Positions 1 to 64,000 of a stretch of 64,000 bases of DNA are shown here, one piece after another (within the stretch, counting starts at the first letter, position 1; each line of letters begins with the position of its first letter). Origin of the DNA: Halocaridina rubra (Eukaryota > Arthropoda > Malacostraca > Decapoda > Atyidae); assembly GCA_037179515.1 (NCBI GenBank), contig JAXCGZ010020799.1:1-64000 (forward strand), read 5' to 3'. Both the position numbers and the translations under genes were made by a program. The notes under the pieces were generated by a model. That model made no database searches. It saw only the letters and a program-made list of their open reading frames with translations, and had not been told where the DNA came from.

Positions 1-99
<99 letters not shown>
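1..99. repeat. (CT)n microsatellite
   Basis: Nearly pure TC/CT dinucleotide tract at the window edge with a few CC interruptions. It is the same motif as the tracts at 1080 and 4965. Confidence 0.97.
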
Positions 100-144
100 G
101 TCACCGTCTTTCCCCATTTATTGTCGTTATCTTTCATTTCCTCT

Positions 145-290
145 TACTCATAGTGATTTTAGGTATTTTACATTTATTTTTACCTTTACTGTATAAACCC
201 TTCCTGCACTGTTAACAAAACCACCCTTTACTTTATAAATACCAGTGCGCAAGCGTAATTTAAATGAATGTGATATTATTAAGATTGAAA
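145..290. mobile_element. Tigger 3'-end fragment
   Basis: The stretch with 'ctgtataaaccc', 'actgttaacaaaaccaccc' and 'tttactttataaata' matches by eye the subterminal sequence of the Tigger MITEs at 15884 and 34452 and the inverted 3' end of the Tigger at 31620. No TIR is present, so this is a truncated fragment. Confidence 0.6.
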
Positions 291-1079
291 AAAAGCATTA
301 AGAACAAACAGCAAACAAACTTTCAATATAGTACCGTCTGGGATATAGCGTGTAGAGAATATCTATATTTAAATTAAGTTTCCCATGTACAGTACGATAT
401 ACGTTTTCTTTGAACGAATTGTGTACGTTTTCTTTTTCTCTCAGCTGACTTTATTTACGTTAAGATTTCTTGCAGATAGATAGAATAATGTTTAGAACCA
501 TGGAATATTAATAATACTATAATCTTGAAAAGTAGATAAACCCCAAATAGGGTGAGTAAAAAAATATTTTATGTGTAAGATATTGTGCCTGAAAAGCATC
601 AGCTGATATGGATGCAAACAAACAAAGAAACATTTATATCCATTTTTGTGCAATGGTTATTCTTCTAAGATTAAAAGTGACTTATAAGTAGGCATTATTA
701 TTATTATTATTATATAGAAAATTAGAGAAGTACAATAATAAAAAGTTCGTTTCATTTTTGTATAAAGATATAATAGAGTGCTAACTAAACAAAGGATACT
801 ATATTATAAACTAAGACAGCTAGATAGATAGAATGACATATATGCAGAGATGAACAAAGGAAGATATAAAAAAATAATGTATAAAGGAAGCCACATAGCT
901 GTGACTGGAAAACGAGGAGTCAACATAGCGAGAGAGAGAGAGACTGACTACTGTAGAACGGAATGGAAATCGGTTAAGCAGGACACACACACTTACACAC
1001 TCAAATGCACATACATACAAACATATATATACACCGTGTGACAACGCCGATCGTCTACCCCCAACAATTCCTCCACATT
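291..1079. other. AT-rich non-coding stretch
   Basis: I see no gene. There is a short (ATT)n tract near 697-713 and A/T-rich sequence. The small open frames here lack splice sites or recognisable motifs. Confidence 0.5.
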
Positions 1080-5086
<4,007 letters not shown>

Positions 5087-5199
5087 TTCTATTCTACCCA
5101 ACCTCCCAAACTCCCTTGTCCCAGCCTACTAGGGAGGGGCACTGTACACAGTTATTAAAGTAAATAAAGCAACAGATGTTCAAACAATGATTAGCCCTT

Positions 5200-5305
5200 T
5201 ATAACAATAATAATAATAATAATTATAACATTAATAATAATAATAATAATCTCCACAATCATCAAAGGAAAATTATTGTCGCCAATAATAATAATAATGA
5301 GATCT
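5200..5305. repeat. Interrupted (AAT)n microsatellite
   Basis: Blocks of AAT/TAA repeat separated by short unique sequence. No gene signal. Confidence 0.85.
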
Positions 5306-5359
5306 AAGGAGAATTTTTGGAATAGACATCATGAAAGTAATGCAGAGGTATATTAAAAC

Positions 5360-5516
5360 CCAGCAGAGACTTGGATATTCATTACACATCTTTTATAATC
5401 CCTTCACATCTGACAGGTCATTACACTCTCCATCTCTGCTTCTCTTTACTTTATGTATTCTTCGTGCCTAGGCCCGATAAAGGCTTTTTTATTTTATTAT
5501 TTTTTGGCCGATGCTT
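5360..5516 (+). mobile_element. LINE-B-derived short element, fragment
   Basis: Contains the shared markers 'cttcacatctgacagg' and 'cgtgcctaggcccgat', also present in the copies at 9889, 12897 and 39895. The poly-A end is missing here; the copy stops near 'tttttggccg'. Confidence 0.65.
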
Positions 5517-5534
5517 GAGTCACAATCAGTAGAT

Positions 5535-5597
5535 TTATTTTTATTTAAATATCGCAGCTGGTCCCGGAACCAAACCCCCGCGATAAACGAGGGAGCA

Positions 5598-5599
<2 letters not shown>
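5535..5599 (+). mobile_element. Tigger terminal fragment
   Basis: 'ggtcccggaacc' followed by 'gcgataaacgagggagcac' and 'tgTA' matches the 3' terminal inverted repeat of the Tigger at 31620-34327. It is followed directly by a (TA)n array. Confidence 0.75.

Positions 5600-5684
<85 letters not shown>
5600..5684. repeat. (TA)n microsatellite
   Basis: Pure TA tract between a Tigger end and the start of a repeat A element. Confidence 0.97.
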
Positions 5685-7027
<1,343 letters not shown>

Positions 7028-7029
7028 TC

Positions 7030-7115
7030 ACACAGGGGTTCCCCACTTTACGTCAGGGTTCTGATCCTGATGGCTGATTTAAAGTGGATTTCGACTTATG
7101 TCAAAACACACCTAT
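7030..7115. mobile_element. Pogo-like terminal fragment
   Basis: 'caggggttccccactttacg' after (TA)n is similar in type to Tigger/pogo ends, and resembles in inverse the 31440-31548 fragment ('gtaaagtggaacac'). Only one end is seen. Confidence 0.45.
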
Positions 7116-7384
7116 AATTCAAACCTAGGTCTGAGGAGACTGGGGCAGGTGAGTCGGGGGAGGCAAAAGAACATACAGTACATAATCTATAGAAATAATC
7201 TAAGTTCTGTTTGTAAGATATAAATAAATTACACTACACGTACAGTATACTAAATGTAAAAATATTAAAGTACTCTGCATTAATCCAAAACTGTATATTT
7301 ACTTGTGTGATCGGCTTTCATAACAGTAGTTGTGTGACTTGCATAATTGCAAGGCTATATATATAGTTACTTTACGAAGGTTGC
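7116..7384. other. Intergenic/intronic, no feature seen
   Basis: AT-rich unique-looking sequence without recognised repeat or exon. Confidence 0.5.
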
Positions 7385-7592
7385 CCAAGCCTCATGTAAT
7401 CTCAGTGCCTAATCCAGCCATATTTCTAAGTCACCATTTCATTACTTTGTACTTTTTTATTGCATATAATTCTCTTATTTCTGCTCTGTCCTCAAGCTGC
7501 TACTTTTTTCTCGATGTTTTCTTGGTGCTTGGGCCTGATGAGGGTAATTTTCTATATTTGTCTCGGTATCACACTCATAAAAAAAAAAGTTG
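7385..7592 (+). mobile_element. LINE-B-derived short element, diverged copy
   Basis: Carries the LINE-B 3' tail 'gggcctgatgagggtaa', then 'ctcggtatcacactc' and a poly-A run. The 5' part is diverged. Confidence 0.6.
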
Positions 7593-7984
7593 ATTGTTCG
7601 ATTGCTTAACAATTCGTAGTTTTTTAATGGAACTAGATTAACCCTCAGAGGGCAGGCAGTCTACGGAAAACATCCTCCCTTGATTGCGTTTGATTACATA
7701 CTAACGTTTACCAGCACTGAGTGCTTTATACTACACACATAAGGGAGAGAAAAGATGCTTCACAACACCGGAAAACATTGGCATGCCATAGGGAGTGTTC
7801 TAGCGCCCATTTTCTTTTGAAATATGCCTGCGGAATTTGAAAGAAATTTTGAAGTCAACGGGTCTAGTGTGTTTGCTCGTGAGAATATGCAATCCCTCCT
7901 TGTTGGTATAATTATACTTAGTCAGCCAATCTGATTGAGAATTCATTTAATTTCAAGCGAATTTTTAATGCTTTATTAAATTAT

Positions 7985-8345
7985 TTTTGTTTTGTGTCAC
8001 TCATAGTCCCCAGTATGGTGGTGGACACAGACAGTGTGTAGTTTGGGAATTATGGCCGGATGCCCTTCCTAATGCTCCCAGAGTGTATTAGAATGTGGGT
8101 CTGTCAACTCTCAAGTCGTGTATTGTAACCATGCGGCTGCCATGGTTCCCTTTGTTTATAAAGAGTAAATCTCGTTTTATTCATCAATATTAATCCCACA
8201 TATCAGGGGTGACCACAGACAAATTGAAGCTAGAGAATTAAGGCTGTGTGTCCTTCCTAATCATACCAAAGTGGACTCAGTTGAGGGTCTGTTAACAACT
8301 GAGTTGTGCATTGTAACTGCTAGGCTGCTGCGGTCCCCTTTGATT
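7985..8345 (+). mobile_element. Two SINE-like units in tandem
   Basis: Units at about 8000-8165 and 8190-8345 share 'tccttcctaat', 'gggtctgt' with '...aactg/ctc', and 'gctgc..ggttccc' blocks. A related piece lies at 63640-63735. A tRNA-like head is not clear, so the class is uncertain. Confidence 0.5.
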
Positions 8346-8378
8346 CTCAAAGCGTAAGTAATGTATCTCTCTTTTCAG

Positions 8379-8437
8379 GGCACTGATGTACGACACTGAT
8401 GGGAATGTCATGCCGTATTTTTTGCCGCTTAGTAAAG
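8379..8437 (+). CDS. MBD-domain protein, internal exon a (59 bp)
   Basis: A polypyrimidine tract plus cag precedes the exon (ctctcttttcag) and AAAG|gtgagc follows it. Only one frame is open. It reads ALMYDTDGNVMPYFLPLSK and leaves one base that completes the first Gly of the MBD in the next exon. It must be entered in phase 2, so an upstream exon exists that I could not place. The reading across this junction runs straight into the conserved GW start of the MBD, which is the main support for this small exon. Confidence 0.8.
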
Positions 8438-8636
8438 GTGAGCCGGCCTATTGGTTAAGAATTTTTGAAGCTTATATTTTTTTTTTATTCTTGTATATTT
8501 ATTATTTCAACATGATGCTATATTAGTTTTCCCTATTTCTCACCAAGTTTCTTCTTGCTGGAGTCATTGATAGTAATGATACTGTAATAATAGTGGTGAT
8601 GATAATAATAATATTAATAATCCTGTAATAATAATA

Positions 8637-8980
8637 CAGGCGGTCCTCGACCTATGCCGCAGTTCTGTTCGTCAAGACGTGTCATAACCTGATTTTCCGT
8701 GTAACTCGGAATACACTTAAATAAGCACTTGCGTCACCCACTATGCTAACACAGTAGTAATGTTTCTCCCTTTTCCGAGCATTTCGCTGTCTCTTATTTC
8801 GCTTCCATGGTAATGGCTTTCCTTTTCTTTGAAGCACTGCTATCAGAAGAATCTGCTCTATGCTTGGGAGACATAATGCATGCCAGAAACTATTATAAAA
8901 GAAGCAAAATATCATATGGGAGATGCATTGTAACCATAAAATGTCATAGTTCAAGAACTCCGTAAGCTGAGGACCCCCTG
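8637..8980. mobile_element. Pogo/Tigger-type MITE, 344 bp, TA target duplication
   Basis: TIRs 'caggcggtcctcgacc' at the left and 'gctgaggaccccctg' at the right, with TA immediately outside both ends. It sits in an AAT-rich stretch in the intron between the first two visible MBD exons. No coding capacity. The TIR differs from that of the Tigger family at 31620, so this is a second TA-inserting family. Confidence 0.78.
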
Positions 8981-9100
8981 TAATAATAATAATACTGTAA
9001 TAATGTTAATGACTATAATAGTAATAATGGTAATGATAATAATTATAGTAATAATAACAAAAACAGTAATCATAATAACAATAATAATGTTGCACTGAAG
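8981..9100. repeat. Imperfect (AAT)n-rich tract
   Basis: Runs of AAT/GTAATAAT repeats with interruptions. Confidence 0.75.
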
Positions 9101-9477
9101 CAGCAGTTTGGCCACATATAAATTATAAAGAGGAAAATGTAGAGTTTTGTCAAATTCTGTTACCTTCACCACTTTCATCAGCTAGTGTGTGACAAAGAAA
9201 GAAAACAGTTTTATGTACAAAATATGTGTGGAGAATATGTAATCATATTTAAAATGTTTTTATTCTCTAGAAAATTATCCCCCTGGGGAGGGGGCAAAGA
9301 TATTTTCTCCATGTATCCCTGCTTGCCATAAAAGCCAACTAGATGGGGCAGAGTGAGGGGACTGGGAATCTCTTTGTATTTTCCTCCCACAAGGAGTCTA
9401 GGTTTTGCTTTGACTCAGCCTTCCCCCTTATGCAGTTATTCTCAGACAGAAGATGTTAATCTCCTTTTTTTTTCCAG

Positions 9478-9591
9478 GATGGATTCGTGAGATCGTTGAG
9501 CGGCGTATTTGCCCGACAAAGACGTTTGACATTTATTACCACCCACCGAAAGGATGTAAATTGCGGTCCTTAAAGAACATTGAGCAATTTT
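9478..9591 (+). CDS. MBD-domain protein, exon b: core of methyl-CpG-binding domain
   Basis: Acceptor tttttttccag and donor T|gtaagc are strong. The 114-bp exon enters and leaves in phase 1 and encodes 38 residues: GWIREIVERR, then DIYYHPPKGCKLRS, then NIEQF. This is the MBD signature: GW-R start, a YY.PxG.KLRS strand-turn-strand, and the following acidic helix. In known MBDs this beta-sheet contacts methylated CpG in the major groove; the conserved Tyr and Arg positions are present. Whether it binds methyl-CpG is inference, since some MBDs (SETDB and BAZ2/TAM types) do not. I cannot assign it to a named MBD subfamily. Confidence 0.88.
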
Positions 9592-9689
9592 GTAAGCATC
9601 CTATTATTTTTGTTCTCTTTCAGTAGTCTTAAGGTATTTATTATTTTTTTGATTTTTATGTACATGCTTTAATTATGATAAGATAAGAG

Positions 9690-9880
9690 GGCTCTTTTGC
9701 TGCAGCAGGAATTAAGGAAGTACTTTTTAGTATTAGAGTAGTTGATGATTGGAATGTGCTAAGCGAGTAGTTTTAAAGATCAATATGATAAATATCATTG
9801 TGTATAGATATGAAACCTACTTTGAGACAGGGAGTTATGAACATAAAGCTCTTTCCCTTAAGCACAATTAGGTAATTACT
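9690..9880 (+). mobile_element. CR1-like 3' fragment
   Basis: 'ggaagtactttttagta', 'agtagttgatgattgga' and 'gacagggagttatga' match the second, longer copy at 62430-62620 by eye. Non-LTR ORFs often end in such a 'V-D-WN-L' stretch. It lies inside an MBD-gene intron. Confidence 0.55.
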
Positions 9881-9888
9881 TACAATAA

Positions 9889-10129
9889 GACTGTCCAGGA
9901 CAGTTCGATGTTAAGTCTTCCTTCACTTACGGTTCTCTTTCTATGCCTACATCAACACTGAATATTCGTGGATATTCGTTACACATGTCTTATTATCCCT
10001 TCACATCTGACAAGTCACAATTCTCCCATCTCTATTTCTCTCTATGCTTTATTCGTGCCCAGGCCCGATGAGGGTAGTTTTTTTTTTTTTTTTTTTCTGG
10101 TATTAAAAAAAAAAAAAAAAAAGTTGGCA
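9889..10129 (+). mobile_element. LINE-B-derived short element
   Basis: About 240 bp: 'gactgtccagga', 'tcttccttcacttacggttc', 'acatcaacactgaatattcg', 'cgtgcccaggcccgatgagg', a T-run, then a poly-A run. Both ends correspond to ends of the full LINE-B (5' region near 23420-23640 on the minus strand; 3' tail at 25945-26015). The ORFs are absent. Confidence 0.75.
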
Positions 10130-10765
10130 GCTATGCCTCTTCGTAAGGGGGTGACCTTGTCAAAATACACTCTTTCACTGGAAGCTAATTTACCTCGATC
10201 ACTCGACTCTTTGGAAGTAAAAAAATGCCACATTTCCCCCCTTATACCCTTCTTGGACCAACCACATGGTAAGGGGGCAAGGATCTTCATACATATTTCC
10301 CTCTCGCATCAGGATCGAATAGATAATTGCAACCAAAGATACAAAGTACTATACACTCATACCTTTGTTTTGTGGATCCCCTTTTAATGGATATCTGAAG
10401 CAATGAACAAAGTCAGGAGCAGACCATTAAGTATAATATTTTTCAGTTTTAAAGTCCTATGCACTGCTGACAGAGTTGTGAAACACTGGACAGGAGTCCC
10501 TGCTTCAGGAGTTGGCCACTTGTTGGAGCCGGCCTTTTGTTTCTTTACATCTACGAGAGCAATAATTGGACACTATTGCTTCATATTTTTTTGTTTTTTG
10601 TAAGTGTTGCAGTGTTAAAGCAATTATTACTAAAAATTTTCTGTAACCATTTGGAGGAAAAGAAGAGAAGCAGAAAAGGGCAGGTGCGTGCAAGCCCCCC
10701 CCCCCACACACAACCCCCCCTCTCTCTCTCTCTCTTGTAATATTTGGTTCTTTGTCATTTTTCAG

Positions 10766-10884
10766 TGATAGAATCCCAGTTTCCTGACTTAAAAATCTGC
10801 AACTTCACGTTTCTCAAAAAGGCACTTGGGTATGGGCTACCCTATGAAATCGTTCGCAAAGCAAGGGAATGTTGTATCCCAAAG
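10766..10884 (+). CDS. MBD-domain protein, exon c: end of MBD
   Basis: Acceptor tttttcag is followed by 119 bp that combine with the leftover T to give 40 codons: LIESQFPDLKICNFTFLK, then ALGYGLPYEIVRKAR, then ECCIPK. The 'NFTF' stretch fits the Phe-x-Phe segment that closes many MBDs. The donor is AAG|gtatag, a weaker splice site than the others, and translation would stop at tag if it were not used. The exon ends in phase 0, and the next usable exon in this frame is 24.3 kb downstream. Confidence 0.82.
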
Positions 10885-10943
10885 GTATAGTATCTTTCAG
10901 AGGTTTAAAGATATTCGGTAAGTACCTTCTCTACCCTAAAATG

Positions 10944-12695
<1,752 letters not shown>

Positions 12696-12896
12696 CAGGG
12701 TTGCCAGGTCTGTCCTTTTAAGGACAATCTGTCCTTTTTGAGACCCGCCTGTCATTTTTTCCTCTAGAAAAAAGGACAGCCAAAAACTGTCCTTTTTACA
12801 CTTCATGTTATAATAATAAAAATAATAATAATAACAATAATAATAAAACTAGCATAGAATCATCCTGCAATTAAGCAACCAGTGCCAACAGATTAT

Positions 12897-13112
12897 ATTT
12901 TATGCCTACACCAACACTGAATATTCTTGTATATTCATTACACACCTCTTATTATCCCTTCACTTCTGACAAGTCATTACACTCTCCATATCTGTTACTT
13001 TTTAACTTATTGAATTCTTCGTGCCCAGGCTCGATGGGGGCTGTTTTATTTTATTTTAATTTTTTGGCCCGTCCTGGTGTCACAATCTTAAAAAAAAAAA
13101 AAAAAAAAAAAG
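12897..13112 (+). mobile_element. LINE-B-derived short element inside the hAT
   Basis: 'ctacaccaacactgaatatt', 'cttcacttctgacaag', 'cgtgcccaggctcgatgggg', 'gtcctggtgtcacaatc' and a poly-A run. It lies between the hAT 5' subterminal region and the transposase. Confidence 0.72.
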
Positions 13113-13323
13113 TGGTGAACGATCTGTGTACCCGGACTGGACGCGAACGAGTCCTGTAGATGTGCCGAGCAGACGCCAGGCCCAGGAGGGAGTCGGTACT
13201 GTATCTGGTGTCTGACGTGTTTGGTGGCCGAGTCTGGTTGCAGCTACTCCTAAGCAGTTATTGTGCTTAATGTATTAACTTATTACTAGACATTAGAGAT
13301 ACAGTGACCTGTGCAAAATATTC

Positions 13324-15545
13324 ATGATGGGGAAGTGGAAAAATGTGTACAATGATGGAAGAGCGTATAATAAATCATGGGAACTTGAGCTCAAGTGGCT
13401 TTCTGGGCAAATCAGTGGATGTGTTTGCAAATGGTGTTGGTGGAAATTGTCAAATATGCAAGAGTTGGCCTTTGAACAGCATGAGAAAACAGCAAAACAC
13501 AGGAAAGTTCAAGAATCATTTACAAAATCAAAGAAGATAATGGACGCCTTCAAGACAAGCCCATCAAGTCCAAAGAAAGAACTCAAAGAATTTGAGATAA
13601 AGTACAGCGTTTCGGCAACATGTCACTGTAGTGTTAGGTCTGTGGATCATCCAAGTGAACTGATCGCTAAATATGGTGAAGGTAGCATTCTTGAAAATGT
13701 AACGCTTCACCTGACAGAGTGCATGGCTCTGTTGAAAAATGTTGTATCCTTGGCATTCGTTGAGGACCTTATTGATGATCTAAATGATTTAAAGTTCTCA
13801 TTATTGATTGATGAGTCCTCAGATGTTAGTGTGACTAAGTTACTGTGCATGTGTATGAAGTACTTTTCGAATAGGAAAACAAGAGTGCAGACTTCGTTCT
13901 TAGGCATAATACCTATTATATCTCAACAGGTGAAAGTCTTTTCAATACCATTACAACCTTTGCATTAGCTTAGGCACAGATGGTTTCAATAACGCAAGTG
14001 GTGAAGTAAGCTCTGTATTTTCAAGATTTAAAAACCTCATTCCTAATATCAAATTTGTCAAGTGTCCATGTCACATTTTAGCACTTTGGTGTGAGAAAGC
14101 TTTCGATGTTTTGCCCTCTAATCTAGGTTTTCTGATTTCTGAAATTCCTCACTGGTTTCATTTCAGTGCCTTACGTCAAGATGATTTTAGAAAGATATAT
14201 GCCACAATGAACAATGAAATTGAACTATTTGAAAAATTTGTTACAGTAAGCACAACCCGGTGGCTGGTGAGAGGAAAATGTATAAGCATCATTTTAAAGC
14301 ATTGGGAGGAGTTGCGGGCATATTTCTGTTCAGTTGTTGACAGTAGATATAATGCGCGTTTACTTAAAGAAATGCTGAATGATGAAGTTAACAAACTGTA
14401 TCTAACCTATGCACTCCCAATCATTCAGAATTTTGAGTTATTGAATGCAGCATTTCAAGCATCAAATCCTGATGCATCTAAGCTAGTTAAAGAACGTGAA
14501 GATCTGAGAAACTTCCTGTTACAGAAAGTCTACAGAGATCCTCATTACAGAAAAATCTGCTGGACTCCAGATGATCGGAAACTTGGAGAAAAGTTTAAAT
14601 ACGATTTAAAATGCAGCAGACTAGTTCCTGAGAAAAAACTTGAAATCCAAAGACTTTGTCGTGATGTTCTACTTGAAGCCATAAATCAGGTAGACAAGAG
14701 ACTTGACAACACTTCCATGAAAATGGAGTACATTAAGTACCTCAATCCCAAGATTTGCCTGAACCAAGTTAGACCACGATTTCATGATCTGCCATTAGAA
14801 CAATTGGCTAAAGAACAAAATTTTGATGTAATGAAAGTTGCTAATCAGTATGAACAGATAAACATGAAAACAGACTGGCGAGAAGTATTTCATGGCTCAG
14901 ACATCCCAACAAATCCTGTCTTGAGTTTTGGTCATATGTTTTTGATTATGAGAATGCAGTAAGTGAAAAATGTTACAGAGACTTAGCTGCCATAGTTCTT
15001 AACACATACTGCATACCACTAAGTACAGCATTTGTTGAGCGTGATTTTTCTCATGTGACAAACGTAAAGACAAAGGCAAGGAACAAGCTAAGCGTAATCT
15101 CTCTAGAGTTGTTGTTCTGGTTTTACGTCACGGACTCCCTTTTCTACCAAGGGCTAGGATGGTTGCCTTCTTGTGAAGGACTTGTTTTGGCAGATGTAAT
15201 CGTTACCTTGAGTGCATGACCTTGCTAGCCTCAGACCGTGACGGGGCGCGAACCCCCGACCTGACGCCTCAGAGTTGCAGACGCTACCGCTTGAACCACG
15301 GTGACTTGTAAGTTCTCTAGAGTCAATACTGCAAATTAGGTCCCATATGTTTGTTCATGGTCTGTGTTGCATGCTAAGTCTGTTCACAATTGAATGTACA
15401 AAAGAGATTGTAGAGGAACTACTCAACCAGACAACCCATAACCTTCCTCTTCAACTTCCATTTGTCCAAGCTCTCCAGCCATTGCTGCAGACCATAGCGA
15501 AGCTATTTCCTTCGAAGAAATTCTTTCCTTTGATTTTTAAGTGAG
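13324..15545 (+). pseudogene. hAT-family transposase, frameshifted and interrupted
   Basis: Frames 13324-13968 and 14111-14962 plus the continuation to about 15109 and 15324-15545 form one decayed transposase. A CxxC...HxxxxH zinc-finger-like stretch near 13425-13500 may be a BED-type finger. LLIDESSDVSVTKLL near 13803 carries the first catalytic Asp; GTDGFNNASG near 13975, in another frame, fits the second. The C-terminal hAT dimerisation region reads STAFVERDFSHV near 15027. A tRNA-SINE splits this region at 15110-15313 with a 10-bp target duplication, after which the frame continues (ILQIRSHMFVHGL). Frameshifts lie near 13930 and 14930. The nearest relatives I know are the ZBED/SCAND3-like hATs of animals. 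Confidence 0.83.
15110..15313 (-). mobile_element. tRNA-derived SINE inserted in hAT transposase
   Basis: On the minus strand the head reads 'gtggttcaagcggtagcg' (box A like) and 'gggggttcgcgccccg' (box B like), the internal pol III promoter order of a tRNA head. The insertion is flanked by the direct repeat TCTCTAGAGT at 15100-15109 and 15314-15323. It is not a tRNA gene: the acceptor stem and anticodon arm are not tRNA-like and it has a SINE body. Confidence 0.8.
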
Positions 15546-15553
15546 TATTACAT

Positions 15554-15804
<251 letters not shown>

Positions 15805-15875
<71 letters not shown>
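15805..15875. repeat. (TA)n microsatellite
   Basis: TA tract directly before the Tigger MITE at 15884. Confidence 0.95.
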
Positions 15876-15878
<3 letters not shown>

Positions 15879-15883
15879 ACATA

Positions 15884-16224
15884 CAGTGATCCCCCCCTTA
15901 TCGCGGTAGTTCGGTTCCGGGACCCGGCGCGAGACTGGAAAACCGCGAAGTAGATCAGCCTATATATACATAGATATTTTAATTTATTTTTACGTTTACA
16001 CTGTCTAATCCCTCCCTGTACTGTTAACAAACCACCCTTTCTTCTTAAATAACAGCATGCAATGTAAATTTATATGAAAGTGATAGATAAAATTACGGTG
16101 AATGAAGTGGTAATTACATGACATACTCATTTACGTGGGTATTTTACAATTATTTTTGCCAAAAAAAAAAAAGTGGTACAGTGAAAACGCAAACCAAGAA
16201 ACGCGATCCAGCGGGGGATCACTG
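15884..16224. mobile_element. Tigger-derived MITE, 341 bp
   Basis: TIRs 'cagtgatcccccccttatcg' and 'gcgggggatcactg', each next to TA. The body corresponds to the inverted 3' end of the autonomous-type Tigger at 31620-34327 ('tcggttccgggacc', 'tgtactgttaacaaaccacc'). It has no ORF and is nested inside the hAT element. Confidence 0.85.
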
Positions 16225-16239
16225 TATATATATATACAT

Positions 16240-17241
<1,002 letters not shown>

Positions 17242-17332
17242 TATATAAAATATCGCTGTCCTTTTTGTAGGATAAATGTCCTTTTTTATTGCATGTCTGT
17301 CCTTTTTCTCATCAAAGCACCTGGCAACCCTG

Positions 17333-18146
<814 letters not shown>

Positions 18147-18166
18147 CTGTATGCTAACAGTTTGTA

Positions 18167-18272
<106 letters not shown>

Positions 18273-18559
18273 AGTGTTACCTCCCTTATGGCGGTAGTTC
18301 GGTTCCGGGACCCGGCGCGAACCAGAAAATCCGCGGAGTAGGATCAACTTATATGTACATAGATATTTTAATGTATTTTTACGTTTACACTGTATAAACC
18401 CTCCCTGTACTGTTAAAAAAACACCCTTTACATTATAAATAACAGCAAGCAACGTAATTTTTTATGAAAGTGATAGGAAAACTTACCGTGAATGAGGTGA
18501 TGATGACGTGACATACATAAGTACAGTATTTTACAATAATTTTTACGTTTACGTAAAAT

Positions 18560-18699
18560 AGCAGCCGACATCCACAAACTTTTTTCCCTTCTTTCAACAT
18601 ATCTAAGAGTTTCTCTTTATCTACAATGGTTAACATTTTCCTTTGCCGCTTAGGCTCACTACAAGAAGCCTTAGAAGATGAAGGATGCTTGGGAGGCAT
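18560..18699 (-). pseudogene. Tigger transposase, N-terminal remnant
   Basis: ATG at 18699 starts MPPKHPSSSKASCSEPKRQR, followed by LTIVDKEKLLDMLKEGKK. This is the basic N-terminus and the beginning of the CENP-B-type helix-turn-helix, and it aligns with the start of the 32300 copy. Similarity stops after about 45 codons where the internal deletion begins. It keeps the ATG that has become GTG in the 32300 copy. Confidence 0.8.
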
Positions 18700-18819
18700 T
18701 GCAAAGGTTAAAATATGCGAGTAAAAAAATCACAAGCAAAACATATTAATAATAATAAGCACAACGTGAATGGCGCACACGAGTGAGGCGAGACAATGGA
18801 AGATGGTGGAAGCCTTTGT

Positions 18820-19300
18820 TCGAAATGCTGATAGCGGTATCGTATTTTACATGTTGCAATACTGTTAGTATTTATGTTTTTTTACTATTTTTTACTGTTT
18901 TATTATTCTTAGGCTAAGAAATACTTTTTTTTATCAATAAAATCATGAAACTACTGGAAATATAAATATATATGCTAGCTCACATAGCTGCGACCCCAAT
19001 ACATTGTACGCTATCGAACACAAGCAAAACGTTTAATAAGCACAACGTCAATGGCGCACACGTGAGTTAGACTGAACGAGTCTCTGTCCAAAACGCTGAT
19101 AGCGGTATCGTATTTTACATGTTGCAATACTGTTAGTATTTATGTTTTTTACTATTTTTTACTGTTTTATTATTCTTAGGCTAATAAATACGTTTTTTTA
19201 TCAATAAAATCATGAAACTACTGGAAATATATATATATATGCTAGCTCACGTAGCTGCGACCCCAATACATTGTACGCTATCGAACACTATTTCGCATGA
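18820..19300. repeat. Tandem duplication (about 2 x 250 bp) within Tigger 5' region
   Basis: Two copies share 'gatagcggtatcgtatttta', 'atgttgcaatactgttagta' and 'gctgcgaccccaatacattg', separated by roughly 250 bp. Confidence 0.85.
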
Positions 19301-19751
19301 TGCAATACTGTGAGTTATACTGTACGTACATATATCATTCAGTTATTAGTACAATGTATATTAATTTAAAATTCATTTACTTATTTGATGCTTGTACAAA
19401 ATCTATTGTATTTATTCATTGTAATTTGGACCAAATATGCCTTTTGTAAAGATTATACTGTACTTTTCAAAAGAGGTGGTCAATAAACGTATCTATCTAT
19501 CTATCTAAATTTATGTTTTTTACAATTTTTTACTGTTTTATTATTCGAAGGCTGGGAAATAATTTTTTTTATCAATTAGATAATGAAATATGTTTTTTCA
19601 ATAAAAAATTGAAAATACTGAGAATTTTTTTTTTTTTAATATTTTAATATTTTTGCATATACCCATGATATAAAATAATAATTTATCAAAAAAAAAACAG
19701 CGATACAGTGAGAACGCGAACCAAGAAACGCGAATAACTGCGGGAACACTG

Positions 19752-19754
<3 letters not shown>

Positions 19755-19841
<87 letters not shown>
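19755..19841. repeat. (TA)n microsatellite
   Basis: TA tract at the right Tigger end. Confidence 0.96.
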
Positions 19842-19844
<3 letters not shown>

Positions 19845-19845
<1 letters not shown>

Positions 19846-19965
19846 AATAACACTGAAATGTTAACATACAGTCTAAAATGGAAGGAAAAGCCCATTAAAT
19901 AAAACAACGAAAATATATATATATAAAGTACTTATTAATTTCGTGACCTAAACTGGTCACCTTCT
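19845..19965. mobile_element. Penelope-like terminal fragment (tentative)
   Basis: 'aagcccattaaataaaaca' and 'cctaaactggtcaccttctc' resemble the arm design of the 17601-18146 inverted repeat, but are diverged. Confidence 0.3.
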
Positions 19966-20175
19966 CAAACCACCCTTACTTTACTAATAACAGCGTGCAA
20001 GCATAAATTTGAATTTTTTTGTGTATGAAAGTGATAGGTAAACTTATGTGCAAGAACCATATTATCATCATGTTCTTGTGAGAGTTGTTGGAGTGCTGTC
20101 ACATGTTCATACAGGGCTGCCAGACGTTCGAGTGTAAGGCCAGGGTCTTCGATTTCCTCGTGGCTCAGTTACGAA
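19966..20175 (-). pseudogene. Tigger transposase 3' fragment with 3' UTR
   Basis: On the minus strand 20175-20055 matches the C-terminal coding part of the 32300 Tigger copy: LERLAALYEHVTALQQLSQ and EHDDNMV by translation. 20050-19966 matches the Tigger 3' region ('aaccacccttactttact'). A separate truncated Tigger copy. Confidence 0.7.
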
Positions 20176-20182
20176 GTGTGTG

Positions 20183-20196
<14 letters not shown>
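20176..20196. repeat. Short (GT)n tract
   Basis: Nine or ten GT units directly before the poly-T of the minus-strand LINE-B. Confidence 0.9.
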
Positions 20197-20213
<17 letters not shown>

Positions 20214-20402
20214 TTTTTTTTTTTGTGACACCGGGACAGGCAGAAACTTCCCTCATCAACAAAGGCCCGGGCACGAGAAAATACCAAGACGAAGGAAAAG
20301 AAAAAGGTTAAGGGCAAGGCAGAGATGAGGTAATGTCACACAAAGGAAAACAACAGACAGAAAAAAACAGTCAAAGTAAAGAGGACCCAGAGATATGGAG
20401 GA

Positions 20403-21953
20403 CTAGGCTCTGAGATGACGATAGATCTGCTTTTTGAAGGATGAAAGGTCATAAGAATTAGGAAAGACAGAAGGAGGAAGAGAGTTCCAGAGCCTGGAGG
20501 TAGATGGGAAGAAGCAGTCGCTGCACCGACCAATCCGCAAGCTACAAATCTCCACACAGTACCTGTGAGATGAGGCCGCTTGGCGAGTGTTACGCGGCCT
20601 CGACAGTGGAGGAGGGATGCAACTCGCCAACTCATCAGAGCAGCGATGGAAGTAGTAGCGATAGAAAAGCGAAAAGGAAGATACCTTACGGCGAAGAGAG
20701 AGAGAATCCAGGTTAGAAGTAAGAGAAGGATCATTAATGAGTCTGACTGCCTTAGATTCAACCCTATCAAGAAGGTAAGTAAAGGAAGAAGCACCCCAGA
20801 TGTGTGAGCAGTATTCTAAGCAGGGGCGAAAAAGACCTTTGTAAATTTTAAGTAACTGCAATGAGGAAAAGTAATAACGAAAACGAAACAAAACCCCCTA
20901 TTTTTTGGATGAAGATTTAGAAATTTGGATTATGTGATTCCTCCAAGACAAGTTAGAGGCTATATGGATTCCTAATATATTGATAGAGTTAAGAGGGTAA
21001 ATTTCATTAGTTTCGAAGACAATAGGGTTATCAGGAGGAGAAGAAGATAAAGAGATAACCAGAAACTGTGTCTTGGAGGCATTGAATTTAACTAAATTTT
21101 GAGTGCCCCATTCAGATACTCTCTGCAAATCGGAGTTAAGAGTAGAAGAAAGAGTGATACGAGATTGATTACGAGTAACAGATGAAGGTTGTGAAGAAAA
21201 GGCAGAGGAAAAGTGAAGGGTAGAATCACCGGCAAAGGCATGAAGAAGAGAGGAAGATGGGGATTGTAGAAGATCATTGATGAAGAGAAGGAAGAGAGTA
21301 GGTGAAAGAACAGAGCCCTGTGGAACACCACTGGAAACAGAGAAAGGGCTAGATGTTGCGCCATCAACAACTACAGATATAGATCGGTCAGTAGGAAAAC
21401 TGGAAATCAGAGAACAGAAAGAAGGGGTAAAGCCATAGGCAGGGAGTTTGGCCAACAGAGCCTTGTGCCAGACTCTGTCAAAAGCCTTAGAGATATCAAG
21501 GGCGACGACAAAGGATTCCCCATAGTTCCTCAGAGAAGATGACCATACTTGAGTAAGATAGGACAGGAGATCACCAGTGGATCTTACCTTGCGGAAGCCG
21601 TACTGGTGATCGAAGATAAGTGAGTTAGATTCAAGGCGTTTCAAGAAGTGAGCATTGAGCAAAGTTTCGAAAACTTTAGCAATAGAGGAGGTTAGAGCAT
21701 TAGGTTGGTAGCTAGAAGGAATAGAGCGGTCACCCTTCTTAGGAACAGGTTGAACTAGAGCATGCTTCCAAGATGAAGGATAGATACTGGTTGACAAAAT
21801 GAGGCGAAAAGGACGGCAAAGCACGGGAGCCAGTTCATCTGCAAACTCCTTAAGGAACCTTGCAGGGATGCCATCGGGACCAGATGCCTTGTTTGTCTTT
21901 AGTGAGTGAAGAACCTTATGAACTTTGCGTGAAGAAAGGATAAGGGAGGGCAT
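20403..21953 (-). pseudogene. LINE-B reverse transcriptase, minus copy, with a catalytic change
   Basis: Two frames (21953-20898 and 20891-20403) are joined by a frameshift near 20895. RT motifs in order: KASGPDGIPARFLK, VPKKGDRSIPSSY, DISKAFDRVWHK, GVPQGSVLSP, then HAFAGDSTLHF where the catalytic FADD has become FAGD. The C-terminus has the SRLWNSLPPSV stretch. The sister copy at 23822 keeps FADD. Frameshift plus loss of a catalytic Asp mean it is dead. Confidence 0.87.
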
Positions 21954-22210
21954 AGGGTTAGAGAGGGGAAAAGACTGAGGAACAGGTGCGCTGGAATCGT
22001 TGATAGAAGAGTTGGCAGAAAAATGAGAGCCAAAGAGAGTGGCTTTGTCAGTGGGAGAGCAAGCTATAAACCATCAGAACGAATGAGAGGGGGAAAGCTT
22101 GAGTTACAGAAGTTTTTGGAGAGGTTTTTGGCTAAGGACCAGAAGCATTTGTCAGTGGGAGAGGAGTTAAGGTCATCAACTTTCCTTCTTATAAAGGAAG
22201 CCTTAGACCT

Positions 22211-23466
22211 TCAAATCTGAGCTGTACAGCGATTCCTAGCTATAATAAAAGCAGAGCGAGTTAAATCGGAAGGAGAGGCTTGGTAAGATCGGTGAGCCTG
22301 ATTCCTAGCCTGGATAGCCATGGAGCAGGCACGGTCAAACCAAGGTTTAGGGGGAGAGAAAGTTTTTGTAGAAGAGGGGATGTACGCCTCCATGCCCGCG
22401 GTCATGATCTCGGCAACTTTTACAGCTACCTGATCAGGGTTGCGGGACCGAAAGCAGTAGTCATCCCATGGGAAGTCAAAGAGAAAGTTACGCAAATTTT
22501 CATATTGGGTTCGCTCGAAGTGCCAAAGGTGGCGTTGAGTAGGAGGGATTTGTGGTGGGGGAGCGAAAATGGAAGAGACAGAGATCATGGAGTGGTCAGA
22601 TTTACCAAGAGGGGAAAGCACAGAATAAGAGTAGTTTGAAGGGTTAGAAGTAAAAAATATGTCAAAAGAGTGTTTGCAGCATGTTCGTGACGATCAGCAA
22701 CGCGAGTAGAATGTCTGATAATTTGCTCCAGATCGTGAGTAATAGAGAAAGCAAGAGCCTCGCTTCCTCCCACATCACTGTGAGAAGAATGAAGTCACTC
22801 ACTGTGGTGTACATTAAAGTCTCCAATTTAGAGAACTTCGGCATGTGGGTGAGAAGATAGCAAGGACTCATGGCACGAGGAGAGATATTCAAAGAAAGAC
22901 ACAAACTCGGTGGAGTTTGGAGAACAGTAGTAGAAGCAAAGGATGATAGTGGTAGTGGAGAGATAGACTTTTAGCCAGAGAACATCAAAGTCAGGAGATT
23001 CAAGATCCATGAGCCTCACAGTAGGAGTGTTAATGTTGCAGTAAGCACAGACCCCTCCTTTGGAACGAAAATGAGTATACAGATTATAGTGGGAGATTTG
23101 GAAAGGGTCAGTGGAAGCATGTATAGACAACTGGGTTTCAGATAGGAGGAGGAGGTTAGGGAGGAAAGTACCCAAGTGCTGTTCCACAGACGAAAGATTA
23201 GAGTTCAGCCCACGAATGTTTGAATAGTGAAGAGTGATAGAAGCAGATCTATTGGGAGGTGCAAGGTTAAGAGCAGAACCATTACTACCACCAGGCGTGT
23301 CTATCCTCAAGCCAGTGGTGTTGTCAACACGATCCCCGGAGATTCTTCGCACCCCACTATGCCGGGTACTGGGGGCCATTAGTTGTGAACCTTCCATAAA
23401 TAATGACAAAATATGAGGAAAAGGAAAGTAAAAGAGACAGATGTGCAGAATGTTGTGACTTGTCAA
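22211..23466 (-). pseudogene. LINE-B endonuclease region, minus copy, broken
   Basis: Endonuclease/exonuclease/phosphatase-type motifs spread over three frames: YSNIRGLNSNLSSVEQHL and LLLSETQL near 23200-23330, GDFNVHH near 22830 in another frame with a stop soon after, and GKSDHSMISVS near 22600. The fold nicks target DNA for target-primed reverse transcription in intact elements. Frameshifts near 22840 and 22640 break it. Confidence 0.82.
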
Positions 23467-23724
23467 ATGTAATGGAATCGCAAGAGATGTGTAGTGAATA
23501 TGCCAGAATATTCAGTGTAGATGTAGGCATGAGGAAAGAACCGTCCTGAAGGAAGACTCAACCTGGAACTGTCTGGACCAGTCCTAGTTGCATCCTAATA
23601 CCTTCAGTCGTAGTCTTTCAACGGGCGGCTGGTGCCATGGCCAACCTACTACTGCAAAGTGAATTGAATATACAGTACATAGGAAAAATCTAGATTATTA
23701 TGAAAAATATTGCAGTGGAGAGGC

Positions 23725-26017
23725 GTAACTTTCTCTTTGACTTTCCATGGGATGACTACTGCTTTCGGTCCCGCAACCCTGATCGGGTAGCTGTAAAAGT
23801 TGCCGAGATCATGACCGCGGAATGGAGGCGTACATCCCCTCTTCTACAAAAACTTTCTCTCCCCCTAAACCTTGGTTTGACCGTGCCTGCTCCATGGCTA
23901 TCCAGGCTAGGAATCAGGCTCACCGATCTTACCAAGCCTCTCCTTCCGATTTAACTCGCTCTGCTTTTATTATAGCTAGGAATCGCTGTACAGCTCAGAT
24001 TCGAAGGTCTAAGGCTTCCTTTATAAGAAGGAAAGTTGATGACCTTAACTCCTCTCCCACTGACAAATGCTTCTGGTCCTTAGCCAAAAACCTCTCCAAA
24101 AACTTCTGTAACTCAAGCTTTCCCCCTCTCATTCGTTCTGATGGTTCTATAGCTTGCTCTCCCACTGACAAAGCCACTCTCTTTGGCTCTCATTTTTCTG
24201 CCAACTCTTCTATCAACGATTCCAGCGCACCTGTTCCTCAGTCTTTTCCCCTCTCTAACCCTATGCCCTCCCTTATCCTTTCTTCACGCAAAGTTCATAA
24301 GGTTCTTCGCTCACTAAAGACAAACAAGGCATATGGTCCCGATGGTATCCCTGCAAGGTTCCTTAAGAAGTTTGCAGATGAACTGGCTCCCGTGCTTTGC
24401 CGTCTTTTTCGCCTCATTCTGTCAACCAGTATCTATCCTTCATCTTGGAAGCATGCTCTAGTTCAACCTGTTCCTAAGAAGGGTGACCGCTCTATTCCTT
24501 CTAACTACCGACCTATTGCTCTAACCTCCTCTATTGCTAAAGTTTTCGAAACTTTGCTCAATGCTCACTTCTTGAAACGCCTTGAATCTAACTCACTTAT
24601 CTCCGATCACCAGTACGGCTTCCGCAAGGTAAGATCCACTGGTGATCTCCTGTCCTATCTTACTCATGTATGGTCATCTTCTCTGAGGAACTATGGGGAA
24701 TCCTTTGTCGTCGCCCTTGATATCTCTAAGGCTTTTGACAGAGTCTGGCACAAGGCTCTGTTGGCCAAACTCCCTGCCTACGGATTTACCCCTTCTTTCT
24801 GTTCTCTGATTTCCAGTTTTCTCACTGACCGTTCTATATCTGTAGTTGTTGATGGCGCGACATCTAGCCCTTTCTCTGTATCCAGTGGTGTTCCACAGGG
24901 CTCTGTTCTTTCACCTACTCTCTTCCTTCTCTTCATCAATGATCTTCTACAGTCCCCATCTTCCTCTCTTCTTCATGCCTTTGCCGATGATTCTACCCTT
25001 CACTTTTCCTCTGCCTTTTCTTCACAACCTTCATCTGTTACTCGTAATCAATCTCGTATCACTCTTTCTTCTACTCTTAACTCCGATTTGCAGAGAGTAT
25101 CTGAATGGGGCACTCAAAATTTAGTTAAATTCAATGCCTCCAAGACACAGTTTCTGGTTATCTCTTTATCTCCTTCTCCTCCTGATAACCCTATTGTCTT
25201 CGAAACTAATGAAATTTACCCTCTTAACTCTATCAATATATTAGGAATCCATATAGCCTCTAACTTGTCATGGAGGAATCACATAATCCAAATTTCTAAA
25301 TCTTCATCCAAAAAATTGGGGGTTTTGTTTCATTTTCGTTATTACTTTTCCTCATTGCAGTTACTTAAAATTTACAAAGGTCTTATCCGCCCCTGCTTAG
25401 AATACTGCTCACACATCTGGGGTGCTTCTTCCTTTACTTATCTTCTTGATAGGGTTGAATCTAAGGCAGTCAGACTCATTAATGATCCTTCTCTTACTTC
25501 TAACCTGGATCCTCTCTCTCTTCGCCGTAAGGTATCTTCCCTTTCGCTTTTCTATCGCTACTACTTCCATCGCTGCTCTGATGAGTTGGCGAGTTGCATC
25601 CCTCCTCCACTGCCGAGGCCGCGTAACACTCGCCAAGCGGCCTCATCTCACAGGTATTGTGTGGAGATTTGTAGCTCGCGGATTGGTCGGTGCAGCGACT
25701 GCTTCTTCCCATCTACCTCCAGACTCTGGAACTCTCTTCCTCCTTCTGTCTTTCCTAATTCTTATGACCTTTCATCCTTCAAAAAGCAGATCTATCGTCA
25801 TCTCAGAGCCTAGTCCTCCATATCTCTGGGTCCTCTTTACTTTGACTGTTTTTTCTGTCTGTCGTTATCCATTGTGTGACATTACCTCATCTCTGCCTTG
25901 CCCTTAACCTTTTTCTTTTCCTTCGTCTTGGTATTTTCTCGTGCCCAGGCCTTTGTTGATGAGGGCAGTTTCTGCCTGTCCCGGTGTCACACTCTTAAAA
26001 AAAAAAAAAAAAAAAGT
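23725..26017 (+). mobile_element. LINE-B, 5'-truncated plus-strand copy
   Basis: Starts inside the endonuclease-RT linker ('cgtaactttctctttgactt') and runs to the LINE-B 3' UTR and poly-A at 25998-26017. It is a near-identical inverted partner of the minus copy over about 2.3 kb; the spacer between the homologous arms is the minus copy's 5' half. Confidence 0.85.
23822..25813 (+). CDS. LINE-B RT ORF, open 663 codons, 5'-truncated element
   Basis: A continuous frame through the RT and C-terminal domain. Motifs: KAYGPDGIPARFLKK, VPKKGDRSIPSNYRPIAL, LDISKAFDRVWHK, GVPQGSVLSP, catalytic HAFADDSTLHF near 24978, LGIHIASNLSW and the C-terminal SRLWNSLPPSV. There is no RNase H after the RT. The endonuclease is lost by truncation, and a small deletion just before 23822 ('gcggaatgg' where the minus copy has an extra base) puts the upstream linker out of frame. 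The first Met is internal, so this is a remnant rather than a true start. RT residues are intact, so it is a recent copy. Confidence 0.85.
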   Translation: MEAYIPSSTKTFSPPKPWFDRACSMAIQARNQAHRSYQASPSDLTRSAFIIARNRCTAQIRRSKASFIRRKVDDLNSSPTDKCFWSLAKNLSKNFCNSSFPPLIRSDGSIACSPTDKATLFGSHFSANSSINDSSAPVPQSFPLSNPMPSLILSSRKVHKVLRSLKTNKAYGPDGIPARFLKKFADELAPVLCRLFRLILSTSIYPSSWKHALVQPVPKKGDRSIPSNYRPIALTSSIAKVFETLLNAHFLKRLESNSLISDHQYGFRKVRSTGDLLSYLTHVWSSSLRNYGESFVVALDISKAFDRVWHKALLAKLPAYGFTPSFCSLISSFLTDRSISVVVDGATSSPFSVSSGVPQGSVLSPTLFLLFINDLLQSPSSSLLHAFADDSTLHFSSAFSSQPSSVTRNQSRITLSSTLNSDLQRVSEWGTQNLVKFNASKTQFLVISLSPSPPDNPIVFETNEIYPLNSINILGIHIASNLSWRNHIIQISKSSSKKLGVLFHFRYYFSSLQLLKIYKGLIRPCLEYCSHIWGASSFTYLLDRVESKAVRLINDPSLTSNLDPLSLRRKVSSLSLFYRYYFHRCSDELASCIPPPLPRPRNTRQAASSHRYCVEICSSRIGRCSDCFFPSTSRLWNSLPPSVFPNSYDLSSFKKQIYRHLRA

Positions 26018-26154
26018 ATCCTATCAGTGATATTTTGAAATATAATAGTACTATGTACTTTGTACAAACTGGTCTCAATTCTTGTCAGTGTTCAGAAACC
26101 AGTTGTGTTCCTTCTCCTATGATGGAGGTGGATGGCATTGAAAACTGTCAAAAT
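26018..26154. other. Short stretch with coding-like composition, unassigned
   Basis: One frame gives a short readable stretch ending CVPSPMMEVDGIENCQND before it enters the 26155 tandem repeat. I recognise no family and no clear splice sites. Confidence 0.3.
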
Positions 26155-26465
26155 GACACTAGTGCTCCCCCCCAGTAGAGGAAATCTCTTAAATCACACG
26201 TTAAAGAAGATATGCAGAAGCCGCTTGAATTAAAGAGGAGTCTTTGAGGCAAAGGAAACGATACTGATGCTCCCCCAGTAGAGGAAATCTTGTAAATCAC
26301 ACGTTAAAGAAGATCTGCAGAAGCCGCTTGAAATTAAAGAGTCTGTTAAGGCAAAGGAAATTATATTGATGCTACCCCAGTAGAGGAAATCTCTTGTAAA
26401 TTACACGTTAAAGAAGATCTGCAAAAGCCGCTTGAAAATAGAAAGGGGCCTTTTGAGGCATAGGC
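26155..26465. repeat. Three about 100-bp tandem repeats
   Basis: Units near 26165, 26268 and 26367 each contain 'cagtagaggaaatct', 'cacgttaaagaagat' and 'gccgcttgaa'. Indels change the frame between units. Possibly degenerate coding sequence of a captured or older gene. Confidence 0.85.
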
Positions 26466-26469
26466 GACT

Positions 26470-27175
26470 TATCGAAAGAACCCAACCCCTGAAGCATAAC
26501 ATATTAATAAGTATAACTCGAACTGCGCACGTGTAAGTTAGACTGAATGAGTGAGGCGAAACAATGGAAGATGGTGGGAGAACCACAGTTCAATCAAAAC
26601 GCCAATAAGACCCCGTGATACAGAACATGCAGAAAAACAATTCTGTGATTCGTCGTCTCCCACCCTTTCAGCCAATAGCATTCCATGAACTATCTCACGT
26701 AGGTGCGAGCCTTTGCGTTTTCCAAGACGCCAATACAGTGTACGCTATCATACAGTATTTCACATGGTGCAGTACTGTGAGTGTATATGTTTAAATTTGT
26801 TTTCTACTATTTTTTATTGTTTTATTGCTCTTAGGCTAGGAAATGCTTATTTCATCAATAAAATCATGAAAATTTCAATATGTACTAGCTCACGTAGGTG
26901 AGACCCTTTTCGTTTTCCAAAACGCTGATACCGGTATCTTATTTTACATAGTGTAATACTGTGATAATTTATGTTTTTTACTGTTTTATTTTTCTTAGGC
27001 TAAGAAATACATATTTTATATCAATAGAATAATGAAAATTTTTGTTTTCAATAAAATAATGAAAATACTGGAAATTTTTATTTCTTAAATTTTAATATTT
27101 TCGCATATACCCAGAAAAAAAAAATCGCCAAAAAAAACCGCGATAGTTGAACCGCGATATAGCGAGGGATCACTG
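26470..27175 (-). mobile_element. Tigger 5'-end copy (solo end)
   Basis: The right end 'gcgagggatcactg' is a Tigger TIR followed by TA and (TA)n. The body matches the 5' region of the Tigger at 31620 ('gccaatagcattccatgaac', 'atggaagatggtggg'). The transposase and the other end are absent. Confidence 0.75.
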
Positions 27176-28050
<875 letters not shown>

Positions 28051-28060
28051 TACATATATT

Positions 28061-28345
28061 CAGTGATGACCCCAACCCACGAACAAAATTTTGAACAAAT
28101 TTTGCCCCAACCCACAAACAAAATCCAACCCACAAACACACATGTGTTGGCCAAGCCGCCATGTTTCCCACTCGCCTGCTCACATTTCTGTATTGGTGCC
28201 TTCGCTGTGTGGTTTGTTCATGATCTGTTCAAAGTTCTTTCTTTATTTTCCATTGTTTTACCTTTCATATAGCCCTTATTATGGCTCCTAAGAAAGTTAA
28301 AAGTGTTTGTGATTTGGGGGACTCTCCTTCCAAAAATTAGTCCAC
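28061..28345 (+). mobile_element. Second pogo/Tigger family, 5' fragment with transposase start
   Basis: The left edge 'cagtgatgaccccaaccc' is pogo-like. At 28281 an ATG opens MAPKKVKSVCDLGDSPSKN and then stops, like the basic N-terminus of a Tigger-type transposase. The right part of the element may be 31323-31548 with the CR1 between them. Confidence 0.45.
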
Positions 28346-28526
28346 AACAATCATGCACAAAGGTAAATACAGTACTGTTTCTTACCTACATTATTTTTTT
28401 TTTACCTACAGTATGTACTCTTTCCTACTGTATTTGTTATTAGTGGGAGAATGTTTAAGCCATTCCGAGCTTACATCAGAGACTAATAAATAATTAATAA
28501 ATCATTGATAAATAAATTTTTCGACA

Positions 28527-31317
28527 TGAACATAAGAACATAAGAATAGAGGACACTGCAACATGCCTACTGGCACACACGAGGCAGCTCCATTTTTGAA
28601 TTGTATTTTCAGCATGTCTAACCTATTCTATTCTACTCTACTTATTTATTCTGTTTTTCTTTTTATGATTTTTCTAATAAGCACTAACCTATTCATACCC
28701 ACCCTACCTCTGTCATATGTCTATCTAATCTACATTTGAAGGTGTCTAAGGTATTGGCATTTACTATCATACTAGGAAGCTTGTTCCATGCATCAGCTAC
28801 TCTATTACCAAACCAATTTTTACCAATTTCCCTTCTGAACCTAAATTTATCAAGCTTAAATCCATTATTACGAGTTCTGGTTTGATCATGAATTTTTAAA
28901 ACTTTATTAATATCTCCCTTGTTAATCCCTTTAAACCATTTATACACTTCAATCATATCCCCCCTAACTCTTCGCCTCTCTAGAGAATGTAGATTAAGTT
29001 TTTTTAATCTGTCCTCATATGGTAGATTTCTGATATTGTGTATCATCTTGGTCATTCTTCGTTGCACTCTCTCCAAGGATTCAATTTCCATTCTATAATA
29101 GGGTGACCAGAATTGCACAGCATAATCTAAATGGGGCCTAACTAATGCAAGATAGAGCTGCAAAATAACTTTTTCCGTCCTATTGCTGACGCTTCTTGAG
29201 ATAAATCCTAAAATTCTGTTTGCTTTATTTCTGACTGCTGTGCATTGCTCTCTTGGCTTAAGATTACTACTCACAAGAACTCCCAAATCCCTTTCACACT
29301 GAGAACTCATGATTTCATGGTTATTTAGCTTATAACTAGTATTGTCTTTTATAGTACCCATTTTAACTACTTTACATTTTTCAACATTAAATTCCATTTG
29401 CCATTTGTCCGACCATTCAGATAATCTATTTAGATCTTCCTGTAAAGCATGAATGTCTTCTTTTCCATTTATAGTTCTACCTATTTTAGTGTCGTCTGCG
29501 AATTTACTTAGGTTACTACTGATATCCGAATCCAGATCATTTAGATATACGATGAATAATAGAGGACCCAGTACCGAGCCTTGTGGTACCCCGCTTGTAA
29601 CCGAGCCCCACTCTGATTTCTCTCCATTTATGCAAACCCTCTGTTTTCTGTCTTTTAACCATTGTTTGATCCATCTGAGCACAGCTCCTCCTATACCATG
29701 AGCTTCCCGCTTTTTAACTAATCTTTTGTGAGGAACTCTATCAAAAGCTTTGCTAAAATCTAGATATATTGTATCATATTCTTTGCCACAATCTACTGCC
29801 TCGTAAACTTCTGAATAAAAAGACAGTAAGTTTGTAAGGCACGAAAAACCCTTAAGAAACCCGTGTTGTGAAAGTTTTATCAGTCTGTGTAATTCTAGAT
29901 GTGCCCTTATTTTATTTGCAATTATGGATTCTAGAATCTTACCCACTGTTGACGTTAAACTAACCGGCCTATAATTATTCTTTTTAACACGTTCTCCTTT
30001 TTTAAATATTGGTACCACATCTGCCAATTTCCACTCCATGGGTACCGATCCTAATTTTATTGAATTATTAAATAATGCAGTTAGAGGACAACTAAGCTCT
30101 TCCTTGCATTCCTTTAATATTCTAGCATATATTCCATCAGGTCCCGGAGATTTATGAGCCTTTAATTTATCTATTTCTTTTATTACCTCCTCTCTCGTAA
30201 TATTTATTGAACTAAGTATATTATCGGGACTGTCTCTGTAAATGGATTCTACTTCCGGAATATTTTCCAAGTTTTCATTTGTAAATACAGATAAGAAATA
30301 ATCATTTAAACATGTACACATCACTTTATCGTCATCTGTGATATGGCCATTGGCTACTTCAATTGGTCCGACTTTTTCCTTAAATTTTGTTTGATAATGT
30401 TGATAAAACCCTTTAGGATTTTCTTTAGCTTCTCCTGCTATTCGAACTTCGTATTTTCTTTTCGACTCTCTAACTATCTTTTTAACTTCCCTGTTTAACT
30501 GTATATATTGCTGCCTCACCTGCTCTTCACCTCTTTTTAGTTTCCTGTATATTCCTCTTTTAATACCTATAAGATTCTTTATTCTATTGTTCATCCATTT
30601 AGGGTCATTTTTTCTTGATCTGCAATGTTTCATGGGAATATAGTCTCTCTGACTATTCTTAAGAGTCATGACAAAATTGTTATATTCCTCATCCAAATTT
30701 ATATTAACTGACGGGCTGCTGTTCTTTCCTGTGAGAGAATTTAATGTATTGATCTTATCTTGTGATAATCCTTGGCATGTGGTACCCAAATTTCGGGGTA
30801 ATCCGCTACCTGCGACCTGACCTGCTGGATTAACTACCCACATCTGTACCCCAGAAATCCCTTCCCATACCTCATTAGATAATTTAGTTTTTAAGCCCTC
30901 AAAATCTCCTGCTCTAAAGTTTGGAACAATATTCTTATTTTCCTTTATAGTTTCCTTGAAAATTATGTTAAATCTAATGGAATCATGGTCACTGTTGCCC
31001 AATTTTTCACCAACTTCTAAATTTGTAACCATATTCTCTCTATTACTAAGAACTAAATCTAGTGTATTCACTCCCCGTGTTGCTTCATGTACATGCTGAG
31101 AAAGGAAATTGTCTTCTACTACTTCCAAAAATTCCTTAGAGCTACTATCACCTGTTATGGTTTCCCAGTTAATATGTCTAAAATTAAAATCGCCTACAAT
31201 GCAAACTCTATTTGACCTGCTCACTTTAGAAATTTCATCGTATATAACTTGCGACTCTATATTATCTAGATCAGGTGGTCTGTAGACTACTCCTACAACT
31301 AGACTTTCTATATTATT
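28527..31317 (-). mobile_element. CR1-like non-LTR retrotransposon, 5'-truncated
   Basis: The 3' end in sense carries a short tandem 'ttcttatgttcttatgttc', a CR1/L2-type tail rather than poly-A. The 5' end is truncated inside the endonuclease. The ORF is open throughout. It is the source-type sequence of the CR1 fragments inside repeat A copies. Confidence 0.87.
28693..31317 (-). CDS. CR1-like endonuclease-RT polyprotein, long open frame, N-terminus missing
   Basis: About 875 codons without a stop. Endonuclease motifs: VVGVVYRPPDLD at the truncated start, VGDFNFRHINW near 31195, GNSDHDSIRFN near 30980. RT motifs: KAHKSPGPDGIYARILK, FKKGERVKKNNYRPVSL, LDFSKAFDRVPHKRL, GVPQGSVLGPLLF and catalytic KFADDTKIG near 29510. 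The C-terminal region has YKWFKGINKGD and VADAWNKLPSMIVN, typical of the CR1 C-terminus. 5' truncation removes the start, so the copy is probably not autonomous, but the open frame points to a recent insertion. Confidence 0.88.
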   Translation of the reverse strand, partial: NNIESLVVGVVYRPPDLDNIESQVIYDEISKVSRSNRVCIVGDFNFRHINWETITGDSSSKEFLEVVEDNFLSQHVHEATRGVNTLDLVLSNRENMVTNLEVGEKLGNSDHDSIRFNIIFKETIKENKNIVPNFRAGDFEGLKTKLSNEVWEGISGVQMWVVNPAGQVAGSGLPRNLGTTCQGLSQDKINTLNSLTGKNSSPSVNINLDEEYNNFVMTLKNSQRDYIPMKHCRSRKNDPKWMNNRIKNLIGIKRGIYRKLKRGEEQVRQQYIQLNREVKKIVRESKRKYEVRIAGEAKENPKGFYQHYQTKFKEKVGPIEVANGHITDDDKVMCTCLNDYFLSVFTNENLENIPEVESIYRDSPDNILSSINITREEVIKEIDKLKAHKSPGPDGIYARILKECKEELSCPLTALFNNSIKLGSVPMEWKLADVVPIFKKGERVKKNNYRPVSLTSTVGKILESIIANKIRAHLELHRLIKLSQHGFLKGFSCLTNLLSFYSEVYEAVDCGKEYDTIYLDFSKAFDRVPHKRLVKKREAHGIGGAVLRWIKQWLKDRKQRVCINGEKSEWGSVTSGVPQGSVLGPLLFIVYLNDLDSDISSNLSKFADDTKIGRTINGKEDIHALQEDLNRLSEWSDKWQMEFNVEKCKVVKMGTIKDNTSYKLNNHEIMSSQCERDLGVLVSSNLKPREQCTAVRNKANRILGFISRSVSNRTEKVILQLYLALVRPHLDYAVQFWSPYYRMEIESLERVQRRMTKMIHNIRNLPYEDRLKKLNLHSLERRRVRGDMIEVYKWFKGINKGDINKVLKIHDQTRTRNNGFKLDKFRFRREIGKNWFGNRVADAWNKLPSMIVNANTLDTFKCRLDRHMTEVGWV

Positions 31318-31322
31318 TTTAA

Positions 31323-31544
31323 GTCATGCAGATGCAAACCAACCATAATATTAAAGGTAAGCAATACTGTATAGTGTACATTAACTATTTTTATGTAATA
31401 GATTAAGAACTTAGATTATTTTGCTATGTACTAGAGTATTTATTTTTATCATTGGTGGGGGATGTAGGTTTGTTCCGACTCAAGTTGAAATCTGACTTAA
31501 GTCAGCTGTCAGGAACGGAGCCCAGATGTAAAGTGGAACACACA

Positions 31545-31548
<4 letters not shown>
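31323..31548. mobile_element. Pogo-like right-end fragment
   Basis: 'cagatgtaaagtggaacac' before (TA)n resembles, inverted, the 7030 fragment ('gttccccactttacgtc'). Confidence 0.45.

Positions 31549-31549
<1 letters not shown>

Positions 31550-31617
<68 letters not shown>
31550..31617. repeat. (TA)n microsatellite
   Basis: TA tract at the left end of the Tigger. Confidence 0.96.
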
Positions 31618-35023
<3,406 letters not shown>

Positions 35024-35160
35024 TTTGTAATATTCAGGTATATTTTATGTTATGTAGTATCCCACCAAGATTCTGAATATTCTGGTTATTCTTGCTTCGA
35101 TGTGCTCCAACCCAGGTTTATATCTTCCAAAGTATGGCGATTTTTTTTTTTTTTTAACAG

Positions 35161-35302
35161 AGGAAAGCAGATGATGACACAGGAAGCTCATCTAAGAAAG
35201 AGCTAAAATTTAAAAAGAAGAAAAAATTTAAAAAACTTAAAACTGATATAACGCATTCTGGGAATGATGTTTGGGAAAATGAAGTCATCGATTGTTTTGG
35301 AG
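35161..35302 (+). CDS. MBD-domain protein, exon d: basic linker
   Basis: Acceptor ttttttttaacag; donor GGAG|gtaagt is near consensus. The 142-bp exon is entered in phase 0 and left in phase 1. It encodes RKADDDTGSSSKKELKF, then a lysine-rich run (KKKKKFKKLK) that could act as a nuclear localisation signal, then WENEVIDCFG. The phase fits both the 10884 donor and the 35568 acceptor, which is the main evidence that it belongs to the MBD gene despite the 24-kb intron. Confidence 0.83.
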
Positions 35303-35307
35303 GTAAG

Positions 35308-35429
<122 letters not shown>

Positions 35430-35567
35430 TACAACTTAAATGTGATATTAACATTGCTATTATATTTGAAATAAATTTGAAGAAAAAAAAACATGCTTCA
35501 AAGACTTGCTTGGTATTAACAAAACTGTTTATAAAGCTAAGAATTCTTTTTTTCCCACTCATCTCAG

Positions 35568-37363
35568 ATGAAATTAACATTACAAATGAAGTGGGAGAAA
35601 TAACAGGTTATGAAAACTGGTTGAACAAGAACAAATTGGTTAATAATCCCAAAAGAAAAGTTGATAACAAAGACTCGGCCATCGGCATTGGATCCGTAAT
35701 TGATCTCATGGGAGAATCTATTGAAGATGCTATTGTGGACGTGGAAGTAGTTGACGATCCTGACTTAGGTATGATTTCATATGACCTGACTGAACTCTCT
35801 GAAAAGACATCCAATTCATGTATTCAGAAAACAGACGAAGATCTGTTTGTGGACGTCGAAGCGCTCAACGATCCTGACATAGATACGAAATCGTCCAACC
35901 CGACTGTACTCTCTGGAGGGAAAACCGCTTCATATGTTCAGATGACAAAAGGTCCCTATATGAGAAACAAATACAACAAAGTCAGAACTGCAGTCTTTAA
36001 ACCTTCAGACTCAACAGATAAGTGTATGACTAAATTTTCAAAGGCATCAGTTAAGCCTATTAAGCATATGAAGAAAAAAATTGAAAATAAAAAAGCCACA
36101 TCATTGCCTAAACAATGTAGCGTAACTCATTCTTTGCACCCATCTGTTTCCTCATTATCAACAAAGAACTCTACCTCACTTCATACCCCGGTTACTCTAA
36201 TATCAGCATTGCCTCAGTTACCTTTTTCTAATTCTTCATTATCATGCAATGTGTACACACAAAAAACTCCACTTTGTGTTTCTTCTGCTGTTTCTTCACC
36301 TTCCCTTCCTTCTGTAACCAAAGTGTATGCAGAACAAACCCCTTGTATATTTTCATCTGTTGTTTCATCGCCGTCTGTTCCTTCTGTAACCATTGCGTAT
36401 GCAAAACAAACCCCATGTACTGTTTCATCTGCAGTTTTGTTGCCTTCTGTTTCTTCTGCAACACATGCTTCTGTAAAACCAACCTCTCTCACTGTTTCAT
36501 CTGATATATTGTCACCTTCCATTTCTTCCGTGGCTTACTTATATGCAAAAGAGGCCTCACGTACTGTTACGTCTGATGTGCCTTCACCTTTCATTACTAC
36601 AGTAACTAATGCGAAAGCAACACAAGCCCCATATCCCATTTCATCTGCTGTTTCGTTACACTGGATTACTTCCAAAAGTGATACAGTGCAATCCCCACTT
36701 CAAATATCTTCTACACTGCAACCTGCTCGTCCCGTTTCATCTGAGAACTCGTCAAGAAATAAATGGCTTGGGATTGTAGAGAAGTACGAAAGAAGAATAA
36801 AGAAGAAAAAAAACTTTCCGCGTGTCAAGACTTTCACGGCATTATCCAACAAAAATGAAACTCCCAAGTTTACATATTACACGGGTCGAACGGTATTCAC
36901 AGGTTCGAGTGTAATGGATGAGTCGCTGATAAATAGACTAGATCTTCTGGCTGATAATGTAAAATATATTTATGAACATTTAGCTGAAACAATGAAGCCT
37001 TCAGAATGCAAGGTATTGATGTTAAATAGTAAAAATTCCATTGGCAACAGTCAAACTTTCACTGATGGCTGTAAAAATGCTACTGGCAACAGTAAAAATC
37101 CCGGTGGAAAGAGGAAAATCTCCACTACCGATATTAGAAACTCCACCAGCAACAGTAAATATTCCGTTGGTGATAGTAAAAAGACTACTGACGACAACAA
37201 AGTTGGTAAAATTAAAGTAAAATCGATTTCACAGTTGGCAGAACCCGATTCTCACGTAGTAAAATTGAAATCTTGCTCAGAATTACAGGAACAAGCACAG
37301 GTATCTTGGTACAGGCCTGTCCCCCAGACACCCAAGAAAGCTTATAAAATTTGTTTAGACTAG
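35568..37363 (+). CDS. MBD-domain protein, terminal exon e: repeat-bearing Ser/Thr/Pro tail
   Basis: Acceptor cactcatctcag, entered in phase 1, 597 residues, stop TAG at 37361. It starts DEINITNEVGEITGYENWL. An acidic segment with two similar VDVEV(V/A)DDPD-type units follows. Then six tandem 24-residue repeats (about 36254-36685) of the form Y-A-x-Q-T-P-C-x-V-S-S-A-V-x-S-P-S-V-P-S-V-T. Next come a basic patch (YERRIKKKKNFPRVK) and a segment INRLDLLADNVKYIYEHLAE likely to be helical. The end has short N-S-K-N/T-G repeats. No second known domain was recognised. The low-complexity tail suggests a disordered scaffold or chromatin protein; this is inference. Confidence 0.86.
36254..36685 (+). repeat. 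Six 72-bp coding tandem repeats
   Basis: Each unit encodes 24 residues around the TPCxVSSAV core. Units are in frame and diverged from each other, most strongly at the 3' end. Confidence 0.88.
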
Positions 37364-37544
37364 TTTCTTGATCATTTTTTTCTGCTTAAAGTGTTTATTC
37401 TTATTCTCTCCTACTGTATAATAAGTAGTTGACTTGTTTTTATCTTTTAGATAATGAACTGGGACCTGATTTTTACCTCTTTTTTTTCTGGTGATGAAGA
37501 AGATATGATTAATAAAATTAGTTTATCAAAAACCTCCATTGCTG

Positions 37545-38215
37545 GCAGAGTGTTTCAAGTTCTGACCTCTTCACCTTTAGTGGCATCTAAGTTCATTTTA
37601 TTTTGAACTAATTTATTAAAGGATTTGGGCTAGTAAAGTGGTAATGCGCTGATTCGCATTCACGAGGTCAAGAGATCGGTTCCCATCCAAGACCGAGAGT
37701 TTAAGCTGTTTACTAGCAGGTTACTGCTGTGGCTGGGTACCACAGTGGGGGGGTTGGGGCTTGCCCCGGCTGACAAATACCCATTGTATAATGTAAATAA
37801 AAAAGACTGATTATAAGATATGACCTTTAGTGGCATCTAAGGCCATTTTCTTTTAAATTACTTTATAAAAAAAAATTTGTACTGGTCAGGTGTTTTGACT
37901 TCTCCTGACCATTAGTGACATCCAAGGTCATTTCCTTTCAAATTAGTATTTTAAAGGACTTGTGCTGGTCATGTGTTTGAGTTTTCCTGTCCTCTTGACC
38001 CTTAGGCATCCAAGGTCATTTCCTTTTGAATTAGTGTATTAAAGTACTCTATGTTGGTCAAGCACTTTAAATTCTCCTAACCCTAAGTGGTATCTGAGGT
38101 CATTTCCTTTTGAATTAGTTTATTAAAGTACTCTGTGTTGGTCAGGTGTTTCAAGTTCTCTTGACCTCCTGCCCCTTAGTAGTGTCCAAGGTCATTTGAT
38201 ATGAGCTTTTTCAAG
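37545..38215 (+). repeat. 3' UTR minisatellite (about 80-100-bp unit)
   Basis: At least five units share 'aaggtcatttccttttgaat', 'tattaaagtactctgtgttg' and 'gtcaggtgttt' with small changes. It is interrupted by the tRNA-SINE at 37622-37815. Confidence 0.85.
37622..37815 (+). mobile_element. tRNA-derived SINE (family 2)
   Basis: Head 'gggctagtaaagtggtaatg' (box A like) and 'gagatcggttcccatcc' (box B like), body 'gagtttaagctgtttacta' and 'ctgtggctgggtaccacag', 3' end AT-rich. The reverse copy at 57010-57210 shares all of these. Confidence 0.78.
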
Positions 38216-38439
38216 AATAATGAGGAGTATATCGTATCAAATACTGTAACTGCTCTTGTTATGAATTTATCCAAAATATGGACATTGTATATAGCAAGTA
38301 AAGAAGAGCCTTTGGCTTGTCACGAAGTTTGGTTTCCAAAAAAATTTGTTAAATCTTGAAGAACACTTAACACGTGTATATATATGTAGGTTTATGAAAT
38401 TATTCTAGATTCTGTTTTATGATCGATATCAGATATTAT

Positions 38440-38775
38440 GATGTCCTGTCCTGCCCTGAAAAAAGTGAAGAAACAGGGTGTTTAATGCCTTATCCTACAC
38501 TGAGGAATATGAAGTAATAGGGTATTTGATGTCCTATCCTGGCCTGAAAAAATGAACGAATGGGGCTTTTTAATGTCCTGTCTTACCCTGAAAAAATGAT
38601 TGAATGAGGTAGGTCCTAGCCTACCCTGAAGAAAATAAATTAATAGGGTATTTGATGTCCTATCCTGCCTTAAAAAAATGAACGAGTGGGGGATATTGAT
38701 GTCCTGTATTACCCTGAAAGAAAATGAATTATTGTGGTATTTGATGTCTTTTCCTACCCTGAAGAAATGGGGTAT
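38440..38775 (+). repeat. About 53-bp minisatellite
   Basis: Six or seven imperfect units with the core 'gatgtcctatcctgccctga' followed by 'aaaaatgaa' and 'ggggtattt' variants. It lies about 1.1 kb after the MBD stop, probably in the 3' UTR or just beyond. Confidence 0.85.
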
Positions 38776-39042
38776 TTAAGTTTTTTTGTATTTTTTTTTC
38801 AGTTGTGGCCACCTATCTTAGTTTCAGGAGAATATGGATTTATTTTGAAAAACTGAATTATGTATATACAAGGTTAAGTTAGCATTGTAATATTTATGTT
38901 TCATTGGAATGCTGTTATGGTGTCTTATCTAGGTACTATAATTTAAGGAACAAGAATATAATTATAAATAGTTTTAGTAATTGTCTGGGCCATGAGTTAT
39001 GTTTTTTGTCCAGCATGAGAACTTTTATCTGTGATTTTAGCC

Positions 39043-39048
39043 AATAAA
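39043..39048 (+). terminator. Candidate poly(A) signal AATAAA
   Basis: AATAAA in 'agccaataaagtaaatt', the first well-placed signal after both minisatellites. A candidate 3' end of the MBD transcript, about 1.7 kb after the stop. Not provable from sequence alone. Confidence 0.3.
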
Positions 39049-39244
39049 GTAAATTAGACAAAACTTAATAGATGAGTGAATGAATGAATAAATAAATGGA
39101 ATACCAGGTAAGAGTATTGTCTGGCATATGCCTTTTGATTATCTGTTGTCATTTGTATTTTATAGCATATAATGTGAATGATATTTATATAAACAGTATT
39201 ATCTACAAATGATATGTCTTTTATTTCATATTACTCAGTTGTAG

Positions 39245-39735
39245 TGTCAATGGGAGCACAGTGGTTAGAGGGCCCAACTCGGGAGGTGACATACCTATAT
39301 TTGAGCCCACCTTGAGGCGGAAGGAAGGGTTTCCAGACATAATTCTTCAGCTCCAGACTGTGTCCACACCCGTAATGGAGATTAAGCGTGACACTAAAAT
39401 GACAAACATGTCTATGGGATCATTGTAGCACATTGATTAGAATGCTTAACTTGGGAAGTGGCAGACTTGTGTTTGAGCCCATCTCCAGCCTGTCTGTGTC
39501 CACCCCCATAATGGGGATAAATATTGATACAAAATTACCAACAGCATTTTTAGGGGACTGCAATAGTGCAGTGGTCAGTGCGCTTGTCTCTGGAAGTGAC
39601 TAACCTGTGTTTTATCCCACCTTGAGGTGTAAGGAAGGGCTTCTGGTCATAATTTCCAGCTCACCCATCAGAGTCCACCCTCATTTGAATGGGAATTAAT
39701 AGTGATAGCCTGATCAGGTTCTGTGATACTGAGCT
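39245..39735 (+). mobile_element. Three tandem SINE units
   Basis: Units start near 39250, 39415 and 39560. Each has a box A-like 'agcacagtggttagagg' or 'gtgcagtggtcagtgcg', a box B-like 'gtgtttgagcccatc', then 'cc..taatgg...ttaa..gtgata' near the end. All read on the + strand. Confidence 0.72.
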
Positions 39736-39894
39736 AGATCCAGTGAGAAATGGCAATACCTGGAGCTTCTGTTAGATATGATGATGTATGGCCGTATTTT
39801 TTTCTCACCCTGATTGGAGTTACTCTTCCTGCTACTTCTTAACCTAAATTTTATGAAAACAAGTGGAAAGTTTTGTAAGGTTTTTGTTTTTTGT

Positions 39895-40198
39895 TTTGTT
39901 TATGATTGTGACACCAGGACGGGCAAAACAAAAAAAAAATTACCCTCATCAGGCCTGGGTACGAGGGAAACATAGCGAGAACCAGAGATCGGGAGTGTAT
40001 TGTGACTTGTCATATGTGAAGGAATAATAGGACATGTGCAACGAATATCCAAGAATATTCGGTGTTGATGTAGCCATAGAAAGAGAACCGTAACTGAAGG
40101 AAGACTTAACATCGAACAGTCCTGGACAGTCTTATTTAAGTCCATTAGCCCCTTCAGGTGTAGTATTTCAACGGGCAGTTGGTGCCATGGGCAGGTGT
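39895..40198 (-). mobile_element. LINE-B-derived short element, full-length example
   Basis: Minus-strand order: 'gcccatggcaccaactgccc', 'gttgaaatactacacctgaa', 'tcttccttcagttacggttc', 'acatcaacaccgaatattc', 'aggcctgatgagggtaa', 'cgtcctggtgtcacaatc'. About 300 bp. The 5' part matches the LINE-B 5' region (23420-23650) and the 3' part the LINE-B tail. No A-rich run longer than a few bases remains. Confidence 0.8.
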
Positions 40199-40199
40199 G

Positions 40200-40390
40200 A
40201 TTAGTCTTGGGGGTAATTATAGCTCAGTGATAGAGTACATGAATTGGGAAGCGACTGATATGTGTTTGATTCTGCTGTGAGGAGTTTCGAAGGTCATCCA
40301 ACCACTAATCTCTTATCTCCAACATGTGTTCACTCCCATTTGATTTGGGACTAATTGCAATCATAAGACTGCCAAACAGGTAGGATTCGT
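40200..40390 (+). mobile_element. SINE, same type as 39245
   Basis: 'tagctcagtgatagagtaca' (box A like), 'tgtgtttgattctgctg' (box B like), and 'tttgggactaattgcaatca' at the end. Confidence 0.65.
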
Positions 40391-40464
40391 CTTGTGTTTT
40401 ATATTTCATATGTAAACTCGAGTCCATGTCCTCGAAGCTTAGAAAAAAATAAGAGAATATTGGA

Positions 40465-40624
40465 TGATAGGGGACTAACCATATACTGTACATGTATGAC
40501 ACTACAATAAACTCGGATCCGCATAAAAATAAAAGTAAAGGCACTGATAGGGGACTAACCATATACTGTAAATGTATGACCTTACAATAAACTCGGAGCC
40601 ACATAAAAATATAAGTAAAGGCAC
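40465..40624. repeat. Tandem duplication, 2 x 80 bp
   Basis: 'gataggggactaaccatata' occurs at 40465 and 40545, each followed by near-identical sequence to 'aaagtaaaggcact'. Confidence 0.9.
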
Positions 40625-40639
40625 TGGAATCTCCCAAAG

Positions 40640-41087
40640 CATCTAAATTCTCTATTGGGAGAGAACTGAAGAGTGTTGCATCTGGTGAAACGTTCAAGAC
40701 CTCAAGAACATTTGTGAACTCAAAGGGAGCAGCTCAAAGTATCCAAAGTGCCAGAATGGGACTGTTTGGCAACTGCCTTTTGGTGCCGAAATTACCTGAC
40801 CCTCAAAGGGCGTAATTGTGAATATAGCCATCGCGTCAAAGACGAAAAGATCTCACTTCTGAAGAATTGTTCACTTTTTCAGAAGAAACCACAAACTTTA
40901 GGAGTAATTTAAAAGCACTTGAAAGTGTTCTTCGGGAATGGTGCCATTGTATCAACAGGAGCTATATAGTTTTCCCACGTCCTACATGATTTTGAACATA
41001 TGTCATCAGAAAATATTAGGAAAAAATTAAATTTCTGAACATTTTTTCCCCTGATGAAATGCATTACAGCGACTGTTGTACAGCTTA
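40640..41087. other. Unassigned stretch before the BEL array
   Basis: I see no exon with usable splice sites and no recognised repeat. It ends in GCTTA, the target duplication of the LTR array. Confidence 0.5.
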
Positions 41088-42119
41088 TGTGGAGGATTTC
41101 CTGTGTGTTATTTACCCTTCGATCTTATAACCCCCTAAATTCGGAAATCCTGACACGGCTTCAGTAGAGGCCTACCACGATCTCAAAATTAAATCCTCTA
41201 CCAATAAATATAATTAATATTACATGCATAGACATACATGCACATATTTTATAAGGGGGTTTATGAACTGTTGATATGTGAATATTTAAATAAACTCTCC
41301 TCACCTTAAAGTAAAACTTCCTCATACAGAATAATAAATTTTCTAACATACATTCTACCTACGAGTGTTCAATTAAATGAGCTCATTCTGTCCCTCACAC
41401 GTAGTTATAAATATTGTTAGAAATAAGGTAAATCTGCATTGCATCTGCACTCATCTATCCGGATAACCCTGATGTCGTCAGCAATCACGGGATTCCCAAT
41501 CAAACTCATTGAATATCTTCTGATCCACGTATCTCTATCACGTTTTTTACTTGAGTGTCTCGTAACGTCTCACGAAGACAACTAATTACTCTTTCACAAA
41601 CTTATAAGTACTGTCAATGAACACACTAAACATGAGTGTCTCGTATCATCTCACGAGTACCACTAATAATAAACTTATAAGTACTGTTAACAAACACAGT
41701 AAGAATGAGTGCCTCGTAGCATCTCACGACGGCAACTAACTTTATAAGAAAGTCCCACAAACTCCTCTAGTTTGTCGGGGTCCTTGGTACTAGGACTAAG
41801 TTGACTTATGACTTGCTTACAACAGTTCTTTGTTCAACGAGGCGTGCAATAAGCTTATCAAGGAGGTGAAGGGTTAATGGCTAAAATCCATTAGTGACCT
41901 ACATTCCTTTCTCCACAGTCTTCTACAGTCCAGCCTCCCTAATAAACTACACATTATGCATACGAATATACGTGTATACATGATAGAACTTAATAAGTAT
42001 ACATGCTAAGTCTAAAAGTATACATTCATGCACTTACGTTACAATAAACGAAACTATATGCAAAATAACACTTACATAATGTACGTAGAAATAAACTGTC
42101 TTGAAATATATTCAAGACA
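41088..42119 (-). repeat. BEL LTR1 (1032 bp)
   Basis: TG...CA bounded. Longer than the others because a segment with 'gagtgtctcgta' and 'tctcacga' blocks is partly duplicated near 41545-41720. Confidence 0.9.
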
Positions 42120-42167
42120 TCCTGGGCCCCTCCAAAAAGGAAAAAATGGAGGGTCTTCCCATCAGTA

Positions 42168-43382
42168 CTACAATTTATCATCAATGATTAAGCGTGCCCA
42201 CAATTCTTTAACCCTTTGGGCAGCTTGACGTTCAGATCTTTCATAATTTGATGATTCCTCTTCGTATACTTCTGACAACAGATATTCCCATGAGAGCTTT
42301 TCAGACCAAGCTCTCTGAATAAGAAATTTTCCTCTTCTTAGTAAGGGTGATATTAGACCTAAGGGGTCCAAAAGTATACCCACCAGTGACAAAAGTTTAA
42401 GTTTGGTCAACACATCTTCTCTAGCCTTCAGACTTTTCAAAGACAACTTGTCTGTATTAACATTCCAGATTAAACTAAAGATTGATACTTTAGGAGATCT
42501 AGAATTTTCAGAAAGGCGCTGATCCAGTACCCTTTGAAGTCTTGCATTGTTGGAATTCAGTGCTTGCAGTGATATTTTGGCCTTTTCCCACTCTACATCT
42601 GCAGTATTGCATATATCAAACTGTTTCTCTTCACTGGTACAAGCATCCAACAAATTACCCACATGAACATTCTCCAATATTTCCTCCAACTGTTCTATTA
42701 GAGACTTCATTTGTCCAAAGGCACTCTGAAAATTGTGCAGGAGTGGAGTGTGGATAGGCTTCAAGGGAACGTACTCTGTAAAACTTCTAAGTGTAGTTTT
42801 ATCTTCGTAATGCACTTCTTGCTTTACTCCTATACTCTCTGGCTCCCACAACTTATTAACAGGCTCTATGGCCTTCTCAATCAACAGCTTATTAACAGGC
42901 TCTATGGTCTCTTCATTCAACAACTTATTAACTGGCCTTTTGGCCTCATCAATCAACTCTTGTGTTGTAGTAGGCAATAACTGTGTTCCTACTCGCATAA
43001 CAAGTTGGTTTTGTACACTACTGGACCCATGTTGAGTATCACGAGGAATATGGCCATACAACATGACACCACCTGGTGTTTCCATCAAAGTATAGACATC
43101 CCACTTGTTAATACCACTAACAAACTGACTAAAATGTAAGGCACCAATAACAATGCCAATGTTTTCCAGTACATCACTATAAATATCTTCATCAGCCAAC
43201 TTGTGACCATTAGACTTTAACACATTTGCAGCCTTTGCTAGTCCTGGAGTGTGGATGCTAATTACCATGTCATCAACTACGAGTAATTTAACTCTGGCTC
43301 TTCTTTTCCCCAATTTGATAACTACATTTACGACAGGAAAACTTCCTTCCTTCGTCTCAGAACGAAATGCATCAATACCAAG
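42168..43382 (-). pseudogene. BEL protein remnant, protease C-part to end
   Basis: An open frame of 381 codons runs back from the internal 3' end to just after the protease active-site region, plus further codons up to 43382 where it is cut at the LTR2 edge. It contains GKRRARVKLLVVDD, the 12-residue repeats (3 units) and the A17-like C-terminus ending LWARLIIDDKL. Gag and the DTGS site are missing. Confidence 0.85.
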
Positions 43383-44322
43383 TGTGGAGGATTTCCTGTG
43401 TGTTATTTACCCTTCGATCTTATAACCCCCTAAATTCGGAAATCCTGACACGGCTTCAGTAGAGGCCTACCACGATCTCAAAATTAAATCCTCTACCAAT
43501 AAGATATAATTAATATTACATGCATAGACATACATGCACATATTTTATAAGGGGGTTTATGAACTGTTGATATGTGAATATTTAAATAAACTCTCCTCAC
43601 CTTAAAGTAAAACTTCCTCATACAGAATAATAAATTTTCTAACATACATTCTACCTACGAGTGTGCAATTAAATGAGCTCATTCTGTCCCTCACACGTAG
43701 TTATAAATATTGTTAGAAATAAGGTAAATCTGCATTGCATCTGTACTCATCTATCCGGATAACCCTGATGTCGTCAGCAATCACGGGATTCCCAATCAAA
43801 CTCATTGAATATCTTCTGATCCACGTATCTCTATCACGTTTTTTACTTGAGTGTCTCGTAACGTCTCACGAGTACCACTAATAATAAACTTATAAGTACT
43901 GTTAACAAACACAGTAAGAATGAGTGCCTCGTAGCATCTCACGACGGCAACTAACTTTATAAGAAAGTCCCACAAACTCCTCTAGTTTGTCGGGGTCCTT
44001 GGTACTAGGACTAAGTTGACTTATGACTTGCTTACAACAGTTCTTTGTTCAACGAGGCGTTATCAAGGAGGTGAAGGGTTAATGGCTAAAATCCATTAGT
44101 GACCTACATTCCTTTCTCCACGTCTTCTACGGCCAGCCTCCCTAACAAACTACACATTATACATACGAATATACGTGTATACATGATAGAACTTAATAAG
44201 TATACATGCTAAGTCTAAAAGTATACATTCATGCACTTACGTTACAATAAACGAAACTATATGCAAAATAACACTTACATAATGTACGTAGAAATAAACT
44301 GTCTTGAAATATATTCAAGACA
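43383..44322 (-). repeat. BEL LTR2 (940 bp)
   Basis: 3' LTR of the full internal unit. TG...CA ends. Confidence 0.92.
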
Positions 44323-44370
44323 TCCTGGGCCCCTCCAAAAAGGAAAAAATGGAGGGTCTCCCCATCAGTA

Positions 44371-47163
44371 CTACAATTTATCATCAATGATTAAGCGTGC
44401 CCACAATTCTTTAACCCTTTGGGCAGCTTGACGTTCAGATCTTTCATAATTTGATGATTCCTCTTCGTATACTTCTGACAACAGATATTCCCATGAGAGC
44501 TTTTCAGACCAAGCTCTCTGAATAAGAAATTTTCCTCTTCTTAGTAAGGGTGATATTAGACCTAAGGGGTCCAAAAGTATACCCACCAGTGACAGAAGTT
44601 TAAGTTTGGTCAACACATCTTCTCTAGCCTTCAGACTTTTCAAAGACAACTTGTCTGTATTAACATTCCAGATTAAACTAAAGATTGATACTTTAGGAGA
44701 TCTAGAATTTTCAGAAAGGCGCTGATCCAGTACCCTTTGAAGTCTTGCATTGTTGGAATTTAGTGCTTGCAGTGATATTTTGGTCTTTTCCCACTCTACA
44801 TCTGCAGTATTGCATATATCAAACTGTTTCTCTTCACTGGTACAAGCATCCAACAAATTACCCACATGAACATTCTCCAATATTTCCTCCAACTGTTCTA
44901 TTAGAGACTTCATTTGTCCAAAGGCACTCTGAAAATTGTGCAGGAGTGGAGTGTGGATAGGCTTCAAGGGAACGTACTCTGTAAAACTTCTAAGTGTAGT
45001 TTTATCTTCGTAATGCACTTCTTGCTTTACTCCTATACTCTCTGGCTCCCACAACTTATTAACAGGCTCTATGGCCTTCTCAATCAACAGCTTATTAACA
45101 GGCTCTATGGCCTCTTCAATCAACAACTTATTAACAGGCTCTATGGTCTCTTCATTCAACAACTTATTAACTGGCCTTTTGGCCTCATCAATCAACTCTT
45201 GTGTTGTAGTAGGCAATAACTGTGTTCCTACTCGCATAACAAGTTGGTTTTGTACACTACTGGACCCATGTTGAGTATCACGAGGAATATGGCCATACAA
45301 CATGACACCACCTGGTGTTTCCATCAAAGTATAGACATCCCACTTGTTAATACCACTAACAAACTGACTAAAATGTAAGGCACCAATAACAATGCCAATG
45401 TTTTCCAGTACATCACTATAAATATCTTCATCAGCCAACTTGTGACCATTAGACTTTAACACATTTGCAGCCTTTGCTAGTCCTGGAGTGTGGATGCTAA
45501 TTACCATGTCATCAACTACGAGTAATTTAACTCTGGCTCTTCTTTTCCCCAATTTGATAACTACATTTACGACAGGAAAACTTCCTTCCTTCGTCTCAGA
45601 ACGAAATGCATCAATACCAAGAGACATTTCATCTACTGGGCTTAATTTAAGCCTTTCAGCTAATTCCCTAGTTATAAAGGAACACTGGGAACCTGTATCA
45701 AAGAATAACCTAGTATTTACCCAAAGATTTCCCTTTGAGCTGCTTATTTTTCCACTTGCAGTAGGCAGAGCACATGAAGGTAAATTCGGCTTCACCATTT
45801 GCCTTTGTACTGCCTTCATAGTCATCACACCAACATGTTTCTTGTCCTTTTCTGAGTCAGAATGTTCTTGCTCATTGCTTGACTCATCTATATTTGAACC
45901 ATTTTCTGACTGTTCATTCAGAAATGAAGGTTCTTCAAACCTTCTACGAAAATTTGACTCTTGTTCATAACACAAGGCTGCATGATGACCATTTTTCTTA
46001 CACTTCTTACAGTTTAACTGAGTGTAACATTCATTTGCATAATGCCCTGACTGAGTACATCTCAGACATTTGTTATTGTCTCTCAATTTGTCTCTGCGTT
46101 CATTTATGCTTACTACTTTATTACACTGTTCAGACTTATGATCTTGCCAACCACAGAATACACATTCTGTTTTACTATTTACTACATTTGCAGTAGCACC
46201 ATAACTACCCACATTCTTTTTATAGGACTGGGTCTCATCTCTCTGGGAGGTTTGGGTCTCTCCCTTTGTGTTATCTTTAGTGAAGTTGCCTTCTATATAA
46301 TATACATATTTTCCCAGTTCCTTCAAGAGGGTTTCATATGTAGGGTATTTTGTGTCTATTTTCATGCTAATCCAGTTCTCAACATCTTCTGGCAATTTCA
46401 TCATCACGAGTTCTGAAAACACCCAATCAGTATTCTCCATGTCTTTATAATTTTTCAGACTTCGAGTAATGGCTTCTACTTCCTGCTTGAACTTAAAAAG
46501 TGATGAATAATTAGAAGAGGGAGTTGGTATTTTTACCAATTTCCTCATTAAATTTCGTACAATCCTGTCCTTGCTGGCATAAACAGCTTGCAGCTGTTGA
46601 ATGCATTCATCATAACTCTCACTAGCAACAGGATATCCCTTTATGGTGTCTTTTGCATCTCCTTTAAGGGCATTTCTTAAGATGGTAAACTTTGTCATAG
46701 TTGCCATAGAAGTACTATGTACTAAACTATCAAACGTATCCCAAAACTCGTGCCATTCATCATAGTTTCCAGAGAACTGTGGTATTTTTACTTCAGGAAA
46801 TTTAGGTGTGGGTTGCCCACTGGGGAGGCTTGAACTCTCGGAACTAGGAGCTCTAGTACTCTTCATAGTTCCTAACTTACGAATCCGTTCTAGGACAGCT
46901 AAGCTAATATTATTTACTGTTTCAGCTAGATTGTCATGTTCTGTATCCTCCTCTTCAGAATCCCTTTTAAGGGGCTTATTCTCGACATATTCTTCATATT
47001 TCCTATCATATCTTCCGAATCTTTCTGTTAGCGTATGATGACATCTTTCTAAATAATTAACAACAAGTGTCTCATCATCTTTGGCAAGTTCTGTTTGACA
47101 CTGAACACAATCACGTTGAACCAATTCCCGAAGGCGTTTTAATGCCTCAGGTTTAACCGACAT
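44371..47163 (-). CDS. BEL/Pao gag-protease polyprotein fused to A17-type remnant, no RT
   Basis: Intact frame of about 930 residues from ATG at 47163 (MSVKPEALKRLREL). N-terminal coiled part, then DUF1759-type gag (PKFPEVKIPQFSGNYDEW at residue about 121), three zinc knuckles (CVFCGWQDHKSEQC, CLRCTQSGHYANEC, CKKCKKNGHHAALC), then a DUF1758-type aspartic protease with active site FFDTGSQCSFIT at residue about 489. After the protease come four 12-residue repeats (EPVNKLLIEEAI type) and a segment resembling the Peptidase_A17 region that normally follows the RT (LLSLVGILLDPLGLISPLL). RT, RNase H and integrase are absent, so the product could package RNA but not copy itself. An upstream TTG-initiated extension is not needed. 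Confidence 0.88.
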   Translation of the reverse strand: MSVKPEALKRLRELVQRDCVQCQTELAKDDETLVVNYLERCHHTLTERFGRYDRKYEEYVENKPLKRDSEEEDTEHDNLAETVNNISLAVLERIRKLGTMKSTRAPSSESSSLPSGQPTPKFPEVKIPQFSGNYDEWHEFWDTFDSLVHSTSMATMTKFTILRNALKGDAKDTIKGYPVASESYDECIQQLQAVYASKDRIVRNLMRKLVKIPTPSSNYSSLFKFKQEVEAITRSLKNYKDMENTDWVFSELVMMKLPEDVENWISMKIDTKYPTYETLLKELGKYVYYIEGNFTKDNTKGETQTSQRDETQSYKKNVGSYGATANVVNSKTECVFCGWQDHKSEQCNKVVSINERRDKLRDNNKCLRCTQSGHYANECYTQLNCKKCKKNGHHAALCYEQESNFRRRFEEPSFLNEQSENGSNIDESSNEQEHSDSEKDKKHVGVMTMKAVQRQMVKPNLPSCALPTASGKISSSKGNLWVNTRLFFDTGSQCSFITRELAERLKLSPVDEMSLGIDAFRSETKEGSFPVVNVVIKLGKRRARVKLLVVDDMVISIHTPGLAKAANVLKSNGHKLADEDIYSDVLENIGIVIGALHFSQFVSGINKWDVYTLMETPGGVMLYGHIPRDTQHGSSSVQNQLVMRVGTQLLPTTTQELIDEAKRPVNKLLNEETIEPVNKLLIEEAIEPVNKLLIEKAIEPVNKLWEPESIGVKQEVHYEDKTTLRSFTEYVPLKPIHTPLLHNFQSAFGQMKSLIEQLEEILENVHVGNLLDACTSEEKQFDICNTADVEWEKTKISLQALNSNNARLQRVLDQRLSENSRSPKVSIFSLIWNVNTDKLSLKSLKAREDVLTKLKLLSLVGILLDPLGLISPLLRRGKFLIQRAWSEKLSWEYLLSEVYEEESSNYERSERQAAQRVKELWARLIIDDKL

Positions 47164-47911
47164 ATTGAGAAAGCAAATAGAACATAAAACAACAAACAAA
47201 TAGTTGATGCAATTTTATCATCAAAGAATCCACGATCTTCTTTATGCATCCACAATGCAACAAACATTCACTCTGTAAAGAGTATCAAAGGACAATATTC
47301 CAAATCTCAAGATAATAACATACAGTTATTTAATTCCGTCAATTATGACGCCAATCCTCAAAGTGTAAAACACACTTTTCATCAATTAAACGACACTGTT
47401 AAGTCAGCAACAGTAAATGGAAAGTGTAATGCAAACCACACTGTTCCTCAAACGACACTGTGCACCTAGCAGTAGGTGGGTCACTACCTTCTGTTTATTT
47501 ACGTAAACAAAGGAATCAATACGACATTCTAGACATCGTTAAATGGGAAATATGTAAACACACAAATCCCTAAAAACCACTGTTCACCCAGCCGAAATTG
47601 GGTACTAATATCCAAATTACTTAATGGACGCTCAACTACGAAAGTATATTTCGTTTCCACAGATAGAGAAATGCTTTATCCACGTGGGAAAGGGATTATC
47701 TTACTTCTTTCAACAAACACTTAAATTTCAAAGTTATATTTGCAATATTCATGCAAATACATGCAATGCTCCTCCCTGTTTTCGCTGAAATGTGGACGAT
47801 TTTAACCGTAGAGTTTTACACTAACTTCTTACAAGGTGGGAGCTTATCTAAAATGTACACTATTTTCACCATTACCACACCAATTCTCATCCGGTTCGAA
47901 GGACCAAAAGC
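47164..47911 (-). promoter_or_regulatory. BEL leader and primer-binding region
   Basis: A 748-bp untranslated leader between the 5' LTR (LTR3) and gag. Next to the LTR the sense strand reads 'gcttttggtccttcgaaccg', a TGG-starting stretch at the expected primer-binding position; I remember similar 'ttggtccttcg' leaders from other BEL/Pao elements. The tRNA species is not assigned. Confidence 0.65.
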
Positions 47912-48851
47912 TGTGGAGGATTTCCTGTGTGTTATTTACCCTTCGATCTTATAACCCCCTAAATTCGGAAATCCTGACACGGCTTCAGTAGAGGCCTACC
48001 ACGATCTCAAAATTAAATCCTCTACCAATAAAATATAATTAATATTACATGCATAGACATACATGCAAATATTTTATATGGGGGTTTATGAACTGCTGAT
48101 ATGTGAATATTTAAATAAACTCTCCTCACCTTAAAGTAAAACTTCCTCATACAGAATAATAAATTTTCTAACATACATTCTACCTACGAGTGTGCAATTA
48201 AATGAGCTCATTCTGTCCCTCACACGTAGTTATAAATATTGTTAGAAATAAGGTAAATCTGCATTGCATCTGTACTCATCTATCCGGATAACCCTGATGT
48301 CGTCAGCAATCACGGGATTCCCAATCAAACTCATTGAATATCTTCTGATCCACGTATCTCTATCACGTTTTTTACTTGAGTGTCTCGTAACGTCTCACGA
48401 GTACCACTAATAATAAACTTATAAGTACTGTTAACAAACACAGTAAGAATGAGTGCCTCGTAGCATCTCACGACGGCAACTAACTTTATAAGAAAGTCCC
48501 ACAAACTCCTCTAGTTTGTCGGGGTCCTTGGTACTAGGACTAAGTTGACTTATGACTTGCTTACAACAGTTCTTTGTTCAACGAGGCGTTATCAAGGAGG
48601 TGAAGGGTTAATGGCTAAAATCCATTAGTGACCTACATTCCTTTCTCCACGTCTTCTACGGCCAGCCTCCCTAACAAACTACACATTATACATACGAATA
48701 TACGTGTATACATGATAGAACTTAATAAGTATACATGCTAAGTCTAAAAGTATACATTCATGCACTTACGTTACAATAAACGAAACTATATGCAAAATAA
48801 CACTTACATAATGTACGTAGAAATAAACTGTCTTGAAATATATTCAAGACA
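47912..48851 (-). repeat. BEL LTR3 (940 bp)
   Basis: 5' LTR of the full internal unit and, at the same time, 3' side of the leader-only unit. Confidence 0.92.
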
Positions 48852-49585
48852 TAGAACATAAAACAACAAACAAATAGTTGATGCAATTTTATCATCAAAG
48901 AATCCACGATCTTCTTTATGCATCCACAATGCAACAAACAATCACTCTGTAAAGAGTATCAAAGGACAATCTTCCAAATCTCAAGATAATAACATACAAT
49001 TATTTAATTCCGTCAATTATGACGCTAATCCTCAATGTGTAAAACACACTTTTCATCAGTTAATCGACACTGTTAAGTCAGCAACAGTAAATGGAAAGTG
49101 TAATGCAAACCACACTGTTCCTCAAACGACACTGTGCACCTAGCAGTAGGTGGGTCACTACCTTCTGTTTATTTACGTAAACAAAGGAATCAACACGACA
49201 TTCTGGATATCGTTAAATGGGAGATATGTAAACACACAAATCCCTAAAAACCACTGTTCACCCAGCCAAAATTGGGTACTAATATCCAAATTACTTAATG
49301 GACGCTCAACTACGAAAGTATATTTCGTTTCCACAGATAGAGAAACGCTGTATCCACGTGGGAAATGGATTCTCTTATTTATTTCAACAAACACTTAAAT
49401 TTCAAAGTTATATTTGCAATATTCATGCAAATACATGCAATGCTCCTCCCTGTTTTCGCTGAAATGTGGACGATTTTAACCGTAGAGTTTTACACTAACT
49501 TCTTACAAGGTGGGAGCTTATCTAAAATGTACACTATTTTCACCATTACCACACCAATTCTCATCCGGTTCGAAGGACCAAAAGC
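48852..49585 (-). mobile_element. BEL leader-only internal region
   Basis: Matches 47178-47911 (leader) but begins immediately at the LTR3 edge with 'tagaacataaaacaac', just upstream of where gag would start. All coding sequence is gone. Confidence 0.88.
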
Positions 49586-50534
49586 TGTGGAGGATTTCCT
49601 GTGTGTTATTTACTCTTCGATCTTATAACCCCCTAAATTCGGAAATCCTGACACGGCTTCAGTAGAGGCCTACCACGATCTCAAAATTAAATCCTCTACC
49701 AATAAATATAATTAATATTACATGCATAGACATACATGCACATATTTTATAGGGGGGTTTATGAACTGTTGATATGTGAATATTTAAATAAACTCTCCTC
49801 ACCTTAAAGTAAAACTTCCTCATACAGAATAATAAATTTTCTAACATACATTCTACCTACGAGTGTTCAATTAAATGAGCTCATTCTGTCCCTCACACGT
49901 AGTTATAAATATTGTTAGAAATACGGAATCGCATGCATCTGTACTCATCTGTCCGGACAACCCTGATGTCGTCAGCAATCACGGGACTCCGAATCAAACT
50001 CAACGAATATCTTCTGATCCACAGTATCTCTATCACGTTCTTCTACTTGAGTGTCTCATAATGCCCCACGAGAACAACAAAAATTTAACTTATAAGTACT
50101 GTCAACAAACACAGTATACATGAGTGCCTCGTAGCATCTCACGACGGCAACTAACTTTTGTAAGAAAGTCCCACAAACTCCTCTAGTTTGTCGGGGTCCT
50201 TGGTACTAGGACTAAGTTGACTTATGACTTGCTTACAACAGTTCTTTGTTCAACGAGGCGATGCAATAAGCGTTATCAAGGAGGTGAAGGGTTAATGGCT
50301 AAAATCCATTAGTGACCTACATTCCTTTCTCCACATCTTCTACGGCCAGCCTCCCTAATAAACTACACATTATACATACGAATATACGTGTATACATGAT
50401 AGAACTTAATAAGTATGCATGCTAAGTCTAAAAGTATACATTCATGCACTTACGTTACAATAAACGAAACTATATGCAAATAACACTTACATAATGTACG
50501 TAGAAATAAACTGTCTTGAAATATATTCAAGACA
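49586..50534 (-). repeat. BEL LTR4 (949 bp)
   Basis: Outer 5' LTR of the array, followed by the GCTTA repeat. Confidence 0.92.
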
Positions 50535-50917
50535 GCTTATAAAAATTTAAATTCTTAGGGAAAGTTTAAGGAAATCATATTTATCTAGATATGATTGCAA
50601 GTATACAGGAATTTGGGAATAAGTCTTATGCAAAGTAATGAAACATAAAAGATTTTTAAACATACATAAATTCTGTCATACGATGGGAGTGTCGAACACA
50701 ATTGACCTCATATTTTGAAGGATGATTTTTCATCCCTCGTAAAGACATTTTTTCAAGATATATTAACCACACATGGAAAAGGGCAACTGCATTAAAATAT
50801 TTTTTTTTTCACCAGAGAAAAGAAAATTATAAGATAAAGCCATAGTTATATGCGGGGGCTTCAAAGATACCATCTGAAAATTCTTTAAATTATCTGTATA
50901 GATAGTAACAACATACT
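50535..50917. other. Unique spacer between BEL array and single BEL
   Basis: 383 bp of AT-rich sequence, GCTTA at its left edge and ATACT at its right edge. No gene seen. Confidence 0.6.
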
Positions 50918-51850
50918 TGTGGAGGATTTCCTGTGTGTTATTTACCCTTCGATCTTATAACCCCCTAAATTCGGAAATCCTGACACGGCTTCAGTAGAGG
51001 CCTACCACGATCTCAAAATTAAATCCTCTACCAATAAATATAATTAATATTACATGCATAGACATACATGCAAATATTTTATATGGGGGTTTATGAACTG
51101 CTGATATGTGAATATTTAAATAAACTCTCCTCACCTTAAAGTAAAACTTCCTCATACAGAATAATACATTTTCTAACATACATTCTACCTACGAGTGTTC
51201 AATTAAATGAGCTCATTCTGTCCCTCACACGTAGTTATAAATATTGTTAGAAATATAATAACTCTGTACTTATCTGTCCGGACAACCCTGATGTCGTCAG
51301 CAATCACGGGACTCCGAATCAAAAACGTATCTTCTGATCCACGGATCTCTTTCACGTTCCTCTACTTGAGTGTCTCGTAACGTCTCACGAGGACAACTAA
51401 CCCTTTCGCCTATAAGCACTGTCAATGAACACAGTAAACCATGAGTGCCCCGTAGCATCTCACGACGGCAACTAATTATATGTAAGAAAGTCGTATAAAA
51501 CTCCCCTCATGTCCTTGGTACTAGGACTAAGTTGAGTTATGACTTGCTTACAACGGTTCTTTGTTCAACGAGGCGATGCAATAAGCGTTATCAAGGAGGT
51601 GAAGGGTTAATGGCTAAAATCCATTAGTGACCTACATTCCTTTCTCCACGTCTTCTACGGCCAGCCTCCCTAATAAACTACACATTATACATACGAATAT
51701 ACGTGTATACATGATAGAACTTAATAAGTATACATGCTAAGTCTAAAAGTATACATTCATGCACTTACGTTACAATAAACGAAACTATATGCAAAATAAC
51801 ACTTACATAATGTACGTAGAAATAAACTGTCTTGAAATATATTCAAGACA
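50918..51850 (-). repeat. BEL LTR5 (3' LTR)
   Basis: TGTGGAGG...CAAGACA. Next to it, in sense, the purine-rich stretch 'ggaggggcccagga' is a likely polypurine tract. Confidence 0.93.
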
Positions 51851-51897
51851 TCCTGGGCCCCTCCAAAAGGGAAAAATGGAGGGTCTCCCCATCAGTA

Positions 51898-54725
51898 CTA
51901 CAATTTATCATCAATGATTAAGCGTGCCCACAATTCTTTAACCCTTTGGGCAGCTTGACGTTCAGATCTTTCATAATTTGATGCTTCCTCTTCGTATACT
52001 TCTGACAACAGATATTCCCATGAGAGCTTTTCAGACCAAGCTCTCTGGATAAGAATTTTCCCTCTTCTTAGTAAGGGTGATATTAGACCTAAGGGGTCCA
52101 AAAATATACCCACCAGTGACAGAAGTTTATGTTTGGTCAGCACATCTTCTCTAGCCTTCAGACCTTCCAAAGACAACTTGTCTGTATTAACATTCCAGAT
52201 TAAACTAAAGATTGATACTTTAGGAGATCTAGAATTTTCAGAAAGGCGCTGATCCAGTACCCTTTGAAGTCTTGCATTGTTGGAATTCAATGCTTGCAGT
52301 GATATTTTGGCCCTTTCCCACTCTACATCTGCAGTATTGCATATATCAAACTGTTTTTCTTCACTGGTACAAGCATCCAACAAATTACCCACATGAACAT
52401 TCTCCAATATTTCCTCCAACTGTTCTATTAGAGACTCCATTTGTCCAAAGGCACTCTGAAAATTGTGTAGGAGAGGAGTGTGGATAGGCTTCAAGGGAAC
52501 GGAATCTGTAAAACTTCTAAGTGTAGTTTTATCTTCGTAACGCACTTCTTGCTTTACTCCAATACTCTCTGGCTCCCACAACTTATAAACAGGCTCTATG
52601 GCCTCTGCAATCAGCAACTTATTAACAGGCACCATGGCCTCTTCAATCAACAACTTATTATCAGGCTCTATCGCCTCTTCAATCAACAACTTATTAACAG
52701 GCTCTATGGCCTCTTTAATCAACAACTTATTAACTGGCTTTATGGCCTCATCAATCAACTCATGTGTTGTAGTAGGCAATAACTGTGTTCCTACTCGCAT
52801 AACAGTTGGTTTTGTACACTACTGGATCCATGTTGAGTATCATGAGGAATATGGCCATACAACATAACACCACCTGGTGTTTCCATCAAAGTATAAACAT
52901 CCCACTTGTTAATACCACTAACAAACTGACTAAAATGTAAGGCACCAATAACAATGCCAATGTTCTCCAGCACATCACTATAAATATCTTCATCAGCCAA
53001 CTTGTGACCATTAGACTTTAACACATTTGCAGCCTTTGCTAGTCCTGGAGTGTGGATGCTAATTACCATGTCATCAACTACGAGTAATTTAACCCTGGCT
53101 CTTCTTTTCCCCAATTTGATAACTACATTTACGACAGGAAAACTTCCTTTCTTTGTCTCAGAATGAAATGCATCAATACCAATAGACATTTCATCTACTG
53201 GGCTTAATTTAAGCCTTTCAGCTAATTCTCTAGTTATAAAGGAACACTGGGAACCTGTATCAAAGAATAACCTAGTATTTACCCAAAGATTTCCCTTTGA
53301 GCTGCTTATTTTTCCACTTGCAGTAGGCAGAGCACATGAAGGTAAACTCGTCTTCACCATTTGCCTTTGTACTGCCTTCATAGTCATCACACCAACATGT
53401 TTCTTGTCCTTTTCGGAGTCAGAATGTTCTTGCTCATTGTTTGACTCATCTAAATTTGAACCATTTCCTGACTGTTCATTCAGAAATGTAGGTTCTTCAA
53501 ACCTTCTACGATATTTTGACTCTTGTTCATAACACAAGGCTGCGTGATGACCATTTTTCTTACACTTCTTACACTTTAACTGAGTGTAACATTCATTTGC
53601 ATAATGCCCTGACTGAGTACATCTCAGACATTTGTTATTGTTTCTCAATTTGTCTCTGCGTTCATTTATGCTTACTACTTTATTACACTGTTCAGACTTA
53701 TGATCTTGCCAACCACAGAATACACATTCTGTTTTACTATTTACTACATTTGCAGTAGCACCATAACTACCCACATTCTTTTTATAGGACTGGGTCTCAT
53801 CTCTCTGGGAGGTTTGGGTCTCTCCCTTTGTGTTATCTTTAGTGAAGTTGCCTTCTATATAATATACATATTTTCCCAGTTCCTTCAAGAGGGTTTCATA
53901 TGTAGGGTATTTTGTGTCTATTTTCATGCTAATCCAGTTCTCAACATCTTCTGGCAATTTCATCATCACGAGTTCTGAAAACACCCAATCAGTGTTCTCC
54001 ATGTCTTTATAATTTTTCAGACTTCGAGTAATGGCTTCTACTTCCTGCTTGAACTTAAAAAGTGATGAATAATTAGAAGAGGGAGTTGGTATTTTTACCA
54101 ATTTCCTCATTAAATTTCGTACAATCCTGTCCTTGCTGGCATAAACAGCTTGCAGCTGTTGAATGCATTCATCATAACTCTCACTAGCAACAGGATATCC
54201 CTTTATGGTGTCTTTTGCATCTCCTTTAAGGGCATTTCTTAAGATGGTAAACTTTGTCATAGTTGCCATAGAAGTACTATGTACTAAACTATCGAACGTA
54301 TCCCAAAACTCGTTCCATTCATCATAGTTTCCAGAGAACTGTGGTATTTTTACTTCAGGAAATTTCGGTGTGGGTTGCCCACTGGGGAGGCTTGAACTCT
54401 CGGAACTAGGAGCTCTAGTACTCTTCATAGTTCCTAACTTACGAATCCGTTCTAGGACAGCTAAGCTAATATTATTTACTGTTTCAGCTAGATTGTCATG
54501 TTCTGTATCCTCCTCTTCAGAATCCCTTTTAAGGGGCTTATTCTCGACATATTCTTCATATTTCCTATCATATCTTCCGAATCTTTCTGTTAGCGTATGA
54601 TGACATCTTTCTAAATAATTAACAACAAGTGTCTCATCATCTTTGGCAAGTTCTGTTTGACACTGAACACAATCACGTTGAACCAATTCCCGAAGGCGTT
54701 TTAATGCCTCAGGTTTAACCGACAT
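51898..54725 (-). pseudogene. BEL/Pao gag-protease polyprotein, one-base frameshift
   Basis: ATG at 54725 (MSVKPEALK). The frame is like the 44371-47163 copy up to about 52795, where a one-base deletion ('cgcataacagttgg' against 'cgcataacaagttgg') shifts the frame. The rest continues at 52800-51898. Same domains: gag, three knuckles, DTGS protease, five 12-residue repeats, A17-like end. RT and integrase absent here too. Confidence 0.88.
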
Positions 54726-55473
54726 ATTGAGAAAGCAAATAGAACATAAAACAACAAACAAATAGTTGATGCAATTTTATCATCAAAGAATCCACGATCT
54801 TCTTTATGCATCCACAATGCAACAAACAATCACTCTGTAAAGAGTATCAAAGGACAATCTTCCAAATCTCAAGATAATAACATACAGTTATTTAATTCCG
54901 TCAATTATGACGCCAATCCTCAAAGTGTAAAACACACTTTTCATCAGTTAAACGACACTGTTAAGTCAGCAACAGTAAATGGAAAGTGTAATGCAAACCA
55001 CACTGTTCCTCAAACGACACTGTGCACCTAGCAGTAGGTGGGTCACTACCTTCTGTTTATTTACGTAAACAAAGGAATCAATACGACATTCTAGATATCG
55101 TTAAATGGGAAATATGTAAACACACAAATCCCTAAACACCACTGTTCACCCAGCCGAAATTGGGTACTAATATCCAAATTACTTAATGGACGCTCTACTA
55201 CGAAAGTATATTTCGTTTCCACAGATAGAGAAACGCTTTATCCACGTGGGAAATGGATTCTCTTATTTATTTCAACAACCACTTAAATTTCAAAGGTATA
55301 TTTGCAATATTCATGCAAATACATGCAATGCTCCTCCCTGTTTTCGCTGAAATGTGGAAGATTTTAACCGTAGAGTTTTACACTTACTTCTTACAAGGCG
55401 GGAGCTTATCTAAAATGTACACTATTTTCACCATTACCACACCAATTCTCATCCGGTTCGAAGGACCAAAAGC

Positions 55474-56406
55474 TGTGGAGGATTTCCTGTGTGTTATTTA
55501 CCCTTCGATCTTATAACCCCCTAAATTCGGAAATCCTGACACGGCTTCAGTAGAGGCCTACCACGATCTCAAAATTAAATCCTCTACCAATAAATATAAT
55601 TAATATTACATGCATAGACATACATGCAAATATTTTATATGGGAGTTTATGAACTGCTGATATGTGAATATTTAAATAAACTCTCCTCACCTTAAAGTAA
55701 AACTTCCTCATACAGAATAATACATTTTCTAACATACATTCTACCTACGAGTGTTCAATTAAATGAGCTCATTCTGTCCCTCACACGTAGTTATAAATAT
55801 TGTTAGAAATATAATAACTCTGTACTTATCTGTCCGGACAACCCTGATGTCGTCAGCAATCACGGGACTCCGAATCAAAAACGTATCTTCTGATCCACGG
55901 ATCTCTTTCACGTTCCTCTACTTGAGTGTCTCGTAACGTCTCACGAGGACAACTAACCCTTTCGCCTATAAGCACTGTCAATGAACACAGTAAACCATGA
56001 GTGCCCCGTAGCATCTCACGACGGCAACTAATTATATGTAAGAAAGTCGTATAAAACTCCCCTCATGTCCTTGGTACTAGGACTAAGTTGAGTTATGACT
56101 TGCTTACAACGGTTCTTTGTTCAACGAGGCGATGCAATAAGCGTTATCAAGGAGGTGAAGGGTTAATGGCTAAAATCCATTAGTGACTAACATTCCTTTC
56201 TCCACGTCTTCTACGGCCAGCCTCCCTAATAAACTACACATTATACATACGAATATACGTGTATACATGATAGAACTTAATAAGTATACATGCTAAGTCT
56301 AAAAGTATACATTCATGCACTTACGTTACAATAAACGAAACTATATGCAAAATAACACTTACATAATGTACGTAGAAATAAACTGTCTTGAAATATATTC
56401 AAGACA
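55474..56406 (-). repeat. BEL LTR6 (5' LTR)
   Basis: 933 bp, TG...CA, followed by ATACT. Confidence 0.93.
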
Positions 56407-56594
56407 ATACTCAACAAAAATCTGTAAATTAAATGGAAAAATAATGTCAAAGTGTTTTCGATGAGTGGGTTGTTGCCTATATATTTTGATGTTTCTATTG
56501 TTGTCTGTTGTTAGTGTTAATTTAGGTGTCTAATGTCACTGTTGCATTATTACGTCCTGTTGTTATTTGCTTCTTTTTTTGCAATTTAAGCACA

Positions 56595-56595
56595 A

Positions 56596-56670
<75 letters not shown>

Positions 56671-56671
56671 T
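56595..56671. repeat. (AAT)n microsatellite
   Basis: About 25 AAT units, pure. Confidence 0.97.
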
Positions 56672-56825
56672 AAGCTCTATTTAAAAAAAAGATATAATTA
56701 AATAGTGTAAGATTACAAAGGCTGGTCTCCACGTGCTAGCCATCCCACAATGTAAACAAAGTCATCTTTAAGCATCTCCGTAGAATGTCTCCCTCACATT
56801 TATTTTTATTATTTTTCTAGTGTAG

Positions 56826-56866
56826 CACACACATGCACACACACAAGCACGCACACACACACACAG
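56826..56866. repeat. (CA)n tract upstream of PRIM2-like start
   Basis: CA-rich with few interruptions, ending in cag 9 bp before the candidate ATG. Confidence 0.9.
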
Positions 56867-56875
56867 GTTTTTAAA

Positions 56876-56965
56876 ATGACATTCTATATTAAGCCTCCAG
56901 GAGGTATGCATTCATTCAGAAGACTTCATCAAGATGCTGAAATGCGACTCCTCTTCTTGTCTCAG
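56876..56965 (+). CDS. PRIM2: DNA primase large subunit-like, first coding exon
   Basis: ATG at 56876 with A at -3 (aaaATGa). Thirty codons: MTFYIKPPGGMHSFRRLHQD, then AEMRLLFLSQ, and donor CAG|gtacat in phase 0. The F-Y-x-x-P-P start followed by a helix ending in R-L-L resembles the beginning of eukaryotic primase large subunits. The frame stays open a short way upstream into the CA repeat, so this could be an internal exon with acceptor cacacag at 56866. The next exon in frame is at 57636. Confidence 0.6.
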
Positions 56966-57009
56966 GTACATTATGTCTCCTGCTTGTTGTTTTAGATTCT
57001 CCACCCACG

Positions 57010-57210
57010 GATGGGTGGAATGGGTCATGGAGGGCCCAGAGGGCGGTTGCCAGCCGTCACAGGTCCCAATCCCCCTACTGTGGTGCCTAGCCACAGCAAT
57101 AACCTCCCCAGTAAACAGCTTAAACTCTCTTGCGTGGATGAGGCCCGATCCGTTGACCTCGCGAATGCGAGGCCAGCACGTTACTACAGTACTCGTCAGG
57201 AGGCTATATA
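57010..57210 (-). mobile_element. tRNA-derived SINE (family 2), reverse copy
   Basis: On the minus strand: 'cattcgcgaggtcaacggat' (box B region), 'gagtttaagctgtttactg' and 'gtggctaggcaccacagta', matching the SINE at 37622-37815. It lies in an intron of the PRIM2-like gene. Confidence 0.75.
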
Positions 57211-57389
57211 TGTCTCCTACATATATTGAAGTTATCCTGAAATTACTCGATTGGGTTAAAGACTAGGTAATTTTTTGCAATTACACCCCTCTTAGTTAAG
57301 AGATGAAAATTATATTTTTCCTGATTTTTTTTTTTTTCATCCCTAGCCATTATATGCTGTTTTAATATATTGTGATACGATTAGATTTT

Positions 57390-57485
57390 GGACTTTCCCG
57401 CAGAGCTCTCAAGGAGTGTATGGTCTGTTGTTAGCATATGTGGCCTTCCTTAAGGACTCAGGGCTGTCCAGCCAGCCAGGGTAGG
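57390..57485. repeat. Dispersed repeat with 'ggactcagggctgt' core
   Basis: 'gagctctcaaggagtgtatg' and 'aaggactcagggctgtccag' recur, in changed form or orientation, at 62845-62930 and 63515-63610. Class unknown. Confidence 0.5.
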
Positions 57486-57635
57486 AACAACAGCAACAGA
57501 TGTTATTATTAAAGAAAATTTTATATATTAGGAGATGTTCATTAGTGAGAAATAGATCTGTACATACTTAAAGCTGTGCAAAAGCATAGGTATATTTCTG
57601 AAGAAAGAGCATTGATTTTTTAAAATAATTTTTAG

Positions 57636-57763
57636 GTTCATCATAGATTAAGTGGCAGCAACTCTGTCAAAAAGATATTTGTCGAGCATCCGGAAATTGC
57701 CCTGAACTTGGAATGCCTCATCGATGGCTCGTTGCGGGATCGTATCTCGCACTTTGTTTTGAG
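57636..57763 (+). CDS. PRIM2: DNA primase large subunit-like, second exon
   Basis: Acceptor aatttttag, donor GAG|gtaagg; entered in phase 0, left in phase 2 (128 bp). It encodes VHHRLSGSNSVKKIFVEHPE, then IALNLECLIDGSLRDRISHF and VL. The D-x-I-S-H-F-x-L-R-L stretch, completed by the next exon, is the strongest family signal: primase large subunits have a very similar DHISHF.LRLA stretch at the end of their first helical region. The protein would pair with the catalytic primase subunit in the pol alpha-primase complex. Confidence 0.72.
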
Positions 57764-57927
57764 GTAAGGGATTAGCATGAGAATTCTCATTTGTTGTTTA
57801 ACTTGGTGTCTTTGACTTCAATCCCCCATGTAATGGGGTGGCAAAGTCAAAGTACAGACATACACCTTAAACCAATATACCTCCATAACTCCTCTTCTCT
57901 CCTTGCAGATAAAGGGCTACCATACCT

Positions 57928-58116
57928 GTAAAGGTTTGTATTAATAATGAGCGTATATCATGGCTTCCAGTTTATTGTTGCAAGATGTGTGCCGGTCGGC
58001 TCAATCAATATAAACATTAGAAACCAAATAGGTAGAAGTACAATGAAAACAAAAGAGGTGCGATAAAGGGAATAACCTTATTATCAATAAAGGATTAGAT
58101 CACTTATATCATAACA
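57928..58116 (-). repeat. Gypsy 3' LTR
   Basis: 'tgtaaaggtttgtattaata' to 'atatcataaca'. Confidence 0.93.
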
Positions 58117-58222
58117 TTCCTTTCCCCTAGAATTTGCAATACATCACATATAAAAAATAAGTCATCAACTTCTTAAAACAAGGCACACATGAAAATTCTA
58201 TATAAGGAGTTCAAAACACTAT

Positions 58223-61171
58223 TTACAAATTAAGACGATCAGGGGGCTTGATATTTCTCTGAGACCTTCTCACTACTGGAGTCTGTATAGGTAACTCATC
58301 ACATGCACTATTACTTACATCTCTTGAAGGTACATTAATAACATCTTTTGAAAGTACACCATTTGTTTCTATAATATTAGAATTGGTTGTTAATTCACTA
58401 GGAACACTTGTTACAACAGGATTATCAGCTTCAATTTCACTTACAACAGGATTATCATAATCATTATTCAACATTTCATTATTAGACTGATTGAAATCTC
58501 CAAAATATCTATGCATCAATTGATCAGAATGTCTTTTCCATATCATATTCCCTGAACAATGTACTTGCACTTTATAATTTCTTAAACCTAATACTTCTAC
58601 AATTCTACCTTCCACCCATAGTGGACCTTTACCATAGTTACGTGCAAACACAGCATCATCAACTTGGTACATGTTTTCTTCATTTGAAAGACTATCATTA
58701 CATTCTTTACTTTCTTTCAGCTTTACATCTACAGTACCTCTGAAATTTCTATTAAACATAATCTCTGCAGGAGCTTTTCCTGTAGCAGAATGTACAGTTC
58801 TTCTATAGTTATAAAGAAAACGACAAACTCTAGTAGTATAATGTCCCTCTTTAAATTTCCTTAAACCCTCCTTAAATGTCCTTACAGCTCTTTCTGCAAG
58901 ACCATTAGAGGCTGGATGATAAGGGGCAGGACAAACATGTTTTATACCATTCTTTTGCAAAAACACCTTCATTTCCTGTGATACAAAATTAGGAGCATTA
59001 TCTGACACTATCATGTCTGGCAAGCCAAAATTAGAAAATACTTTCCTTAGGTGATTTATAGTGACACCAGATGTTGCAGAACTAGAGAACTGTATATCTA
59101 AGAACTTACTATAAGAATCAATGACAATTAGAAAATATTTACCATCAATAGGACCTGCATAGTCCATATGGACCCTAGACCATGGTTTTCCCGTATTAGG
59201 CCATGACAAAGTATTAGCTTGTGGTTGTTTATAATTCTTAAAACAAATATTACAATTCTTTGTCATCTCTGCAAGGTCTTGGTCAATCTTTGGCCACCAA
59301 ACCCATTTCCTAGCCTCTGCTTTCATGGCATTTATTCCATTATGACCATTATGTAAATGAGTCAATATCTTACACCTCAACTCTACAGGTATTACAATAC
59401 GATTCCTGTATAACACTACATCATTATGAAGAGACAATTCATCTTTAACATTACCATATTCCATGAGTAACAAATTATTTTCTTTAGACCAACCAAATCT
59501 TAGACAATTAATTAACTGAGACATCACTTTATCTTTCTTATTATATTGTCTAATTACCTTATAAGAAATTTCATCAAAATCAAGCAATTCCACTAATCTT
59601 ACATACTCAGCAGGAATCCCAGACTGAATTTCATCTTCTACTGGAAGACGGCTAAGTGCATCGGCAATAACATTTTCCTTTCCAGGTTTATGCACTAGAT
59701 CAAAGTCATATTGAGAAAGTAACAAAGCCCATCTTTGTATCCTAGAATTGGCATTCTGAGGAATTGGCTTATCTTTACCAAACAATCCTAAAAGTGGTTT
59801 ATGGTCCGTTCTGGCCATAAATTTTCTACCCAAAAGAAAATATCTAAATCTTTTGACAGCGAAAATCAAAGACAATCCTTCTTTATCCAACTGTGAATAT
59901 TTCATCTCAGCACTACTCAATTTCTTACTTGCAAAATAAATAGGTCTTTCTACTCCATTGACCTTTTGCAATAACACACATCCTACACCAACAGGTGAAG
60001 CATCAACTTCTACAATCAAGGGATATGACCCATCAAAATTTACTAATACTTTAGAGTCTACAAAATCTTGTTTAAGACATTTAAATGCATTCTGTTCAAT
60101 CTTTGTCCATTCAAACTTGGCACCTTTTTTCAGTAAATCATACAATGGAGCTGATTTAGTTGAAAAATTCTTAATAAATCTACAGTAAAATGTAATCATC
60201 CCTAAAAATGAGTGGACCTCTGCTACTGAGGTAGGACAAGGAGCATCCAAAATTGCTTTAGCCTTCTTTGGGGATGGTTTTATTCCTTCACTTGATATAC
60301 AGTAACCTAAATATTCAATACATTCCATATTTAAAACTGTTTTACTCTTATTTATCTGTACATTATGAGATTGCAACACATTTAAAACTTTCTTGAGTCT
60401 CTCATCATGCTCATCTTTAGTTTCACCACTGACAACTATATCATCCATATATGCAGCAACACCATCAATATTACATAAGATCTGTGAAATAAATCTTTGA
60501 AAAATACCAGGAGAAGAGGACAAGCCAAAGGGCAACCTCTTGTATTTATACATTCCTTTGTGTGTATTAATAACTAAAAACTCTTGACTTTGTTCTTCAA
60601 CAGGTATTTGCAAATATGCATTCTTCAAATCAATCTTAGAAAAAATTTTGCCTTTGCCAACACTGCACAAAAGTTCATCAATCTTAGGCAAGGGGTATTT
60701 ATCACATTGTATTTGCTTATTCAAATGCTTAAAATCTGCACATATGCGAATTTCTTTCTTATTCTCTTTTAACACAGGTACAATAGGCGCAGCCCATTCA
60801 CTATGAGATACAGATTCTATAATATTTTCACTTACAAGTTTATCAATGGCCTCTTCAACCATCTCTTTATGGTAAAATGGAACAGTACGTGCTTTTACAA
60901 ACTTTGGAATAGCATCACTCTTTATATGAATTTTAGCTACAATGCTAGAAATAGGTTTGCTTACATTAACATTATAATCTTCAAACACTTGTTCAACACT
61001 TACATTATGAACATTGTTAACCTTGGTACTTCCATCTAATCCTGCTAAATAAATACCAACTTGTTTCATTAGATTTTTACCACATAAATTTGTATTCTTT
61101 GAACCAACAACATAAAAGACTTGTGATACATTATATCCATTATACACAACAGGAGCAACCACTTTTCCCAT
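58223..61171 (-). CDS. Gypsy pol: protease remnant, RT, RNase H, integrase
   Basis: Open frame of 982 residues from ATG at 61171. The first about 60 residues look like the C-terminal part of a retropepsin without the D-S/T-G site. RT: EWAAPIVPVLKENKKEIRIC, KIDLKNAYLQIPV, RLPFGLSSSPGIFQRF and catalytic AAYMDDIVVSG. RNase H: VEVDASPVGVGCVLLQ, YSQLDKEGLSLIFAVKRFRY, ARTDHKPLLGLFG. Tether PGKENVIADALSRLP. Integrase: an HHCC-type zinc finger (HLHNGHNG...CNICFKNYKQP), then core residues in MDYAGPIDGKYFLIVID, MIVSDNAPNF and HPASNGLAERAVRTFKEGLR (D, D, E all present). No frameshift or stop. It would need gag supplied from elsewhere. Confidence 0.93.
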   Translation of the reverse strand: MGKVVAPVVYNGYNVSQVFYVVGSKNTNLCGKNLMKQVGIYLAGLDGSTKVNNVHNVSVEQVFEDYNVNVSKPISSIVAKIHIKSDAIPKFVKARTVPFYHKEMVEEAIDKLVSENIIESVSHSEWAAPIVPVLKENKKEIRICADFKHLNKQIQCDKYPLPKIDELLCSVGKGKIFSKIDLKNAYLQIPVEEQSQEFLVINTHKGMYKYKRLPFGLSSSPGIFQRFISQILCNIDGVAAYMDDIVVSGETKDEHDERLKKVLNVLQSHNVQINKSKTVLNMECIEYLGYCISSEGIKPSPKKAKAILDAPCPTSVAEVHSFLGMITFYCRFIKNFSTKSAPLYDLLKKGAKFEWTKIEQNAFKCLKQDFVDSKVLVNFDGSYPLIVEVDASPVGVGCVLLQKVNGVERPIYFASKKLSSAEMKYSQLDKEGLSLIFAVKRFRYFLLGRKFMARTDHKPLLGLFGKDKPIPQNANSRIQRWALLLSQYDFDLVHKPGKENVIADALSRLPVEDEIQSGIPAEYVRLVELLDFDEISYKVIRQYNKKDKVMSQLINCLRFGWSKENNLLLMEYGNVKDELSLHNDVVLYRNRIVIPVELRCKILTHLHNGHNGINAMKAEARKWVWWPKIDQDLAEMTKNCNICFKNYKQPQANTLSWPNTGKPWSRVHMDYAGPIDGKYFLIVIDSYSKFLDIQFSSSATSGVTINHLRKVFSNFGLPDMIVSDNAPNFVSQEMKVFLQKNGIKHVCPAPYHPASNGLAERAVRTFKEGLRKFKEGHYTTRVCRFLYNYRRTVHSATGKAPAEIMFNRNFRGTVDVKLKESKECNDSLSNEENMYQVDDAVFARNYGKGPLWVEGRIVEVLGLRNYKVQVHCSGNMIWKRHSDQLMHRYFGDFNQSNNEMLNNDYDNPVVSEIEADNPVVTSVPSELTTNSNIIETNGVLSKDVINVPSRDVSNSACDELPIQTPVVRRSQRNIKPPDRLNL

Positions 61172-61184
61172 CCTCGTCGCCAAA

Positions 61185-61374
61185 TGTAAAAGTTTGTATT
61201 AATAATGAGCGTATATCATGGCTTCCAGTTTATTGTTGCAAGATGTGTGCCGGTCGGCTCAATCAATATAAACATTAGAAACCAAATAGGTAGAAGTACA
61301 ATGAAAACAAAAGAGGTGCGATAAAGGGAATAACCTTATTATCAATAAAGGATTAGATCACTTATATCATAACA
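61185..61374 (-). repeat. Gypsy 5' LTR
   Basis: One visible difference from the 3' LTR is TGTAAAAG against TGTAAAGG near its edge; the rest looks the same. Confidence 0.93.
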
Positions 61375-61379
61375 ATACC

Positions 61380-62089
61380 CCTCTCCCCATCTGGCTTAGG
61401 TCATCCACTTTGTAAGAGGGCATTTTCCACGTCCACAGTTGAACTTTGTTTTCTGATTTAAATTTGATAACATTAGGCTAAAGAATTTTGTGGCATTAAG
61501 TGGCTGTAGTGAAATCTTCACATCTCCCAAAACCCAATTGAGTGGAAATTTTGAGAGCTTCATTTCACAATTATTTTATCATCACTGTTGCACTTTAAAC
61601 TAGAGAACCATAATATATCATCTATATTTATGAACAAATCCCATAGTCCCCCTCATGAAGGGGGTGAATGAGTTAGACCTTGCCTTAAAATATAACATTA
61701 AAAAGAGGATCTAGAGTTGGGTTATATGGTTGGTGGCCCACAGGCTGCCAATTGGTTTTTCTTGTATTTTCATGCTCAGTGGATAGTGATAAACTAATAA
61801 TATATGAGTTTTCCGTTTTTTTTTAAATGTATAAGAGTTTAGAGACAAAAAATGGAGGGGAGGTAAAACAAATGTATGGGCCTTCCATTAATTCCAGAAT
61901 CATTATTTGGCCCAATTTCTAAGGTAATTGAATAGCCCTGATCTATAACTTCCATCATATTTCATATTAACAAGAGACTCTTAAAATCTAACGTTTTTAG
62001 GAAAAAAAAAAAAAACTCTGAGAGTAAAATCCAAAGAAAGGGATTTTATGTCCCTTTGCATTGCCCCATATAGTTGAATTTTATGACCT
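61380..62089. other. PRIM2-like intron, no feature seen
   Basis: Moderately AT-rich sequence without recognised repeat or exon. Confidence 0.5.
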
Positions 62090-62650
62090 CCCAGGAACAC
62101 ATTCAGAAATATTTATGTAACCTATGTGAGGCCAAAACTTGAATATGCAGCCCCCTTTTGGAATCTACACTTGAAAAAACACATAGTTAAGCTAGAACAA
62201 GTTCATGAACATGCCAAGAAACTGGTACCCGAAATGCGCAATCTCAGTTATGAGGAGAGGCTGAGTGAATTAGACTTGCCATCACTCGAAGCAAGAAGAA
62301 TGAGGGGGGATATGGTGATGGTTTTTAAACTCCTTCATGCTTATGACAGAGTGGATAGGGATCAATATTTATATATGGCTGGCACTAGAACTAGAGGTCA
62401 TAGTTTTAAGCTTCGTAAGAAGACTTCTTTGTAAGATGTGAGGAAGTACTTTTTTAGTGTAAGAGTAGTTGATAATTAGAATTCGCTAAGCGAGGAGGTA
62501 GTTTATGCTAACTCAATCCATAGTTTTAAGGACAATTATGATAAGTATCACTAAGTACAAACACGGAACCAACCAGGAGACAGGGAGTTACGAGCATGGG
62601 GCTCTTTCTCGTATGCGCAATAAGGTAATTGCATCGGAGAGATATTCTCT
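62090..62650 (+). pseudogene. CR1-like RT C-terminal fragment (second lineage)
   Basis: 62126-62434 reads VRPKLEYAAPFWNLHLKKHI (its first codon is GTG), then LSYEERLSELDLPSLEARRM and RGDMVMVFKLLH: the C-terminal part of a non-LTR RT ORF (compare YEDRLKKLNLHSLERRRVRG in the 28693 CR1). It goes out of frame after the KKTSL end; the following sequence matches the 9690 fragment. Confidence 0.78.
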
Positions 62651-62844
62651 GAGAGCAGAAGAATTCACCGAGGAGTATAAAAATAGTTGGTATCAGCTTA
62701 AACTTGGTGTACAAAATGGAGTCAGAAACGTACAGATAATGAAGAAATCCCAACAGAATTTATTTTTCCCACAAGGAATTATGTATAATTCTCATGTAGC
62801 ATGAGCCATTCTTCCTGTATGACATAAACTTGTTCCCTAAGCTG

Positions 62845-63160
62845 CCTTGCCAAACAGCCCTGAGTCCCTAGGGAAGGAGACTGCTGTACCCGGGATTTCC
62901 CATAGAGCTCTCGGGAAGTGTATGTTGTGTTTTTGGCAATTGTGGTTATATGCAGTGCAGTGTTGCATAATGTTTACTGGTATGAGGTGATGTGTTACAT
63001 GCTGGACAGCCATCATTAACAGAGTTATCCAGAGTGTATGTTGTATTTTTGGCATATGTGGTTGTATGCAATGCAGTCTTTCATAATGTTTACTTGTATT
63101 AGGTGATGTGTCACTTGCTACACAGTCATTATTGACAGAGTCATTCAGCCTCCTCTGATA
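62845..63160. repeat. Dispersed repeat plus 2 x about 115-bp tandem unit
   Basis: 'agccctgagtccctaggg' at 62860 belongs to the dispersed repeat also at 57390 and 63515. From 62918 two units share 'tgtatgttgt.tttttggca', 'cataatgtttac' and 'aggtgatgtgt'. Confidence 0.75.
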
Positions 63161-63514
63161 GTTCAGAAGGGCTGGGCAATGCCCCTGTCATAATATGGTT
63201 TAATAAAATGCTTTTGGTGACCTGTATTTTGTAATTACATGTTGTTGTATATTTTATTAAAGATATGAGTCCTTGCTTTAGGGCTCTAGATTATGTAACA
63301 CTTTTGGAAGGAATGGATCAAGGTGATACAGTGTAACATATTTTTTTGGGGTTAAAATTCAAGGTCAGATAAGTTATCTCACTTTCAATAGGAGTATGAT
63401 GCGAAGATGTCATTTTTGTATCAGTATGAAAAATATTCGAGGAAAAAGATATAAATCTGTATATTATACCACATAATTATCTGCCTGCAACCACAAACGC
63501 CAACAACACAACAT

Positions 63515-63610
63515 ACATTCCTTAAGAGCTTTGTGGGAAAGCCCAGGATTGTCATTGACCTCCCTCAGGGACCCGGGACTGTTCAGCCAAACAGCTTAGG
63601 GAACAAAAAC
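63515..63610. repeat. Dispersed repeat, third copy
   Basis: 'gagctttgtgggaaagccca' and 'agggacccgggactgttcag' match the 57390 and 62845 copies. Confidence 0.5.
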
Positions 63611-63639
63611 AGCCACATAATCAACTGGCATTATATGTG

Positions 63640-63735
63640 TCACCATTAATCCCTCTCCAAATGGGGGTGGGCACAGACAGATTGGAGCTGCAGATTAAGG
63701 CTGGATATCCTTCCTAACATCCCCATGGTGGGCTC
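63640..63735 (+). mobile_element. SINE-like fragment, related to 7985 units
   Basis: 'gggtgggcacagacagattg', 'gattaaggctggatatcctt' and 'cctaacatcccc' resemble 8200-8275. Confidence 0.5.
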
Positions 63736-63773
63736 ATATGAACTACAGAATATCTTTATATGTTTATTTGCAG

Positions 63774-64000
63774 ATTATCCAGTATAAGAAACAGAATGTT
63801 CCAGAGTTTTTTGATAGAAGCTGAAACAGAGCTGTTTAAATCAAGGGTTATGAGCGGTGGACTTGCGGCCCTCGCACTCAGTTTACGGACCTTGGAACGG
63901 CACTCTCGTTATGCACTGAAAAACCAGCACTTGCATGTTCGTCATCGAGAATTGATAGAACACATATGTCTTATGGTAGAGCAGATTTCTGTATGTGGAA
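63774..64000 (+). CDS. PRIM2: DNA primase large subunit-like, third exon, runs off the window
   Basis: Acceptor tttatttgcag; entered in phase 2 to complete Arg in the HFVLR|LSS join. 227 bp open to the window end. It encodes LSSIRNRMFQSFLIEAETEL, then FKSRVMSGGLAALALSLRTL and ERHSRYALKNQHLHVRHREL. The segment after VLRL (about 20 residues ending in E-x-E-L-F) fits the primase pattern of a helix ending at a conserved arginine. Sequence after MSGG does not resemble the primases I remember, so this may be a divergent paralogue. Confidence 0.68.

What the first reader, a model, noticed from the sequence alone, without database searches (positions are those of the whole stretch)
44371..56406. RT-less, integrase-less BEL/Pao derivative that keeps an intact gag-protease and is recently active
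The internal regions have gag, three zinc knuckles and the DTGS protease, then jump to an A17-like segment with no RT, RNase H or integrase. The 50918-56406 copy has near-identical LTRs and a clean TSD. So a defective lineage moved recently, presumably with enzymes from a full BEL relative, while conserving its own gag. Most known non-autonomous LTR elements lose gag.
Basis: partly seen in the sequence, partly recalled or inferred. Interest (0 to 1): 0.75.

Follow-up and report, generated by a model that had tools for sequence, protein, structure and literature searches.

The report
Helper-dependent BEL retrotransposon keeping gag-protease
A jumping element in a crustacean-like genome has lost the enzymes it needs to copy itself but still makes its shell protein and protease, has spread to many places very recently, and seems to borrow the missing enzymes from a full-length relative in the same genome.

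Summary
Two complete BEL/Pao elements (E2 43383-48851, E4 50918-56406, minus strand) carry gag, three knuckles and a DTGS protease, then jump to a truncated pol. They belong to an abundant family: 16 of 20 loci fetched from the best LTR matches have the same gag-PR-tail structure; 12 of 13 measurable copies have 5-bp TSDs, 3 have identical LTRs; 13 of 18 keep one open ~930-aa frame. A full-length relative with the same LTR, leader and gag exists: 1810-aa frame with RT, A17, integrase, DUF5641. Against it this family has two in-frame deletions (about 507 and 2151 nt) and a replaced RT motif; an RT remnant survives. Leader and capsid are 93-100% identical to the relative by 150-nt window (recombination); nucleocapsid-protease is private (protease 15.4-19.6% away). 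Among 18 copies omega is 0.3 in capsid and protease, 0.6 in nucleocapsid, 0.7 (not different from 1) in the pol relic. So: a recently active, helper-dependent, semi-autonomous element that keeps Gag-PR. Mobilisation in trans is inferred. The kind is known (wheat RLG_Sabrina_SA, RLG_Quinta, plant TR-GAG; a mosquito gag-only element by title); the BEL/Pao case with its partner is a new variant.

The parts
43383..48851 (-). Element E2 (nested copy), LTR to LTR; no TSD
47912..48851 (-). E2 5' LTR (940 bp)
   Evidence: 4 of 940 differ from the 3' LTR
43383..44322 (-). E2 3' LTR (940 bp)
47889..47906 (-). E2 primer-binding site TGGTCCTTCGAACCGGAT (resembles the 3' end of tRNA-Tyr; tRNA identity recalled, not tested)
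   Evidence: the same 24 nt follow the 5' LTR in all 13 copies listed with a usable LTR pair
44371..47199 (-). E2 ORF 942 codons: gag - PR - 12-aa repeats - RT remnant - A17 stub (ATG of MSVK at 47163)
46360..46776 (-). capsid region, DUF1759 (residues 142-280)
   Evidence: E 2e-26; weak fold matches to MLV and Arc capsids (E 0.0096 and 0.072)
45970..46164 (-). three CCHC zinc knuckles (residues 346-410)
45130..45744 (-). aspartic protease, DTGS (residues 486-690)
   Evidence: Asp_protease_2; retropepsin-like structures
45051..45196 (-). 36-bp (12-aa) tandem repeat, 4.1 copies; 5.1 copies in E4 at 52578-52759
   Evidence: frames of 70 of 113 genome copies fall exactly on 12-aa steps
44878..44898 (-). 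deletion junction 1 (about 507 nt missing against the full-length relative, in frame)
   Evidence: worked out by hand from the coordinates
44857..44868 (-). RT catalytic motif position, reads HVGN (YVDN in the relative)
44437..44610 (-). Peptidase_A17 stub (profile 1-58 of 162)
44478..44489 (-). deletion junction 2 (about 2151 nt missing, in frame: rest of A17, integrase, DUF5641)
   Evidence: worked out by hand from the coordinates
44323..44349 (-). candidate polypurine tract region before the 3' LTR
   Evidence: sequence shown; not tested
50918..56406 (-). Element E4, LTR to LTR, TSD ATACT at 50913-50917 and 56407-56411
55474..56406 (-). E4 5' LTR (933 bp)
   Evidence: 3 of 933 differ
50918..51850 (-). 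E4 3' LTR (933 bp)
52791..54761 (-). E4 gag-PR frame, 656 aa
51898..52800 (-). E4 tail frame (repeats, RT remnant, A17 stub), 300 aa
49586..50534 (-). 5' LTR of the outer copy A that surrounds E2
41088..42119 (-). 3' LTR of outer copy A; TSD GCTTA at 41083-41087 and 50535-50539
42120..43382 (-). 3' internal part of copy A (same RT-less PR-tail fusion); copy A lacks the equivalent of 45622-47176

Best explanation
This is a helper-dependent, semi-autonomous BEL/Pao retrotransposon family. Shown by sequence: it is an internally deleted relative of a full-length BEL in the same genome (two large in-frame deletions, a smaller one of about 33 nt, and a replaced RT motif); it keeps LTRs, PBS, leader, capsid, nucleocapsid and protease in one frame; copies at separate sites have TSDs and 0-10 LTR differences, so it has moved recently; leader and capsid are mixed by recombination with the full-length relative, while nucleocapsid-protease (and the pol relic) form a private lineage; capsid and protease are under purifying selection, the pol relic little or not at all. 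Inferred: its RNA is packaged into particles that also hold Gag-Pol of the relative, which supplies reverse transcriptase, RNase H and integrase; the element supplies Gag and protease itself, probably with a cis advantage, and particles holding both RNAs give the observed template switching.
For: Anatomy. Same gag-PR-tail structure in 16 of 20 fetched loci; TSD in 12 of 13 measurable copies (3 lie in (TA)n and 1 in ATT repeats, so say less), 3 of 13 with zero LTR differences, 13 of 18 with an unbroken frame to the tail stop. Abundance: 113 of 113 scored NC-PR places at 94-100% identity (2058 candidates), 110 of 113 without a stop inside the 361 aa, 82 of 113 with frames of 923-971 aa. Full-length relative: 1810-aa frames without stops at two places, LTR pieces 90-100%, leader 98.3%, ORF piece 89.6% to E2, RVT_1, whole A17, Integrase_H2C2, rve (26.6 bits, below its cut-off of 32.6), DUF5641, overlapping LTR pieces 488 of 488 identical. 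Exchange: capsid distance to the relative as low as 0.2% (L012), protease 15.4-19.6% in the 5 RT-bearing copies compared. Mosaic short copies: 4 of 119 pairs at p<1e-6. Selection: omega capsid 0.3 (0.25-0.4), NC 0.6 (0.4-0.85), PR 0.3 (0.2-0.4), tail 0.7 (0.5-1.0); PR and tail differ, 2dlnL 8.4.
Against: No transcript, particle or new insertion was seen; trans supply is inference. Capsid constraint can be imported from the relative by recombination. Singleton-versus-shared N/S counts were weak and not specific: gag 63/26 against 51/39 (p 0.06), tail 38/9 against 24/16 (p 0.056), and PR went the other way, 15/13 against 27/18 (p 0.63). Three copies (L013, L016, L025) share a lost cysteine in knuckle 3, and L015 lost another; L013 and L016 have zero LTR differences and separate TSDs, so an altered NC still spread, against a strict cis need. 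L017 has a stop at codon 331 with identical LTRs. The 18 copies come from LTR matches closest to E4, and omega was estimated on single trees despite recombination. E2 against E4 alone gave gag 0.54, PR 0.34, tail 0.31, not the later order.
Confidence: 0.8

Rival explanations
1. Purely passive parasite: the short family needs none of its own proteins; Gag and PR come from the full-length relative, and the open frames and low dN/dS reflect recency and recombination with that relative.
For: Capsid is freely exchanged with the relative; copies with a lost NC cysteine spread; singleton-versus-shared contrasts are weak and in PR reversed.
Against: Protease is a private clade 15.4-19.6% from the relative in the 5 RT-bearing copies compared, so not recently exchanged with them, yet omega is 0.3 and differs from 1 by 2dlnL 26.1; E2-to-relative PR dN/dS is 0.19 at dS 0.55. 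The tail of the same copies is near neutral.
Confidence: 0.2
2. An unseen full-length subfamily with the same private NC-PR type exists; selection acts there, and the short copies receive it by recombination or repeated deletion.
For: Only 150 of 1072 RT candidates and 113 of 2058 NC-PR candidates were scored.
Against: 0 of 113 NC-PR places lie on the same strand and contig as any of the 150 RT places (one shared contig, opposite strands). Of 17 RT-bearing loci looked at, 6 are this family; 5 differ by 15.4-19.6% in PR and the sixth (L036) by 13% over 251 nt. The 18 short copies share one deletion structure, which speaks against repeated deletions.
Confidence: 0.12
3. Local or segmental duplication rather than transposition spread the deleted structure.
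For: The window holds a compound array (A with E2 inside) without a TSD for E2.
Against: Copies lie on many contigs with their own TSDs (12 of 13 measurable).
Confidence: 0.02
4. The fused Gag-PR-relic protein has been taken over by the host.
For: Long open frame kept in most copies examined (13 of 18; 82 of 113 best-scoring).
Against: Many copies, identical LTRs, TSDs and a near-neutral tail fit a mobile family. Orthologous loci in other species were not tested.
Confidence: 0.02

Closest known systems
RLG_Sabrina_SA with RLG_Wilma, wheat (Ty3/gypsy; PMC9744471, passages read)
   Same: Encodes GAG and protease, lacks RT and integrase, high copy, thought to use an autonomous partner; called semi-autonomous
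   Different: Gypsy in a plant; partners share only a few motifs, whereas here leader and capsid are nearly identical and exchanged; here a truncated pol stays fused in frame
RLG_Quinta with RLG_Cereba, einkorn (PMC11302176, passages read)
   Same: Non-autonomous derivative that keeps GAG; partner identified by LTR and PBS; recombination around GAG
   Different: Quinta keeps GAG plus a domain of unknown function, no protease named in the passages; GAG is the diverged part there, while here the capsid is shared and NC-PR diverged
TR-GAG elements, e.g. Arabidopsis AT5TE33540 (PMC8704663, passages read)
   Same: LTRs plus one GAG ORF; a new insertion observed directly
   Different: ATCOPIA63 in a plant; GAG only
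CM-gag of Culex pipiens (1997; only its title seen, in the reference list of PMC3286476)
   Same: A repeated animal element said by the title to contain only a gag gene
   Different: Superfamily, LTRs, protease and partner not known to me; paper not read
Mouse IAP I-Delta-1 (PMC7472028, passages read)
   Same: Internal deletion (1.9 kb in gag-pol), non-autonomous, majority of IAP insertional mutations
   Different: The deletion is placed in gag-pol; a murine endogenous retrovirus
Bovine ERVK[2-1-LTR] C/D types (PMC10924933, passages read)
   Same: Defective type outnumbers competent type and dominates new insertions
   Different: Defective type has no functional genes
Full-length BEL of the same genome (L029/L030, L031-L034, probably L036)
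   Same: LTR, leader, capsid, C-terminal end (C-terminal end seen in L030 only; LTR not seen for L033 and L036, leader not for L036)
   Different: L029/L030 has RT, whole A17, integrase, DUF5641; protease 15.4-19.6% away in the 5 compared

Membership tests
BEL/Pao LTR retrotransposon (Belpaoviridae) | Gag with DUF1759 and CCHC knuckles | tested here: met
BEL/Pao LTR retrotransposon (Belpaoviridae) | LTRs TG..CA, PBS, TSD | tested here: met
   (12 of 13 measurable copies have a 5-bp TSD; E2 has none)
BEL/Pao LTR retrotransposon (Belpaoviridae) | RT, RNase H and integrase present | tested here: not met
   RT remnant only; so a derivative of, not an autonomous member of, the superfamily
BEL/Pao LTR retrotransposon (Belpaoviridae) | Common descent with a full BEL | tested here: met
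Semi-autonomous LTR retrotransposon (gag or gag-pro kept, pol enzymes lost) | Intact gag-PR frame, enzymes absent across the copies | tested here: met
   (18 copies read; larger family only sampled)
Semi-autonomous LTR retrotransposon (gag or gag-pro kept, pol enzymes lost) | Autonomous-type relative sharing LTR and PBS region in the same genome | tested here: met
   U5 end 124 of 124 nt identical, leader (which begins with the PBS) 98.3% over 712 nt in L029; PBS letters of the relative were not compared one by one
Semi-autonomous LTR retrotransposon (gag or gag-pro kept, pol enzymes lost) | Mobilised in trans by that partner | not testable with these tools
   needs expression or new-insertion data
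Semi-autonomous LTR retrotransposon (gag or gag-pro kept, pol enzymes lost) | Kept genes under selection | tested here: met
   capsid and PR omega 0.3, NC weaker; the cruder contrast was inconclusive

The most novel reading that the evidence does not exclude
A two-part retroelement with a division along the particle: the capsid module is one recombining pool shared by the helper and the short element (needed to co-assemble), while nucleocapsid and protease are private and the protease is selected in cis, so the short element must make its own protease although it borrows reverse transcriptase and integrase. The sharp divergence step at the capsid/nucleocapsid border would be a recombination stratum between two retroelement species that live in one particle.
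Probability: 0.35. Interest if true: 0.75.

Novelty: new variant of a known kind. Interest (0 to 1): 0.6.

Why it matters
Whether Gag and protease of LTR retrotransposons act in cis or can be freely borrowed is hard to test. Here one genome holds a young, numerous family that lost pol but kept Gag-PR, its full-length relative, and a built-in near-neutral control (the pol relic in the same frame), so the question can be put to natural copies. It also brings the semi-autonomous kind, described in grasses, to BEL/Pao in an animal. The searches (open-access library only, capped lists) and the passages read showed no such BEL case; a mosquito gag-only element is cited by title and was not read.

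Tried and rejected
Rejected: local duplication (distinct TSDs); E2 as a plain nested insertion in A (no TSD, and A's two LTRs differ by 3.8% while its 3' LTR is 0.5-0.9% from E2's), left unexplained. Led nowhere: LTR pattern in viral contigs, 0 matches; close relatives in the protein database, best 24% and 35% (P0151); a genome-wide PBS pattern count, a gag search and a count of full-length relatives with their own RT (not completed); singleton-versus-shared N/S tests were weak. The alignment misplaced junction 1; comparison with the real relative corrected it. mis-paired the LTRs of L021; it was left out of the LTR counts, and searches also lack it. One search fixed omega and kappa together and was replaced by the grid.

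Dropped rows: LTR and TSD counts use 13 of 18 copies (L015, L021, L023, L025, L027 had no usable LTR pair). and the sliding comparison use 16 copies (without L021 and L023). L022 and L024 were cut by contig ends, L026 and L028 show an LTR without internal sequence in the fetched 10 kb; these are the 4 of 20 loci without the structure. Two over-long frames were checked: C606 has the usual short tail, the stretch below C2691 is an N run. One search was typed with 112 of 113 frame lengths; recounted with 113.
Full report
What is in the window. Six LTRs of one family lie between 41088 and 56406, all on the minus strand. E4 (50918-56406) has 933-bp LTRs with 3 differences and the 5-bp TSD ATACT. 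E2 (43383-48851) has 940-bp LTRs with 4 differences and no TSD. E2 sits inside a copy A whose outer LTRs (41088-42119, 49586-50534) are flanked by GCTTA. The E2 ORF (942 codons) has DUF1759, three CCHC knuckles, a DTGS protease, a 12-aa repeat array, an RT remnant and the first 58 of 162 positions of Peptidase_A17, then a stop 48 nt before the 3' LTR. A structure model of gag-PR (mean pLDDT 69, pTM 0.37) matches retropepsins (best E 7.9e-4) and, weakly, retroviral and Arc capsids (E 0.0096 and 0.072). A LINE ORF of the window has its first named matches in Petrolisthes (56%) and Armadillidium (53%), below many unnamed ENA entries, so a malacostracan host is likely, not shown.

Not one locus. 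In the window's own 1.18-Gb assembly the LTR query gave 1820 first-look candidates; 40 were scored and all 40 matched at 99-100%. Of 20 loci fetched there, 16 hold the same gag-PR-tail structure (15 with most of the leader, L023 with 48 nt of it), 2 show an LTR only and 2 are cut by contig ends. With E2 and E4 that makes 18 copies. LTR differences in the 13 with usable pairs: 0 (3 copies), 1 (4), 3 (3), 4 (2), 10 (1); 12 of 13 have 5-bp TSDs, 4 of these within simple repeats. 13 of 18 keep an unbroken frame from the gag ATG to the tail stop. The RT-motif replacement HVGN and the junction segment were found by pattern in 16 of 18; L010 and L014 did not match the pattern and were not looked at further. 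The NC-PR protein was found at 94-100% identity in 113 of 113 scored places (2058 candidates); 110 have no stop inside, 82 have frames of 923-971 codons, and 70 of 113 are exactly 923, 935, 947, 959 or 971 codons long, the steps of the 12-aa repeat; 29 are shorter, 2 longer. These are the best-scoring places and so lean towards intact copies.

The full-length relative. RT of the nearest database BEL (P0001) gave 150 scored places of 1072 candidates. The best place has a 1810-aa frame; the DNA just upstream (L029) is this family: LTR pieces 90-100%, leader 98.3%, ORF 89.6% to E2. Downstream (L030) the frame holds RVT_1, the whole A17 profile, Integrase_H2C2, DUF5641 and a sub-threshold rve, with YVDN at the RT motif. 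It ends in a C-terminal stretch like that of the short element. Against it the short family lacks about 507 nt and about 2151 nt, both multiples of three (by hand), and about 33 nt more before junction 1 (by eye). Its overlapping LTR pieces are identical over 488 nt, so it was recently active too. Of 17 RT-bearing loci looked at (of 150), 6 belong to this family (L036 on 251 nt only) and 11 are other BELs at 24-33% protein identity.

Shared front, private back. In 150-nt windows, identity to the full-length relative is 93-100% through leader and capsid in the 16 copies compared, 89-94% in the next window, then 67-87% beyond the capsid/nucleocapsid border (82-95% in the last, repeat-containing window). 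Capsid distances do not separate the two kinds (L012 is 0.2% from L029; mean to L029 3.0%, against 2.6% among short copies), whereas protease distances do: 3.0% on average (max 6.8%) among short copies, 15.4-19.6% to the 5 RT-bearing copies compared. E2 against the relative: dS 0.09 in capsid, 0.45 in NC, 0.55 in PR, 0.51 in the tail; dN/dS 0.16, 0.41, 0.19, 0.41. Short copies are also mosaics of each other: L013 and L016 differ at 50 sites, all in the first half. Recombination by template switching between co-packaged RNAs is the ordinary explanation (inference).

Selection. A codon model on the 18 copies gave omega 0.3 for capsid, 0.6 for NC, 0.3 for PR and 0.7 for the tail; 2dlnL against omega 1 is 54.4, 5.5, 26.1 and 2.2 in that order, so only the tail is compatible with 1. 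PR and tail differ (2dlnL 8.4, p 0.004). Pairwise pN/pS: gag 0.37, PR 0.38, tail 0.56. E2 against E4 alone: gag 0.54, PR 0.34, tail 0.31, on few sites. Because capsid is exchanged with the relative, its constraint can be the relative's; PR is not exchanged with any RT-bearing copy seen. Against: the singleton/shared contrast was weak, alike in gag and tail, and reversed in PR; three copies share a lost cysteine in knuckle 3 and still spread.

How it most likely works. The short RNA keeps LTR, PBS and leader, is translated into Gag-PR plus an inert tail, and is packaged with products of the full-length relative, which bring RT, RNase H and integrase. The capsid stays interchangeable because both kinds of Gag must build one particle; the divergent NC-PR block recombines little. 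Packaging, co-assembly and trans supply are inferred.

What is known. Wheat RLG_Sabrina_SA encodes GAG and protease without RT and integrase and is called semi-autonomous (PMC9744471, passages); einkorn RLG_Quinta keeps GAG and uses RLG_Cereba (PMC11302176, passages); a TR-GAG element was seen to insert in Arabidopsis (PMC8704663, passages); mouse I-Delta-1 IAP and bovine D-type ERVK are animal cases of internally deleted or replaced elements (PMC7472028, PMC10924933, passages). A Culex element 'CM-gag' is described by its title as containing only a gag gene (title in the reference list of PMC3286476; not read). Surveys of mosquito and midge BEL elements (PMC3442997, PMC3286476, PMC8504770, passages) did not show this kind in the passages seen; the midge survey reports Bel-Pao copies with truncated gag-pol. 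So the kind is known; the BEL/Pao case with the partner in hand and the shared-capsid/private-protease split is a new variant.

Noticed in passing
window 57927-61374 (minus): A gypsy-like element with 190-bp LTRs (99.5% alike), TSD ATACC, and a single 986-aa ORF with RT, RNase H and integrase domains starting at the PBS-like stretch right after the 5' LTR, without gag: the mirror image of the BEL case. PBS by eye.
   Followed up: partly
window 41088-50534: Compound of copy A with E2 inside: outer TSD GCTTA matches, but A's two LTRs differ by 3.8% and its 3' LTR is 0.5-0.9% from E2's; E2 ends flush with its LTRs, has no TSD, and 1.55 kb of A is missing at the site.
   Followed up: partly
window 45051-45196, 52578-52759, 42848-42957: A 36-bp coding minisatellite (12 aa) of variable copy number in the short family; only one unit is visible in the full-length relative L029.
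   Followed up: partly
L013, L016, L025, L015: Shared loss of the first cysteine of zinc knuckle 3 in three copies, loss of the second in L015; L013 and L016 have identical LTRs and different TSDs.
   Followed up: partly
G000: Other BEL RT hits with long open frames (1188, 1269, 1829 aa and so on); frames above about 2400 aa may run through N gaps, as one did at C2691.
   Followed up: no
P0151: A 458-aa gag 35% identical to this one on a 31-kb unnamed ENA contig, the closest protein found outside the genome.
   Followed up: no
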